Assembly: GCF_900102375.1 (NCBI RefSeq)
Contig: NZ_FNBO01000018.1
Location: 1 to 49,867, forward strand
DNA length: 49,867 nucleotides
Direction of reading: 5' to 3'
Source of the DNA: Halorubrum xinjiangense
GTDB lineage: Archaea; Halobacteriota; Halobacteria; Halobacteriales; Haloferacaceae
The notes under the pieces were generated by a model. That model did no database searches. It was not told the DNA's origin and saw only the letters and a program-made list of their open reading frames with translations. Numbering within the stretch: the first letter of the stretch is position 1; the number at the start of each line of letters is the position of its first letter. Positions 1 through 49,867 of this stretch are shown in pieces. Position numbers and translations under genes: made by a program.

Positions 1-338
1 TGTTCGTCGCCGTGTTTGCGGTAGCCGGGCGGATTCGCTTTCGTCTCTCCGTTTTGTCGGTTGCCGTACCAGCCGTTGAACGCCTCAGCGAGTTCTTGAA
101 GGACTCGCTGACTTGACTGAGAATGGAGGTCATCATAGCGTTCGTGGCTTTTGAGGTACGTGGTGAGTTCGTTGTGGTTCGGGATGTGATCGATTTCGTC
201 CCAGATCCGACTACACGTCCACCGGCCGACGTTCCAGAGCCTACTGACTGCGAACCCGAGCGAATCAAGGTCGTCTCGCACCCGCGACTGGTTCCGTATG
301 GACGCAGTGTAGGTGCGGGTAACGACCTGTTTCGCCAT
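1..338 (-). CDS. tnpB: TnpB-family RNA-guided endonuclease, N-terminal part (runs off the window)
   Basis: Reading from an ATG at 338 gives about 112 residues starting MAKQVVTRTYTASIRNQSRV, with LWNVGRW, YLKSHERYDDLHSQSSQRVL, AFNGWY and NPPGYRKHG. This is the N-terminal helical region of haloarchaeal TnpB/OrfB proteins. Members of this family are RNA-guided DNA nucleases encoded in IS200/IS605 transposons. The RuvC-like catalytic part and the zinc finger would lie beyond base 1, so integrity cannot be judged. The reading frame is open and undamaged over the visible part. Confidence 0.85.
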   Translation of the reverse strand, partial: MAKQVVTRTYTASIRNQSRVRDDLDSLGFAVSRLWNVGRWTCSRIWDEIDHIPNHNELTTYLKSHERYDDLHSQSSQRVLQELAEAFNGWYGNRQNGETKANPPGYRKHGDE

Positions 339-482
339 ACGTAACCTATGTAGACAAACCTACTTGAAGGTGTGTATTGGGACCGCGTGGAATATCCCGC
401 TATGCCATCGAACGGTGGACCGTGAAGAGTAGTGTCGGATTCATCCCCGCGCTAAAGCGCGAGGCTTTCTCCTCGATTCTCC
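1..482 (-). mobile_element. Left end of an IS200/IS605-type element carrying tnpB, cut by the window edge
   Basis: On the minus strand the element begins just after a TTAC at 486-483. It continues through a hairpin region (about 472-440) and then into tnpB. The hairpin region matches, with few changes, the region before tnpA at 49521-49562: CGAGG, a GAAAG loop region, CCTCGCGCT, a 2 nt loop, then AGCGCGGGG. Both copies follow TTAC, which fits the sequence-specific insertion 3' of a short target that is known for this family. No tnpA lies between this end and tnpB, so it looks like a tnpB-only (IS1341-like) element. The other end lies outside the window. Confidence 0.75.
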
Positions 483-486
483 GTAA
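440..486 (-). repeat. IS left-end hairpin with TTAC target site
   Basis: Minus-strand sequence from TTAC (486-483) through two alternative hairpins. CGAGG pairs with CCTCG around AGAAAG, and CCTCGCGCT pairs with AGCGCGGGG around TT. The two hairpins share CCTCG, so only one can form at a time. The same arrangement stands before tnpA at 49517-49562. Confidence 0.7.
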
Positions 487-566
487 CCCGCTCCGAGGGG
501 CCGCCTGCGGGTCGCGTCCTTCGTTCTCGGGGTATCTGCGTCCTACGGTTGGTAACGGCCAAATAG

Positions 567-704
567 TGGTTGCCGCACTCGGGTAGTCAAGCCAGTCTGG
601 GTGAGGACAGCATTTCGGATCAGGTCACAGAAACCGCCGAAGCGAGGGCTGACCTGCTGGCGTTCGTCGACGAGATACACAGCGAACTGGAGTTCGACCG
701 CTAG
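567..704 (+). pseudogene. C-terminal scrap of an unidentified gene next to the IS end
   Basis: One frame ending at a TAG at 702-704 encodes a helical acidic tail (DQVTETAEARADLLAFVDEI, then HSELEFDR) that looks like a genuine haloarchaeal C-terminus. Upstream the frame is stopped at 564-566, and the IS left end sits at 482. The scrap may be what remains of a gene broken when the element arrived or by later deletion. I do not recognise the family. The rest of 339-831 shows no convincing gene. Confidence 0.25.
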
Positions 705-831
705 GAGACGCGAGCGACAGTCGACTACCGAAAGGAATCCAGTGGAACCGTCTCGGACGTGTGACTCGTGCCACCGCATCGATCGGCGAGAGGTGGGACC
801 GCTCCGACCGCTGGTCGCACCGAACGACCGA

Positions 832-1041
832 TTAGAGGATGAACGTGACGACCGCGAGCACGACGAAGATGATGACGAGCCACTTGGCGATAGTCATGCT
901 CAGCCCGGCGACTCCGCTGGCGCCGGCCACCGCCGCGATGACCGCGAGGACTAAGAAGACGATCGCCAGTCCGATCAAGTCCCCGCCGAACTGTAAGGGG
1001 GCGAGCGCGGCTCCGTCGTGAACCACTTGGGCCAGGTTCAT
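832..1041 (-). CDS. DUF1328-like small membrane protein
   Basis: A 69-residue protein with two hydrophobic helices (about residues 22-42 and 50-69) separated by a Gly/Ala-rich turn ([17 protein letters not shown]). This matches the architecture of the DUF1328/YtjA family of small integral membrane proteins of unknown function: first helix, a loop around GxAG, then AKxLxxIFxVL and a second helix. The C-terminus ends inside the second helix, as is usual for the family. It stands alone, divergent from the zinc-ribbon gene that follows. Confidence 0.65.
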
Positions 1042-1128
1042 ACCCTATTGACCGCCGCCACCCGTTTAGTTATCCGAGGGCTATCCTGCGGACGAACCGT
1101 TTTCACGCCAGTGTGCGAGTCGACACCC

Positions 1129-1332
1129 ATGAGCCACCGCTGTCCAGACTGCGGCGTCACGATGGAGGAGGTCCGGTTCGGCATGGGCGACGCCTGGCAC
1201 GCGTACGTCGAGACCGGCGAGAAGCGAGCGGGGCTGCTCGGCAAGCTCGGCGTGAACGAACACAAGGACCTGACAACGGTGATGTGTCCCGAGTGCGGAC
1301 TGGTGCGGCACTACGTCGAGTTCGACGAGTGA
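1129..1332 (+). CDS. Small zinc-ribbon protein
   Basis: A 67-residue protein starting MSHRCPDCG and ending in CPECGLVRHYVEFDE. Two CxxC pairs (residues 5-8 and about 53-56) should bind one zinc ion. This two-knuckle plan is common among small haloarchaeal proteins of unknown role. The ATG at 1129 is preferred over an in-frame upstream start because the upstream extension reads like intergenic sequence and the Cys motif begins directly after the ATG. No operon partner is evident; the next gene starts 93 bp downstream. Confidence 0.65.
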   Translation: MSHRCPDCGVTMEEVRFGMGDAWHAYVETGEKRAGLLGKLGVNEHKDLTTVMCPECGLVRHYVEFDE

Positions 1333-1425
1333 GTCGGGGCGGGGGCGTCGCGCCGGGCCGACAGCGGACCGACACCGGACACATCCGGTCGGGGCTTTAT
1401 TTTTTCGCGCGCCGGACGGAACCGT

Positions 1426-3084
1426 ATGGAGCCAGACTTAGACCGATTCACGTCGCGCCGATCCACCGTGTACGGCCAGCGCGGCGTGGTGGCGACCAGT
1501 CAGCCGCTCGCCAGCGAGGCGGGCGTCGAGGTGTTACGCGAGGGCGGCAACGCGTTCGACGCCGCGGTCGCGACCGCCGCCGCGCTCAACGTCGTCGAGC
1601 CCACCTCGACCGGGCTCGGGGGCGACGTGTTCGCGCTGTACCGAACCGCGGACGGCGAGGTCGGCGCGATGCGTTCTTGCGGCGGCGCCCCCGCGGAGGC
1701 GACGATCGAGAACGTCCGGGCCGCGCTCGCCGAGGACGACGACGCGGACGACTACTACCCAGACGACGGCGGCTACGCGGTCGACGACGCGAGCGAGGCC
1801 GGGATGCCCTTCTACGGCCCGCACGCGGTCACGGTCCCCGGGACGGCCCGCGGCTGGGAGGCGACCGTCGAGGAGCTGGGCCGGCTCAGCCTCGCGGACG
1901 CGCTCGCGCCCGCCATCCGCTACGCGACCGAGGGGTACCCGGTGTCCGAGGTAATCGCGTCTTACTGGGCGAGCGCCGACGCGCTGTTCACCGACGACCA
2001 CGCCCGCGAGGCGTTCCTGTTCGACGACGAGCCGCCGGACATCGGGCAGACCGTGACACTCCCGCGGCTCGGCGAGTCGATGCGCAGGATCGCCGAGGAG
2101 GGCGCGGACGTCGTCTACGAGGGCGAGATCGCCGAGGCGATCGCCGACGAGGTCCAGTCGCAGGGCGGGTTCATGACCGTCGACGACCTCGCGGAGTTCG
2201 AAGTCGAGTGGCCCGACCCGGTGTCGACGACCTACAACGGCGCCGAGGTGTACGAGCTCCCGCCGAACAACCAGGGGCTCATCGCCTTGGAGGCGCTCAA
2301 CGTCGCCGCGGAGCTCGGCGCAGGCGAGTACGAGTACGACTCGCCGGAGCGCGTCCACTACTTCGCCGAGGCGCTGAAGCGTGCCTTCCACGACGGCCAC
2401 CGCTACATCACCGACCCCGAGTACGAGGAGGTCCCACCGCTCGCGTCGAGCGAGTGGGCGGCCGAGCGCGCCGCGGGCGTGGGCGAGACCGCCTCGCACG
2501 ACGTCTCCTTCGGGGTGCCGAACGCGAACGCCGAGGACGCCGACACCGTCCTCCTCACGGTCGCCGACGAGGCGGGCAACGTCGTCTCGTACATCAACTC
2601 CCGGTTCGCCGGCTTCGGCTCCGGGCTGGTCGCCGGCGACACCGGCATCGCCCTCCAGAACCGCGGCGCGTCGTTCTCGCTCGACCCGGACCACCCGAAC
2701 GCCCTCGAACCCGGGAAGCGCCCCTTCCACACGCTCATCCCGGGCGTCGTCCGGTTCGACGAGGACGACTGGGCGGCGTTCGGCGTGATGGGCGGCTACA
2801 TGCAGCCGCAGGGCCACGTCCAGGTGATCTCCAACCTCGTCGACTACGGGATGCCCCTCCAGCGGGCGCTCGACGAGCCGCGCTGGCGCTACCGCGAGAG
2901 CGGCGAGCTAGCGGTCGAACCGCACTTCGACGACGACGCCGCGGCCAAGCTGGTCCGGAAGGACCACGACGTCCGGACGCTCTCGCCGGTCATGTTCGGG
3001 GGCGCGCAGATCGCGCGGAACCGGGACGGGGTCCTCTCGGCCGCCACCGAACCCCGGAAGGACGGGAACGCACAGGGGTACTGA
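1426..3084 (+). CDS. ggt: Gamma-glutamyltransferase
   Basis: A 552-residue Ntn-hydrolase of the gamma-glutamyltranspeptidase family. It cleaves or transfers the gamma-glutamyl group of gamma-glutamyl peptides, and the precursor self-cleaves before a threonine. The N-terminus shows GVVATSQPLASEAGVEVLRE and GGNAFDAAVATAAALNVVEP, followed by TGLGGDVFALY. The likely processing threonine is Thr374 in DADTVLLTVADEAGNVVS. PFHTLIPG and a GGYMQPQGHVQ segment lie in the small subunit. There is no signal peptide, so a cytoplasmic enzyme is inferred. Haloarchaea use gamma-glutamylcysteine as a main thiol, which gives a plausible substrate (inference). A TTTATTTTTTCG tract about 25-30 bp before the ATG fits a leaderless promoter. 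Confidence 0.9.
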   Translation: MEPDLDRFTSRRSTVYGQRGVVATSQPLASEAGVEVLREGGNAFDAAVATAAALNVVEPTSTGLGGDVFALYRTADGEVGAMRSCGGAPAEATIENVRAALAEDDDADDYYPDDGGYAVDDASEAGMPFYGPHAVTVPGTARGWEATVEELGRLSLADALAPAIRYATEGYPVSEVIASYWASADALFTDDHAREAFLFDDEPPDIGQTVTLPRLGESMRRIAEEGADVVYEGEIAEAIADEVQSQGGFMTVDDLAEFEVEWPDPVSTTYNGAEVYELPPNNQGLIALEALNVAAELGAGEYEYDSPERVHYFAEALKRAFHDGHRYITDPEYEEVPPLASSEWAAERAAGVGETASHDVSFGVPNANAEDADTVLLTVADEAGNVVSYINSRFAGFGSGLVAGDTGIALQNRGASFSLDPDHPNALEPGKRPFHTLIPGVVRFDEDDWAAFGVMGGYMQPQGHVQVISNLVDYGMPLQRALDEPRWRYRESGELAVEPHFDDDAAAKLVRKDHDVRTLSPVMFGGAQIARNRDGVLSAATEPRKDGNAQGY

Positions 3085-3259
3085 GACGGCGCGGCCGGGT
3101 CCGCGACGCCGACCGATTTTCTATCAGCGAGCGGGGAGATAGCCCGGTTTCGCGTTCGGCCGCCGAACGGCGAACGGTCGATAGAGCGCACCAATGCGGG
3201 GACAGAGCCGGCCTAATGTGTCAGGGGTCGAGCGAGGTCGTATTTGTGGTCGTGGGTAC

Positions 3260-3268
3260 ACTTATAAC
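3260..3268 (+). promoter_or_regulatory. TATA box of the binding-protein gene
   Basis: ACTTATAAC is centred about 30 bp before the ATG at 3294, the distance expected for an archaeal promoter with a very short or absent leader. Confidence 0.5.
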
Positions 3269-3293
3269 GACTCGTATGGTATACGCTCACAGC

Positions 3294-4667
3294 ATGACGC
3301 GAAGAATTCAGCGACGCGACGTACTCAAAGGCGCCGGTGCGGTCGGTATCGCGGGGCTCGCCGGCTGTTCGACGGAAAGCGGCGACGGTTCGGACGGTTC
3401 CGACGGTTCGGACGGTTCCGACGGTTCGGATGGTTCCGACGGCTCGGACGGGTCCGACGGCAGTGACGTCCCCGACGCGGTCATGGTCGTCGGCTTCCCG
3501 CAGTCCGGTATCCAGCTGTTCCGGGACTTCTACTCGGAGTTCGCCGACAGCGCACCCGACCTGGACATCATCGTCCCGGACGGGCTGATCGACGGCGACC
3601 TCCCCGGTGAGGTCGACAACGACATGAACAACGTCATCGGCACCGCGCCCTCCGCGGGCGGCCCCGGGGCGGAGTTCTTCAACGAATCGTATCAGGAGGA
3701 GTACGGCGAGGACCCGGGCGTGTTCACCGCGCAGGCGTACGACGCGATGGCGGTCGAGATCCTCGCGGCGACCGCGGCCGGCGAGAACGACGGCGAGGCG
3801 ATCCGCGACCGCGTCCGGACCGTCGCCAACCCCGGCGGCGACGAGTTCGGTCCCGCGGACCTCCCCGAGGCCGTCGAGACGGTCGCCGGGGGCGACCCCG
3901 TCCACTACGTGGGCGCGTCCTCGAGCGTCAACTTCGACGTCAACGGCGACATGGCCACCGCAGCCTACGACATCATCGACTTCCAGGACGGCGAGCTCGT
4001 CACCCTCGACACCGTCGAGTTCGGGAACGAGCTCTCCGACGAAGACGAGAGCGCGACCGCCGCGGACCCGGTCGGCGTCGACTCCTTCACCGCTCGGATC
4101 GGCGTGTTGATGCCGGAGACCGGCGACCTCGGTCCGCTCGGCGGACCGATCCGCGACGGCGCGCTGCTCGCGGCCACGCAGGTCAACGACGCCGGCATCA
4201 ACGTCGACGTCGAGACCAGGGTCGAGGACACCCAGACCGACCCGCAGGCTGGCATCTCGGGTGCCAACGCCATCGTCAACGCGGGCTACGGCGCGGTCGT
4301 CGGCCCGGCGTCGTCGAACGTCAACCTCCAGGTCTCCGAGCAGGTGTTCATCCCGAACGGCGTCGTCGGCATCTCGCCGTCCTCGACCGACCCGAACGTG
4401 ACGGACTTAGACGACAACGGCTACATCTTCCGGACGGCGCCCTCCGACCTGCTTCAGGGGCCCGCGATGGCGGACCTCGCAGTGGGCGACAACGTCGGCG
4501 CCGAGACCTCCGGCACGCTGTACCTCAACGACGCCTACGGCCAGTCGCTAGAGGAGGCGTACGTGGGCGCCTTCGAGGAGCGCGACGGGACGATCGACCA
4601 GCGCGTCTCCTTCGAGCCGAACCAGGCGACGTACACCAGCCAGTGGTCGAGCGTGCTGAACGAGTAG
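3294..4667 (+). CDS. livJ: Branched-chain amino-acid ABC substrate-binding lipoprotein with circularly permuted lobes
   Basis: A 457-residue periplasmic-binding-fold (LivJ/Peripla_BP_6) protein. It has a Tat-type signal (QRRDVLKGAG), a lipobox LAGC with Cys25, then nine GSD repeats (residues 32-58). The order of the rest is unusual. Residues 59 to about 250 (VPDAVMVVGFPQSGIQLFRD to YDIIDFQDGELVTLDTVEF) are what normally forms the C-terminal half of the family. Residues 265-457 (FTARIGVLMPETGDLGPLGG, VEDTQTDPQAG, FRTAPSD, LYLNDAYGQSLEEAY, ending SSVLNE) are what normally comes first. A Asp/Glu-rich linker (about 251-264) joins them. The frame is intact. It probably serves the livHMGF permease encoded convergently downstream. 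Confidence 0.88.
   Translation: MTRRIQRRDVLKGAGAVGIAGLAGCSTESGDGSDGSDGSDGSDGSDGSDGSDGSDGSDVPDAVMVVGFPQSGIQLFRDFYSEFADSAPDLDIIVPDGLIDGDLPGEVDNDMNNVIGTAPSAGGPGAEFFNESYQEEYGEDPGVFTAQAYDAMAVEILAATAAGENDGEAIRDRVRTVANPGGDEFGPADLPEAVETVAGGDPVHYVGASSSVNFDVNGDMATAAYDIIDFQDGELVTLDTVEFGNELSDEDESATAADPVGVDSFTARIGVLMPETGDLGPLGGPIRDGALLAATQVNDAGINVDVETRVEDTQTDPQAGISGANAIVNAGYGAVVGPASSNVNLQVSEQVFIPNGVVGISPSSTDPNVTDLDDNGYIFRTAPSDLLQGPAMADLAVGDNVGAETSGTLYLNDAYGQSLEEAYVGAFEERDGTIDQRVSFEPNQATYTSQWSSVLNE
3387..3467 (+). repeat. Nine 9-bp repeats encoding a Gly-Ser-Asp linker
   Basis: Nine consecutive copies of a GGTTCSGAC-like unit encode (GSD)9 directly after the lipidation cysteine, a tether seen in many haloarchaeal lipoproteins. 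The array ends exactly where the displaced C-terminal lobe begins (3468), so it may have taken part in the rearrangement. Confidence 0.85.
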
Positions 4668-4679
4668 GAAGCACCGAGC

Positions 4680-4696
4680 CTTTTCCGGTTTTTCGC
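4680..4696 (+). terminator. T-rich candidate terminator after the binding-protein gene
   Basis: Two T-runs (TTTT and TTTTT) lie 13-28 bp after the stop codon. Archaeal intrinsic termination uses such T-tracts. No other evidence. Confidence 0.35.
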
Positions 4697-4740
4697 CGCC
4701 CGTGAGCCACCGCGCTCGTCGGAGAGACCGATGACGAGGG

Positions 4741-5320
4741 TCGCTTATAAATGGCGTTGCGGTGGCGCGTGCCTGCGAGGCCGCCTCGCGGCCGAGCCGC
4801 GAGGGACCGAAGGTCCCTCTGGAAGCCGGCGCGGAGCGCCGGCGACAGCACGCGCGAGGGAGTCGGCAGTCCGGAGCGAAGCGGAGGACCGCCGACGAGG
4901 CTGGGGAGGCGTGAGGCTGCGGTCCCGCGAGCGACCGGAGGGAGCGAGCGGGAGTACGGAAGACGCAGCGCCGAGCGAAGCGAGGCGACCGTCTTCCGGC
5001 GGTGCTGGGCGGGGCGGGACTCAAAGGGGCAGCCGTGAGGGCGCCGTAGGTGACGCAAGGACCGCAGGGAGTGAGCGGAGCGAGCGACTGAGGACCGCAG
5101 CGAGCGTACGGCGCCCTCACGGCTGGGGCTTTGGACGTGTTCGTCGCCGATCCGCTATCAGCCATTTATAAGCAATCGGCTGGGGCTTTGGACGTGTTCG
5201 TCGCCGATCCGACAGCATCGATTTATAAGCAAACAGCTCGGGATTCGGTGGTGTTCTCCGCCGGCCCACCGCCGGTCTCATATAAATAGCCGCCGGCAAC
5301 ACCCAGAGCCGGTTTATAAA
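4741..5320 (+). ncRNA. Dispersed structured element, copy 1 (candidate non-coding RNA or MITE)
   Basis: This element fills the gap between the convergent binding-protein and livF genes. TTATAAAT at 4745-4752 is followed by the box GGCGCGTGCC, pairing with GCACGCGC. Next come a hairpin whose arms GTCGGC (4862-4867) and GCCGAC (4891-4896) flank GGAGCGAAGCGG, the box GAGGCTGGGGAGGCGTGAGG, and the box GGGACTCAAAGGGGCAGCC (5016-5034). A long stem follows with perfect 19 bp arms at 5030-5048 and 5107-5125. The tail GGCTGGGGCTTTGGA is the start of a 57 bp unit repeated from 5178. No frame resembles a known protein. Three more copies occur in the window. Confidence 0.6.
5121..5320 (+). repeat. 57-bp tandem tail units ending in TATA-like sequence
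   Basis: Units starting at 5121 and 5178 share the first 33 of 57 bases (GGCTGGGGCTTTGGACGTGT, then TCGTCGCCGATCC) and both end in ATTTATAAGCAA. A diverged third unit follows from about 5235 with TATAAATAG, and a partial fourth ends TTTATAAATG. The same unit appears in the tails of the other copies of the element. Confidence 0.7.
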
Positions 5321-5345
5321 TGACCGACGCTCAACAGTAGTTCGA

Positions 5346-6164
5346 TTATCCGCCGAGGAAGTCGCGCCGCACGCCCTCGTCGGCGAGCAGCACGTCGCCG
5401 CGGTCAGTGTAGCGGTTCTCGCCGTTCACCAGCACGTAGCCGCGGTCGCAGCGACGCAGCGCCTCCTTCGCGTTCTGCTCGACCATCAGGATCGCCGTCC
5501 CGCTCTCGTTGATCCGGTCGATCCGGTCGAACATGTCAGAGACGAGGTCGGGGGCGAGGCCCGCCGAGGGCTCATCGAGCAGCAGGAGGTCGGGGTCGAG
5601 CATGAGCGCACGGCCCATCGCGACCATCTGCCGCTGGCCGCCGGAGAGCGTCCCCGCCTTCTGCTCGCTGCGCTCGCGGAGGATGGGGAACCGGTCGTAG
5701 ATCGTCTCGATCTGGTCTTCGGGCACCTCGTCGAGGATGTACGCGCCCATTTCGAGGTTCTCGCGGACGCTGAGCCCGGGGAACACGTTGTCGTTCTGCG
5801 GGACGAACCCGATCCCCTCGCGGATGATCTGCTCGGGCGCGAGCCCCTGGATCGGCTCCCCCTCGAACTCGACGGTGCCGCCCATGTGGGTCGTGAGCCC
5901 GAAGACGGTCTTCATCACCGTCGACTTGCCGGCCCCGTTGGGGCCGACGATGGTGACGTACTCCTCGTCGGCGACGTCTAAGACCACGTCGGTGAGGATC
6001 TGGAGGTCGCCGTAGCCGGCGTCGAGGTCGCGGATCCGCAGTATCGCGTCGCCGTCGATCGCGTGATCGGTGCCGGCGTGGGCGGCCGCCTCGTCGGTGG
6101 CGCCCGACGAGCCCTCGTCGGTCGAGGCCGGTGCGGCCTCCTCGTCCGCGGCGTCGGCGGTCAT
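5346..6164 (-). CDS. livF: Branched-chain amino-acid ABC transporter ATPase LivF
   Basis: A 272-residue ABC ATPase. Walker A GPNGAGKST, signature LSGGQRQMVAMGRAL, Walker B LLLLDEPSAGLAPDL and the switch His region (MVEQNAKEAL) are all intact. The pattern GYGDLQIL and the QNDNVFPGLSVRENL segment are typical of LivF. The first 40 or so residues are an acidic low-complexity extension common in halophiles; an internal start just before the ABC domain is possible. It is the last gene of livHMGF: its start overlaps the end of livG by 4 bp. It powers uptake together with LivG at the cytoplasmic face. Confidence 0.9.
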   Translation of the reverse strand: MTADAADEEAAPASTDEGSSGATDEAAAHAGTDHAIDGDAILRIRDLDAGYGDLQILTDVVLDVADEEYVTIVGPNGAGKSTVMKTVFGLTTHMGGTVEFEGEPIQGLAPEQIIREGIGFVPQNDNVFPGLSVRENLEMGAYILDEVPEDQIETIYDRFPILRERSEQKAGTLSGGQRQMVAMGRALMLDPDLLLLDEPSAGLAPDLVSDMFDRIDRINESGTAILMVEQNAKEALRRCDRGYVLVNGENRYTDRGDVLLADEGVRRDFLGG

Positions 6165-7063
6165 AGGTCCTCCCCCAGGTACGCCTCGATGACCCGCTCG
6201 TCGTTCCGTATCTCGTCGCCGGTCCCCTCGGCGAGCACGCTGCCCTGATGCATGACGATGACGCGTTCGCAGTTGTTCATGATGACGTCCATGTCGTGTT
6301 CGACGAGCAGGAAGGTGTAGCCGTCCGCGCGCAGGTCGTGGATCCGGTCTAAGAGCTTCTCCTCTAAGGTCGGGTTGACCCCGGCGAGCGGCTCGTCGAG
6401 CAGCACCATCTCGGGGTCGGTCATCAGCGCGCGGGCCATCTCCAGCAGCTTCCGCTGACCGCCGGAGAGGTTCCCCGCGTGCTCGTGCGCGAGGTGGTCG
6501 ATCTCGAAGAACTCCAGCGTCTCCCAGGCCCGCTCGCGGAGCGCGGTCTCTTCCTCGACGACGGCGCCGCGGAGCCCGGGCGTCACCGCGCGGATCGCGG
6601 ACTCGCCGAGCTGTCCCTGCGGCGCGAGCATCAGGTTCTCCAAGACGGTCATCTCGGAGAGCTCCCGGGCGATCTGGAACGTCCGGACCAGCCCCTTCCG
6701 CGCGATCTGATGCGGTTTGAGCCCCGTGATGTCCTCGCCCTCGAAGTACACCGTGCCGGCGGTCGGCTCGTGGACGCCGGTGATACAGTTGAACGTCGTC
6801 GACTTCCCGGCGCCGTTGGGGCCGATGAGCCCGGTCAGCGAGCCGGACTCGACCTCAAAGGAGGCGTCGTCGACGGCGGTGACGCCGCCGAACCGCTTCA
6901 CCAGCCCCTCGACGCGGAGCGGCGGACCCCCGGACGGGACGTGTTTCGCCGCCTCCTCGACCGCGCTGTCGTTCGCTTCGGGCTCGTCTTCGGGGGCGTC
7001 CGCCGCGGCCGCGACGTCGGCCGAGTCGACCGCGTCGGGCGCGTCGCTACTCATCTGACTCAC
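6161..7063 (-). CDS. livG: Branched-chain amino-acid ABC transporter ATPase LivG
   Basis: A 300-residue ABC ATPase with Walker A GPNGAGKST, the LivG-typical loop ITGLKPHQIARKGLVRTFQI, signature LSGGQRKLLEMARAL, and Walker B MVLLDEPLAGVNP followed by EHDMDVIMNNC. The first 45 residues are an acidic halophilic extension. It overlaps livM by 17 bp upstream and livF by 4 bp downstream, so the four genes are probably one transcript. Partner ATPase of LivF for the LivH-LivM membrane pore. Confidence 0.9.
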   Translation of the reverse strand: MSQMSSDAPDAVDSADVAAAADAPEDEPEANDSAVEEAAKHVPSGGPPLRVEGLVKRFGGVTAVDDASFEVESGSLTGLIGPNGAGKSTTFNCITGVHEPTAGTVYFEGEDITGLKPHQIARKGLVRTFQIARELSEMTVLENLMLAPQGQLGESAIRAVTPGLRGAVVEEETALRERAWETLEFFEIDHLAHEHAGNLSGGQRKLLEMARALMTDPEMVLLDEPLAGVNPTLEEKLLDRIHDLRADGYTFLLVEHDMDVIMNNCERVIVMHQGSVLAEGTGDEIRNDERVIEAYLGEDL

Positions 7064-8396
7064 CCCCTGCGGGCCGCTCGGAGAGGTCGACGGCCGCGGC
7101 CGTCTCGATCCGGTCGCCGAGGATCCCGTCCGGGCGGCGGTGGATGATAAACACGAGCACCAGCCCGAGGAAGACGAACTGAAGCGGCGCGACGTTGTCG
7201 GTCGCGTACGCGAGGAACGCCACCGGGTCCAGCGAGACGAGCGCGTCGGCGAACGACGAGGGCGTCTCCGCGTCGATGAGCCCCCGCACCGTCGCGCCGA
7301 CGCGCCGCGGCCCCTCGAACAGCACCGCGGCGAAGACGATGCCGCCGAGGACGGAGCCGGTGTTCGACCCCGACCCGCCGATGATCACCGCGATGAACAC
7401 GTAGAAGGTTAAGAGCGGGCGGAACTGCGGGGTCGGCGAGACGTTCCCTTGGCTACCGAACCAGAGGATGCCGGCGAGCCCCATCAGCGCGCAGCCGATG
7501 ACGAACACCTTGATCTTCACGAGGTTCACGTCCTTGCCGAGCGAGTCGGCGACGAGCTCGTCCTCACGGATCGCCTTCATCGTCCGGCCGAACGGCGAGC
7601 GACCGAGGCGTTCCAAGATGAGGTAGAAGCCGACGAGGAAGGCCGCGAGGACCGCGATATACCCCCAACCGACGAGGATCGAGTGAGAGATACCGAGCCC
7701 GTCGTTCCCGAAGACGCCGAAGACGAGCTCGCCGAGCGGGGTCGGGTTCCCCGCCTGCCCGTCGACGAGGAACAGGCCGCGGACGGGGTTGTCCGGCATC
7801 CCCATCCCGCGACCGCCGCCCGTCCCGGCGCCGATCGTCTCGCGCAGGAAGTTGTCGAAGGCGCTCGACTGGAGCGACAGCCGGACGATCTCCGAGAGCC
7901 CGAGCGTCACGATGGCGAGGTAGTCGGCCTTGAGCCGCAGCGCCGGCAGGGCGGCGATCGCGCCGAGCAGCGCCGCCATCCCCATCCCGGCGAGGATACC
8001 GACCGGGAGCGGCAGGCCGAGTCCGGGCGGGCCGAACGCGGGGTCCGGCGGGCGGACGGCCATCCCCATCGTGTACACGCCGACGGCCATGAAGCCGGCG
8101 ACGCCGATGTTGAAGAGGCCGGTGTACCCCCACTGGAGGTTTAATGCGAGCGCGGTGAGCGCGTAGACGAGCCCGAGGAACGTCAGCGTCTCCAGCAGTC
8201 CGACGACGCTGTTGAGCCCGTCGGTGAACGTGAGCAGCGTCGCGACCGCGTAGATCGCGAGCAGCGTGCCGACGACGAGGCCGAGGTCGCTCTCTCGGGC
8301 GGCGTCGGCCAGCGCCCCCGTCGCGCTCTCGGGCGCCTCGGAGGCGCGTTCTGACGGGCCGGAGTCGGAGTCGCCGGGCGCGTCGGCGCCGCTCAT
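7047..8396 (-). CDS. livM: Branched-chain amino-acid ABC transporter permease LivM
   Basis: A 449-residue inner-membrane permease of the LivM family. Its hydrophobic helices include LGLVYALTALALNLQWGYTG (the LivM-typical NLxxGYTG), then FNIGVAGFMAVG. The family loop ALPALRLKADYLAIVTLGLS is followed later by the EAA-like segment GRTMKAIREDELVADSLGKD and IGGSGSNTGSVLGG. Acidic, Ser-rich N- and C-terminal tails fit the halophilic cytoplasm. A 4 bp overlap with livH upstream and 17 bp overlap with livG downstream indicate an operon. Confidence 0.9.
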   Translation of the reverse strand: MSGADAPGDSDSGPSERASEAPESATGALADAARESDLGLVVGTLLAIYAVATLLTFTDGLNSVVGLLETLTFLGLVYALTALALNLQWGYTGLFNIGVAGFMAVGVYTMGMAVRPPDPAFGPPGLGLPLPVGILAGMGMAALLGAIAALPALRLKADYLAIVTLGLSEIVRLSLQSSAFDNFLRETIGAGTGGGRGMGMPDNPVRGLFLVDGQAGNPTPLGELVFGVFGNDGLGISHSILVGWGYIAVLAAFLVGFYLILERLGRSPFGRTMKAIREDELVADSLGKDVNLVKIKVFVIGCALMGLAGILWFGSQGNVSPTPQFRPLLTFYVFIAVIIGGSGSNTGSVLGGIVFAAVLFEGPRRVGATVRGLIDAETPSSFADALVSLDPVAFLAYATDNVAPLQFVFLGLVLVFIIHRRPDGILGDRIETAAAVDLSERPAGGESDE

Positions 8397-9514
8397 GCGG
8401 TCGACACCCCGCCGAAGAGCCCCTCGGGGCGCAACAGCAGCATGAGGATCATCACGCCGAACGCCGCGGCCTGGTTGAAGTCGGACGGGATCCAGATCGT
8501 CGACGTGGTGAACACGACGCCGATGACGAGCCCGCCGGCGATGGCGCCGTAGACCGAGCCGATCCCGCCGAGGATCACGGCCGCGAAGATGAGAAGCAGG
8601 AGGAGCCAGCCGAAGTCGAACTGGATCGTCCCGCGGAGCAGGACATAGAGGTAGCCGGACGCGCCCGCGAGCCCGCCGCCGATGATCCAGGTGGCGGTGA
8701 CGACGCGCTCGGCCGGAATGCCGGTGATGAGCGCGAGGTCCTTGTTGTCGGCCATCGCCCGCATCGCGGTGCCGAGCTTCGTGTGCTGAAGCATGGCGTG
8801 CATCGCGAGCATGAGCCCGATCGCGGCCACGAGGATGGTGAGTTCGTGGGCGTTCACCGAGAGCCCGAGCGGGCCGAACGCGAGGTTCGACGCGTCGACG
8901 CTGGCGGTCACGCCGCGCCGGTCGGAGCCGTAGCCGAACTGGAGCAGGTAGCGGACGATGAGCGCCGCGCCGATGGAGGCGATGAGCAGCGCGATCCCGT
9001 CGCGGTCCCGCATCGGCTTGTAGAACGCGCGGTCGAGCGCCACCGCGAGCAGCGCGGTGACGACGAACGCCGCGAGCAGGCCGACGAGGATCGCCCCGGG
9101 CGTCGTGAGGATGTGCGCGCCGATGTCACCCGGCGAGGCGCTCCCGGCGTCGCGGACGGTCAGGAGCGCGCGGACCGGCACGTCGCCGAAGCCGGCCAGC
9201 AGGAAGGCGACCCCCCAGCCGGAGAACGCACCGACGCTGACGAGGTCGCCGTGCGAGAAGTTCGCAAACGAGAGGATGCTGTACGTCATCGAGAGCCCGA
9301 TGCCCGCGAGGCCGATCACGAGGCCGATCACGACGCCGTTCCAGAGGTTCGAGCCGAGCCGGTCGACCGAAAGCGAACCTCCGATCGGGCCGAGGTCGGC
9401 CCCCACGAGCTTCGCCGCGAGGTCAATCAAGAGCAGGCCGCCGAGGAGGACGACGAAGAGAAGCCCCGGCCGGGCCCGCGCCGAATCGACGATCGACGAG
9501 TCAGTTGTTCCCAT
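8393..9514 (-). CDS. livH: Branched-chain amino-acid ABC transporter permease LivH
   Basis: A 373-residue LivH-type permease. Family features are GLAGIGLSMTYSILSFANFS followed by HGDLVSVGAFSGW, a FYKPMRDRDGIALLIASIGA segment, and the EAA-like LGTAMRAMADNKDLALITGI followed later by FAAVILGGIGSVYGAIAGG. It has an additional N-terminal hydrophobic segment (about residues 16-35). This is the first gene of the livHMGF operon. AT-rich sequence (GAGTTATTTACC on the minus strand, about 9547-9558) about 40 bp upstream could be its promoter. Together with LivM it forms the membrane channel for the substrate. Confidence 0.9.
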   Translation of the reverse strand: MGTTDSSIVDSARARPGLLFVVLLGGLLLIDLAAKLVGADLGPIGGSLSVDRLGSNLWNGVVIGLVIGLAGIGLSMTYSILSFANFSHGDLVSVGAFSGWGVAFLLAGFGDVPVRALLTVRDAGSASPGDIGAHILTTPGAILVGLLAAFVVTALLAVALDRAFYKPMRDRDGIALLIASIGAALIVRYLLQFGYGSDRRGVTASVDASNLAFGPLGLSVNAHELTILVAAIGLMLAMHAMLQHTKLGTAMRAMADNKDLALITGIPAERVVTATWIIGGGLAGASGYLYVLLRGTIQFDFGWLLLLLIFAAVILGGIGSVYGAIAGGLVIGVVFTTSTIWIPSDFNQAAAFGVMILMLLLRPEGLFGGVSTA

Positions 9515-9677
9515 GTGTACGTCTCACTGACGCAGGGTGAGTTACCGAGAGGTAAATAACTCGCTGTTCGGACAAGACCTCGAAAACGCCGGACAGCCGT
9601 CAACCGCAGTCGGGTGGTAAGCGCCTCACTACGGGCTCAACTGACCCCCTCTCGCTGAGACGCCGATCCGCGGGGAC

Positions 9678-10616
9678 TCAGTCGCCGCCCGCGGCCCGCG
9701 CGTGGCGCCGCGCGTCCTCCGGCGACCGCCCCTCACGCACTAGCGCCTCGACGAACAGCTCGCCCGCCTTGTACGACGACCGGACCATGGCGCCCGACGC
9801 GCAGTAGAGGAAGTCGAACTCCTCCTCCGCGACCCGCCGCCACGTCTCGAAGACGTCCGGGTGGACGTACTCGAAGACGTCGAGGTGCGAGCGCGACGGC
9901 TGGAGGTACTGACCGAAGGTGACCACGTCGACGCCGACCTCGCGCAGGTCGCCGAGCGTCCGGTACACCTCGTGGTCGTACTCGCCGACGCCGAGCATGA
10001 GGCTCGTCTTGGTGTGGATGTCGGACTCCCGGTCGATCCGGTCGAGGACCGCCAGCGACTGCTCGTAGTTCGCGCGGCGGTCCCGGACCGGCCACTGGAG
10101 CCGCTCGACCGTCTCGACGTTGTGGGCGATCACGTCCGGCCCCGCGTCGATGATGCGGTCGATCGCCGCCGGGTCGCCCTGGAAGTCCGGGATGAGCGTC
10201 TCGACGAGTATCTCCGGGTCGCGGCGCTTGATCGCCCGGATCGTTTCGGCGAAGTGCGCCGACCCCCCGTCCGCGAGGTCGTCGCGGTCGACGGAGGTGA
10301 GGACGACGTAGTCGAGCCCGATCTCCGCGACCGCGTCCGCGACGTTTGCCGGCTCCTCGGGGTCGAGCGCCTCCATCCCGCCCGTCTCGACGTCACAGAA
10401 GTTACACCCGCGCGAGCAGCGGTCGCCCATCAGCATGAACGTCGCCGTCCCTGGCCCGTCGTCCCCCGACCAGCACTCGCCCATATTCGGGCAGTTCGCC
10501 TCCTCGCAGACCGTGTGGAGGTCGCGGTCGCGGAGGGTGGATTTGATCTCGGTGAACCGACTCCCGGACGGTGGGCGCGACTTCAGCCAGTCCGGCTTCC
10601 GGCGGCCGCGTTGCAT
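9678..10616 (-). CDS. lipA: Lipoyl synthase
   Basis: A 312-residue radical-SAM enzyme that inserts two sulfur atoms into protein-bound octanoyl groups to make lipoyl cofactor. The auxiliary cluster cysteines are visible in CEEANCPNMGEC (Cys37, 42, 48) and the radical-SAM triad in CSRGCNFC (Cys67, 71, 74). VLTSVDRDDLADGGSAHFAE and TKTSLMLGVGE match the family, and the C-terminal RSSY serine that ligates the auxiliary cluster is present. Length is normal. It stands alone here; 2-oxoacid dehydrogenase or glycine cleavage genes are not in the window. Confidence 0.93.
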   Translation of the reverse strand: MQRGRRKPDWLKSRPPSGSRFTEIKSTLRDRDLHTVCEEANCPNMGECWSGDDGPGTATFMLMGDRCSRGCNFCDVETGGMEALDPEEPANVADAVAEIGLDYVVLTSVDRDDLADGGSAHFAETIRAIKRRDPEILVETLIPDFQGDPAAIDRIIDAGPDVIAHNVETVERLQWPVRDRRANYEQSLAVLDRIDRESDIHTKTSLMLGVGEYDHEVYRTLGDLREVGVDVVTFGQYLQPSRSHLDVFEYVHPDVFETWRRVAEEEFDFLYCASGAMVRSSYKAGELFVEALVREGRSPEDARRHARAAGGD

Positions 10617-10694
10617 GGTCGACCCTTGGCGCCCGAGCGCAAAAGCGTGCGGGTCGGCGGGGCACGCGCCGCGGACTCGGCCCGTCTCACCGAC

Positions 10695-11696
10695 CTACGC
10701 CTCGGGGACGAAGACGTTCATCGACGGCGTCTGGATCCCCTGGAACTTGTTCTTCCAGTTGTACGCGATGTTCAGCACGCGCCGCCGGTTTCCGGGCGCC
10801 CCCGTCACCACGCTCACCGAGGTGCCGTTCTCCGGGATCTCGACGCGCGTGTCCGCCCACTCGAAGCCCGCGAGCAGCTCCGAGGGGTTCTCGACCGACA
10901 CCGTCCCGCTGTTCTTGTTCACCTCGTACAGCCGGTAGGAGTCGGTCTCGAGCTGCCGCTTGATCTCGTCGAGGTCGGCGTCGAAGTGCTCCCGCAGCGC
11001 GTCGGCGGTGTGGTAGCCGCAGACGATCAGGTGCGCGAACGTCTCGACGTTGCGCGGGTTCTGCTCGGCGGCCCGCAGGTGATCGAAGTACGCCAGCTTC
11101 TCCTCGCGGTCGAGCGCGAGGATCTCGTTGATTATGCGCGCCGCCTCCCGCTGCGTCTCCGTCGAGTCCGGATCCGAGAGGACCTCGTCCGCCCGCGACC
11201 CCGTGTTCTGCCCCCGCGACACGTCGACGACGTTCTTGAGGTGTTTCGCGCGGTCGTACACCGCCGACTTGTACGACCAGTCGCGGACGTCGTCCGGGTA
11301 GTCGTCGAACTGCCGGAGGAGCGCCTCGCGGTCCCCGGGGAAGCCGATCTCCTCGCGGAAGTCGCTCCACGCGGTGGCGTCCTCGAACAGTTCGAACTGC
11401 GTCAGGGTGTCCTGCCCGAGGTTCGCCCGCGTGCCGCCGCTGGCGACGAACTTGGCTTCGAGGAACGTCTGCCCGCCGTCCGACTCGACGATGAGGTCGC
11501 CGAGCGAGTCGTAGGAGTTGCCGGCGTGTCGCACCGCGGTCCGGTCCGGGAAGTCGGCCCGGATGCGCTCGGCCAAGACCTCAGCGAGGTCGGGTTCCCC
11601 CTGCTCTTCGAGGTCGGGGTCCGGTGCCGTGCCGTTCGCGAGCTGCGCCGTCAGCTTCTCGGTGGCCTCGACCCAGCCGCGCTCGTGTTTGCCCAT
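10695..11696 (-). CDS. Putative PD-(D/E)XK endonuclease, type II restriction-like, no methylase nearby
   Basis: A 333-residue protein starting MGKHERGWVEATEKLTAQLA. The segment DLIVESDGGQTFLEAKFV has the spacing of a PD-(D/E)XK active site: an acidic residue, a beta-strand, then E-x-K. The C-terminal part (RVLNIAYNWKNKFQGIQTPS) resembles ends of some small restriction enzymes. The assignment is by motif, not by family recognition. The start at 11696 is chosen over an upstream in-frame ATG because a TTTTTTATC box sits about 30 bp before it. No DNA methyltransferase or other restriction gene is adjacent. The gene borders a lower-GC islet (11800-13110). Confidence 0.5.
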   Translation of the reverse strand: MGKHERGWVEATEKLTAQLANGTAPDPDLEEQGEPDLAEVLAERIRADFPDRTAVRHAGNSYDSLGDLIVESDGGQTFLEAKFVASGGTRANLGQDTLTQFELFEDATAWSDFREEIGFPGDREALLRQFDDYPDDVRDWSYKSAVYDRAKHLKNVVDVSRGQNTGSRADEVLSDPDSTETQREAARIINEILALDREEKLAYFDHLRAAEQNPRNVETFAHLIVCGYHTADALREHFDADLDEIKRQLETDSYRLYEVNKNSGTVSVENPSELLAGFEWADTRVEIPENGTSVSVVTGAPGNRRRVLNIAYNWKNKFQGIQTPSMNVFVPEA

Positions 11697-11879
11697 GTGG
11701 TGTGTCGGTCGGGCGGTGGGGGATAAAAAAGCGCCTACCGCGAGGGGACACCCGCCTTCGCGGGGAGACCCGACGACCGAGGGCATTTACGCGTGAACAC
11801 AGTCTAAGCAGAAATAATTCAGTGTACCACAGATATAAATCGTTAGACCCAGTAGGCTGCTGTACGGAGACTCTCACGC

Positions 11880-12455
11880 ATGGACCCCACAGACATCCCC
11901 GACGATGCATACGACGGTGAGGAGTCCCCACCTAATCTCGACGATCTGGAATCCCTTGACACACTGCTCAGGGACGGACCAATCCGAGAACGACTTCTCG
12001 ACGTTGTCGTCGGAGTTCGCACGCCGACGAAGGTCTCGACGATCGCCAAGCGTGCCGATTGCGGCACTGAAACGGCACGGGACTACTTAGCGTGGTTCGA
12101 CGAGATGGGGATGGTTCACCGGCACAACGGTCGCCCGGTCCGCTATGAGCGCAACGACGCGTACTTCCAGTGGCGGCGCATCGACCAGATCCGAGAGGAA
12201 TACTCTGAGCAAGAAATCGTTGACGCACTCGACGATACGCTCAACCAGATCGAGGACTACAGAGCGCAGTTCGATGCAACGCACCCGGACGAGGTGTCCC
12301 TCGTCGACGCGACTCAGGAGCAGAATCTGTCCACCGAAGTAGCCTGGGAAGCGCTCTCTGAGTGGGAGACACTCGAACAACGAGCCACACTCCTCGACGC
12401 AGCACGCCGAAACAATCCAGTCGCTGGTAGCAAGCCCGGTTCAGTCGATGCCTGA
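11880..12455 (+). CDS. Winged-helix regulator, haloarchaeal DUF7342-like
   Basis: A 191-residue protein with a helix-turn-helix in residues about 35-80 (TPTKVSTIAKRADCGTETAR, then DYLAWFDEMGMV) and a helical acidic C-terminal half (YSEQEIVDALDDTLNQIEDY). This resembles the short wHTH proteins often annotated DUF7342 in haloarchaea. These commonly precede a small unknown gene, as here, where the next gene overlaps by 8 bp. TATAAAT at 11834-11840 is a candidate TATA box. Base composition is lower in GC than the flanks, which suggests transfer. An antitoxin-like role is possible but unproven. Confidence 0.6.
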   Translation: MDPTDIPDDAYDGEESPPNLDDLESLDTLLRDGPIRERLLDVVVGVRTPTKVSTIAKRADCGTETARDYLAWFDEMGMVHRHNGRPVRYERNDAYFQWRRIDQIREEYSEQEIVDALDDTLNQIEDYRAQFDATHPDEVSLVDATQEQNLSTEVAWEALSEWETLEQRATLLDAARRNNPVAGSKPGSVDA

Positions 12456-12885
12456 GGATACGGCTGACCCACCCAGTCGCGGTCCCATCGATACAGAAAT
12501 TCTCGACCGGATTGCTACACGCCTCGCTCGTAGCGATCGGTTCGACGACATCCAGACACGACCAGAATACGCGCCGAACGCAGTCGTCGCTGACTACGAT
12601 CTTGGATACTTTCCAGGCGGCGTCACCCGTGCGTATCTACGAATCCGTTGGTTCGAGACCGACGACTTCAGCATCCATTATTCGGAGCAATACCAGACCG
12701 GCAACGAGTGGGAGTGCCGATGGGACTGCCACCCGAATGACCACAACACCCGCGAGCACTTCCACTCGCCCCCAGATGCGTCGACTCCCGGAGAGGATGC
12801 CGACTATGCTGACGACTGGCGGAACGTACTCACAACTGTCCTAACCGATCTCGATGACAGGATCAATGCCTTCTGGAACGAGTGA
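12448..12885 (+). CDS. Hypothetical protein paired with the winged-helix gene
   Basis: A 145-residue acidic protein. The region YLRIRWFETDDFSIHYSEQY is followed by EWECRWDCHPNDHNTREHFH and SPPDAS. This strand-rich domain with a His/Asp-rich loop recalls DUF6516-type proteins proposed as toxins of toxin-antitoxin pairs, but I cannot establish homology by eye. The start overlaps the preceding gene by 8 bp, so the two are translationally coupled. I treat the pair as a possible toxin-antitoxin or regulatory module of the tRNA-Thr-linked islet. Confidence 0.55.
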   Translation: MPEDTADPPSRGPIDTEILDRIATRLARSDRFDDIQTRPEYAPNAVVADYDLGYFPGGVTRAYLRIRWFETDDFSIHYSEQYQTGNEWECRWDCHPNDHNTREHFHSPPDASTPGEDADYADDWRNVLTTVLTDLDDRINAFWNE

Positions 12886-12907
12886 CGATCTGAGGGGGTG
12901 AACTCAC

Positions 12908-13087
12908 TCAGTCGTCGTCAGCGGTGTACGCCCCGCCTCGACGCTTGACACGTGAACGACGAGCCGCTCGTCGTCCTGCCGGAGGCTCACGGAGAGCCGG
13001 AACTCCCCGACGCGTATCTTCTTGTACGGGCTGTTCCGGAGCTGTTCGCCGTAGTCCGGGGGGTCGCGCCACGGCGAGGAGACGAGT
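12908..13087 (-). pseudogene. RelE-like toxin fragment with a frameshift
   Basis: Reading the minus strand from about 13087 gives SSPWRDPPDYGEQLRNSPYK, then KIRVGEFRLSVSLRQDDERL and VVHV. This is the C-terminal half of a RelE/ParE-type toxin (L-x-N-S-P-Y-x-K-x-R-V-G-x-F-R). The expected end, VKRRGGAYTADDD, is in another frame. Removing one GT from GTGT restores LVVHVKRRGGAYTADDD to a stop at 12908. The N-terminal half and any start codon are missing. So it is both truncated and frameshifted, a decayed gene beside the 3' end of tRNA-Thr. Confidence 0.6.
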
Positions 13088-13140
13088 CTCGGTGAAATGA
13101 GTTGAACGCCGGGAGGCGCAAGGAAAGCGAACGCAGAGAA

Positions 13141-13212
13141 AGCCTAGGCCGAGATTTGAACTCGGGGTCTCGTCCTTACCAAGGACGCGCTTTACCGCTA
13201 AGCTACCCAGGC
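13141..13212 (-). tRNA. tRNA-Thr (anticodon GGT)
   Basis: 72 nt. Acceptor GCCTGGG pairs with CCTAGGC (one G-T pair), with discriminator T. The anticodon arm is CGTCCTTGGTAAGGACG with GGT, and the T arm is CCGAGTTCAAATCTCGG. CCA is not encoded. The islet at 11800-13110 lies on the side of its 3' end, a usual integration position. Confidence 0.93.
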
Positions 13213-13322
13213 GCGATTCATCGTTGCGCGGAATCGACTTTAGGGGTTTCGATTCGGCGGCGCGGCGTCGGGGGATCGCAGAGCCGCCCCGGTCCATCCC
13301 GCCCGGGTCCGTCCCGCGCCGC

Positions 13323-13988
13323 TCACCGATCCGTCGCGCTGACGGCCCGATCGGAGATGTCGGCGATGCGGTCGGCGGTCGTCTCCGGCAGCGCGCGGCC
13401 CGCGGGCGGGAACTCGCCGTCGCAGTCCGCGGCGAGGTCGCGGGCGTATTCGAGCAACTCCTCCGGCGGATCGCCGCCGACGGCGGTGGTGCCGGCGACG
13501 ACCGCGAGTTCGAGCGCGTCCACCTCCAGATTGCGGTCGAGTCCGGCCGCCGTCTCGGCGTCCGTTCCCTCGCGGTCACGCAGCGTCTGGTCGCGGCCGA
13601 ACGCGCGCACAACGTCGACCGCGGGACGGGCAGCGTCGGTACACGCCAAAAGCGAGAAGCCGCGGGAGACGAGCACGTCGGCGGCGAGGATGTCCATGTC
13701 GGCGTCGATGTCGGCCGCGGCGGTCGGCGCGGTCACCCACGGCTCGTCGCGGGCGACCGTGCGGGTGAGTCGCAGCCCCTCGTAGATGAGCTGCACGCCC
13801 GCGGCGCGGTCGGCCACGTCGCCGAGGTCGACGTCGGGGTCCAGCGCGCGAGCGGTGACCAGCGCCAGCACGCCGGGGGTCACCGCCGCGTCGCCGATCC
13901 GGTCGTCGAGGGCCTCGCGGAGCTGTTCGGGTTCGACGTCCGCGAGCGCCTCGCGCGCGGCGTCACGCGCTCGCGCGGCATCGTCCAT
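13323..13988 (-). CDS. Haloarchaeal conserved protein, DUF7114-like
   Basis: A 221-residue, mostly helical acidic protein. The segment VLALVTARALDPDVDLGDVA, then DRAAGVQLIYEGLRLTR and DIDADMDILAADVLVSRGFS, recalls the helical packing and Asp-rich helices of polyprenyl-synthase-fold proteins. Canonical DDxxD motifs are absent. I know the type only as a haloarchaeal family of unknown function (DUF7114, from memory). It is divergent from the enoyl-CoA hydratase gene, with 59 bp between starts, so the promoters must be close together. Confidence 0.6.
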   Translation of the reverse strand: MDDAARARDAAREALADVEPEQLREALDDRIGDAAVTPGVLALVTARALDPDVDLGDVADRAAGVQLIYEGLRLTRTVARDEPWVTAPTAAADIDADMDILAADVLVSRGFSLLACTDAARPAVDVVRAFGRDQTLRDREGTDAETAAGLDRNLEVDALELAVVAGTTAVGGDPPEELLEYARDLAADCDGEFPPAGRALPETTADRIADISDRAVSATDR

Positions 13989-14047
13989 TGTCGTTCGGTA
14001 GACGAGCGAAGGGCAAAGACCTTTGGAAACGAACGGAATCCCGTACC

Positions 14048-14755
14048 GTGATCCGAACGCGAACCGACGGCGACGTGCGCGTCGTCACGCTCGACCGCCC
14101 CGAGGCGCGAAACGCGCTCCGCCCCGCGGACCTGCCCGCCCTGCGCGAGGCGTTCGAAGCGGCGGAGAGCGAACCGCACCCGCCGGTGACGCTCCTGCGC
14201 GGCGCGGGCGACGCCTTCTGTGCCGGCGCCGACCTCGACGCGGTCGCCGCGCTCGACGACCCGGAATCGTTCGCCCGGCGCGGGCAACGCGTCGCCGCCG
14301 CCATCGAGGCGTCGCCGTCGGTCGTCGTCTGCGGGATCGACGGAGCGGCCCGGGGCGGGGGCGTGGAGCTGGCGCTGGCGGCGGACGTTAGGGTCGCGAC
14401 CCCGCGGGCGACGCTCGGCGAGCCCGGCGTCTCCCTCGGGCTGTTCGGCGCCTGGGGCGGAACCGTCAGGCTCCCGCGGGTCATGGGCGAGGGCGACGCG
14501 CTCGACTTCGCGCTCTCGGGCCGGGTCCTCGGCGCGGAGGCGGCGCTGCGGACCGGACTCGTCTCGCGCGTCGTCGACGATCCGCGCTCGGTCGCCGACG
14601 AGATCGCGGCGGGCGAGGCCGACGCGCTGGCGGTGATCAAACGCCGAATCCGGGATCGACGGGACGACGAGACACAGGAGGACGCGGAGGCCGCGGCGTT
14701 CGCCGACCTTCACGACGCGCACGCCGGTGAGATCGCGCGACGGAGAGGGGAGTGA
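14048..14755 (+). CDS. Enoyl-CoA hydratase/isomerase family protein
   Basis: A 235-residue crotonase-fold protein. The oxyanion-hole segments are RGAGDAFCAGADLDAV and IDGAARGGGVELALAADV. ATLGEPGVSLGLFGAWGGT contains the usual acidic residue of the hydratase active site. The GTG at 14048 is chosen because the sequence before it (from an ATG at 13988) lies in the divergent promoter region and has no family similarity. The protein is a little shorter than typical (about 260), missing part of the C-terminal helix. The exact substrate cannot be told; fatty-acid or branched-chain oxidation, or a short side pathway, are possible. Confidence 0.85.
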   Translation: MIRTRTDGDVRVVTLDRPEARNALRPADLPALREAFEAAESEPHPPVTLLRGAGDAFCAGADLDAVAALDDPESFARRGQRVAAAIEASPSVVVCGIDGAARGGGVELALAADVRVATPRATLGEPGVSLGLFGAWGGTVRLPRVMGEGDALDFALSGRVLGAEAALRTGLVSRVVDDPRSVADEIAAGEADALAVIKRRIRDRRDDETQEDAEAAAFADLHDAHAGEIARRRGE

Positions 14756-14831
14756 GGCGTCGCGTCGACGGCGACCGTTCCGATGTGACAAGCTTAAGTG
14801 AGTCTCCGACCAACTGCCGGATGCGAAGCAC

Positions 14832-14902
14832 GCACCGGTAGTGTAGTGGTATCACGCAACCTTGCCATGGTTGCAACCCGAGTTCAAATCTCGGCCGGTG
14901 CA
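14832..14902 (+). tRNA. tRNA-Gly (anticodon GCC)
   Basis: 71 nt. Acceptor GCACCGG pairs with CCGGTGC, discriminator A. Anticodon arm around CTTGCCATG, T arm CCGAGTTCAAATCTCGG. CCA is not encoded. A 23 nt duplicate of its 3' end occurs 130 bp downstream. Confidence 0.93.
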
Positions 14903-15070
14903 TTTTCCGAGCGAAGCGAGGAAAATCGCCGAGAGAGATTTGAACGCTATCAGTCGCGCGCAGCGAACGGGCGAGCGAAGCGAGTCCGTGAGCGAGCACG
15001 TCTGATTCTGAGTTCAAATCTCGGCCGGTGCATTTCTCGAACACAGTGAGAGAAATCGCCGAGAGAGAGT
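14880..15070 (+). repeat. Tandem 130-bp duplication of the tRNA-Gly 3' end and its flank
   Basis: The last 23 nt of tRNA-Gly (14880-14902) recur exactly at 15010-15032. Both are followed by a hairpin and then TCGCCGAGAGAGA. The hairpins are TTTTCC...GGAAAA (14903-14925) and TTTCTC...GAGAAA (15033-15055). Their arms differ in both strands but still pair. This looks like att-type flanking of a vanished element or a diverged local duplication. The 3' copy lacks the rest of a tRNA. Confidence 0.75.
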
Positions 15071-15099
15071 TGTATGTGGCCCGTGAGCGCCATATCTAG

Positions 15100-15417
15100 T
15101 TTTATTTATAAACCGACGACGGTGCTACGGGAGACACCTCCAAAGCCCCAGCCGCGAGGACTCGCGCGGCTCGCTGCGCTCCTCGCTCGGTCGCTCACTT
15201 CGTTCGCTCCCTCGCTGTGGTGCTTGCGTCGCCGTGCTTCGTCCTCACGGCTTGCCCCTTTGAGTCCCGCCCCGCACCGCAACCGCACCTCACGCCTCCC
15301 CAACCTCGTCGCTGGCACCCTCCGCTTCGCTCCGGGAGCCAGCGACTCCCTCGCGCGTGCGATTCGCGCCCTTCGGGCGCTCATCGGCACGCGCCACCGC
15401 CTCGTTCATTTATAAAT
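15100..15417 (-). ncRNA. Dispersed structured element, copy 2
   Basis: Lies on the minus strand between tRNA-Gly and the PiT permease. ATTTATAAAT (15408-15417) is followed leftward by GGCGCGTGCC, GCACGCGCGAGGGAGTC, a hairpin with perfect arms GTCGCTGGC and GCCAGCGAC (15308-15346), GACGAGGTTGGGGAGGCGTG and GGGACTCAAAGGGGCAAGCC. A long imperfect stem (15149-15161 with 15241-15254) and the tail GGCTGGGGCTTTGGAGGTGT follow, closing near a second TTTATAAA (15105-15112). Apart from this element and the tRNA duplication, 15033-15563 shows no gene. Confidence 0.6.
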
Positions 15418-15563
15418 AACTCACGTCGGATCCCATCGTCATTTAAATACCGTGTGCGTTCGCGTCCGTCTCGCTCGTGACTACTCTGCGAGCGCCATGC
15501 GTGCGCGGCCGATGGGGACAGACCCCGTCCGTTTAACAGCGCGTGCGTGCTCTATTGTCGTAT

Positions 15564-16730
15564 ATGGTCGAGATTCTTCTTTTGGTTGGGATCGTGGTGG
15601 CGGCGTTCGTCGGATACAACATCGGTGGGGCGACGACGGGGCCCGCGTTCGGGCCGGCGGTCGGCGCGAACGTGTTATCGAAGGCGGGCGCGGCGGCGCT
15701 GATGTCGGTGTTCTTCTTTATCGGGGCCGGGACGCTCGGCCAGCGCGTGGTGACGACGCTGGGCGAAGACCTCGTCACCGGCGCGAGCGTGTTCACGCTG
15801 GAGACGAGCATCATCGTGCTCTTCTTCATCGGCGGCGCGCTGTTCGTCGGCAACTACGCCGGCGTCCCGGCGTCGACGTCGATGACGGCGGTGGGCGCCA
15901 TCGCCGGGCTAGGGATCGCGACGAACACCCTCGACTGGGCGGTGATGGGCGAGATCGCGATCTGGTGGCTCGTCGCGCCGATCATCGGGTTCTGGGTGTC
16001 CGGCGTCGTCGGGCGCTACTTCTACTCGGCGATCGACCGCTGGGTGGCGATCGAAAGCACCGACGGCGCGCTGTTCGAGTTCGATCGGTCGGGACTGGTC
16101 CCGCGGCCGGTCCTCGGACCGAACACGACTCGGCGCGAACTGACGGGCGGGATTGTCGTCATCGCCATCGGCTGCCTGATGGCGTTCTCCTCGGGGACGT
16201 CAAACATCGCGAACGCCATCGCGCCGCTCGTCGCGCTCGACTCCGTCGAGATGGAGCCGATGATCCTCCTCGGGAGCGCCGCGGTCGCGGTCGGCGCGTT
16301 CACCATTGCCCGGCGGACCCTCGACACGCTCGGCAACGACATCACCGACCTCCCGCTGACGGCCGCCATCGTCGTCGCGGTCGTCTCCTCGGGGATCGTC
16401 ATCAGCCTCTCTGCGGTCGGCATCCCCGCCTCGTTCGTGATCATCGCGACGATGTCGATCGTCGGGCTGGGGTGGGGGCGCGCGACCCGTACGGTGACCG
16501 TGCGGCAAGGGATCAAAGGCGAGAAGGAGCCGACGGTCTCCGTCGGCGCGCTGACGGCCGACGAGATGCCGCCGATCGGCGAGGGGGACGCGAGCGACGT
16601 CCCCTCGGCGTCGGACCTGTTCAACCCCGGAACGAGCGCGCGCGTCGTGTTGATGCAAAACGTCGTCCCGATCCTCTCGACGGTTGGCGCGCTGGTGACG
16701 TTCACCGCGCTCTTCACGCTCATCTGGTAG
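15564..16730 (+). CDS. PiT-family inorganic anion permease
   Basis: A 388-residue membrane protein with about ten hydrophobic helices in two inverted halves. PiT-like segments are GYNIGGATTGPAFGPAVGA with NVLSKAGAA, YAGVPASTSMTAVGAIAGLG, FSSGTSNIANAIAPLVALDS and NDITDLPLTAAIVVA. The family transports phosphate or sulfate with a cation. The usual GANDxANA signatures are replaced by GYNIGGAT and GTSNIANA, so the conserved Asp is missing in both halves and the substrate is uncertain. The ATG at 15564 is used because the protein begins with a membrane helix. The structured element copy 2 lies upstream. Confidence 0.75.
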   Translation: MVEILLLVGIVVAAFVGYNIGGATTGPAFGPAVGANVLSKAGAAALMSVFFFIGAGTLGQRVVTTLGEDLVTGASVFTLETSIIVLFFIGGALFVGNYAGVPASTSMTAVGAIAGLGIATNTLDWAVMGEIAIWWLVAPIIGFWVSGVVGRYFYSAIDRWVAIESTDGALFEFDRSGLVPRPVLGPNTTRRELTGGIVVIAIGCLMAFSSGTSNIANAIAPLVALDSVEMEPMILLGSAAVAVGAFTIARRTLDTLGNDITDLPLTAAIVVAVVSSGIVISLSAVGIPASFVIIATMSIVGLGWGRATRTVTVRQGIKGEKEPTVSVGALTADEMPPIGEGDASDVPSASDLFNPGTSARVVLMQNVVPILSTVGALVTFTALFTLIW

Positions 16731-16757
16731 AGCGATCGTCGGGGCCCGTCCCCTCGG

Positions 16758-17426
16758 TCACCTGCCGAACCGGCGCTGGCGGTCCTGGAAGTCCAGCACC
16801 GCACGGAGGTACTCGCGCCGGCGGAAGTCGCGCCAGTTCACGTCGGTGAAGTAGAGCTCGGCGTACACCGACTGCCAGATCGCGAAATCGGAGAGTCGCT
16901 CGGCGCCGGTCTTGATGACCAGGTCGGGCTCTTCGGGGAACAGCAGCCGCTCTGCCACGTCGCTTTCGTCGATGGCCGCAGGCGATAGCTCGCCGTCCGC
17001 GACATCGCTCGCCAGTTCGCGAACCGCCCCGGCGAACTCCGCTTTGCCGCCGAGGCCGACGAGGATCCGGACCGGCGCGTCGGGGTCGTCGGCAGCGGCG
17101 GCGCCCGTCGCGGGGTCGCCGCCGGAGTCGGTACCCGCTTCTGACGACCCGTCGACCGCCGGGCCGCGAACCACGGTCTCGGCGGGGGCGTCGAGGCGGC
17201 GCAGCTCCCGGACGAGCGTCGGGGCGACCGCGCGGTCGAGGACGGAGACGGAGACGGTGACGCGCTCCGCGCCGTACTCGAACGCCCAGCCGATCGCCGA
17301 CGACAGGGTGTCGAACGCCCCGTCGGCGAGGAGGTCGCGCTCCGTGAGGACCAAGGCGACGTGCGCCGGGGGCTCGGCGTCATGGAGGCGGTGTCGCGTC
17401 GCGAGGTACGCGTCGTAGAGACCCAC
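16758..17426 (-). CDS. Cis-prenyltransferase (UppS-like), divergent
   Basis: A 222-residue protein. Its C-terminal part has the cis-prenyltransferase signature PDLVIKTGAERLSDFAIWQS followed by VYAELYFTDVNWRDF, which binds isopentenyl diphosphate. The N-terminal motif that should read MDGNxRWA with a catalytic Asp is replaced by HVALVLTERDLL, and the usual RTxG is KTGA. So it may be a non-catalytic partner or altered paralogue of undecaprenyl/polyprenyl diphosphate synthase. A low-complexity insert (about residues 105-130) lies in the middle. The GTG at 17426 is chosen because TTTATA at 17454-17449 is 25 bp upstream, giving a leaderless transcript. Confidence 0.7.
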   Translation of the reverse strand: MGLYDAYLATRHRLHDAEPPAHVALVLTERDLLADGAFDTLSSAIGWAFEYGAERVTVSVSVLDRAVAPTLVRELRRLDAPAETVVRGPAVDGSSEAGTDSGGDPATGAAAADDPDAPVRILVGLGGKAEFAGAVRELASDVADGELSPAAIDESDVAERLLFPEEPDLVIKTGAERLSDFAIWQSVYAELYFTDVNWRDFRRREYLRAVLDFQDRQRRFGR

Positions 17427-17448
17427 ATGAGATGGATCCGGTCGCGCG

Positions 17449-17454
17449 TATAAA
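17449..17454 (-). promoter_or_regulatory. TATA box of the cis-prenyltransferase-like gene
   Basis: TTTATA on the minus strand, 23-28 bp before the GTG at 17426. This spacing decides for the GTG start and a leaderless message. Confidence 0.5.
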
Positions 17455-17505
17455 TGGCTTCCCGCCAACGAGGGGTTTAATTCGCCGACGCGCCTACCAC
17501 CGGTG

Positions 17506-18045
17506 ATGGTAGACAGCTACCGCGGGGTGTTCGGCGCGATTCCATACGCGTTCCGCGCGACCGAGTCGCTGACGATGCGCGCGTACGCCGCGCTCGGCGC
17601 GCTGGCGGCCGGGTTCGTCGCGCTCGTCGTCACCCTCGCCTTGGTCGTCTGGATGGGCGAGACCGCCTCGGCGCAGGGAGGGACGTTCCTCTTCTCGCGG
17701 TCGCTGTTCGTGGTCGCCGGGCTCGGCGCCGTCGGCCCGCTGCTCGCGCCGATCCTGTTCGTCGCCCGCCGACACCGTCGGGGCGACCCGGTCGCCGCCA
17801 CGTACGACCGGTGGATGGGGGCCGTAGGCTTCCTGTTCCTCCTCTCGTTGTACCTTGGCATGGTGATCTCGGCGCCCGAGGGGCTCCGAGACCCGAGCGA
17901 CTCCGTCCTCGTCAACGCGCTGTACGCGCTCCCCCAGCTGGCGGGGTTCGTCCCGCCCGTCGCGGCCGGACTCGCCGTCTTCGCGACGCACTTCCGGCTC
18001 CGCGGCGGATCGGGCGACGGCGTGGCCGACAACGGGTCGACGTAG
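17506..18045 (+). CDS. Four-helix membrane protein of unknown function
   Basis: A 179-residue protein with four predicted membrane helices (about residues 28-50, 65-85, 108-125 and 140-160). The N-terminal segment MVDSYRGVFGAIPYAFRATE is conserved-looking in haloarchaea, but I do not recognise a named family. A GTTTAATT box about 27 bp before the ATG (17474-17481) fits a leaderless promoter. It is divergent from the cis-prenyltransferase-like gene and followed 60 bp later by the DUF5812-like gene. Confidence 0.6.
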   Translation: MVDSYRGVFGAIPYAFRATESLTMRAYAALGALAAGFVALVVTLALVVWMGETASAQGGTFLFSRSLFVVAGLGAVGPLLAPILFVARRHRRGDPVAATYDRWMGAVGFLFLLSLYLGMVISAPEGLRDPSDSVLVNALYALPQLAGFVPPVAAGLAVFATHFRLRGGSGDGVADNGST

Positions 18046-18105
18046 CCGCGAGTCGCCGCCCGCGGCTCGAAAGCCGGAAGTCGCCCGAGCGACTACCCGG
18101 ACGCA

Positions 18106-18576
18106 ATGACCGACGAGAAGGAGAGCACGTTCCTCGTTACCCACGTCGAGAGCGACTCGGCCGTGCTGAAAGACGTCCACGACGGGCAGGTCCACACGCT
18201 GAGTTCGAACCCCGGCCTCGACGTCGACGACGCCGTGAAGGCGACCGTCGCGCCCGACCCGCCGATGGAGGTCACCTATCAGGTGATCGAGGTCGCGGAG
18301 CGGCGGTCGCTGTCGATCGAGGAGAGCCCGGAGCCGCCGACCGTCCACGAGCGCGAGCTCGCCGCGGAGACGCCGACGGGGGAACTCGCCCGGACGGAGC
18401 GCGCGGGCGTCGGCGAGGTCCACGTGTTGACGCCGCCGGAGTCGGCGACGGACGAGGCGGTCACGGACGTGATCGACGACCGCGAGGGGACGCTCTCGCG
18501 CGCGGCCCGGCTCGGCGTGAACCGCGTCGAGATCCGGTCGGAGCCGGGGGTCGTCGCGGTTCGATACCTCCCGTAG
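18106..18576 (+). CDS. DUF5812-like haloarchaeal protein
   Basis: A 156-residue acidic soluble protein. The N-terminal half (STFLVTHVESDSAVLKDVHD, then GQVHTLSSNPGLDVDDAV) looks like a small OB-like beta domain. The C-terminal half (GEVHVLTPPESATDEAVTDV and RLGVNRVEIRSEPGVVAVRY) is alpha/beta. This matches from memory a haloarchaeal family of unknown function that is usually found beside secF, as it is here (81 bp upstream). No catalytic motif is visible. Confidence 0.6.
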   Translation: MTDEKESTFLVTHVESDSAVLKDVHDGQVHTLSSNPGLDVDDAVKATVAPDPPMEVTYQVIEVAERRSLSIEESPEPPTVHERELAAETPTGELARTERAGVGEVHVLTPPESATDEAVTDVIDDREGTLSRAARLGVNRVEIRSEPGVVAVRYLP

Positions 18577-18657
18577 CGCGGACGGAAGCGGCGGCGTCTG
18601 CGCCGGCGGCCTCGCAGATAAGAAGGCTTATTCGCGCACGCGGGGGAAGCGGTGTTT

Positions 18658-19542
18658 ATGGTAGCGATCGAGGTGCCGAAGGTCAACTACACCGACTATT
18701 CGAACCGGCAGCTCGCGGCGGTGCCGCTCGCGTTTCTGGTCCTCGCGCTGGCGATTATTGGCGGGTGGGTCGTCGCCACCGGTGCGCCGGCGAACCTCGG
18801 ACTGGAGTTCACCGGCGGCGTCGAGCTGCGGATCGCGGACGAGGCGAACGGCGACGTCGAACAGCAGATTCAGACGGCCTTCGACCGGCAGCCCGACTCG
18901 GTCCGGACGATCCCGGGCGACGACGTCGTCGTCGTCACCTTCCAGGCGGCCGAGGACGACCCGGAGGGGCTCGCGAACGACCTCCAAGATCAGGCGGACG
19001 CCGCGGGGCTGACCACGACCGCCGTCGACCAGGTGTCGCCGAGCTTCGCGAGCGACACCGCGCGGACCGCCCTCTTCGGCGTGGGGCTCGCGTTCCTCGG
19101 GATGAGCGTGCTCGTGTTCGCGCTGTTCCGGACGTTCGTCCCCTCGGTCGCGGTCGTCGCGTCCGCGTTCTCCGACCTCGTTATCCCGATCGCGGCGATG
19201 AACCTGCTCGGCATCCAGATGACGCTCGGGACGATCGCGGCGCTTTTGATGATCATCGGGTACAGCGTCGACTCCGACATCCTGTTGAACGACTCCGTGT
19301 TGCGCCGGACCGGCGAGTTCTACGAGTCGGTCAGCCGCGCGATGCGGACCGGGGTGACGATGACGCTCACTTCCATCGCGGCGATGGTCGTGATGGCCAT
19401 CGTCGCCTCGCTGTTCGGGATCGGCCTGCTCCGTGACATCGGGATCATCCTCTCGGTCGGGCTCTGCGCCGACCTGATGAACACGTACCTGATGAACGTC
19501 TCGCTGCTTCGCTGGTACAAGTTCGAGGGGGTGGCGCGGTAA
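18658..19542 (+). CDS. secF: Protein-export membrane protein SecF
   Basis: A 294-residue SecF with six membrane helices. The D1 motif NLGLEFTGGVELRI follows the first helix, then an extracellular domain (about 60-125). Helix 2-6 motifs include SDLVIPIAAMNLLGIQMTLG, LMIIGYSVDSDILLND and RAMRTGVTMTLTSIAAMVVM. It works with SecD and SecYE using the ion gradient to aid protein translocation. ATG 18658 is taken; GTG 18652 is in frame. GCTTATTCG at about 18626-18634 fits a TATA box. Its stop codon shares a base with the secD start, as in other haloarchaea where secF precedes secD. Confidence 0.93.
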   Translation: MVAIEVPKVNYTDYSNRQLAAVPLAFLVLALAIIGGWVVATGAPANLGLEFTGGVELRIADEANGDVEQQIQTAFDRQPDSVRTIPGDDVVVVTFQAAEDDPEGLANDLQDQADAAGLTTTAVDQVSPSFASDTARTALFGVGLAFLGMSVLVFALFRTFVPSVAVVASAFSDLVIPIAAMNLLGIQMTLGTIAALLMIIGYSVDSDILLNDSVLRRTGEFYESVSRAMRTGVTMTLTSIAAMVVMAIVASLFGIGLLRDIGIILSVGLCADLMNTYLMNVSLLRWYKFEGVAR

Positions 19543-21134
19543 TGCTCGAACCGATCAAAAAGAATTGGCGGATCCTGCTGCTCGTCGTCGTCGTGCTCGG
19601 GTCGACGGTGGCGTTGTTCGGCCCCGGGTTCGGGCCGGAGCCCGCGCCCGGCGAGAGCGCGAGCGAGGCCCAACAAGGAGTCACGAATCTCCAGTACGGG
19701 CTCGACTTGGCGGGCGGGACGCGCGTCCGCGCGCCGCTTTCGGGGTACACCGCCACCGACGTCGCCCTCGGCGGTGACACGCCGGGGACCGTCGCGGAGG
19801 CGGTCGCGACAGAGTTGGACAACGCCTCGACCCGCGACGTCGGGGCCGTCCCGGAGGAGAGCGCGGTGGAGGTCACGGAGCCGTCCGTGACCGAGTCCCA
19901 GTTCCGCGCGGCGATGGACGCCGCCGGCTACGAGTACGGGGACGTTCGCTCGGGTGTCACCCAGCGGACGCGCGACGAGACGATGAGCGTCATCCAAGGG
20001 AAGATCAACGAGGCGGGCCTCTCCGGCGGCAGCGTCCAACAGGTCCAGTCGATCACCGGCGAGTACTTCATCCTCGTCGAGGTGCCGGGCGAGGGTCGCC
20101 AGGAGGTGATCGACCTGCTCGAAGAGCGCGGGACCGTCCGGATCGACATCGCCTACCCCGACGGGAACGGGACCGCCGTTCAGGAGGGGACGCTGATTCA
20201 GGACGACTTCGAGGAGATCGGGACCGCGGCCCAGAGCGACCAGGGAACGGGCGCGTACGTGCCCGTCACGGTGCGCAACACCGCCGAGGACGGCCAGTCG
20301 CCGGCGCACAGCTTCCAGGACGCCGTGGTTCAGCGCGGCTTCCCCGACGCGTACCAGACGCAGACGGATCGCTGCGGCTACGACGAGGAAACCGGTGAGA
20401 TCGGAAACTCGAACCCGTGTCTCCTGCTCGTCGTCGACGGCGAGGTCGTCAACTCCTTCGGGATGGACCCCGGCCTCGCCGACAGCATGGCGCAGGGGTC
20501 GTGGGCCGAGACCGGGAACTTCCGGCTCACAACCGGGGAGTTCACCGAGGCGCAGACCATCTCGCTGAACCTCCGCGCCGGCGCGCTCCCGGCCGACCTC
20601 GACATCAGCGGCGAGGGCACGTCCTCCTCCATCTCGGCCTCGCAGGGGGAGAACTTCCGGACGTACTCGCTGATCATCGGGGTCCTCTCGGTGTTCGCCG
20701 TCGCCGGGATGGTGTTCCTCCGCTACCGCGAGCCGCGGGTCGCCCTGCCGATGATCGTCACGGCGCTGGCCGAGGTGTACGCCCTGCTCGGGTTCGCGGC
20801 GCTGCTCGGGTACCCCCTGGAGCTGGCGGTGATCGCCGGCTTCATCGCGGTGGTCGGGACCGGCGTCGACGACCTCGTCATCATCGCCGATCAGGTGATG
20901 AGCGAGGGCGACGTGAGCTCCCGGACGGTGTTCGACTCCCGGTTCCGGCAGGCGTTCTGGGTCATCGGCGCCGCCGCGGCCACGACGATCATCGCGATGT
21001 CGCCGCTGATGGTGCTGTCGCTCGGCGACCTCTCCGGGTTCGCCATCTTCACGATCCTCGGCGTGCTGATCGGCGTGCTGGTCACCCGGCCCGCGTACGG
21101 CGACATACTTCGTCGCCTACTGACAGTCAGGTAA
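19542..21134 (+). CDS. secD: Protein-export membrane protein SecD
   Basis: A 530-residue SecD. The D1 motif is LQYGLDLAGGTRVRAPLSG. A large extracellular domain (about residues 45-355) includes YFILVEVPGEGRQEVIDLLE and ERGTVRIDI. Five further helices carry VAGMVFLRYREPRVALPMIV, FIAVVGTGVDDLVIIADQVM and GDLSGFAIFTILGVLIGVLV. Intact, with normal archaeal length. It starts on the last base of the secF stop codon (TAATG), so translation is coupled. There is no YajC, which archaea lack. Confidence 0.93.
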   Translation: MLEPIKKNWRILLLVVVVLGSTVALFGPGFGPEPAPGESASEAQQGVTNLQYGLDLAGGTRVRAPLSGYTATDVALGGDTPGTVAEAVATELDNASTRDVGAVPEESAVEVTEPSVTESQFRAAMDAAGYEYGDVRSGVTQRTRDETMSVIQGKINEAGLSGGSVQQVQSITGEYFILVEVPGEGRQEVIDLLEERGTVRIDIAYPDGNGTAVQEGTLIQDDFEEIGTAAQSDQGTGAYVPVTVRNTAEDGQSPAHSFQDAVVQRGFPDAYQTQTDRCGYDEETGEIGNSNPCLLLVVDGEVVNSFGMDPGLADSMAQGSWAETGNFRLTTGEFTEAQTISLNLRAGALPADLDISGEGTSSSISASQGENFRTYSLIIGVLSVFAVAGMVFLRYREPRVALPMIVTALAEVYALLGFAALLGYPLELAVIAGFIAVVGTGVDDLVIIADQVMSEGDVSSRTVFDSRFRQAFWVIGAAAATTIIAMSPLMVLSLGDLSGFAIFTILGVLIGVLVTRPAYGDILRRLLTVR

Positions 21135-21215
21135 GCCGGACTCGGATCGGCCGCTCGGCCGGCCGCTTTTCGACGCAATCCGACGTTCGATCAGTTGCCT
21201 CCCGCTCTGAGTGGT

Positions 21216-21222
21216 ATTTTTC
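21216..21222 (+). terminator. T-run after secD
   Basis: ATTTTTC about 82 bp downstream of the secD stop, before the regulator gene's promoter. Candidate only. Confidence 0.25.
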
Positions 21223-21290
21223 TCGTTCGTGATCCCGAGCCGGCCGCCGCGGTTGGCTCCGTCGGGAACTGAGCAACGACCCGACAAACT

Positions 21291-21311
21291 ATTAATTTAG
21301 ACTGGTCAAAA
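21291..21311 (+). promoter_or_regulatory. Promoter with a palindromic operator before the DtxR-type gene
   Basis: ATTAATTTA (21291-21299) is a TATA box about 23 bp before the ATG. It overlaps the inverted repeat TTTAGAC-TG-GTCAAAA (21296-21311), which covers the space between TATA box and start. A repressor bound here would block initiation. The adjacent DtxR-family protein is the obvious candidate. Confidence 0.55.
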
Positions 21312-21317
21312 CCAGGT

Positions 21318-22022
21318 ATGCCAACCGACGCCGTCGAGGATTATCTCAAGGCGATCTATCGGATCGAGTCGCGGGCGGGGCCGCCCGTCTCGACCTCGCA
21401 GATCGCGGAGGCGCTCGATAAGACCCCCGCGACCGTGACGAGCATGGTGGAGACGCTCTCCGACCGCGGACTGCTCTCCCGCGAGAAGTACAAAGGCGTC
21501 GAGCTCACGCCCGCCGGCGAGGTCGCGGCGCTGGAGGTCGTGCGCCGACACCGCCTGATCGAGGCGTTCCTCGCCGAGCAGTTGGACTACGAGCCCACCG
21601 AGGTGCACGACGAGGCCGACGCGCTCGAACACCACGTCAGCGAGGAGTTCACGCGTCGCGTCGAGCGCGTCCTCGACTACCCCGCGGCCGACCCGCACGG
21701 CGACCCGATCCCCCCGGCCGACCTGTCGACGCCGGAGGACGCCGGGGCGACGCTCGTCGCGGCGTTAGCTCCCGGAGAACGGGGGACCGTCGCCCGAATC
21801 AGCGACCGTGATCCCGACGTGTTGGAGTTCCTCGTCGACGCGGGGATCACCCCGGAGACGACCGTCGAGGTCGTCGACGTGACCTCTTTCGGGCTGGTCA
21901 CCGTCCGGACGAGCGACGGGGACGAACACGGGCTGCCGGAGGCGGTCGCCGACCGCGTGTACGTCCGCCGCGCCGCGGAGTCGGGCGCCGCGAGCGACGG
22001 GCAGGAGGCGAGCGACGCATGA
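21318..22022 (+). CDS. DtxR/MntR-family metal-dependent transcriptional regulator
   Basis: A 234-residue regulator with an N-terminal winged helix (residues 4-65: AVEDYLKAIYRIESRAGPPV, then STSQIAEALDKTPATVTSMV). A dimerisation and metal-binding domain follows (VVRRHRLIEAFLAEQLDYEP, then EVHDEADALEHHVSEEF). A C-terminal FeoA/SH3-like domain spans about 145-215. The His/Glu/Asp pattern of the DtxR metal site is present. It is encoded directly before, and overlaps by 4 bp, a GDT1-type transporter gene. A palindrome sits at its own promoter, so autoregulated manganese or iron control is likely. Confidence 0.88.
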   Translation: MPTDAVEDYLKAIYRIESRAGPPVSTSQIAEALDKTPATVTSMVETLSDRGLLSREKYKGVELTPAGEVAALEVVRRHRLIEAFLAEQLDYEPTEVHDEADALEHHVSEEFTRRVERVLDYPAADPHGDPIPPADLSTPEDAGATLVAALAPGERGTVARISDRDPDVLEFLVDAGITPETTVEVVDVTSFGLVTVRTSDGDEHGLPEAVADRVYVRRAAESGAASDGQEASDA

Positions 22023-22720
22023 CCGGCTACGCCGAGCTCGTCGTCATCGCGTTCGCCGCCCAGCTCGCGGTGTTGCCGGGCGAGAAGGTCCAGCTGATGA
22101 TCGCCGGGCTCGCGACGAAGTACGACCCGAAGATCGTCGTCGCCGCCGCGGGCTCCGCGTTCGCCGGCTGGACGGCCGTCGAGATCGCGTTCGGACGGGC
22201 GCTCCAGTCGGCGCTGCCGCCGCTCGCGCTCGACGTCGTGACCGCGGCGCTGTTCTTCGTCTTCGCGGCCCTCCTGTACCGCTCCGCGCCGCCCCGCGGA
22301 ACGAGCCCCGAGGGGCAGCGCACGGACGGCGGGATGGCCGCCTTCGACGACCTCTCGCTCCCGGGACGGCTCGACCGCTACTCGGGGTCGCTCGGCGGCT
22401 TCCTCCCGATCTTCGCGCTCACCGCGACCGGGGAGTTCGGCGACAAGACCCAGCTCGTCACCATCGGGCTGGCGGTCCAGTACGGCGCGACCTCCGCCAT
22501 CTGGGTCGGCGAGATGCTCGCGATCATCCCGGTGAGCCTCGCGAACGCGTACTTCTTCCACAAGTTCGCCGGCCGGGTCGACATGCGGCTCGCGCACCTC
22601 GGCTCCGCGCTGCTTTTCGCCTTCTTCGGCGCCGACACCGTGCTGGCCATCGCGACCGGCTTCTCGGTGTGGGAGGCGTTCGTCGGAGCGGTCGGCGGCC
22701 TCGCGGCCGGGCTCTTCTGA
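22019..22720 (+). CDS. TMEM165/GDT1 (UPF0016) family metal transporter
   Basis: A 233-residue membrane protein of two homologous three-helix halves. The second half has the signature ATGEFGDKTQLVTIGLA. The first half carries the degenerate LPGEKVQLMIAGLATKY, lacking the usual Gly-Asp. A hydrophilic loop (about residues 92-125) joins them. Family members move Mn2+ or Ca2+. The 4 bp overlap with the DtxR-type regulator upstream points to manganese handling under metal control (inference). Confidence 0.8.
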   Translation: MTGYAELVVIAFAAQLAVLPGEKVQLMIAGLATKYDPKIVVAAAGSAFAGWTAVEIAFGRALQSALPPLALDVVTAALFFVFAALLYRSAPPRGTSPEGQRTDGGMAAFDDLSLPGRLDRYSGSLGGFLPIFALTATGEFGDKTQLVTIGLAVQYGATSAIWVGEMLAIIPVSLANAYFFHKFAGRVDMRLAHLGSALLFAFFGADTVLAIATGFSVWEAFVGAVGGLAAGLF

Positions 22721-22751
22721 GCGCGGCGCTTTGCGGACCCCCGCTTCGGGC

Positions 22752-23465
22752 TCAGAACTCGTCGAGCGCCGACTGCTCGGCGGCCGCGAGGACGTCGTCA
22801 CAGGTCGCCCACGACCGCCGGGCGCAGTCCGGGAGGTCGCCGGTCTCGGCGACGTACTCGCGGAGGAACGTCCGGGTGGCCGGGTCGCTCGGGTAGCCGC
22901 TTCCGAGGTCGTCGTACTCGGGGTACGCGGCGTCGATCGCGGCCATCCGCCGGTCGCGGGCCACCTTGGCCACGACGCTCGCGGCACCGACGACGGGGTC
23001 GTCCGCGTCGGCGCCGTGCGCGGCCGTCACGGTGACCGACGGGAGCGGGTCGCCGTCTTCCGAGGTTTCGTCCTCGCCGTCCCCCTCGACGAACTCGCGG
23101 AGGCGGCGCGCGAACCGCTCCTCGCTGGTGTCGCCCGCGTCCGCGACGACGCGGACCGGCTCGTCGAGAGCGGACGCGACGCTCCCGGAAAGTGCGATTC
23201 GCGCCGCACGCGCCTGCCCGCGGACGGTGAGCGTGTTCATGTCGGTATCCGGGCGGTCGATCTCGGCGGGCTCGACGCGGGCGACGCCGACGGCGACGTC
23301 CGGGTCGTCGCTGAGCGCCGCGGCCATCTCCTCGCGCCGAGCCGGCGCGATCCGCTTCGAGTCGTCCACGTCGGCCGGGAGGCTCGCCGGGGCGGCGATC
23401 ACCGCGGCCGCGACCATCGGTCCGAGCGCTGGCCCCTTGCCGGCTTCGTCGACGCCGAGGTACAC
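22752..23465 (-). CDS. rnhB: Ribonuclease HII
   Basis: A 237-residue RNase HII, cleaving the RNA strand of RNA-DNA hybrids. The N-terminal active-site block is LGVDEAGKGPALGPMV (Asp6, Glu7; the usual DEAGRG has Lys). DDSKRIAPARREEM, VVADAGDTSE with its Asp, and AASVVAKVARDRRMAAID follow. YPEYDDLGSGYPSDPATRTF is typical of archaeal enzymes. There is an acidic insert around residue 135 (VEGDGEDETSEDGD). Transcribed in the same direction as the S8e gene that ends about 50 bp away. Confidence 0.92.
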   Translation of the reverse strand: MYLGVDEAGKGPALGPMVAAAVIAAPASLPADVDDSKRIAPARREEMAAALSDDPDVAVGVARVEPAEIDRPDTDMNTLTVRGQARAARIALSGSVASALDEPVRVVADAGDTSEERFARRLREFVEGDGEDETSEDGDPLPSVTVTAAHGADADDPVVGAASVVAKVARDRRMAAIDAAYPEYDDLGSGYPSDPATRTFLREYVAETGDLPDCARRSWATCDDVLAAAEQSALDEF

Positions 23466-23515
23466 GCGTGGCTGGTGGACGTGCGGGGAGAAATACCTTC
23501 AGAAATGGCGCGACC

Positions 23516-23887
23516 TCAGTCGAGCAGGACCGCGTTGACCTGCCCGGTCTGACCGGGGCGGGAGGTGACGCGGGCGCGGCCGGCGGACGTCTCGATGATG
23601 GCGCCCTTGGTGACGATGTTCCGGCGGGCGTAGTTGACGTTCGCGGGGTTGTCGGCGACGTTCTCGATCTCGGCCTCGCTGACCTCGCCGTCGGCGGCGA
23701 CCTGCGCGACGTTCGTCGAGAGGGCGCGGACCTTCTTGCCCGTGCCGCGGGAGTCGATGTACTGGAGGCGGGTCTCGCCGACCGTCGTCTCGGCGGGCTC
23801 GCGGCCGAGCTGGTGGCGCTTCTTGTTCGAGGCGTGCTTGAGTCGGCCGCCGGTCCGCTTGCGCGCGGAGCGTCCCTGGTCTTTCAT
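23516..23887 (-). CDS. rps8e: Ribosomal protein S8e
   Basis: A 123-residue archaeal S8e, a small-subunit protein. It begins MKDQGRSARKRTGGRLKHAS and continues with RHQLGREPAETTVGETRLQY, NYARRNIVTKGAIIETSAGR and ARVTSRPGQTGQVNAVLLD, all typical. The start at 23887 is fixed by family length; a longer upstream frame exists but belongs to no protein. Transcribed before rnhB. Confidence 0.95.
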   Translation of the reverse strand: MKDQGRSARKRTGGRLKHASNKKRHQLGREPAETTVGETRLQYIDSRGTGKKVRALSTNVAQVAADGEVSEAEIENVADNPANVNYARRNIVTKGAIIETSAGRARVTSRPGQTGQVNAVLLD

Positions 23888-24027
23888 ACGGGTATGAACA
23901 GCCAGCGAATACTTGAAGCGTTCGACTCGCCCCGGCAGGAGACGGTTCGAGGGCGAGCGGCCGAGGGGTGGGGAACGACGGTGCGGGGGCGGGCCGCCGA
24001 AAGAGCGGAAACGGCGGCGCGACCGAC

Positions 24028-25665
24028 TCAGGCGAACGCGCGCTCGAACGCGCGGACCCCCTCGTCGGTGCCGGCGACGACGAGTTCGTCGCCGCGCTCG
24101 ATCCGGGTCTCCTGTCCCACGTCGGTGACGAGGTCGTCGCCGCGCTCGATCGCGATGACGGTACAGCCGGTGGTCTCGCGGACGGCCGCCTCGCCGACCG
24201 TGCGCCCGACCATCGCCGGCGCCTCGGTCCTGACGACCTCGACGTGCGTGTCGAGCGAGAGCACGTCCCGGTCCGTGAGCACGGCCGACGCCGACATCCG
24301 ACCGGTCACCGTCGAGAGGGAGAGCACGTAGTCGGCGCCGGCCCGGTGCATCTTCGGCACGCTCTCGGGGTCCGCGACCCGGGCGAGCAGCTCCACGTTC
24401 GGCGCCAGGTCGCGCACCACGAGCGTCGCGAACTCGGCGGTCGTGTCGTCCGGAAGCGCGAGGACGACGGTGCGCGCGTCCGCGACGCCGGCCTCCCGCA
24501 GCGTCTCCGGGTCCGTCGCGTCGCCGACCACGTCGATCGCCTCGCCCCCGTCGTGGTCGACGACGGTCACCGGGAGGTCGGCCGCTTCGAGGGCGTTCAC
24601 CACGGACTTCCCGACCTGTCCGTGCCCGATTACGACCGTCTCGCCGGCGCCGAACCGGCGGGCGGCGGAGTTGGTCAGGTCGACGAGCCGCTCCACCTGC
24701 CCCTCCGTCCCCGAGACGAGGAGGACGGTCCCGGCCGACAGGGTCGCGTCCGGCGGGGGCGCCGCCTCGAACGCCCCGTTGAACCACGCGCCGATCACGT
24801 CGACGCCGGTGCGCTCGCCGATCTGACTCCCGGCGAGCGTCGACCCGGCGAGGCCGCTCCCGTGGTGGATCGACACCTCCGCGATCCGCAGCGAGTCCCC
24901 GATGGCGACCGCCTCGTCGAGGTCGGTCCGCACCGCCGTCGTCACCTTCGAGGCGAGGCTCTCGCCGAGCAGCGACCGCGGGGAGAGCACCTCGTCCGCG
25001 CCGGCGAGGCGGTGGTACCGCTCGCGGCTCGGGTCCTCGACGACGCTTATCGCGCGGACGTCCGTCGAGAGCTCCTTCGCGGCGAGGACGATGCTCGCGT
25101 CCACGCGGTCGGAGACGTCGGTGACCAGGGCGCGCGCCGCCCCGAGGCGGGCGCTTTCGAGCCCAGCCGTCGTCTCGGGGTCGGCGCGGATCACCATGTG
25201 CCCCGCCTCGTACAGCGCCAGCGCCCGGTCGGGGTCGGGTTCGACGACCACGTACGGGACGTCCTCGGAGTCGAACTCGTCTAAGAGCGCGTCGGACCGC
25301 GTGGTGTCGGAGGCGACCACGACGTGGTCTTCAAGCTCCGTGTCCAGCGAGCGGGGGACGGTCGTCGAGAAGGCGGACTCGAGGAGCGGGGTCGCGACGA
25401 CGGGGAGCGCGCCGATGAGCAGCATCATCCCGACCAGGTCCATCACGGCGACGAACGCGTGCATCTGCTGGCTCTGCCACGACGACGAGTCGCCGCCGAA
25501 CCCCGTCGTCGTGAACATCTCGACCGCGAACTGGAACGACTCGATCAGGGTCCGGGGGTCGTTCTCGTAGACGCGCATTCCCCACCGGTAGGCGACGGCG
25601 GTGAACGTGAGCATGACGCCGAGGAAGACCGCGTACAACACGACTCGCCGCTTCCACGTGTCCAT
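24028..25665 (-). CDS. Potassium channel with two RCK (TrkA-N/TrkA-C) modules
   Basis: A 545-residue protein. Two membrane helices (about residues 8-28 and 71-95) flank a pore with selectivity-filter-like TTTGFGGD (52-59). Two RCK modules follow. The first Rossmann domain begins VVASDTTRSDALLDEF. The second begins TVVIGHGQVGKSVVNALEAA, with TrkA-C domains after each. GHGQVG is a nucleotide-binding loop. This is the architecture of MthK-like or Kch-like potassium channels, here with a duplicated RCK. The start at 25665 precedes the first helix, and a TTTTTGTAC box lies about 25 bp upstream. Confidence 0.85.
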   Translation of the reverse strand: MDTWKRRVVLYAVFLGVMLTFTAVAYRWGMRVYENDPRTLIESFQFAVEMFTTTGFGGDSSSWQSQQMHAFVAVMDLVGMMLLIGALPVVATPLLESAFSTTVPRSLDTELEDHVVVASDTTRSDALLDEFDSEDVPYVVVEPDPDRALALYEAGHMVIRADPETTAGLESARLGAARALVTDVSDRVDASIVLAAKELSTDVRAISVVEDPSRERYHRLAGADEVLSPRSLLGESLASKVTTAVRTDLDEAVAIGDSLRIAEVSIHHGSGLAGSTLAGSQIGERTGVDVIGAWFNGAFEAAPPPDATLSAGTVLLVSGTEGQVERLVDLTNSAARRFGAGETVVIGHGQVGKSVVNALEAADLPVTVVDHDGGEAIDVVGDATDPETLREAGVADARTVVLALPDDTTAEFATLVVRDLAPNVELLARVADPESVPKMHRAGADYVLSLSTVTGRMSASAVLTDRDVLSLDTHVEVVRTEAPAMVGRTVGEAAVRETTGCTVIAIERGDDLVTDVGQETRIERGDELVVAGTDEGVRAFERAFA

Positions 25666-25859
25666 CGAGCCGCGATACGCCGCGGCCGTACAAAAACGGG
25701 CGGACTCGCGACGCTCGACCGACGCGTCCGCGGCTCGACCGCGCGCACAGGTCGAACGACCGGACAGAGACGGTGGGACGACCGGACGGAGACGGTGGGA
25801 CCGTCCCGTCGCCGGACCGAAGTTCGATGGTTTAAGTTCCGGGGGCCGAACCGTCACCC

Positions 25860-26258
25860 ATGGTGCGGGACCCGTCGCGAGACCCGGAGCCGCCGTCGGT
25901 CGACGAGGTGCTCGACGCGCTGGCCGACGACGCGGCCCGTCGGATCGTCGCGGCGCTCACCGAGCCGAAGACCGCGAGCGAGCTCTCGGAGGAGTGCGAT
26001 ATCCCCCTGTCGACGACCTACCGGAAGCTGGAGAAGCTCACCGACGCCTCCCTGCTGTCGGAGTCGACGGACATCCGGCGGGACGGGCAGCACACGACGC
26101 GGTATTCGGTGTCGTTCGACGCGGTCACCGTCTCGGTCGACGGCGGCGACGACGGCGACGCGGACAGCCGGGAGTTCGACGTGGAGTTCTCTCGGCCCGA
26201 GCGGACCCGAGACGAGCGACTGGCCGACCTGTGGTCGGAGCTACGTGAGGAAACATGA
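25860..26258 (+). CDS. Winged-helix regulator coupled to a small membrane protein
   Basis: A 132-residue ArsR-like protein with helix-turn-helix at about residues 15-70 (EVLDALADDAARRIVAALTE, KTASELSEECDIPLSTTYRK, LEKLTDASLLSES). The C-terminus is an acidic strand-helix segment. The stop overlaps the start of the next gene (ATGA). Pairs of such a regulator with a 90-residue membrane protein (DUF7521-like) are common in haloarchaea, which suggests a sensing role for the partner. The ATG at 25860 follows a TTTAAG box (25832-25837). Confidence 0.75.
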   Translation: MVRDPSRDPEPPSVDEVLDALADDAARRIVAALTEPKTASELSEECDIPLSTTYRKLEKLTDASLLSESTDIRRDGQHTTRYSVSFDAVTVSVDGGDDGDADSREFDVEFSRPERTRDERLADLWSELREET

Positions 26259-26533
26259 GCCCCTACATCGACCTGACCATCATCGTCGCAAAGACCGCCA
26301 TCCTGGTACTCGGTGGCAGCATCACCTACTACGCGCTCCGCGCGTACGACCGGACCGGCGACCGGTCGCTGCGGGAGCTCGGCGTCGGCTTCGGCGTCGT
26401 CACCGTCGGAGCGCTTTTGGGCGGCGTCTCCCACCAGATCATCGGCGCCGACCTCGCGGTCGGCATCGCCATCGACGGCCTCCTCACGGCGGTCGGGTTC
26501 GCCGTCATCGTCTACTCGCTGTACCTCGAGTGA
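26255..26533 (+). CDS. Small membrane protein, DUF7521-like
   Basis: A 92-residue protein with three hydrophobic helices (about 5-28, 45-65 and 68-90) and a charged first loop (YDRTGDRSLRELG). Translationally coupled to the winged-helix gene by a 4 bp overlap. Seen in haloarchaea as a partner of such regulators (family number from memory). Function unknown; a membrane-borne signal or ligand receptor for the regulator is a guess. Confidence 0.65.
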   Translation: MSPYIDLTIIVAKTAILVLGGSITYYALRAYDRTGDRSLRELGVGFGVVTVGALLGGVSHQIIGADLAVGIAIDGLLTAVGFAVIVYSLYLE

Positions 26534-26597
26534 GCGGCGGGCTTTCGACGCGCGACGAACGGTACCCTTTTGCGGCGCTCGGCCGTCGATTCACCCC

Positions 26598-27299
26598 ATG
26601 AGCGACGCACGCGAGGAGCTCTCCCGCCGGATCGCGGGCGAAATCGCGCTGAGCGACGATCCCGGGGCAACCCTCCGGAAGTGGCGGACCGACTTCGACG
26701 TCTCGCAGACGGAGCTGGCCGACCAGCTCGGCGTCTCCTCGTCGGTCGTCTCCGACTACGAGAGCGGTCGCCGCGAGAGCCCCGGGATCGGCGTCGTTCG
26801 CCGGACCGTCGAGGGGCTGCTCGACATCGACGAGCGCCGCGGCGGCGGGCGCATCCGCCAGCACGCCCGGGTGCTCTCCGCCGGGTTCGAAAGCGACATC
26901 GTCCACGACCTCCGCGAGTACTCGACGGCGGTCCCCCTGTCGGAGTTCTACGAGGCGATGGGGGCGACGGAGATCGTGCGCGGCGACCACGACCACGTGA
27001 ACGGCCACACCGTCATCGACTCGATCCAGGCGATCACGCGCCTCTCCAGCGAGGAGTTTTACCGGCTGTACGGCCAGTCGACGAACCGCGCGCTCGTGTT
27101 CACCCGGGTGACGCGCGGCGAGTCGCCGCTCGTCGCGCTCCGGGTGGTGAGCCCGACGCCGAACGCGGTCGTCCTCCACGGGATCGAGGACGGCGACCTG
27201 TGGGACCACGCCGCCGACCTCGCGCGCGTCGACGGGGTGTCGCTGGCGACGTCGAACCGCGACCTCGACGACTGCCTCGCGGACCTCCAGGCGCTGTGA
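26598..27299 (+). CDS. XRE-family transcriptional regulator with C-terminal sensor-like domain
   Basis: A 233-residue protein. An N-terminal helix (MSDAREELSRRIAGEIALSD) precedes a Cro/CI-type helix-turn-helix at about residues 25-80 (LRKWRTDFDVSQTELADQLG, then VSSSVVSDYESGRRESPGIG). The C-terminal 120 residues are alpha/beta (VPLSEFYEAMGATEIVRGDH, NRALVFTRVTRGESPLVALR). This matches archaeal XRE regulators with a conserved C-terminal domain of unknown ligand. Stands alone between the wHTH/membrane pair and the DUF1684 gene. Confidence 0.8.
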   Translation: MSDAREELSRRIAGEIALSDDPGATLRKWRTDFDVSQTELADQLGVSSSVVSDYESGRRESPGIGVVRRTVEGLLDIDERRGGGRIRQHARVLSAGFESDIVHDLREYSTAVPLSEFYEAMGATEIVRGDHDHVNGHTVIDSIQAITRLSSEEFYRLYGQSTNRALVFTRVTRGESPLVALRVVSPTPNAVVLHGIEDGDLWDHAADLARVDGVSLATSNRDLDDCLADLQAL

Positions 27300-27366
27300 G
27301 GCCGTCGCGGCCCGGGGCGCCGGCCGAATCGCGGCCCTGAAACCGCCGGCGCTCGTCGGTCCGGAC

Positions 27367-27915
27367 ATGAGCGACGACTACGCCGAGCAGCTCCGCGCGA
27401 ACCGCCGAGAGAAAGACGAGTTCTTCGACGACCACCCGCAGTCGCCGATCCCGCCGGAACACCGCGACGAGTTCGACGGACTCGACTACTTCCCGCCGGA
27501 CCCCGACTACCGGGTCGAGGCGACCGTCACCGTCCACGAGGACCCCGAGCCCGTGGAGATGGAAACGACCGCTAGCAACCCGGTGCGGTACCTCCGGATC
27601 GTCACGTTCGCGTTCGAGGTCGACGGGGAGGAACACACGCTCGCGGGCTACCAACAGGAGGGCGACGACGGGGCGGTCTTCGTCCCCTTCCGCGACAAGA
27701 CGACCGGCCAGCAGACGTACCATCAGGGCCGGTACATGGAGCTGGCACCCGACAGAGAGCTCACGGACGGCGACCGCGTCACGATCGACTTCAACCTCGC
27801 GTACAGTCCCTTCTGCGCGTACAGCGAGACGTTCTCCTGTCCGCTCCCGCCCGAGGAGAACTGGCTGGAGATCGTCGTCCCCGCGGGCGAGCGGGCGCCG
27901 GATCTCGACTCATAG
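27367..27915 (+). CDS. DUF1684 family protein
   Basis: A 182-residue soluble protein. Family landmarks are the N-terminal REKDEFFDDHPQSPIPPEHR, GLDYFPPDPDYRV, the central FVPFRDKTTGQQTYHQGRYM, and the C-terminal AYSPFCAYSETFSCPLPPEE with NWLEIVVPAGER. DUF1684 proteins occur in bacteria and haloarchaea. The fold is beta-rich and the function is not established. Intact and of normal length. Confidence 0.85.
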   Translation: MSDDYAEQLRANRREKDEFFDDHPQSPIPPEHRDEFDGLDYFPPDPDYRVEATVTVHEDPEPVEMETTASNPVRYLRIVTFAFEVDGEEHTLAGYQQEGDDGAVFVPFRDKTTGQQTYHQGRYMELAPDRELTDGDRVTIDFNLAYSPFCAYSETFSCPLPPEENWLEIVVPAGERAPDLDS

Positions 27916-28017
27916 CGAGGACGATCGCCGGCGGCGCTGCTCGGCGGTTCAGAAAAAGCGGAGAATCGGAACATCGGACTCCGGAACGGGCCGGAAGCAG
28001 TCCGCCGCGGCAGCGGC

Positions 28018-28566
28018 TTATTCGAGCGTCTCGCTCGTGACGAGCGTGTCGTCTTCGAGGTAGTGCTCGAGGTGGTGGCCGTGTTCCTCGACGTCTTCGA
28101 GGAGGTCGCGGAGCTGCTCTTCGGTGTTGTAGTCGCCGAGGTTGTTGGCGAGCTGGATGTGCTCGCGGAGCTGCTCGGTGATGTCGCCGAAGATCTCGAG
28201 GTCGTGTTCCAGCGACGTCCGGATGTCGTAGGCGTCGGCGTCCTCGGGGGTCACCGGCGCGTGCTCCTCGTAGTTCGCGCCGCCGGAGAGCGGCACGCCG
28301 CCGAGCGCCTGCGCGCGTTCGGCGAGCACGTCGGCGCCCTCCTCGAGGTCGGCCGCGACCTCGCCGAGGTACTCGTGGATGCCGAGGAACTCGGCGCCCT
28401 CGACGAGCCAGTGGTGCTTCTTGACCTGGTGGTAGAGGACGTACGTCGCCGCGAGGTCGCTGTTGAGCGCGTCGACGAGCTGTTCGGCCTTCTCCTCGGG
28501 GACGCGGAGCGCTTCGCTCTCGTGTACGTCGCCGTATCGCTGACGGGCCTGCTTCTGGGTACTCAT
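28018..28566 (-). CDS. dpsA: DpsA, ferritin-like iron-storage and DNA-protection protein
   Basis: A 182-residue Dps/ferritin-family protein of the halophilic DpsA type. It oxidises Fe2+ and stores iron in a dodecameric shell. The ferroxidase ligand pattern is visible: HHWLVEGAEFLGIHEYLGEV with His52 and His64, then Asp79 and Glu83 in EEGADVLAERAQALGG. The N-terminal tail STQKQARQRYGDVHESEALR matches the haloarchaeal type. The upstream region is exceptionally AT-rich with a palindrome at 28622-28638, consistent with iron- or stress-controlled transcription. Confidence 0.93.
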   Translation of the reverse strand: MSTQKQARQRYGDVHESEALRVPEEKAEQLVDALNSDLAATYVLYHQVKKHHWLVEGAEFLGIHEYLGEVAADLEEGADVLAERAQALGGVPLSGGANYEEHAPVTPEDADAYDIRTSLEHDLEIFGDITEQLREHIQLANNLGDYNTEEQLRDLLEDVEEHGHHLEHYLEDDTLVTSETLE

Positions 28567-28595
28567 TTCACCTGTACATACGCGCGCGACCCACT

Positions 28596-28655
28596 TAATA
28601 GCTTCTACTGAGAAAACTACTTTTTCAATATTAGAAAATTATTTTGTTATATGAC
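28596..28655 (-). promoter_or_regulatory. AT-rich dpsA control region with a palindrome
   Basis: About 60 bp that is nearly all A/T in otherwise GC-rich DNA. It contains TTTTCTAATATTGAAAA on the minus strand (28638-28622), an inverted repeat with one mismatched pair each side of the centre, and GCTATTAAGTGG (about 28604-28593) as a likely TATA region about 30 bp before the ATG. A regulator operator for iron or oxidative stress is a reasonable inference. Confidence 0.5.
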
Positions 28656-28760
28656 GGGCGTGTCCGCGGACTACCTCGCCGACTCTCGGTCGGCTGAGAG
28701 CGGGTCGCGGTCCGTTCCCCGGCCGCAAGGACGATACGCCCGCGGCGCCGACCGACGGGT

Positions 28761-29444
28761 ATGACCTTCGCCGACCCCTTCGAGCGCGCGGCCGCGCTCG
28801 ACGGCGACCTCGACGAGGCGGCCGTTCGGCGCGCGCTCGAGGACGTGCGCTCGGCGCCGGACCGGGACGACGACCCCGCCGGCGGCGACGTAGCTGCGAG
28901 TGACGACCCCTCTGCCGGCGGCGACGCGCCCGCGGACCCCGTCGACCCCAGTCCCGCCCGCGTCGTCGCCGACGCGGACGCGCTCGCGGCGGACCTGCTC
29001 GTCGGCGGCGCCGCCCGCGAGGCGCTCGACGCGCTGCGGTCGCACGCGTGGACGACGCTGGTCGCCAGCGATCCGCTCCTCGACGACGCCGAGGCGGTGA
29101 TCGCGGCGCTTTCCGACGCCGGGCTGGCGGCGGACTGGCGGGCCGCGGTCGAGGCGTGGCGCGAACCCGTCGGGCAGCCGCCGGGTGATCACCCCGCGCT
29201 GGCGTCCGCCTACCGCGGCGGCGCGATGCAGGTGGTGAGCCTCGACCCGTCGCTGACCGGGCCGGGGGCCGCAGCCGGCCTGCGCGACCGCCTGGCCGTG
29301 AGCGTCCGAGAGCCGCGCGCGTTCGCGACGGTGTTCGACCCCGCGAAGCTGTACCCGGACGCGGTCGGCGGGGAGTACCCCGGCCCCGACCGCGATCCGC
29401 GAACGATGGAGCCGGTCCGCGCCGACGGGGACCAGCACGGATAA
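28761..29444 (+). CDS. Haloarchaeal conserved protein with PIN-like fold
   Basis: A 227-residue protein. After a helical acidic N-terminal part and a low-complexity Asp/Ala/Gly stretch (about residues 33-62), the core reads ARVVADADALAADLLVGGAA, HAWTTLVASDPLLDDAEAVI, HPALASAYRGGAMQVVSLDP and FATVFDPAKLYPD. The order of strands and acidic residues resembles a PIN-domain nuclease fold, but not all catalytic acids are evident. Located directly upstream of mutY with 24 bp between them, so co-transcription is likely. Confidence 0.6.
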   Translation: MTFADPFERAAALDGDLDEAAVRRALEDVRSAPDRDDDPAGGDVAASDDPSAGGDAPADPVDPSPARVVADADALAADLLVGGAAREALDALRSHAWTTLVASDPLLDDAEAVIAALSDAGLAADWRAAVEAWREPVGQPPGDHPALASAYRGGAMQVVSLDPSLTGPGAAAGLRDRLAVSVREPRAFATVFDPAKLYPDAVGGEYPGPDRDPRTMEPVRADGDQHG

Positions 29445-29468
29445 ACCGCCGCCGACCGGACCGGAGGT

Positions 29469-30425
29469 ATGACCGACTCGGACGGTGCGACCGCGGGCGC
29501 GGACGACGAGCCCGAAGACTCGCCGGCGCTCCCGGCCGACCCCGACGCGGTCCGCGACGCGCTCGTGGACTGGTACGAGGCGGACCACCGCGAGTTCCCG
29601 TGGCGCCGCACGGAGGACCCCTACGCGATCCTCGTCAGCGAGGTGATGAGCCAGCAGACCCAACTCGACCGCGTCGTGCCCGCCTGGGAGGACTTCCTCG
29701 ACGAGTGGCCGACGACGGCCGACCTCGCGGCGGCCGACCGCGCCGACGTGGTCGCCTTCTGGTCGGACCACTCGCTCGGATACAACAACCGCGCGAAGTA
29801 CCTCCACGAGGCGGCCGGGCAGGTCGAGGACGACCACGACGGGGCGTTTCCGGAGGACCCGGACGGCCTGAGCGACCTGATGGGCGTCGGCCCGTACACC
29901 GCTAACGCGGTGGCGTCGTTCGCGTTCGATAACGGCGACGCCGTCGTCGACACCAACGTGAAGCGCGTGCTGTACCGCGCGTTCGACGCCCCGGACGACG
30001 ACGACGCGTTCGAGGAGATGGCGTCTCGGCTCATGCCGGCCGGAGCGTCTCGAATCTGGAACAACGCGATAATGGAGCTCGGCGGGGTCGCCTGCGGGAA
30101 GAAGCCCCGCTGCGACGAGGCGGGCTGCCCCTGGCGCGAGTGGTGTCACGCCTACCAGACCGGCGACTTTACCGCCCCGGACGTGCCCGAGCAGCCGAGC
30201 TTCGAGGGGAGCCGTCGGCAGTTCCGGGGTCGGATCGTGCGGCTCCTCGGCGAGCGCGACGAGATGGCGCTGGACGCGCTCGGCCACCGGATCCGCGTCG
30301 ACTACGCGCCGGACGGCGAACACGGCCGGGAGTGGCTCCGCGGGCTCGTCGACGACCTCACCGACGACGGGCTGGTCGAGACGAACGCGGACGGGGACGA
30401 CGTCGTCGTGTCGCTCCGGCGCTGA
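29469..30425 (+). CDS. mutY: A/G-specific adenine DNA glycosylase MutY
   Basis: A 318-residue HhH-GPD glycosylase that removes adenine mispaired with 8-oxoguanine. Catalytic Glu58 lies in VSEVMSQQTQLDRV, the HhH in LMGVGPYTANAVASFAF, and catalytic Asp161 in DAVVDTNVKRVL. The four iron-sulfur cysteines are 209, 215, 220 and 226, i.e. C-x5-C-x4-C-x5-C rather than the usual C-x6-C-x2-C-x5-C. The bacterial C-terminal Nudix-like domain is replaced by a short winged-helix-like segment (RQFRGRIVRLLGERDEMALD). Likely in one unit with the preceding PIN-like gene. Confidence 0.9.
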   Translation: MTDSDGATAGADDEPEDSPALPADPDAVRDALVDWYEADHREFPWRRTEDPYAILVSEVMSQQTQLDRVVPAWEDFLDEWPTTADLAAADRADVVAFWSDHSLGYNNRAKYLHEAAGQVEDDHDGAFPEDPDGLSDLMGVGPYTANAVASFAFDNGDAVVDTNVKRVLYRAFDAPDDDDAFEEMASRLMPAGASRIWNNAIMELGGVACGKKPRCDEAGCPWREWCHAYQTGDFTAPDVPEQPSFEGSRRQFRGRIVRLLGERDEMALDALGHRIRVDYAPDGEHGREWLRGLVDDLTDDGLVETNADGDDVVVSLRR

Positions 30426-30496
30426 GACGGATCCGCGCCCCACTGGCCGCCCCGAGAACCGTCACCCGTTTATTACGGGAGCGGGAAGGGAGACGC

Positions 30497-30895
30497 ATGA
30501 GCGAAACCGTCGACTCGGACCTGTACACCCGCACGAAGGCCCTCCTGGAGCCGGGCGACATCGAACTGCTCGGCTGTATCGTCCACACGGACCTCGACGG
30601 CCAGCAAGACCTTGAGATGCACGAGCTGACGGTCGACGCCAACGACGTCATCGCCGACCACGCGGGGAAAGGCGAGACGTACATCGAGGCGGGCAACGAC
30701 GACACCGACTTCTCGTCGAACCAGTTCCAGGGACTCACGCTCGACGGCGAGGAGTTCGTCTGGGAGTGCCAGCAGCTGCTCCGCGACGGGACGTTCGACA
30801 TCGTGTTCTACTACGAGGCGACCGTCGATCAGGAGGCGCTCGCGGCCGACCTCGCGGACCTCGACGGCGTCGACCGCGTGACGCAGGTGCCCTGA
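30497..30895 (+). CDS. DUF5778-like haloarchaeal protein
   Basis: A 132-residue acidic soluble protein (SDLYTRTKALLEPGDIELLG, CIVHTDLDGQQDLEMHELTV, FVWECQQLLRDGTFDIVFYY). It matches, from memory, a family restricted to haloarchaea with no assigned function. The ATG at 30497 is taken because a TTTATTACGG box lies about 27 bp upstream and an upstream extension would overlap mutY in another frame. No catalytic motif is seen. Confidence 0.65.
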   Translation: MSETVDSDLYTRTKALLEPGDIELLGCIVHTDLDGQQDLEMHELTVDANDVIADHAGKGETYIEAGNDDTDFSSNQFQGLTLDGEEFVWECQQLLRDGTFDIVFYYEATVDQEALAADLADLDGVDRVTQVP

Positions 30896-30946
30896 GCGGG
30901 AGCGACGACGAGAGTCGAATCCGGACCCGAACTGAATCCGAAACCC

Positions 30947-31597
30947 GTGAGCGACACCGTCCTGATCCCCGGCGGCCGCGACGTGCGCGCCACCCTCGAC
31001 ACCGCCGCGAGCGACGGCGCTCGGGAGGAGTCCGCCGACGCGTCTCGCGCCGATGCGGTCGTCGTCGCCTGCCCGCCCCACCCCCAGCAGCGCGGGCACC
31101 GCGGCGACGAGCGACTGACGGCCGCGAGCGACGCCCTGACCGACCGCGGCGTCGACTGCCTCCGGTTCGACTACGGCGACTGGGACGAGGGGTACGGCGA
31201 GACCACCGACGCGGACGCGGCGGTCGGCTGGGCGCTCGACCGCTACGACCGCGTCGGGCTGTTCGGCTTCTCGTTCGGCGGCACGGTCGCGCTCGTCGCG
31301 GCCGCGTCGCGGCCCGAACTCGCGGGCGTTTGCGCGCTCGCCCCGACCGCGCGGCTGAACCCCGACGTCGACGCCGTCGACGCGCTCGACGAGGTGGTCG
31401 AGCGCGGCGTTCCGGTTCGGATCCTGTACGCGACGCGCGACTCGACCGCCGACTGGAGACCGGTAGTCGAGCGGGCGAGGGAACTGGACGTCGAGACGGT
31501 CGCGTTCGAGTCCGACCACTTCTTCGTCGGACGGAGCGGGGAGGTGGGCGAGAGGGTGGCCGCGTTCCTCGCGCCGCGGCTTCGCGACGGTATATAA
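30947..31597 (+). CDS. Alpha/beta hydrolase
   Basis: A 216-residue short alpha/beta hydrolase. CPPHPQQRGHRGDERL replaces the usual HGxG oxyanion region. The nucleophile elbow is GFSFGG (about residue 106), and the strand VPVRILYATRDSTADW holds the acid. SDHFFVG near the C-terminus gives the catalytic His. There is no signal peptide or membrane helix. Substrate unknown; similar small hydrolases are annotated as dienelactone-hydrolase-like. The GTG or ATG nearest 30947 gives the family length. Confidence 0.78.
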   Translation: MSDTVLIPGGRDVRATLDTAASDGAREESADASRADAVVVACPPHPQQRGHRGDERLTAASDALTDRGVDCLRFDYGDWDEGYGETTDADAAVGWALDRYDRVGLFGFSFGGTVALVAAASRPELAGVCALAPTARLNPDVDAVDALDEVVERGVPVRILYATRDSTADWRPVVERARELDVETVAFESDHFFVGRSGEVGERVAAFLAPRLRDGI

Positions 31598-31617
31598 ACG
31601 GTTGCTCTTCGGCCGGT

Positions 31618-32862
31618 CTACTCGCTCCCGACCTTCGTCGTCACCCGGAACGTCTCGGGCGGGCTGACGATGCCGGCGACCGTTCCCATCGAGTGGACGA
31701 CGGTGATAAGCGGCGCCAGCGGGACCGCCAGCGCCCACTGGCGGTGGTCGTCGCCGTAGTAGCCGACGCCGAGGAGGAACCAGCCGAGCGTACACGCCGC
31801 CAGTCCTATCGACGCGGCGAAGAAGAGTCCGCTGTACGCGATCGTCACGCTCAAAAGCGACAGGGGGAAGACGAGCAGGGTGACGATCGGCGAGAGCGCC
31901 CACGCGTAGTTGCGCACCCGCGTCAGCAGCTCGTACCGCAGCGGGAGCATCGCCGACGCCTGGAGGTTCCCGGCCGCCCAGCGGCGGCGCTGCTGGAGGA
32001 TCTCGTACAGCGAAGGCGGCGCCTCGTTCCGGCAGACCGCGTCCGACAGCGCGAACGTCACGTCGAGCTCGCGGAAGGCCGCCCAGACGAACGCGGTGTC
32101 CTCGACCAGCGTCTCGCGGTTCCACGTCGTCTTCGCTTCCACCTCCGTGCGGACCGCGATGCCGCCGCCCCACGCGAACAGCGGGATCGAGAGCCGCGCG
32201 AACGCGCGCTGTTCGATCTGGACGCCCATCCGGTACATGTCGGCGAGATAGCTGAGGTTCGACCCCGTGAGCCGCGGCTTCTCGCGGAGCTGGACGATGT
32301 CTGCGTCCGGGAGCCCGTCGAGCGACTCCACGATACTGTCCTCGTCGAGGTACAGCACGAACTCCCGCTGAGGGTCCAGCGCCCGCCGCGCCCACTCCTG
32401 CGCGCGCCCCTTTCGGACCGCGTCACACGTGAACTCCTCCGGGACGACGTGGACCGTCGCCCCGTCCACGTCGATGGCCGACTCCGCGATCACGTGGACG
32501 TCGTCGAGCCCCTCCGGCAGGGAGTCGACGGTCTCCTGAACGACCTCGGCGGCGTCGACGGTCATGATGCGGACCTGGATCTTGTCGAGGCCGTACTCGT
32601 TCGGCGGCGCCTCGTAGCCCGCGCCCACGACCCCCGTGAGCACGAACCAGACGAGCGCGGTCGCGCCGAAGAGGAGTGTCACGCCCCAGAGCGCCATCCC
32701 GAACAGCGAGCCGATCCCGCCGTCGGCGACGGCGGTGGTGGCGGCCGCCTGCGCGGGAGCGGTACCCGGGCCGGAGACGACGGTCGGTGCGAACAGCGTC
32801 GCGAGAGCGCCGACGACCAGCGCCAGCGTCACCGCGACCAGTGCGATACGTTCGGTGTTCAT
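31618..32862 (-). CDS. Membrane glycosyltransferase, GT2 type
   Basis: A 414-residue protein. Two N-terminal helices (about 6-30 and 58-80) precede a catalytic domain with LYLDED (171-175), LVEDTAF (252-258) and QQRRRW (290-295), the D,D-x-D,ED and QxxRW motifs of processive family-2 glycosyltransferases. Four C-terminal helices follow. It resembles cellulose/hyaluronan-synthase-like enzymes, making or extending a polysaccharide at the cytoplasmic membrane. Acceptor and sugar are unknown, and no other polysaccharide genes lie nearby. Confidence 0.85.
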   Translation of the reverse strand: MNTERIALVAVTLALVVGALATLFAPTVVSGPGTAPAQAAATTAVADGGIGSLFGMALWGVTLLFGATALVWFVLTGVVGAGYEAPPNEYGLDKIQVRIMTVDAAEVVQETVDSLPEGLDDVHVIAESAIDVDGATVHVVPEEFTCDAVRKGRAQEWARRALDPQREFVLYLDEDSIVESLDGLPDADIVQLREKPRLTGSNLSYLADMYRMGVQIEQRAFARLSIPLFAWGGGIAVRTEVEAKTTWNRETLVEDTAFVWAAFRELDVTFALSDAVCRNEAPPSLYEILQQRRRWAAGNLQASAMLPLRYELLTRVRNYAWALSPIVTLLVFPLSLLSVTIAYSGLFFAASIGLAACTLGWFLLGVGYYGDDHRQWALAVPLAPLITVVHSMGTVAGIVSPPETFRVTTKVGSE

Positions 32863-33076
32863 CGTGTCTCCCCCTCCCGCGCCGAGCCGTATGAACCGTC
32901 CAAACGCTACAGCGGAATTCGGTCGTGTTTGGGCCGAATTTAGTCGCTTAATCCGACCGAAGTCGAGCGAATCGACCGACAGCGGCGCTACGATACGCGT
33001 TAGTGTGTGATTCGGTACCGAATTGAGAGTTCGTGGGTCGAACCGTCGGTCGCCCCGGGCGTTCGCGGCGCGCGCG

Positions 33077-33601
33077 TCAGAGGTCGTCGATCAGTTCGGC
33101 CGCCATCCGCTCGCCGCGGGCCGGGTCGTACCCCTCCATCCGTAGGTGCGCCAGCGGCGCCACGTACGGGTTCCGCTCCCAGTGGGCCCACACCTCGGTG
33201 GCGCCGTCCGGAGCGGGGAACAGCCGGACGTGGACCTGCCAGTCGCCGGTGAGCCCCTCGGGGCGGTGGACGAAGCTCCCCACCTCGTGGACCGTCTCCC
33301 CGTCGCGGTCGTACGCGTGGAAGTACGCCCGAACGAGTTCGGAGAAGCCGCACTCGGGGAGTCGCTCGCGAGTCTCCGCGGGGCTCGTCGGGAGCGTCCC
33401 CGCGTACTCGTCCGGCGGCGGCGGCAGCACCTGAACGTGGTCCGGGGCGCCCTCGTTCGGCAGCAGCGCGAGCAGTCTGCCGACCGCGAGCCTGACGCGC
33501 CAGAAGCCGACGGCGCGGCCGACGAGGAAGGCGACCGGGACGACGAGCGCGAGCGCGGCGAGCGCGCGGACGGTCCGGTTCCGGCGGGCTCCCGGTGCCA
33601 T
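33077..33601 (-). CDS. Membrane-anchored protein of unknown function
   Basis: A 174-residue protein with one N-terminal hydrophobic helix (about residues 13-32) and a soluble domain of strands (WQVHVRLFPAPDGATEVWAH, then WERNPYVAPLAHLRMEGYDP). The pattern looks like a haloarchaeal lipid- or membrane-associated START/SRPBCC-like domain, but I cannot confirm a family. Its start lies 5 bp downstream of the TFS stop codon on the same strand, so the two are probably co-transcribed. Confidence 0.6.
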   Translation of the reverse strand: MAPGARRNRTVRALAALALVVPVAFLVGRAVGFWRVRLAVGRLLALLPNEGAPDHVQVLPPPPDEYAGTLPTSPAETRERLPECGFSELVRAYFHAYDRDGETVHEVGSFVHRPEGLTGDWQVHVRLFPAPDGATEVWAHWERNPYVAPLAHLRMEGYDPARGERMAAELIDDL

Positions 33602-33605
33602 CCGG

Positions 33606-33935
33606 TCAGTTGTACCCCCGCCAGCGGTGGCCGCACTCCTTGCATTTAAAGAAGCGCGTCGGCGGCTCGTCGGCGGCTCCGGTCTGTTTGATCGTGTACC
33701 ACGCCTCGCCGTGCCCGCACTCGTCGCAGACGACATCGGTGGCGGTCGGCTTCCCCTCGAAGTTCGCGCCCTCCTCCGTCTCGATCACCTCGTCGCCGGT
33801 CTGTTCCGTCGTCGACTCGAACTCGGCGGCGAGCGCCTCGTCGCGCTCGGTCGTGGCGCCGCAGTCGTCGTTCTGACACACCATCTCCCCGTCGCGAGAG
33901 ACCATCATCGAGCCGCAGTCGTCACAGAACTGCAT
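33606..33935 (-). CDS. tfs: Transcription factor S (TFS, archaeal TFIIS homologue)
   Basis: A 109-residue protein with two zinc ribbons. The N-terminal ribbon is MQFCDDCGSMMV with CQNDDCG. The C-terminal ribbon is VVCDECGHGEAWYTIKQTGA, then DEPPTRFFKCKECGHRWRGY, and its DE loop stimulates RNA cleavage by backtracked RNA polymerase. Start at 33935 is decided by the N-terminal ribbon; the longer frame upstream is not conserved. Structured element copy 3 lies about 140 bp upstream. Confidence 0.93.
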   Translation of the reverse strand: MQFCDDCGSMMVSRDGEMVCQNDDCGATTERDEALAAEFESTTEQTGDEVIETEEGANFEGKPTATDVVCDECGHGEAWYTIKQTGAADEPPTRFFKCKECGHRWRGYN

Positions 33936-34073
33936 ATACGTGTTCGGTACGTGATTGAGCGGTTTAGCTTCGGCGGGTACGGTCGAATACGTGGGGTATG
34001 ATGACGTGGAACTATGTTGGTGTGGCGGTAGCGAGGTCGCAGTCGACCCGGAGGTGGATCTTGTCGCGGTGAA

Positions 34074-34206
34074 CACCTCCAAAGCCCCAGCCGCTCGTTT
34101 ATAAATAGCCGACTGGGGATCGACAGAGAACACCTCCGAAGTCTCAGCCGCTTGTTTATAAATAAGTCACCGAGTATCGACCGCGAACGGCTCCAAAGCC
34201 CCAGCC
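34074..34206 (-). repeat. 57-bp tandem tail units of copy 3
   Basis: Reading the minus strand, two complete 57 bp units begin GGCTGGGGCTTTGGAG and GGCTGAGACTTCGGAGGTGT. Both contain GGTCGAT or GTCGAT near the middle and end in TATTTATAAAC(A/G)AGC. A third begins GGCTGGGGCTTTGGAGGTGT at 34097. Unit length is exactly conserved. Confidence 0.75.
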
Positions 34207-34459
34207 GGGAGGTGGGCGCACGCTCGCTGCGCTCCTCACTCGGTCGCTCACTGCGTTCGCTCCCTCGTTGCGGTGCTTACGTCGCCTGCGCCCACCTCCC
34301 GGCTGCCCCTTTGAGTCCCACCCCGCACAGCCCCGCACCCCACGCCTCCCCAGCCTCGTCAGTCGCCTCCGCTTCGCTCCGGCGACTGACTCCCTCGCGC
34401 GTGCTCCTCGCGCCCTCCAGGCGCTCGGAGGCACGCGCCGCCGCATCTCATTTATAAAT
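34074..34459 (-). ncRNA. Dispersed structured element, copy 3
   Basis: Minus strand, between the MOT1-type transporter and tfs. ATTTATAAAT (34450-34459) is followed by GGCGGCGCGTGCC and GCACGCGCGAGGGAGTC. A hairpin with perfect arms GTCAGTCGCC and GGCGACTGAC (34358-34390) comes next, then GACGAGGCTGGGGAGGCGTG and GGGACTCAAAGGGGCAGCC. The long stem has perfect 19 bp arms (34202-34220 and 34287-34305). Two full 57 bp tail units and a partial third run toward tfs. No gene is visible in 33936-34479. Confidence 0.62.
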
Positions 34460-34479
34460 GAACTCCTCTCACTGGCCCG

Positions 34480-35571
34480 TTATCCGCCGATCCGCTCTAT
34501 CGCGAGGTGGACGGCGATCCCGACGAGGAACGCGACGCCGAGGTTCGTCGCGAGCGCGAGGAGCCCGATTCCGACCGAGAGCGCGCGGTTCCCCGAGTCG
34601 GTGACGTTGCGCGCTAAGGAGACGGCGACGATCGCGAGGAGGGCGCCGAGCATCGCCAGCGGAAACGCCGCGATCAGCGCGGGGGTGGCGAAAAGCGCGG
34701 CGACGAGGTAGCCGGCGCCGAGGACGACGTTCGCACCGCCGGTGCGCGCGCCGAACGCGTACTTCCCGGCGACCCCGTCGCAGCCGTGACACATGGGGAT
34801 CCCGCCGAGCGGCACCGCGATCAGGTTCGTGACGCCCATCGTCGTCGACAGCTCGTCGGGCGTGACCTCCGCGTCGAGCAGGTCCGAGAAGAGGAGCGAG
34901 GTCGCCAAGGCGGCGTTGCCGATCGTCATCGCCAGCTGCGCGACCACGCCGTCGAAGGTGGCCCGCGTGAGCGCCGCGCCGAGCCCCGGCGTCGGGGGCG
35001 CGCCGGGCAGTCTGGGAGCCGGGATTCCGGCGACGACGAGCGCGGTCGCGACGCCGACGAGGGCGACGGCCAGCGCGCTCGCCTTCCCGTGGCCCGCGAG
35101 CGCGGACACGGCCGCGATCGCGACCCCGACGAGCGCCACGAGCGGGTCGTCGACCGCGAGGCCGATCCCCGTTTCCAAAAGCACGAGCCCCACCGCGAAC
35201 TGGACGCCGCGGATGACCGGCTCGCCGATCCAGCGCTCCACGTACGCGAGCGTTCCGGTGAGTCCGATCGCGAGGAGAAGGACGCCGAGGATCACCCCCG
35301 CGAGCGCGAGTTCGGCGTAGGTGAGCGCGCCCGCGATGGCGAGCGCGGCCAGCGCCTTCATCGGCTCGACCGACACCGGCAGCCCGTACCGGACCCCCCA
35401 GACGACCTGGAACGCCCCGAACGCGACGAGCGCGTGCGGCAGCGAGACGTCGGTCAGCAGCGCCAGCGCGACGACGAGCGGGATGACCGTAATCGAATCC
35501 CCTATCGCGCCGGTGACCGCTCCCGACCCGAACTCGACCGACTGCCGATCCGTCGAACCGTATATTCTCAC
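34480..35571 (-). CDS. MOT1-like sulfate/molybdate transporter
   Basis: A 363-residue membrane protein with about ten helices. The signature PMCHGCDGVAGKYAFGARTG follows the family pattern PMCHGxGGxAxxxxFGARTGG. GAVTGAIGDSITVIPLVVAL and LPVSVEPMKALAALAIA near the N-terminus also match MOT1/SulP-related transporters. The start is a GTG at 35571. The neighbouring genes give no hint about molybdate versus sulfate. Transcribed toward tfs. Confidence 0.8.
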   Translation of the reverse strand: MRIYGSTDRQSVEFGSGAVTGAIGDSITVIPLVVALALLTDVSLPHALVAFGAFQVVWGVRYGLPVSVEPMKALAALAIAGALTYAELALAGVILGVLLLAIGLTGTLAYVERWIGEPVIRGVQFAVGLVLLETGIGLAVDDPLVALVGVAIAAVSALAGHGKASALAVALVGVATALVVAGIPAPRLPGAPPTPGLGAALTRATFDGVVAQLAMTIGNAALATSLLFSDLLDAEVTPDELSTTMGVTNLIAVPLGGIPMCHGCDGVAGKYAFGARTGGANVVLGAGYLVAALFATPALIAAFPLAMLGALLAIVAVSLARNVTDSGNRALSVGIGLLALATNLGVAFLVGIAVHLAIERIGG

Positions 35572-35659
35572 GAGACAGACGCAGTATCGGCCGACCGGGC
35601 TTGAACGTGTTCAGAAATCGCTGGGGGGTACCCGATCGTCCGAACGATACCACTTCTAA

Positions 35660-36403
35660 TTACTCCTCGTCGAAGGCGGGGTCCTCCGTGTCGACCATCG
35701 GGCAGTTCCGGACCCGGAACCGCGAGAAGTCGACCGATTCGACGATCTCCGTCCCCTCGTGGGAACACGCCGTCTCCGGCGGCGCCGTGAAGTGCGGGCA
35801 GCGCTGGCAGTAGCTCCGCTTGTCGATCACGTGCTCGTCGCCGGTCGGCCCGGCGCCCGGCGTCTGTCCAGCGACCCCGGAGTTGGGTTCCCCAACGTCG
35901 CCGACCGCACCGCCCTCGCTGTCGTCGCCGAACTCGGTCGCCTCGGCGCCGATCGACGTCCCCTCGTCGAGCGCCTCCCACACGTCCTCCTCGCCGACGT
36001 CGCCGCTCCCCATCGACTCGAAGGGGTCCTCGTCGGTCGGCGCGCCGGCGGCGTCGCCGTCCAACTCGGCGAACGGGTCGTCCGCCGGGGCGCTCGGTTC
36101 CGGGTCCGCGGTCGCGTCCGGTTCTGGGTCCGCCCAAGACGATGCCTCGCCGCCGTCGTCGACTCCCTCACCGAGCGCCGCGAAGGGGTCGCTGACCTCG
36201 TCTGTGTCGGAGTCGTCGAAGCCGTCGTCGACCTTGTCCGCGTCGGGGTCGTCGAAGAGGTCGTCGACCTCGTCTGTGTCGGGGTCGTCGAAGCCGTCGT
36301 CGGCCTTGTCCGCGTCGGGGGCGTCGCCCGGTTTGTCGCCGAACAGACCGTCGCCGAAGGGGTCCGATCCGTCGTCGCCGTCGGACCGATCGCCGTCGCT
36401 CAT
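35660..36403 (-). CDS. Very acidic protein with C-terminal cysteine cluster
   Basis: A 247-residue protein. The first 190 residues are low-complexity Asp/Gly/Pro, including alternating units such as DADKVDDGFDDSDTDEVSDP. The conserved-looking C-terminus (DKRSYCQRCPHFTAPPETAC, then SHEGTEIVESVDFSRFRVRN and CP) carries four cysteines that may bind zinc or a cluster. Its start overlaps the stop of the upstream coiled-coil gene by 4 bp, so the two proteins are made together and may interact. Function unknown. Confidence 0.65.
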   Translation of the reverse strand: MSDGDRSDGDDGSDPFGDGLFGDKPGDAPDADKADDGFDDPDTDEVDDLFDDPDADKVDDGFDDSDTDEVSDPFAALGEGVDDGGEASSWADPEPDATADPEPSAPADDPFAELDGDAAGAPTDEDPFESMGSGDVGEEDVWEALDEGTSIGAEATEFGDDSEGGAVGDVGEPNSGVAGQTPGAGPTGDEHVIDKRSYCQRCPHFTAPPETACSHEGTEIVESVDFSRFRVRNCPMVDTEDPAFDEE

Positions 36404-37380
36404 CGGCGGTCCCCGTCCGGTCCGCCGTCGCTCGCCGCGGTGCTCGTCCGGTCAGTGGTCCGGCCCATCTCGTCCCGGTCGTCGTCGGCGACGTCGCCGT
36501 CGATGGCGGGCCGGTCCCCGACGAGGAGCTTTGACGTGCCGAGGAAGCCGGTGTTCGGCTCGAGGTCCTCGAACCGGCGCCCGCAGTGGGGGCACTCCGG
36601 CGCCGACAGCAGGCCGAGTTCGACGTCGCCGCCGCAGTGGTCGCAGTCTGCGGTCCGCACCCCGTGCCGGTTCGCCGTCCGCGTCAGCGCGTCGACGCGC
36701 TCGCGGTCGGCGCGGTCGCGCTCGGCCGCGTCGAGTCGGCGCTTGACCTTGACCACCGCGTTCGCGACCCGCGAGAGCTTGTCGTCTATCTCGCTCAGGT
36801 CGTCCGCGGAGATCCCGGCGATGTCGGACTCGACGTCGCCGAGGCGGTCGTCGACGCCGTCGAGGCGCCCGTCGACCTCTTCGAATCGGTCGTCGACCTC
36901 TTCGAAGCGCTCTCCGAAGGCGTCCAGCCGGTCGCGGACGCCGTCTAACTCGTCGAGGCGGGCGTCCAGCGCGTCAAGCCGGTCGGCGAGGTCGGCGACT
37001 CGATCCGAGGAGGCCGCGTCGGCGGCGGCCGCGTCGAGGCGGTCCAGCCGGGCGGCGGTCTCCTCCAGTTCGGCGGCGAGGTCGTCGACCCGCGCCGCGG
37101 CCGCCGCGTCGCCGGGCCCGGCGTCTGTGGCGTCGAGCGACTCCACCTCGCGGTAGAGGTCGACGAACCGCTCGCGGAGGTCGGTCACCTTCTCGTCTAT
37201 TTCCGCGTCGAGGTCGTCGAGGCGCGCCTCGACCGCCGCCACCTCCTCTGCGTCGGGGACGTCGATCCCCTCGGACTCCGCGAGCGCGACGAGCGCGCGC
37301 TTGAGGAACTCCTCGCGGCTCACGCCGGCGTCCTCGGCGGCGGCGTCGAGAGCGGCCGCCGCCGGGTCGAGGTCACTCAT
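36400..37380 (-). CDS. Coiled-coil protein with zinc ribbon
   Basis: A 326-residue protein. The N-terminal helical segment (GVSREEFLKRALVALAESEG) looks like a ribbon-helix-helix or short helical domain. A long coiled coil of heptads follows (about 50-225; LDDLDAEIDEKVTDLRERFV, RFEEVDDRFEEVDGRLDGVD). A zinc ribbon comes next (CDHCGGDVELGLLSAPECPH, C) and an acidic tail. It has a 4 bp overlap with the cysteine-cluster gene downstream. Probably a structural or scaffold protein; I do not recognise a named family. Confidence 0.65.
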   Translation of the reverse strand: MSDLDPAAAALDAAAEDAGVSREEFLKRALVALAESEGIDVPDAEEVAAVEARLDDLDAEIDEKVTDLRERFVDLYREVESLDATDAGPGDAAAAARVDDLAAELEETAARLDRLDAAAADAASSDRVADLADRLDALDARLDELDGVRDRLDAFGERFEEVDDRFEEVDGRLDGVDDRLGDVESDIAGISADDLSEIDDKLSRVANAVVKVKRRLDAAERDRADRERVDALTRTANRHGVRTADCDHCGGDVELGLLSAPECPHCGRRFEDLEPNTGFLGTSKLLVGDRPAIDGDVADDDRDEMGRTTDRTSTAASDGGPDGDRR

Positions 37381-37521
37381 CGCGGGTCCTCCGTCATCTA
37401 CGGCACGTTGAGCGGCGAGGCTTAAGTAACCTGTCGCGCCGTTCTCCGGATCGATACTTGGAGGGAGCGGGGGTAGACCGCGGGACTGTCGCCGGATCGG
37501 CCCGAGGCTGGCCCGCGTGCG

Positions 37522-38358
37522 TTACCGAATCTTCCGAACGTCGCTGATGTCGAACCCGCCGTCGTGGATCTCGGTCTCGAAGCGGACGATGTTCTCGGCC
37601 TCCAGCCGCGAGAGCACGCCGCGGAACTCGCGGACGAACATGGTCCGGGCGCGCTGGGAACCGCCGCTCTCCCACGAGAACTGGAGCGTCCCGCCCGCCG
37701 CGTCCATCAGGGTGCCGAACTCGCGGTCGCGGAGCGCCTCGGTGTTCACCAACACGAGGACCAGGGCGTCCCACTCGTAGGCGGCCTTCTTTAACCCCTT
37801 CATCACCATTGCCACGTCGCTCCAGTCGGTGTCGTCGGAGACCATCGAGACGAGGTCGGTGACGGAGTCGATGCAGACGAGGCTCCCCTCGCCGTGTTCC
37901 GAGAGGTAGTCGCCGAACGCGGTGAGCACGTCCTCGTACTCGCCGCGATCGCCGAGCTCGGTGATCGAGGCCGTCTCCGCCTCGTACCAGTCGCGCGGCA
38001 CCGGCGACAGCTGGAAGTACTCCGGCGAGAGGTCCCGGAAAGAGATCTCCGAGACCGCCGCGTCGACGATCTCCGAATCCATCGTGTACCCCATCTCCCG
38101 GGTGATCGCCTCGGTGTCGGCGGTGAAGGAGATGTAGTGGACCGACTCGGGCAGCGAGGCGCCGTCGTCGAGGTCCCCGTAGTAGAGGTCGAACAGCTCC
38201 TCGTCTGCGCCCGCCAGCGCGTTCATCGCCGCGCTGGTGTAACAGAACTCCCGAGCGCCCGCACCCGACTCGCCCGCGAGCAGCACGACGCTGCCGGCCG
38301 GCGCGCCGCCGCCGAGGATCGAGTCGAGGCGCGCGACCCCGAACGGAAGACTGGACAT
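37522..38358 (-). CDS. RecA/KaiC-like protein with degenerate P-loop
   Basis: A 278-residue RecA-superfamily protein of the RAD55/KaiC-like haloarchaeal type (sometimes called HTR-like). It starts FGVARLDSILGGGAPAGSVV, LLAGESGAGAREF. The Walker A is GESGAGARE where GxxGxGK(S/T) is expected, so both the Lys and the Ser/Thr are lost. A Walker B-like SLVCIDSVTDLVSM remains. Without the P-loop Lys it is unlikely to hydrolyse ATP normally. Stands 3 bp from the beta-RFAP synthase stop on the same strand, so the two are probably co-transcribed. Confidence 0.72.
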   Translation of the reverse strand: MSSLPFGVARLDSILGGGAPAGSVVLLAGESGAGAREFCYTSAAMNALAGADEELFDLYYGDLDDGASLPESVHYISFTADTEAITREMGYTMDSEIVDAAVSEISFRDLSPEYFQLSPVPRDWYEAETASITELGDRGEYEDVLTAFGDYLSEHGEGSLVCIDSVTDLVSMVSDDTDWSDVAMVMKGLKKAAYEWDALVLVLVNTEALRDREFGTLMDAAGGTLQFSWESGGSQRARTMFVREFRGVLSRLEAENIVRFETEIHDGGFDISDVRKIR

Positions 38359-38361
38359 GGG

Positions 38362-39450
38362 TTAGGCCCCGTCGCCGCGGGGTTTAGTGTTACCCCTCTC
38401 CGGGTCGGCCGACGGCGATTCCGCCCCGTTCCCCGCGTCGGTCCGCGCCCCCTCGTTCGACGCCCGGGCGACCGACACCTCGCCGCCGACGCCGGCCGCG
38501 TCGAGCGCGCGTTCGCCGGCGTCGCGCGCCGCGTCCGCGTGCGCCGCGTCGGTGACGCCGTAGACGGTCGGCCCCCACGATGACTGCCCGGCGCCGAACA
38601 CCGGCGCGGCGCCCGACAGCGAGTCCACGACCTCGCCGACGGGGGGCCGGTAGACGCCGCCCTGCTCGTCGGCGTACCACGCGCCGTTGAGCCGGCCGAT
38701 CTCCGCGACGGCCGCGCCGAACGCCTCGGCGTTCCCCGTCGCGACCGCGGGGAGGACGCGGCGGGTGACGATCCCGCCGATCCGGTCGGCGAGCCCCGGC
38801 TCCGCGCGCTCGACCGCGGTGCGCATCGCGTCGTCCTCGGCCGCCCCGCTCCGCCCGGCGTCCGCCTCGGGCTCGACCAGCAGGAACCGCCAGTCGTCGG
38901 GGACGGCGTGGCGCGCCGCCACCGGCGGGACCGTCCACTCGCCGTCCGCGGGGCGGTCGGTGGTGAAGCGCGCGGTCGGGTGGCCGGCGTCGAGGACGAA
39001 CCCCCCCGCCTCGAACGTCGCGACGCCGACGCCGGAGCGCCCGCCGCGGCCGAGCGCCGGGGCGCGCTCACGCACCCGCGCCGGCTCGCCGTGCGCGGCC
39101 GCGACCGCCGCGAGCGTCGCCGCCGCCAGCTGCGTCCCGCTTCCGAGGCCGGCGTGTCGCGGGAGCGACTCGCGGACCGCGACCCGGGCGCCGTCGACGC
39201 CGAGCAGGTCGACGGCCGCGGTCGCGTACTCCCGGACGTCGTCGCGCACTTCCGTGGCGGCGTCGGTCGGCTCCGGAGAGCCCCCCGTCGCTCCGTCTAC
39301 GGTCACGCTCACCGCCGAGGCCGACTCCGCGTCGACGACGACGCGGGGGGCGGCGAGTCCGACGCCGAGGGCGCCGTACAGCCGCTCGTGGGAGAGGCTG
39401 AGGTTACAGAAGCCGAAGTGGAGCCGGGCCCCGGCGCTCGCGCGTGCCAT
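38362..39450 (-). CDS. Beta-ribofuranosylaminobenzene 5'-phosphate synthase
   Basis: A 362-residue GHMP-kinase-fold protein. It opens ARASAGARLHFGFCNLSLSH and has the family loop PRHAGLGSGTQLAAATLAAV, then GRSGVGVATFEAGGFVLDAG, WRFLLVEPEAD and FGAGQSSWGPTVYGVTD. In methanogens this enzyme condenses 4-hydroxybenzoate or pABA with PRPP for methanopterin-like cofactors. In haloarchaea it is thought to serve a tetrahydrofolate or methanopterin-related C1 carrier (role inferred). The start at 39450 is decided by the conserved N-terminus, and TTATTAATC lies about 25 bp upstream. Confidence 0.85.
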   Translation of the reverse strand: MARASAGARLHFGFCNLSLSHERLYGALGVGLAAPRVVVDAESASAVSVTVDGATGGSPEPTDAATEVRDDVREYATAAVDLLGVDGARVAVRESLPRHAGLGSGTQLAAATLAAVAAAHGEPARVRERAPALGRGGRSGVGVATFEAGGFVLDAGHPTARFTTDRPADGEWTVPPVAARHAVPDDWRFLLVEPEADAGRSGAAEDDAMRTAVERAEPGLADRIGGIVTRRVLPAVATGNAEAFGAAVAEIGRLNGAWYADEQGGVYRPPVGEVVDSLSGAAPVFGAGQSSWGPTVYGVTDAAHADAARDAGERALDAAGVGGEVSVARASNEGARTDAGNGAESPSADPERGNTKPRGDGA

Positions 39451-39616
39451 CTCGCCTCCGCCTTGGCGGTCGATTAATAAAGGGCACGTGACCGTGGCGG
39501 GAGTTGCCTCGGACCGACGAAGGGGACGCGACCCCCGCGAGCGCGCCGCGAACCGGCGGGCTCGCCGAGGCGCCCGAACTGGTGCGCTTTTGAACGCGGG
39601 GGACCTCGGTCCGCGT

Positions 39617-40774
39617 ATGACCGAAACGCTCAGGCTCGCGACCCGCGGGTCGGACCTGGCCCTCCGGCAGGCCGAGACCGTCCGCGACGCGCTCTCGAGC
39701 CGGCGCCGCGACGTCGAACTCCGGCAGGTGGAGACGCGCGGCGACCAGATCCCCGACGAACTGATCCACCGCCTCGGGAAGACGGGCGCGTTCGTGCGCG
39801 CCTTAGACGAGGAGGTGCTCGGCGGCGACGCCGATCTCGCGGTCCACTCGCTGAAGGATCTCCCCACCGAGGAGATGGACGACCTCGTCGTCGCGGGCGT
39901 CCCGGAGCGCGCCCCCTCCGGCGACGTGGTCGTCCACCCGGACGGGCTCGGCATCGAGGACCTCCCGTCGGGCGCCGTCGTCGGCACCGGCTCGCTTCGC
40001 CGGGGCGCGCAGATCCGGGCGGCCCGGCCCGACCTCACCGTCGAGCCGATCCGCGGCAACGTCGACACGCGCCTTGAGAAGCTGCTCGCGCCCGGCCTCC
40101 AGGCGGAACACGAGCGTCGGCTGATCGCCTCCGGCGAGGCGAGCGCCCTGACCGCCGAGGGCGACGAGACGGACGACGAGAGCGACTCCGAAGACGGCGA
40201 CGACGCGAGCGACGAGATCGACGCCGACTTCGACCGCACCGTCGAGGAGTGGTTCGACTCGCTGTCGGACCTCGAACGCGCGGCGATGGAGCGGCAGGTC
40301 GAGACCGAGTACGACGCGGTCGTCCTCGCCGAGGCCGGCCTGCGCCGCTCGAACCTCTTCTACGAGGTGGAGACGACGCGACTCCCCCGCGAGGAGTTCG
40401 TCCCCGCGGCCGGGCAGGGCGCCATCGCGGTCACCGCGAGCGACCCCGACGTGATCGAGGCGGTCCGCGACGCGGTCGACCACCCGCGGACGCGCGTCGC
40501 GGTCACCGTCGAGCGGACGGTCCTCGGCGAGCTCAACGGCGGCTGCGTCGCGCCAATCGGCGTCTCTGCGATGGTCCAGGGCGAACACGTCCACGTCCGA
40601 GCGCGGGTGCTCTCGACCGACGGCACCGAGGAGGTGGCCGACACCCGCGACCTGCCGGTCCGGTCGCACGCGACGGCCGCGGCGGAGTTCGCCGCCGACC
40701 TCGCGGACCGCGGCGCCGACGACCTGATCGCCGAGGCGCGCGAGGCGGCGGAGACCGGGGAGGACGATGAGTGA
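39617..40774 (+). CDS. hemC: Porphobilinogen deaminase (hydroxymethylbilane synthase)
   Basis: A 385-residue HemC that joins four porphobilinogens into hydroxymethylbilane. LRLATRGSDLALRQAETVRD, KTGAFVRALDEEVLGGDADL, AVHSLKDLPT and VGTGSLRRGAQIRAARPDL are typical. Cys310 in LNGGCVAPIG holds the dipyrromethane cofactor. There is a roughly 55-residue acidic insertion (about residues 170-225; GDETDDESDSEDGDDASDEI) not found in bacterial enzymes of about 310 residues. First gene of hemC-cobA-hemD; the stop overlaps cobA by 8 bp. Confidence 0.95.
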   Translation: MTETLRLATRGSDLALRQAETVRDALSSRRRDVELRQVETRGDQIPDELIHRLGKTGAFVRALDEEVLGGDADLAVHSLKDLPTEEMDDLVVAGVPERAPSGDVVVHPDGLGIEDLPSGAVVGTGSLRRGAQIRAARPDLTVEPIRGNVDTRLEKLLAPGLQAEHERRLIASGEASALTAEGDETDDESDSEDGDDASDEIDADFDRTVEEWFDSLSDLERAAMERQVETEYDAVVLAEAGLRRSNLFYEVETTRLPREEFVPAAGQGAIAVTASDPDVIEAVRDAVDHPRTRVAVTVERTVLGELNGGCVAPIGVSAMVQGEHVHVRARVLSTDGTEEVADTRDLPVRSHATAAAEFAADLADRGADDLIAEAREAAETGEDDE

Positions 40775-41699
40775 GGACGGGGCCGGTACCGGCGCGGGTC
40801 CCGGACCGAGCACGGACGAGCCCCCGACCCGCGGACGGGACGACCGAGTCGGCACCGTGTTCCTCGTCGGCTCCGGGCCGGGCGACCCGGATCTGCTCAC
40901 CGTCAAGGCGAAGCGCCTGATCGAGTCGGCCGATGTGGTGCTCCACGACAAGCTCCCGGGCCCGGAGATCCTCGGCGAGATCCCGGAAACGAAGCGGGAG
41001 GACGTGGGGAAACGCGCCGGCGGCGAGTGGACGCCCCAGGAGTACACCAACCGGCGCATGGTCGAGCTGGCCCGCGAGGGGAACCGCGTCGTCCGGCTGA
41101 AGGGCGGCGACCCGTTCGTCTTCGGCCGTGGCGGCGAGGAGGCCGAGCACCTCGCCGAGGCGGGGATCCCGTTCGAAGTCGTCCCCGGCGTCACCTCGGC
41201 CATCGCCGGGCCCGCGGTCGCCGGCATCCCGGTGACGCACCGCGACCACGCCTCCTCCGTCTCGTTCGTCACGGGCCACGAGGACCCGACGAAAGAGGAG
41301 TCGGCGGTCGACTGGGAGGCGCTCGCGGCGACCGGCGGGACCGTCGTCGTGCTGATGGGCGTCGGGAAGCTGCCGGCGTACACCGCCGAACTCCGCGACG
41401 CGGGCCTCGACGGCGACACGCCGGTCGCGCTCGTCGAGCGCGCCACCTGGCCGGACATGCGCGTCGCGACCGGCACGCTCGACACCATCGTCGACGTCCG
41501 CGACGAGGCCGGGATCGAGCCGCCCGCGATCACCGTGATCGGCGACGTGGCCGCGACCCGCGACCGCGTCGTGACGCTCCTCGAAAACGCCGGCTCGGCG
41601 CCGGTTCGGTCGGCGAGCGAGGCAGAGAGCACAGCGAGCGAGGCGGAGAGCGCGGAGGAGGGGGGAGCCGACGGCTCGGCCGGGGGTGACGGGGCGTGA
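40767..41699 (+). CDS. cobA: Uroporphyrinogen-III C-methyltransferase
   Basis: A 310-residue SAM-dependent methyltransferase that makes precorrin-2 from uroporphyrinogen III. Family blocks are VFLVGSGPGDPDLLTVKAKR, then LIESADVVLHDKL, RLKGGDPFVFGRGGEEAEHL, VVPGVTSAIAGPAVAGIPVT and VALVERATWPDMRVATGTLD. Acidic tails at both ends fit a halophile. Placed between hemC and hemD, with overlaps of 8 and 4 bp, so it sends product toward siroheme or cobalamin/haem d1-type routes; its substrate comes from the HemD encoded next. Confidence 0.93.
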   Translation: MSEDGAGTGAGPGPSTDEPPTRGRDDRVGTVFLVGSGPGDPDLLTVKAKRLIESADVVLHDKLPGPEILGEIPETKREDVGKRAGGEWTPQEYTNRRMVELAREGNRVVRLKGGDPFVFGRGGEEAEHLAEAGIPFEVVPGVTSAIAGPAVAGIPVTHRDHASSVSFVTGHEDPTKEESAVDWEALAATGGTVVVLMGVGKLPAYTAELRDAGLDGDTPVALVERATWPDMRVATGTLDTIVDVRDEAGIEPPAITVIGDVAATRDRVVTLLENAGSAPVRSASEAESTASEAESAEEGGADGSAGGDGA

Positions 41700-42457
41700 G
41701 CGGAGAGGGGGACCGAAGGCCGCGCGTGGCCGTCTTCCGCCCCGACGACGAGCGGATCGAGTCCGCGGTCGAGCTGCTCCGGTCGCTCGGCGCGGAGCCC
41801 GTCGCCGACCCGATGCTCGAGGTCGAGCCGACGGGGGCCGTCCCCGCCGACGCGCCCCTCGTCGTGCTCACGAGCAAGACCGGCGTCGAACTGGCCGTCG
41901 AGGCGGGCTGGGAGCCCGGCGACGCTGCCCTCGCTGCCATCGGCCCCGCCACCGCGGCGGCCGCCCGCGAGGCCGGCTGGTCCGTCGATGTCGTCCCCGA
42001 GGAGTACACCTCCGCCGGCCTCGTCGCGGCGCTCGAACCGCGGGTCGCGGGCGAGCGCGTCGTCGTCGCCCGCTCGGACCACGGCAGCGACGTCCTCCTC
42101 GACGGGCTCCGCGAGGCCGGCGCCGACGTGACCGAGACCGTGCTGTACCGGCTCACGCGGCCGGCGGACGCCGGCGACTCCGCCGAGCTGGCCGCGGCCG
42201 GCGACCTCGACGCGGCCGCGTTCACCTCCTCGCTGACCGTCGACAACTTCCTCGCGGCGGCCGCCGACCGCGGCGTCGAGGAGGCGGCGCGCGCCGGACT
42301 GGCGGACGCGGTCGTCGGCGCCATCGGCCCGCCGACCGCGGAGACGGCCGCCGACCGCGGCGTCGACGTCGACGTCGTCCCCGACGAGGCGTCGTTCGAC
42401 GCGCTCGCGACCGCGGTCGTCGACGCGCTCGACGGGAAATCGGACCGCCGCGACTGA
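41696..42457 (+). CDS. hemD: Uroporphyrinogen-III synthase
   Basis: A 253-residue HemD that closes hydroxymethylbilane with inversion of ring D. The sequence family is weakly conserved but the pattern is clear: RVAVFRPDDERIESAVELLR, LVVLTSKTGVELAVEA, AAIGPATAAAAREAGWSVDV, GERVVVARSDHGSDVLLDGL, AAAFTSSLTVDNFLAAAADR and GAIGPPTAETAADRGVDVDV. Start is a GTG overlapping the cobA stop (GTGA). Third gene of the hemC-cobA-hemD operon. Confidence 0.9.
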   Translation: MSGEGDRRPRVAVFRPDDERIESAVELLRSLGAEPVADPMLEVEPTGAVPADAPLVVLTSKTGVELAVEAGWEPGDAALAAIGPATAAAAREAGWSVDVVPEEYTSAGLVAALEPRVAGERVVVARSDHGSDVLLDGLREAGADVTETVLYRLTRPADAGDSAELAAAGDLDAAAFTSSLTVDNFLAAAADRGVEEAARAGLADAVVGAIGPPTAETAADRGVDVDVVPDEASFDALATAVVDALDGKSDRRD

Positions 42458-42682
42458 CGCCGCCGACCGAGACTGCGAGCGACGCGCGCGCTGCGAACCG
42501 TCACGCGCGGACCGAGTCTCTTTCTCCGATAACCGGCGACTGTCGCGACTGCGACGACCGTCCCGGTCTACGGGCTCGAACGAAACACCTGTCGGACAGA
42601 TCTATCAGCCGAAACGATCCGTAGTATCATGTTCGATATTCGGAGGACGTAATTTATACCTGAGTACGTGGGATAGCGTGTC

Positions 42683-43084
42683 ATGGAACCGAGCGAGCGC
42701 TGGCTGCTGCGGGTCGAGGATGACGTCCTCGTGGTCGAGTTCCCACACGGGACTGGACTGAGCCCCGCGGACGGCGAAGCGCTGCTCGACCGGTGGCGGG
42801 GCGCGGCGGATCCCGACACCGTCAACGCCGTCGTGATCGTGGTGCGGACGAGCCGGCCGTGTTCTGACGCCGGCCGCCGGGCGCTCCGCGAGTCCGCGCA
42901 GATCGCGGTCGCCCGCGGCGTCGACCGCTTCGCCGTCGTCGGGCAGCGCTCGAAGCGGCGGTACCTCAAGCGGACCATCGACGTCGAGGGAGTCGACACC
43001 GAAGCGTTCAACGACGACGACGCCGCGATGCGGTGGGCGAAGTGCCCGTCCGCGGCCGCCTCGTCGGTCGAGAGCTCCTCGTAG
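42683..43084 (+). CDS. STAS-like domain protein
   Basis: A 133-residue single-domain protein. Alternating strands and helices (WLLRVEDDVLVVEFPHGTGL, VNAVVIVVRTSRPCSDAGRR, RFAVVGQRSKRRYLKR) fit a STAS/SpoIIAA-like fold as used by regulators and anti-anti-sigma-like proteins. The phosphorylatable Ser of true anti-anti-sigma factors is not clear. A TAATTTATACC box (about 42651-42661) lies 25-30 bp before the ATG, giving a leaderless transcript. No operon partner. Confidence 0.55.
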   Translation: MEPSERWLLRVEDDVLVVEFPHGTGLSPADGEALLDRWRGAADPDTVNAVVIVVRTSRPCSDAGRRALRESAQIAVARGVDRFAVVGQRSKRRYLKRTIDVEGVDTEAFNDDDAAMRWAKCPSAAASSVESSS

Positions 43085-44218
43085 TTAGCTCCCCCTCGCA
43101 GTCTCGTTCTCCGCGTCGTCCGTCTCGTTGCCCCCGGTAGCGTCGCCTCCCTCGGTGTCGTCGTCGGGCGTCTCCGTATCGTCGTCCTCCTCGTCGTCCT
43201 CGTCTGCTTCCGAGTCGTCGCCTTCGGACTCCCCGTCGTCGTCTTCCTCGGCCTCGTCATCCTCGTCCTCGTCGTCATCGTCGCCGATCTCGTTGACGTC
43301 GACGTCGCGGCCCGCGACCCCGCTGCCCGAGATCACCGGTTTGAGGATGTAGCCGTTGTTCTTCCCGCGCTTGACGACGTTGATGTCGAAGACGAAGCTG
43401 ACCGGCTCGTCGGGCGTGACCTCGAACCCGTTCGTGATCTGGAGCTTCTCGCTCGGGAGTTTCACGTCGACCGCCTCACCGTCGACGACCCCCTCGACGT
43501 TCGAAACCTCGAGTTCGATCTTCTCGTAGCTTCCCGCCGGGATCTCACCGTCGAACACCGCAATGGCGTCCTCGTCGATCACCTGCGTGAGATCGACCGT
43601 CGCGCCGCCGAGTTCGGCGACCGTGAAGCCGCGGCCTTCGTCTTCGTCTTCCTCGTCGTCGTCCTCGTCATCCTCGTCTTCCTCGTCGGCCGCTTCCTCG
43701 TCGGCCGCTTCGGTCTCTCCGTCGTCTGTCTCGTTCGCGCCGTCGTCTTCGTCGACCGTTCCGTTCAGGGCCTCGTCGTCCTCGTCGGCCGCCGTGGCGT
43801 TCTGATCGTCGTCGTCCGATTCTGCTTCGTCCTCGTCGACATCTTCCTCGTCTTCCTCGTCCTCCCCATCGTCGTCGTCCTCCTCCTCGTCGCCGTCCCC
43901 CGCCTCGAAGACCCGAGCCCGGTCGAGGGTAACGTTCAGGCTGTCGAAGTCACCGATGTCGGCGGGGGCGTCGCTGATGAGGAGCCGGAAGTTTCCGGTG
44001 GTCGTCTGTGAGCCGTCGGAACCGTCCGAGCCGTCCGAGCCGCCAGACGACGGGAGAGACGCGTCGCCGGCGCAGCCGGCGAGCAGCGTCGCGCTCGCGC
44101 CGGCGCCGATGGCCACGAACTCCCGGCGGCGGACGCCGTCGGTGGACGCGTCCGTCGCGCGGCCGTCGCCTGTCGTTCGCGATCCGTCGTCGCCCGTCGT
44201 CCGCGATCGGTCCGTCAT
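43085..44218 (-). CDS. DUF4382 lipoprotein with long acidic tracts
   Basis: A 377-residue exported protein. The Tat-type signal VRRREFVAIGAGAS is followed by a lipobox with Cys in LLAGC, then a GSD linker. The DUF4382 core starts NFRLLISDAPADIGDFDSLN with VTLDRARVF and resumes after a roughly 100-residue Asp/Glu tract with GRGFTVAELGGATVDLTQVI, PAGSYEKIELEVSNVEGVV and NNGYILKPVISGSG. A second Asp/Glu tract of about 70 residues forms the C-terminus. Anchored outside the membrane; role unknown. The start at 44218 places the signal correctly. Confidence 0.85.
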   Translation of the reverse strand: MTDRSRTTGDDGSRTTGDGRATDASTDGVRRREFVAIGAGASATLLAGCAGDASLPSSGGSDGSDGSDGSQTTTGNFRLLISDAPADIGDFDSLNVTLDRARVFEAGDGDEEEDDDDGEDEEDEEDVDEDEAESDDDDQNATAADEDDEALNGTVDEDDGANETDDGETEAADEEAADEEDEDDEDDDEEDEDEGRGFTVAELGGATVDLTQVIDEDAIAVFDGEIPAGSYEKIELEVSNVEGVVDGEAVDVKLPSEKLQITNGFEVTPDEPVSFVFDINVVKRGKNNGYILKPVISGSGVAGRDVDVNEIGDDDDEDEDDEAEEDDDGESEGDDSEADEDDEEDDDTETPDDDTEGGDATGGNETDDAENETARGS

Positions 44219-44348
44219 AGTGAATCGACGAACGGGGGCTGTACGGGTATAAATGAGAGATACTCCGCCCGAATTTGGGCGGATAAAGCCGGTTTTAGCG
44301 ACGAGCGCGGCGATTCGGGAAGACAAAAGGCGATCTCGCGACCGCGGG

Positions 44349-45674
44349 CTACGGTTCGGCCGTCTCAATGCCGGCCGCTTCGACCACGCGCTCCGCGTGT
44401 CGCGTCGCGCGCTCGCGGACCGCCGCCGCGTCGATCCCGACGTGTTCGCCGTCCGCGTAGCGGACCTCGCCGTCAACCATCGCGAAGGTCACGTCGTCGC
44501 CGTGGGCGGCGTACACCAGATGGGAGAGCGGGTCGTGGAGCGGCGTCGCTCGGGTGATGTCGGTCGTGAGGCCGATCACGTCGGCGCGGTGGCCCTCGCG
44601 CAGCGCGCCGAGGCGGTCGAAGCCGGCGGCGCGGGCGCCGCCTTCGGTCGCCATCTCCAGTACGGTCGCGGCCGGGAGGCGGGTCGGGTCGCGGGCGTCG
44701 ACCTTCCCGAGGAGGCTCGCCTGCCGCATCTCCGTGAAGGGATCGAGGGTGTTGTTGCACGGCGGGCCGTCGTTGCCGAGCGCGACCGTGATCCCGCGGT
44801 CGAGGTAGTCGTGGACCGGGGCGATCCCGGAGGCGAGCTTCATGTTCGAGGAGGGGCAGTGCGTGACGACCGTGTCCGTCTCGGCGAGCAACTCGCGCTC
44901 GCGCTCGTCGGTGTGGACGCAGTGCGCGAGCGTCACGTCCGGGCCCGTCAGGCCGACCTCGTCGAGCCAGAGGATGTTTCGGCGCCCCGTGTCGGCCTCG
45001 ACCGCCTCGATCTCGTCCTCGTTCTCGCTGGCGTGGGTGTGGATCGTCACGCCGTCGTACCGGTCGGCCAGCTCGCGGCAGCCGCGCAGGCAGGCCTCCG
45101 TACAGGTGACGGCGAACCGCGGCGTGACCGCGTACCGGACCCGGCCGTCGGCGGCGCCGTGGTACTCCCGGATGAGGGCCTCGGTCTCCGCGAGCGCGGC
45201 GTCGGTCTCCTCGATGAGCCCGTCCGGAGACGCCTTGTCCATCAGCACCTTGCCGAGCCGCGCGCGGATCCCCGTCTCGATCGCGGCCTCGAACGCCTCG
45301 TCGGCGTGGTTCACGGAGAGGTGGTCGACGACGGTGGTCGTCCCCGATTCGAGACACTCCAGGTACCCCAGCTCGGCCGCGGCCCGGGTGGCCTCGGCGT
45401 CCATCGCGGCCTCCATCGGGAGTACGGCGTCGAACAGCCAGTCGAGAAGGGCGTCGTCGTCTGCGATCCCCCGCCCCAGCGACTGGACGGAGTGGACGTG
45501 GCCGCCGACGAGGCCGGGCGCGACGAGGTCGAACGCGCGCCGCTCGTGGTCGGGGTAGCGGTCGCGGAGGATAGCCTCGTCGCCGACCGCGACGATCGTT
45601 TCCCCCTCGACGACGACGGCGCCGTCGGGAATGACGGTCTCGGAGTCGGCGACGACGGTTCCGGCTAGCAGCAT
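44349..45674 (-). CDS. Amidohydrolase of the 5'-deoxyadenosine/S-adenosylhomocysteine deaminase type
   Basis: A 441-residue metal-dependent deaminase. Metal ligands appear in GLVGGHVHSVQSL (His59 and His61; the usual THxH is GHVH), VTIHTHASENEDEI, VTLAHCVHTDE and VALGNDGPPCNNT. This matches the SAH/MTA/5'-deoxyadenosine deaminase branch, which salvages by-products of SAM metabolism. An N-terminal beta-domain (LAGTVVADSETVIPDGAVVV) is usual. The start at 45674 is chosen over longer frames because it begins directly with that domain. Precise substrate not fixed by sequence alone. Confidence 0.83.
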   Translation of the reverse strand: MLLAGTVVADSETVIPDGAVVVEGETIVAVGDEAILRDRYPDHERRAFDLVAPGLVGGHVHSVQSLGRGIADDDALLDWLFDAVLPMEAAMDAEATRAAAELGYLECLESGTTTVVDHLSVNHADEAFEAAIETGIRARLGKVLMDKASPDGLIEETDAALAETEALIREYHGAADGRVRYAVTPRFAVTCTEACLRGCRELADRYDGVTIHTHASENEDEIEAVEADTGRRNILWLDEVGLTGPDVTLAHCVHTDERERELLAETDTVVTHCPSSNMKLASGIAPVHDYLDRGITVALGNDGPPCNNTLDPFTEMRQASLLGKVDARDPTRLPAATVLEMATEGGARAAGFDRLGALREGHRADVIGLTTDITRATPLHDPLSHLVYAAHGDDVTFAMVDGEVRYADGEHVGIDAAAVRERATRHAERVVEAAGIETAEP

Positions 45675-45835
45675 GTCCGTCCGTTTCTGACGGTCGACTC
45701 CTAAGAGGCTGTCCGTTCGCGACCCCCCGGTCGCGTCCAATCGGGGCTGCCGGGCGAACAACCGGAGAGACGGCAGATCAGCCCGCCAACAGCGACGCGA
45801 TATATAAACGCGGGTGAGCGGTCGCGATGTTCAGC

Positions 45836-46130
45836 TAAAAGGGGCGGCGCGGTGGCGCGTGCCGGCGAGGCCGCCCCGCGGCCGAGCCGCACGCGCGAGG
45901 GAGTCGCTGGCGGCGCCAGCCGCCTGCGACGAGGCTGGGGAGGCGTGAGGCTACGATGCGGAGCGGGGTGGGACTCAAAGGGGCAGTCGCGAGGGCGAAG
46001 CACGGCGACGCAAGCACCGCAGTGAGTGAGCGAAGCGAACGAGCGAGGAGCACAGCGAGCCGCGCGAGTCCTCGCGACTGGGGCTTTGGAGGTGTTCGTC
46101 GTCGATCCGCTGTCGATCATTTATAAAAGA
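45836..46130 (+). ncRNA. Dispersed structured element, copy 4
   Basis: Plus strand, between the amidohydrolase start and the CBS gene end. GGTGGCGCGTGCC (45851-45863) and GCACGCGCGAGGGAGTC are followed by a hairpin with outer arms GTCGC (45903-45907) and GCGAC (45926-45930), then GACGAGGCTGGGGAGGCGTG and GGGACTCAAAGGGGCAGTC. The long stem has outer arms CAGTCGCGAGG (45984-45994) and CCTCGCGACTG (46070-46080). Tail GGGGCTTTGGAGGTGTTCGT ends at ATTTATAAAA. A weaker CTAAAAGG stands where other copies have TTATAAATG; TATATAAA lies further up at 45801. No gene in 45675-46198. Confidence 0.6.
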
Positions 46131-46198
46131 GCGGTCGAGACTGTCGGCATCCCACGGTCAACCTCTTTTAAATAGCCACCAAGTCGTTCTGATTCGAC

Positions 46199-46699
46199 CT
46201 ATACCAATCGGCGGTCACGAAACGCGCGGATCACGTCCTGGCGCGCGATTATCCCGACGATCCGTCCCTCCTCGTCGACGACGGGCACGCGGTTGATGTC
46301 GGGGTCGCCGCCGACGAGCAGGTCCAGCACATCGTCGACGTCGGCGTCCGGCGTCACCGTCGCCACGTCGGTGCTCATCACCTCGGAGATCGGGCGGTCC
46401 GCGTTGCGGATCAGGTCGACGCCCAGATCGATGTCGGCCCACGGCCGCTTCACCTGATAGGAGAGCGTGTCCACGAACGGCGGGAGTCCGATCGGGATCC
46501 ACAGCGTCTCGTCTTCGGGTTCGAACAGGTCGACGAGGTCGGACTCGGTGACGACCCCGACCACCCGCTCGTCGTCGTCGACCACCGGGAAGCCGCTGAA
46601 CTCGTAGCGGGCGAACCGCTTGAACGCCTCGGCGACGTCGTCGTCGGGCGAGACCGTCTTCACGTCCGGTTCCATCAGGTCGCGGGCGGTCAGTGTCAT
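46199..46699 (-). CDS. CBS-domain pair protein
   Basis: A 166-residue protein of two CBS domains. The first spans about residues 7-60 (ARDLMEPDVKTVSPDDDVAE, SGFPVVDDDERVVGVVTESD). The second spans about 107-163 (SEVMSTDVATVTPDADVDDV, INRVPVVDEEGRIVGIIARQ). The linker LWIPIGLPPFVDTLSYQVKR is found in archaeal stand-alone CBS proteins. Such pairs bind adenosyl nucleotides and act as energy sensors; the target is unknown. Divergent from the DUF457 gene across a 130 bp gap that holds three 21-bp-spaced repeats. Confidence 0.88.
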   Translation of the reverse strand: MTLTARDLMEPDVKTVSPDDDVAEAFKRFARYEFSGFPVVDDDERVVGVVTESDLVDLFEPEDETLWIPIGLPPFVDTLSYQVKRPWADIDLGVDLIRNADRPISEVMSTDVATVTPDADVDDVLDLLVGGDPDINRVPVVDEEGRIVGIIARQDVIRAFRDRRLV

Positions 46700-46746
46700 A
46701 CCGGAGCGTCACGGCGGGAGGCCGTAGGCGTTTCGCCCAGATCCCG

Positions 46747-46799
46747 CCGACGCAACGGATTTTCGCACCGACGTAACGCAAGTACGCGCCGACGCAACG
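46747..46799 (+). repeat. Three direct repeats CCGACGCAACG at exact 21-bp spacing
   Basis: CCGACGCAACG at 46747-46757, CCGACGTAACG at 46768-46778 and CCGACGCAACG at 46789-46799. The 21 bp spacing equals two turns of DNA, so a protein would see all three on one face. They lie between the divergent CBS and DUF457 genes, close to the DUF457 start. Confidence 0.7.
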
Positions 46800-46829
46800 G
46801 ACTTACCGACCGCGAACGCAGTCGCTCAC

Positions 46830-47324
46830 ATGTATCACAAGGGTCACGTCGGGGCGTCGCTCCTCGTCTACGCCCCGTTCGGGTTCCTCGTCACGGCCCT
46901 CGCCTCGATAGAGGCCGGGCTCGTCGTCGCCGCCGCCGTCGCCTCGATGGCGATGGTCCCCGACCTCGACACCCGCGTCCCCTTCGTCAAACACCGAGGG
47001 ATCACCCACACCGTCTGGTTCGCGCTGCTCGTCGGCGCCGCCTTCGGGGCGCTCGGGCTGGCGGTCGGGCTCCAGCGCGGAATCGCCGAGGCGCTCTTCT
47101 TCGGCGGTTTCGGGTTCCTGTTCGGCGGCGTGACGATCGTCTCGCACATCCTCGCGGACGCGCTCACGCCGATGGGTATCCGGCCGTTCGCGCCCGTGCG
47201 AGACGACGAGTACACGCTCGATCTGGTCGCGGCGGCGAACCCGGTCGCGAACTACGCCCTGTTGGGACTGGGCGGCGTCGTCGTCGCGGTCGCGCTCGCC
47301 GCCGGCGCGGCGGTTCCGGTGTAA
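46830..47324 (+). CDS. DUF457/YdjM-like membrane protein (putative metal-dependent hydrolase)
   Basis: A 164-residue membrane protein with about four helices. Family motifs are the N-terminal MYHKGHVGASLLVYAPFGFL, AMVPDLDTRVPFVKHRGITH and VSHILADALTPMGIRPFAPV, with conserved His and Asp residues that may bind a metal. Related bacterial proteins (YdjM) are SOS-controlled, but function is unproven. The three spaced repeats upstream may regulate it. The stop codon lies in the first unit of a 24 bp tandem duplication. Confidence 0.85.
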   Translation: MYHKGHVGASLLVYAPFGFLVTALASIEAGLVVAAAVASMAMVPDLDTRVPFVKHRGITHTVWFALLVGAAFGALGLAVGLQRGIAEALFFGGFGFLFGGVTIVSHILADALTPMGIRPFAPVRDDEYTLDLVAAANPVANYALLGLGGVVVAVALAAGAAVPV

Positions 47325-47368
47325 GGGTGCCGGCGGCGGGCGAAGTAAGAGTGCCGGCGGCAAGCGAA
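47321..47368 (+). repeat. 24-bp tandem duplication at the 3' end of the DUF457 gene
   Basis: GTAAGGGTGCCGGCGGCGGG plus CGAA (47321-47344) is followed directly by GTAAGAGTGCCGGCGGCAAG plus CGAA (47345-47368), three mismatches in 24. The first unit contains the stop codon. Confidence 0.8.
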
Positions 47369-47406
47369 AGCGGTGTCGTCACTAGCGATGTCAACAATAT
47401 GGTGTA

Positions 47407-47560
47407 TGGCCGGGGTGGGCTCCGAACCCACGATCTCCGCATGTCCCAGGTCCGAGGCTCGGCGGAGCCACGGGAAGGACGCGGACGCTTCCAAGGCGTC
47501 ACCGCACCGAATCTCCGAACCCTATGAGTGCGGCGCTATGTCCAGCTAAGCCACCCGGCC
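47407..47560 (-). tRNA. Elongator tRNA-Met (anticodon CAT) with an intron
   Basis: Exon 1 (47560-47523) runs from GGCCGGG through the anticodon arm CCGCACTCATA. Exon 2 (47442-47407) starts with ATGCGG and includes the T arm GTGGGTTCGGAGCCCAC, the acceptor CCCGGCC and discriminator A. The intron of about 80 nt sits after the base following the anticodon, the standard archaeal position, and its ends can form a bulge-helix-bulge. Haloarchaeal elongator tRNA-Met is known to carry such an intron. Exact splice points may shift by a base. Confidence 0.9.
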
Positions 47561-47784
47561 TCATCAGTTCGTACCGCGATGAGACTCTTTAACCTTCCCA
47601 TCCGTCGGAGGGTTGTGAACCGATCGCAGATCGCCGCGGGCGGTCGCTTCCGGGCCCAACACGGACCCAGAGACGCCGTGCGTCCCGGCCGCGGACACCG
47701 CGGTTCAGCGCGCGCCGAACGCGGCCCGACCGCGCTCGCGGCCGACCCAGCGGATTTATGCCGGGCGCGGCGTATTCCGGGCGT

Positions 47785-49137
47785 ATGAGCCTTCCCGAAC
47801 TGCTCGCGGGGACCGTCGGCGACGAGGACGTCGTCGCCGAGGTGCCGCTGGGCGGTGACGATCGACTCGCGGTCACGCCCACCCGGACCCTCGTCTACCG
47901 CGGCGACGGACTGCTGTCCGACGAGTCCGTCGACGAGTACGGACACGATGTCGAGCGGATCGAGGTGTCGACGGGGCGCCGCAAGGCGAAGATCACCCTC
48001 GGGTACGGCCTCGACGGCGACGAGACGCTCTCGGTCCCGACCAAGCGCGTCGACGACGTCCTCCACCCGGTCCTCGCCGGCGTCCTCTCGGCGAGCGGCG
48101 TCACCGACCCCGGCGAGACGGTCGTGCGCACCTTCCGCTTCTCGGAGCTCACCCTGATCGTCACCAGCGATCGGCTGGTCAAACACGTCGGGTCCGCCGT
48201 CTGGGACCCCGAGTTTGAGGAGTTCCACTACGCGGACCTCACCGGCCTCGACTTCGAGGAGGGAACCGTCGCCACCGCGGTGGTCCTCGTCCACGACGGC
48301 CGCTCGGAGCGGTTCAAGGCCCCCAACGAGTCCGCCCGCGCGGTCCGGGAGACCCTCGCCGATGCGGTGTGCTCGTTCCACGGCGTCGAGAGCTTAGAGG
48401 AGTTCCGGGTCGCCACCGCCGAGGAGGCCGAGTCGACGCCCGACGCCGAGCCGAGCGGCACGACGGACTTCGGCGAGGGGCCCGACCCGCTCTCGGCGTC
48501 CCCCGCCGCCGACGCGGAGGCCGACGCCGGCGGACCCGAACCGGAGGCCGCGCCCGGCGCCGACGAGCCGACTCCGGGAGCGGCCCCCCGTTCCGCGGCC
48601 GACGACACCCCAGCCGAGGGAACTGCGGCGTCACCGTCGGTCGAGTCGGCCGTGGAGTCCTCGGAACCGGCCGAGGGCGACGGCGACCCGCTCGACGGGG
48701 ACCCGCTCGCGACGGACGCGGCGGTCGACGACGCGACAGCCGATCCGCTCGACGACGCGACGGCCGATCCGCTCGACGACGCGACCGCGACGGAGAGCGC
48801 GTCGGCCGCCGAGGAGATCGAACGAGCGGGCGAAGAAGAGGCCGCGTCGCCGGTCGACGGCGAAGCGCTCGCGGCGGACACGGCGGTCACCGACTCGGAG
48901 GCTGGAGCCCCCGTCGCCGACGCCGGCAGCGTCGCGCCCGAGGACGAGGGTGACGGCCCCGTTCGGGGCGACGACGCGTTCGACGGGTCGCCGTTCGAGA
49001 GCGCCGGCGTCGAAGACGCGGATCTCACGAGCGAGGTCGCCGCGCTGCGGCGTACCGTCGAGACGCAGTCCGAGCGCCTCGATCGGCAGTCCGCGCTCAT
49101 CGAACAGCTGATCGAGGAGCTCCGTCGAGGGCGGTGA
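47785..49137 (+). CDS. PH-like domain protein with acidic middle and coiled-coil end (DUF7115-like)
   Basis: A 450-residue protein. The first 205 residues contain two PH-like beta modules (DDRLAVTPTRTLVYRGDGLL, HDVERIEVSTGRRKAKITLG and RFSELTLIVTSDRLVKHVGS, GRSERFKAPNES). A long Ala/Asp/Glu/Pro low-complexity segment follows (about 215-415) with the repeat DDATADPL twice in succession. A C-terminal coiled coil ends it (VAALRRTVETQSERLDRQSA). Haloarchaeal family of unknown function (number from memory). The ATG at 47785 is chosen because the TATA-like GGATTTATGCC (47751-47761) lies about 28 bp upstream. Confidence 0.65.
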   Translation: MSLPELLAGTVGDEDVVAEVPLGGDDRLAVTPTRTLVYRGDGLLSDESVDEYGHDVERIEVSTGRRKAKITLGYGLDGDETLSVPTKRVDDVLHPVLAGVLSASGVTDPGETVVRTFRFSELTLIVTSDRLVKHVGSAVWDPEFEEFHYADLTGLDFEEGTVATAVVLVHDGRSERFKAPNESARAVRETLADAVCSFHGVESLEEFRVATAEEAESTPDAEPSGTTDFGEGPDPLSASPAADAEADAGGPEPEAAPGADEPTPGAAPRSAADDTPAEGTAASPSVESAVESSEPAEGDGDPLDGDPLATDAAVDDATADPLDDATADPLDDATATESASAAEEIERAGEEEAASPVDGEALAADTAVTDSEAGAPVADAGSVAPEDEGDGPVRGDDAFDGSPFESAGVEDADLTSEVAALRRTVETQSERLDRQSALIEQLIEELRRGR

Positions 49138-49243
49138 CCGGGCCGCACCCCCGCGCGGCGCATTCCCTCAAATCGGTCGCTCTAATTCTCTCGGCTGAAA
49201 CTCGCGTCGGATCCGTTATCCGGACGGCGACGAACCCCCGACC

Positions 49244-49520
49244 GTGATAGGCGGACTGGGCGCTCGAGTCGGCGCTGTGTTGAGCGGCATCTCCAGCACT
49301 GAGGGGCGGCTAGCGGTCACCGCCGCGATCGGCCTCCTGACCCTTGCGATCGGGTGGCTGCTGCTGCCGAAGGCGGTCCGCGCCGGCGAGCAGACGGTCT
49401 CGAGCTGGATCGAGCGCCTCCTCGAGGGTCACCTGACCGATTCGACCCAAGGGGCGATCGAGACGCTGCGCGAGGGGGTCCCCGCCTCGTTCCTCCTGCG
49501 TCTCGCGGTCGGGCTCTTAC
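49244..49520 (+). pseudogene. N-terminal part of a membrane-protein gene cut by an IS element
   Basis: From a GTG at 49244 about 92 codons encode a hydrophobic helix (LAVTAAIGLLTLAIGWLLLP), an amphipathic stretch (SWIERLLEGHLTDSTQGAIE) and a second hydrophobic start (PASFLLRLAVGLL). The sequence then meets TTAC at 49517-49520 and the IS begins. The pattern is reminiscent of the N-terminal region of MscS-like channels, but the channel core is not in the window, so this is a weak guess. The remainder may lie beyond the element. Confidence 0.5.
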
Positions 49521-49562
49521 GGGAAATACGAGGCGAAAGCCTCGCGCTTCAGCGCGGGGATG
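49517..49562 (+). repeat. IS left-end hairpins with TTAC target site
   Basis: TTAC is followed by CGAGGC-GAAA-GCCTCG, a perfect six-pair stem with a GNRA-type loop. This overlaps an alternative stem CCTCGCGCT/AGCGCGGGG. It matches the minus-strand sequence at 486-440 with few differences, most of them outside or compensated in the stems. Confidence 0.75.
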
Positions 49563-49867
49563 AAGCCAACCAACAGTATTCAACCGCCGTCAATGGCATA
49601 GACGGGGTTCCAACGCAGTCTTTAAGCCGTCCAACCGTGATAGTATACATAGATGGTAAAGAGTACCCGTCACGCGAAATACGAACTCTACTACCACATA
49701 GTGTTTGTACCGAAATATCGGCGTTCGCACCTGACGGGGGAGACGAAGGAACGTCTCGAAACCATCTTCGCGGAAATCTGTGAGGACAAGGGCCTCGAAC
49801 TGGTCGAGTGCGAAGTCATGCCCGATCACGTACACCTGTTCATCGGAAGTCCACCCAAGAACGCCCC
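49521..49867 (+). mobile_element. IS200/IS605-type element carrying tnpA, cut by the window edge
   Basis: The element starts 3' of TTAC, has the hairpin left end, a spacer of about 90 bp, and tnpA. It has interrupted the gene at 49244. Its right end, and any tnpB, lie beyond the window. The orientation is opposite to that of the element at the left edge, so the two left ends face inward across the window. Confidence 0.8.
49653..49867 (+). CDS. tnpA: IS200/IS605 TnpA transposase, N-terminal part (runs off the window)
   Basis: 71 residues are visible: [40 protein letters not shown], and [17 protein letters not shown]. This is the Y1 HUH single-strand transposase. The metal-binding His-x-His is HVH, while the catalytic Tyr lies beyond the edge. 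It cuts single-stranded DNA at the hairpin ends next to a short target (TTAC here). The frame is intact as far as seen. GTGATAGTATACAT before the ATG may hold the promoter. Confidence 0.92.

Follow-up and report, generated by a model that had tools for sequence, protein, structure and literature searches.

A dispersed element of Halorubrum and other haloarchaea with a selected folded core and MITE-like features

Four copies in the window and many more in the genome

Are the similar stretches that recur between the genes of a Halorubrum contig copies of a structured RNA, of a MITE-like mobile element, or of both? The window analyzed here, a stretch of 49,867 nucleotides, is contig 18 of a 3.26-Mb genome of this genus (the own genome), and an original prediction made from the sequence alone had described four such copies in it, with a shared order of boxes and a stated orientation for each, all of which we confirmed. 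The core GGACTCAAAGGGGC is found exactly at positions 5017, 15254 (-), 34305 (-), and 45971, with 0.37 occurrences expected by chance. Copy 1 (+ strand) has a TATA-like motif at its 5' side (TTATAAAT, 4745 to 4752), an RNA body at 4759 to 5142 consisting of P1/P1b, P2, a G-rich linker, and P3 (P3 match of 133.8 bits), and a tail at 5136 to 5235 made of 57-bp units with TTTATAA in each. Its P3 domain (GGGACTCAAAGGGGC ... GGGGCTTTGG; 5013 to 5135, + strand) is matched by the covariance model R1 with an E value of 9.4e-23, a value to be read in the knowledge that this domain belongs to the model's training set. The copy is unusually long because of two palindromic inserts on the + strand, one within P1 (4798 to 4846) and one in the G-rich linker (4924 to 5000), both recognized by comparison with insert-free copies.

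The other three copies follow the same plan. Copy 2 has its RNA body at 15132 to 15400 on the - strand (P3 at 15139 to 15271; 111.5 bits) and a TATA-like motif 5' of it at 15410 to 15417 (-). The RNA body of copy 3, also on the - strand, lies at 34185 to 34444 (P3 at 34192 to 34322; 132 bits), between a tail with further GGCTGGGGCTTTGGA units (34078 to 34184) and a TATA-like motif (34451 to 34458) situated about 15 nt past a gene's stop codon. Copy 4 (+) has its body at 45849 to 46097 (P3 at 45967 to 46090; 132.7 bits) and a tail with TTTATAA at 46098 to 46140; no TATA-like motif was seen close upstream. The window also holds, beside a tRNA gene, a weak match to the P3 model (14918 to 15032; 30.6 bits) in a palindromic unit with tRNA-like text (CGGCCGAGATTTGAAC...) at 14832 to 15060; a unit of this kind is present at about 1800 to 2010 of locus L022, and the two units sit beside two tRNA genes. 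At the right end of the window is a fragment of a Y1 (IS200-type) transposase (49677 to 49862).

The predicted 19-bp perfect stems of differing sequence in copies 1 and 3 held, but the copy number of four was far too low, as the own genome contains some 150 to 160. The 15-mer GGGACTCAAAGGGGC occurs there 151 times with at most one mismatch and 161 times with at most two, compared with 0 and 3 occurrences of a reversed control pattern. A further remark, that annotation programs would call spurious open reading frames over the copies, held for raw ORF lists; in most plasmid records with annotation, no gene overlaps the match.

Anatomy of the element

The anatomy was read from 98 distinct own-genome copies. 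The conserved 5' edge is sharp and begins at GCGGTGGCGCG / GCGGTGGCGCGTGCC. Of 77 copies, 58 have a TATA-like motif in the first 40 nt before this edge and 17 have one at 40 to 80 nt; in each of four windows farther upstream the count is zero. Most of these motifs are 13 to 20 nt from the 5' edge of the RNA; the usual archaeal spacing between TATA box and transcription start is greater than this, so it is doubtful that the motif is the promoter of a transcript containing all of P1. The structured RNA of about 250 to 380 nt is composed of a 5' domain (P1/P1b, P2, and the G-rich linker with CTGGGGAGGCGTGAGG) and a 3' domain, P3, which comprises a helix NNAAG/CTTNN, a GGG/GGG internal loop, a long stem, and an internal motif formed by GACGNAAG / CGCANCGAG. 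Beyond GGGGCTTTGG comes the 57-bp unit with TTTATAA, present one to five times with a spacing of exactly 57 in 94 of 103 cases, and it is within this unit that GGCTGGGGCTTTGGA lies, which corrects the earlier description of a single such box. A + strand RNA, if one is made, might be expected to end near GGGGCUUUGGAGG, but we have no expression data; GGGACUCAAAGGGGC is the element sequence that we name as a probe target for it.

Several observations concern variation among copies. A small number of fixed positions in the RNA have accepted insertions that leave it unbroken (L003, L009, L026, L028, L274, and the two inserts of copy 1): paired palindromes with the layout GTGGTTCGA-[hairpin]-TCGTCAT..ACGA-[hairpin]-TCGAACGAC and palindromic modules of other kinds. 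These insertions are similar to SMR-A, the small mobile repeats known from Haloquadratum (PMC3119063). Among perfect palindromes within copies, loops of 3 nt are the commonest. In L135, L167, L431, and L434, P3 has been cleanly removed between G tracts so that the 5' domain alone remains. Roughly two-thirds of 20 loci retrieved by a 5'-domain motif alone keep an intact P3, judged by eye, and the remainder indicate that dead copies also exist. Some P3 elements of other families (L032, L036, L037, L042, L052, and L060) carry another apical module (CAGCGACCCCTATC ... GATATGTCGCTGAGCGAC) above an unchanged base helix, which suggests that modules can be exchanged.

Covariation supports a selected fold on one strand

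RNAalifold, applied to an alignment of 50 insert-free copies (A1), returned 57 pairs, 27 of them with compensatory changes. Across 48 proposed pairs in these copies, 98.5% of cells are paired versus 86.1% after shuffling, 25 of the 48 pairs show double changes, and the covariation score is 0.350 versus 0.122 (standard deviation, 0.006) in shuffled data; none of 500 shuffles reached the observed value on any measure. Sliding the partners by 1 to 3 columns lowered pairing to 25 to 43%, a control that is favored by the structure having been derived from the same alignment. P2, in which two registers (GAGTC.. and GACGC..) are mixed, was not scored column by column. A single copy gave a folding z score of -5.7. 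G-U cells outnumber A-C cells by 65 to 8, compared with 135 to 81 in the shuffles, and this large excess identifies the + strand as the selected one.

Individual helices tell the same story by simple counting. The helix beside the GGG/GGG loop reads CAAAG/CTTTG in 195 cases, GAAAG/CTTTC in 79, CGAAG/CTTCG in 23, and GGAAG/CTTCC in 2, with about 12 discordant cases, and genomes with few copies add the variants GCAAG/CTTGC, GAACG/CGTTC, and CAACG/CGTTG (read by eye). Inside P3, covariation links the N of GACGNAAG to the N of CGCANCGAG (columns 216 and 268) and the N of AAGNAC to its partner (columns 220 and 263). We conclude that the element carries a selected folded structure on the + strand. 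The structured-RNA part of the original prediction is thereby supported, with strong covariation that survives both controls; the loss of signal that might have followed from aligning more copies did not occur, and the covariation grew. That the copies are merely chance GC-rich palindromes without function can be practically ruled out: the high G+C content favors stem formation, but the copy-count, folding, G-U/A-C, and covariation controls all speak against this reading.

Distribution among haloarchaea and concerted change

The covariance model R1 was built only from own-genome P3 sequences, yet it matches loci of other families at E values down to 1e-17. In a search of the class, 300 of 391 genomes and 72 of 86 genera have at least one match at an E value of ≤0.001; the number of matches per genome was capped at nine and cannot serve as a copy number. 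Hosts include many Halorubrum species, Haloparvum, Halobaculum, Haloarcula, Haladaptatus, Halorussus, Natrinema, and Halopiger; copies have been confirmed in H. saccharovorum DSM 1137. Within Halorubrum, genomes hold between 0 and about 190 copies. Haloarcula-type genomes contain solitary P3 domains without the outer parts, often as head-to-head pairs about 45 nt apart. General synteny is absent in the low-copy genomes, where the only recurrent neighbor is a family of related proteins of about 300 to 400 aa that adjoins P3 at four loci (L445, L448, L450, and L453; four genomes, three genera) and has, by eye only, the look of an OB-fold DNA-binding protein.

The element is depleted on plasmids in the two genomes G147 and G006: in G147, 51 of 52 matches are on the main contig and a single one falls on the plasmid sequence, which totals 403 kb in two contigs (248 and 155 kb), and in G006 all 71 are on the main contig. 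No credible copy was found in annotated phage records or IMG/VR contigs. Viral carriage was rejected, as none of the 31 exact core matches in IMG/VR has a partner box and the PATE of the virus HRTV-DL1 is unrelated. Regulation of co-oriented genes was likewise rejected, since the copies show no orientation bias relative to neighboring genes.

Copies within a genome appear to change together. Same-site copies in different species are 0.64 to 0.77 alike, versus 0.71 among unrelated own-genome copies, and the flanking genes that served as queries have about 84 to 96% identity. In G006, 66 of 71 core matches have the CGAAG variant. Such concerted change is compatible with turnover through new subfamilies and equally with gene conversion, both of which remain possible.

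Empty sites and terminal inverted repeats

Empty sites were looked for in relatives and found for copies 1 and 3. At the copy-1 site, seven relatives in which both flanks were recognized lack the element and have the neighboring genes 74 to 252 bp apart; other relatives hold the element or part of it, and one holds it inverted. Most relatives have the element or a remnant at the copy-3 site, and at least two are empty, with adjacent flanks. Independently of the RNA, we found imperfect terminal inverted repeats (TIRs; TGANCGATAGCGGGAGTGGGT...), each with TATA-like motifs. Of 173 copies, 17 have the left TIR no more than 150 bp from the RNA, versus 0 to 1 in control windows, and a search of the genus with the TIR alone gave matches in 25 of 52 Halorubrum genomes without any control match. 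Among 30 loci retrieved by the TIR alone, 25 enclose the RNA 5' box or G-box, and the partner TIR is most often about 430 to 450 bp away. Site occupancy thus differs between species, and TIRs enclose the RNA in the best-preserved copies; together these results support the MITE-like part of the original prediction. Recognizable TIR matches number only three in the own genome, so the ends of most of its copies are apparently eroded, and many RNA bodies there are intact nonetheless. The outer flanks beyond the TIRs (L338, L470, L475, L485, and others) are of two types, ..GGTCGCTGAAGCGTGCTTCT and ..GGTCAGTACAGACGTAGCGG, between which the RNA occurs in both orientations; inversion or a preferred target is possible.

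No transposase was seen between the TIRs at the 30 loci, whose flanks were covered for 1.5 kb only, and no autonomous partner transposon was found. Direct repeats of 2 to 9 bp were not above those of shuffled pairs, giving no sign of target-site duplication, which is not universal among MITEs.

Two other mobile-element readings were considered. The copies could be single-stranded DNA hairpin elements of the REPIN/IS200-IS605 type that a Y1 transposase mobilizes, with the conserved strand being the transposed DNA rather than an RNA. Strand-specific pairing is equally expected in that case, the many 3-nt loops fit (GNA triloops are suggestive only and no proof), and the head-to-head pairs of Haloarcula-type genomes resemble REPINs. 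We consider this unlikely: six copy-rich Halorubrum genomes (G006, G009, G011, G193, G291, and G186) have no PF01797 match, for which we rejected dependence on Y1/RAYT proteins, the own genome's 25 tnpB loci lack such an element in their ends, and the covarying internal motif and G-U excess favor RNA. Still less likely is an origin as omega RNA or PATE relics of IS605-type transposons. In its favor, PATEs are abundant noncoding haloarchaeal elements (PMC3119063), HRTV-DL1 provides a transcribed example (PMC10544981), and the palindromic inserts resemble SMR-A elements. Against it, the element has TIRs, no Rfam match to archaeal sotRNA families was obtained, and the HRTV-DL1 PATE region differs in having GGCGGG-type palindromes and a GGATGTCA end. 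A link to TnpB was rejected, as no core boxes occur at the 25 tnpB loci, the ends of which are other sequences.

Interpretation

On balance we favor, with moderate confidence, the view that the Halorubrum element is nonautonomous and MITE-like with a selected RNA as its core; transcription, the mobilizing enzyme, and the function of the RNA are unproven. In this model, the imperfect TIRs enclose the structured RNA, a transposase supplied in trans would spread the copies, the + strand would be transcribed, and the folded RNA would bind a protein that promotes mobility or serves the host. Such binding would account for the RNA persisting longer than the terminal repeats. We hold the RNA to be a selected part of a trans-mobilized element and leave open a present role in the host. 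Weighing against this model are the lack of a target-site duplication, the presence of the TIR core in no more than about half of the Halorubrum genomes searched, the missing autonomous partner, the lack of expression data, and the short distance from the TATA-like motif to the RNA; plasmid depletion and absence from virus collections are also unusual for an actively mobile element.

The main competitor, which remains possible, is that these are multicopy host noncoding RNA genes with a cellular role, homogenized by gene conversion, and that the TIRs are secondary or coincidental. Plasmid depletion fits this reading, as do the retention of the 3' domain in most genera while the outer ends differ, the concerted change (orthologous copies no closer than paralogs, and the CGAAG variant of G006), and the frequent survival of a whole RNA body where TIRs are lost. 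It is opposed by the variation in copy number between species of one genus, the empty sites and opposite orientation, the copies with P3 cleanly deleted, and the unbiased orientation to neighboring genes. A bolder reading, offered only as a possibility, is a class-wide archaeal RNA with P3 as its conserved unit and varying outer architectures, these being a TIR-bounded composite that includes a 5' module (Halorubrum) and head-to-head pairs (Haloarcula-type genomes). The folded RNA itself might then drive both mobility and chromosome-wide concerted evolution, as an archaeal counterpart of SINEs or an RNA-dependent chromosome element.

If the favored model is correct, this would be a so far undescribed element that ranks among the most abundant structured RNAs of archaea; about 160 copies of roughly 300 nt amount to an estimated 1.5% of the own genome, and the element occurs in most haloarchaeal genera. 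It would merit an Rfam family and would alter the annotation of intergenic regions in haloarchaeal genomes. Halorubrum and Haloarcula would offer a tractable system for asking what makes a mobile element preserve an RNA fold through compensatory change, which protein reads the RNA, and how dozens of dispersed copies change together.

Relation to known systems

No Rfam family matches the element, either at the gathering threshold or at an E value of ≤5, and literature searches by sequence strings and by topic returned no description of it; no described IS, MITE, or coding gene, any of which would have refuted the original prediction, fits. SINEs are dispersed, based on structured RNA, and have one sharp end and a repeated tail, a likeness shared by our element, which differs in having TIRs; no hallmark of reverse transcription was seen or tested. 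REPINs and BIMEs with RAYT are likewise palindromic repeats of the chromosome that number in the hundreds and sometimes stand head to head, whereas our element needs no resident Y1 transposase and is far longer with a complex fold. TnpB omega RNA and sotRNA (RF02656 and RF02657, according to PMC12558985) are also archaeal structured RNAs tied to mobile elements, but our element has neither an Rfam match nor a tnpB association. PATEs and other IS605-type noncoding elements (PMC3119063, PMC10544981) are, like it, heterogeneous, abundant, and palindromic, and they host small palindromic inserts; PATEs are without TIRs and carry palindromes like those of IS605 at their ends (PMC3119063, PMC10544981), whereas our element has TIRs, and the transcribed HRTV-DL1 PATE has no box in common with it. 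The closest resemblance is to haloarchaeal MITEs (PMC3119063), which are short, noncoding, bounded by TIRs, and present in many intergenic copies without a transposase gene. Our element meets the TIR criterion in a subset of Halorubrum copies and is short and transposase free; it departs from MITEs in having no target duplication or identified parent and in enclosing an RNA structure that is under compensatory selection.

Follow-up and report, generated by a model that had tools for sequence, protein, structure and literature searches.

The 57-bp unit repeated in the analysed Halorubrum xinjiangense sequence (a stretch of 49,867 nt, referred to as the window) is best explained, with a probability of about 0.72, as the 3′-terminal module of a dispersed, structured and non-coding element, the extra units being duplicates produced through their heads. 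Together they form the 3′ tail of an intergenic element that occurs more than 150 times in this genome. The first 14–15 bases of the unit, its head, make up the 3′ arm of the element's closing stem, and unit 1 is the only pairing partner of the element, as indicated by core–head covariation and extended complementarity that both fit unit 1.

The head GGCTGGGGCTTTGGA was found exactly at 5121 and 5178 on the plus strand and at 15139, 34078, and 34192 on the minus strand, with one mismatch at 46076 (+) and with three mismatches at 34135 (−). A further three-mismatch match at 25146 lies outside every recognised copy. These eight matches compare with a mean of 0.94 in shuffled sequences, none of which reached eight in 100 trials, and Tandem Repeats Finder reported period 57 at 5120–5232 (score 191) and at 34071–34207 (score 174). 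The 57-bp units that the initial annotation described in the tails of copies 1 and 3 are thus real, and the number of units it assigned to each of the four copies was also borne out. Copy 1 (plus strand) is directly preceded by a TATA-like box, CTTATAAATG, at 4744–4753. Its structured part (4759–5120), supported by folding and covariation in 51 other copies, is enlarged by extra hairpins and ends in the closing stem, whose 5′ arm is contained in the conserved core GGGACTCAAAGGGGCAGCCGT at 5016–5036; the first 17 bases of this core recur genome-wide. In unit 1 (5121–5177), the closing-stem 3′ arm occupies 5121–5135, as determined by pairing across the set of copies, and the tail that follows has TTTATAA at 5165–5171. 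Unit 2 (5178–5234), a spare copy recognised by its head match and by Tandem Repeats Finder, has TTTATAA at 5222–5228, and the decayed unit 3 (5235–5291) was read from the sequence by a head with five mismatches and ATATAAA at 5280. The tail of copy 3 (34066–34206, minus strand) contains two full units, 34206–34150 and 34149–34093, and a partial one whose head occupies 34092–34078; the three heads begin at 34206, 34149, and 34092, and the TATA end is absent from the last. Head matches placed a single unit in copy 2 (15097–15153, minus strand) and a single good unit in copy 4 (46076–46132, plus strand), the latter with TTTATAA at 46120–46126.

Two of the window copies have additional features. 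At 4795–4860, copy 1 has an additional module inside the stems, composed of two consecutive hairpins that are almost perfect, for example GAGGGACCGAAGGTCCCTC-TGGA-AGCCGGCGC...GCGCCGGCGA; the module is also found at loci L004, L011, and L016 and resembles double-hairpin elements. Beside copy 2 (region 14850–15040) lie a tRNA gene at 14832–14902 (+) and then a second, partial copy of the 3′ part of the tRNA, and TGCACCGGCCGAGATTTGAACTC occurs there twice on the minus strand, resembling an attachment-site remnant.

The 3.26-Mb genome that carries the window element contains 165 matches to the core GGGACTCAAAGGGGCAG at up to three mismatches, as opposed to five for the reversed pattern, and 303 matches to the head at up to two mismatches, as opposed to 28 for its reversed pattern. 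From 100 listed places among the 165 core matches, together with genome loci and the window, 120 core matches were assembled, a few of them chance matches; nine additional loci were examined and excluded from the counts. A unit chain was present in 116 copies, 72 of which passed a filter for simple architecture, and 51 of these formed the structural alignment. In the 72 simple copies, the length of the structured part, counted with 22 nt of unit 1, was 241–317 nt, and enlarged copies were longer. The dispersal of the element suggests past spread. In a class-wide sample, the core was found at up to one mismatch in all 15 members of the genus, with 6 to 164 matches each, and in six of 130 genomes outside the genus, with one or two matches; those listed read GGGACTGAAAGGGGCAG. 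A sister 15-mer, GGGACTGAAAGGGGC, was present without mismatch in 75 of the 145 haloarchaeal genomes sampled and in 35 of 58 genera, and the reversed control was found in none. This 15-mer begins a similar hairpin and often occurs as inverted pairs approximately 40–50 bp apart. With one mismatch allowed and some loci counted twice, GGGGCTTTC lay downstream in 34 of 35 GGGACTGAAAGGGGC occurrences, so that outside the genus GAAAG faces CTTTC. Among all loci read, L118 and L162, L111 and L222, and L112 and L223 are each one locus under two labels. A second copy at a unit-like distance was found in one of the 35; tandem tails therefore look like a Halorubrum trait, and relatives elsewhere appear to be single-tailed. 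Within the genus, two exact heads 42–72 bp apart were present in 42 of 52 genomes (control, 0), and in public genomes at least 109 loci showed two exact heads, the 80 that were listed belonging to Halorubrum or to the uncultured archaeon A07HR67.

Inverted hairpin pairs in other haloarchaeal genera were observed at L110–L112, L212, L221–L223, L226, and L228; we regard them as reminiscent of REP/BIME pairs. Plasmid pHAR01 of Halorubrum salinarum (L357) carries a copy of the element without the long inner stem, in which the core and the tail head are nearly fused. When the whole window was compared with Rfam at the gathering score, two tRNAs alone were found and none of the element copies matched, and copy 4 had no match at E values up to 5. 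For three related loci, a tRNA alone exceeded the gathering score, and weaker matches stayed below threshold (e.g., mir-4433, 33.2 bits against a gathering score of 77). No account of the element was recognised in the titles and abstract openings that literature searches of open-licence papers gave. The element is a covarying, multi-copy structure that extends across many haloarchaeal genera and has no match in Rfam.

The pairing of unit 1 with the core was evident from covariation. Counts for core C/T against head G/A were 66/1/19/25 for unit 1 (Fisher p = 6e-12), whereas the association was weak for unit 2 (p = 0.02), and the extended stem was complementary at a mean of 11.2 of 12 positions for unit 1 and 6.2 for unit 2. 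The tie of the units to the upstream structured part is therefore tight, since the head of unit 1 covaries with the core. In the alignment of 51 copies, 29 of the 46 modelled pairs changed on both sides and 97.7% of the pairing cells were compatible with pairing, compared to 83.2% in shuffles and 28–46% when the strands were slid; neither value was reached by any of 500 shuffles. The 46-pair structure was partly set by hand. RNAalifold returned a consensus of 57 pairs, 30 of them with double changes, in which the CTTTG strand was joined to the GAGGCT region; this helix was replaced by CAAAG/CTTTG because of compensatory changes, and in three of the 51 copies the CAAAG/CTTTG helix showed replacement of A-U by G-C on both sides. 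Single copies folded modestly better than their shuffles (z = −3.9, with 0 of 100 shuffles as good; z = −2.1, with 5 of 200). G-U cells outnumbered A-C cells (105 to 19, or 44 to 11 when four pairs were left out), and on this basis the structure is probably that of an RNA of this strand.

Unit length was determined from the head-to-head distances in the 120 core matches. With heads of up to five mismatches, 57 bp occurred 134 times, 51 bp nine times, and 54 bp three times; there were also eight distances of 6 bp (overlapping secondary matches) and seven of 56 bp (mostly with five-mismatch heads), the remaining distances being represented by one or two cases each. When both heads had at most two mismatches, 57 bp was found 99 times, 51 bp six times, 54 bp three times, and 48 and 60 bp once each. 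Unit length is thus conserved at other loci, 57 bp dominating genome-wide, yet other lengths occur. All 110 of the latter spacings, the 57s included, are divisible by three, as are 37 of the 41 non-57 per-array spacings at the 109 loci covered in the genus. Some arrays repeat a period of their own (e.g., 51 bp four times or 54 bp four times), and others are mixed (54, 54, 57, 57 at L072; 57, 57, 48, 57 at L011). The length is 57 bp at most loci despite tails that are only approximately 56–61% identical between copies. The exact length of the units in spite of base changes had been taken as a sign of a spacing constraint. Within an array this does not follow, because exchange between heads duplicates the length together with the unit; across loci some constraint on length remains. 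Plain drift predicts neither the predominance of 57 bp nor the multiples of three among the other lengths, and these points, like the mixed arrays, count against the duplication model.

The distribution of identity along the arrays supports the duplication model. Tails of adjacent inner units were 0.868 identical (n = 50 pairs), whereas the penultimate and last units were 0.566 identical (n = 76 pairs), close to the 0.564 found between units of different arrays. Mean head mismatches were 0.6–0.8 in non-last units, 0.7 in single units, and 1.2–2.2 in the last units of arrays, where "last" denotes the last recognised unit and is biased towards decay. Each unit would comprise a head of 14–15 bases, in unit 1 the closing-stem 3′ arm, and a tail of approximately 42 bases that mostly ends in a TATA-like box, and unequal exchange or replication slippage between heads would duplicate unit 1. 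The last tail, with no head on its far side, could not be duplicated and would drift, which explains why the inner units are alike and the last one is odd. Duplication between heads would also give the shared length in most arrays and the variation in unit number between species. Two is the most frequent number of heads (50 of 116 copies), and they are usually spaced by 57 bp. At the locus orthologous to copy 3, next to a gene that we take to encode transcription factor S, 15 of 18 readable genomes had one to four units spaced 57, 54, or 51 bp apart, so that unit counts at homologous loci do vary among relatives. Two of the other genomes lacked the element and one retained remnants, with flanks too diverged for the borders to be placed. 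Minisatellite-like duplication of the module that contains the 3′ arm is the best interpretation of the tail arrays, and the additional units are most likely a side effect of this process, with no separate function. A candidate conserved 3′ terminal motif, GACARCAACACC, was discarded since it was present in only six of 118 tails.

Other functions of the extra units were considered. The spare heads might serve as alternative 3′ arms, with the number of units tuning the 3′ end of a read-through RNA. Inner heads are near the consensus (0.6–0.8 mismatches) and retain the positions complementary to CAAAG and AGCC in the core strand, as such a role would have it, but it is the short common part alone that pairs, the extended stem matching unit 1 and no later unit (11.2 as opposed to 6.2 of 12 positions); we give this proposal little credence. 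A peptide repeat is more doubtful still and strikes us as highly improbable, even though 57 equals 3 × 19 (a unit could be read as, e.g., GCT GGG GCT TTG GAG GTG TTC...) and nearly all spacings are divisible by three. Among 153 first units, stops were fewer than in column shuffles in forward frame 1 (29 vs. 41.2) and frame 2 (24 vs. 35.4), and the synonymous fraction in forward frame 2 was 0.357 against an expected 0.287. Nevertheless, stops break 19% of first units in frame 1 and 16% in frame 2, the shortage is alike in the two frames and could be caused by mixing of subtypes in the shuffles, the synonymous fraction of forward frame 1 is below expectation (0.278 vs. 0.308), and a reverse frame filled with stops shows the same synonymous excess (0.367 vs. 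0.303). Counted from the core, moreover, unit 1 occurs in each of the three frames (43, 37, and 36 copies). With signals so mixed, in that stops interrupt both of the most open frames and the excess appears in a reverse frame too, a coding repeat is unsupported.

The TATA-like end of the unit, which the initial annotation had proposed as a transcription start or stop in each unit, is conserved as such. Its position is fixed in 93 of the 116 first units; of the 34 copies with a single unit, 28 have TATAA 30–57 nt past the head. Both observations would suit tandem promoters in which every TTTATAA is a TATA box and every unit adds one more start, as would the class I repeats of halovirus HF2, 58 bp long, which are proven promoters with the TATA starting at −26 (PMC8707807). 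Against this stands the distribution of TTATAA among distinct units of the genus, where it occurred in 66 of 100 units of 57 bp, two of seven of 51 bp, and none of 26 of 54 bp; among the matches listed, it was present in one of 37 spacings of 54 bp. The BRE consensus is an A-rich stretch before the TATA box, and a BRE-like stretch of this kind is absent before the box in the unit consensus. According to rough gene calling for the 116 copies, in which at least one window copy was misread and one side was uncalled in 17, the gene downstream of the tail was in the opposite orientation in 64 cases, in the same orientation in 44, and uncalled in eight, and the tail of copy 1 is directed at a gene on the minus strand, facing its 3′ end. 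On the same calling, neighbour genes were convergent in 35 and divergent in 14 of the 116 copies, as expected if insertions into promoter regions are lost. Gene orientation, as called heuristically, argues against promoters of neighbouring genes, and starts or stops contributed by each unit are unsupported and, as tandem promoters, improbable. The box before the 5′ end of the element appears more promising as a promoter than those in the tails: a [TC]TATAA box lay 12–20 nt upstream of this end in 55 of 103 copies (13 of the 116 were dropped because the 5′ end was unrecognisable), the next 100 bp upstream contained only 13 boxes across all 103 copies, and a start at the HF2 distance, where the promoter TATA begins at −26 (PMC8707807), would land near helix 1.

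TATA-like boxes at both ends could mean more than common descent, and they are one argument for regarding the units as the ends of a non-autonomous mobile element, similar to PATE, REP, or MITE, with TTTATAA at both ends as the motif that an HUH transposase (IS200/IS605) targets or cleaves. The element is too short to encode a transposase itself (241–317 nt in simple copies). The 165 dispersed core matches, the orthologous sites both occupied and empty, and the six Y1 transposase matches in the genome, four of them full-length, are consistent with mobility, as are the 52-bp end-only forms among the PATEs of Haloquadratum (PMC3119063). In contrast, four Y1 loci resembled the element only weakly and over short stretches (best E value, 0.037 over 29 bp), a single core-like match at up to three mismatches lay in L353, and the core was present in three of 15 TnpB loci examined (25 TnpB matches in all), where 2.2 were expected by density. 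Mobility of this type is accordingly possible but rather unlikely. The two boxes of one copy were no more alike than boxes across copies (40 pairs, p = 0.24), and target-site duplication by paired TATA boxes gained no support, for want of a copy-specific likeness. A retroposon origin was set aside because a search of the genome for reverse transcriptase (RVT_1) gave no match, and a halovirus origin because viral contigs contained no exact core and the two viral matches to the tandem pattern were unrelated low-complexity sequence. Seven of 72,556 plasmid records matched the element, a weak test because haloarchaea account for the minority of these records. A Y1 (IS200-type) transposase domain was also noted at 49677–49862, truncated by the end of the window and contig, and a Y1 fragment of equal score stands at the beginning of contig C5 of this genome.

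Several described systems resemble the duplicated 3′ module and its element in part. The HF2 class I repeats are likewise haloarchaeal and intergenic, 58 bp long and provided with an AT-rich box; they are dispersed promoters, whereas the units here are tandem, joined to a folded element, and lack the box in some subtypes, and none of the motifs quoted from that report is visible in the unit consensus (PMC8707807). The PATEs of Haloquadratum and its small mobile repeats are also short, non-coding, dispersed, palindromic, and devoid of transposase, but no ends in common with IS605-type genes were found for the present element at the Y1 and TnpB loci examined, and tandem repeats in the tail are not described in the portions of the PATE report drawn on (PMC3119063). 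STAR elements of Staphylococcus share the interspersed intergenic direct repeats, and a covarying structured part is not mentioned in the account of them used here. The haloarchaeal IS200/IS605 omega-RNA families RF02656 and RF02657 are structured RNAs as well (PMC12558985); the window element, in contrast, has no Rfam match and showed no enrichment at the TnpB loci examined.

With these results, what began as a question about a promoter repeat becomes one about a large element for which no description was found, and we consider the element more interesting than its tandem tails. The tails offer a natural marker of the VNTR type and illustrate cleanly how a minisatellite-like array grows next to a strong hairpin. 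A tentative reading, which we place below even odds, is that the element represents a class-wide haloarchaeal family of structured RNAs that exceeds 100 copies per genome in some Halorubrum and has gained there a 5′ box and a variable number of 3′-arm copies. If this is true, many copies might be transcribed from a 5′ box of their own at a fixed distance, and the fast-changing number of units could alter the 3′ end of the RNA.
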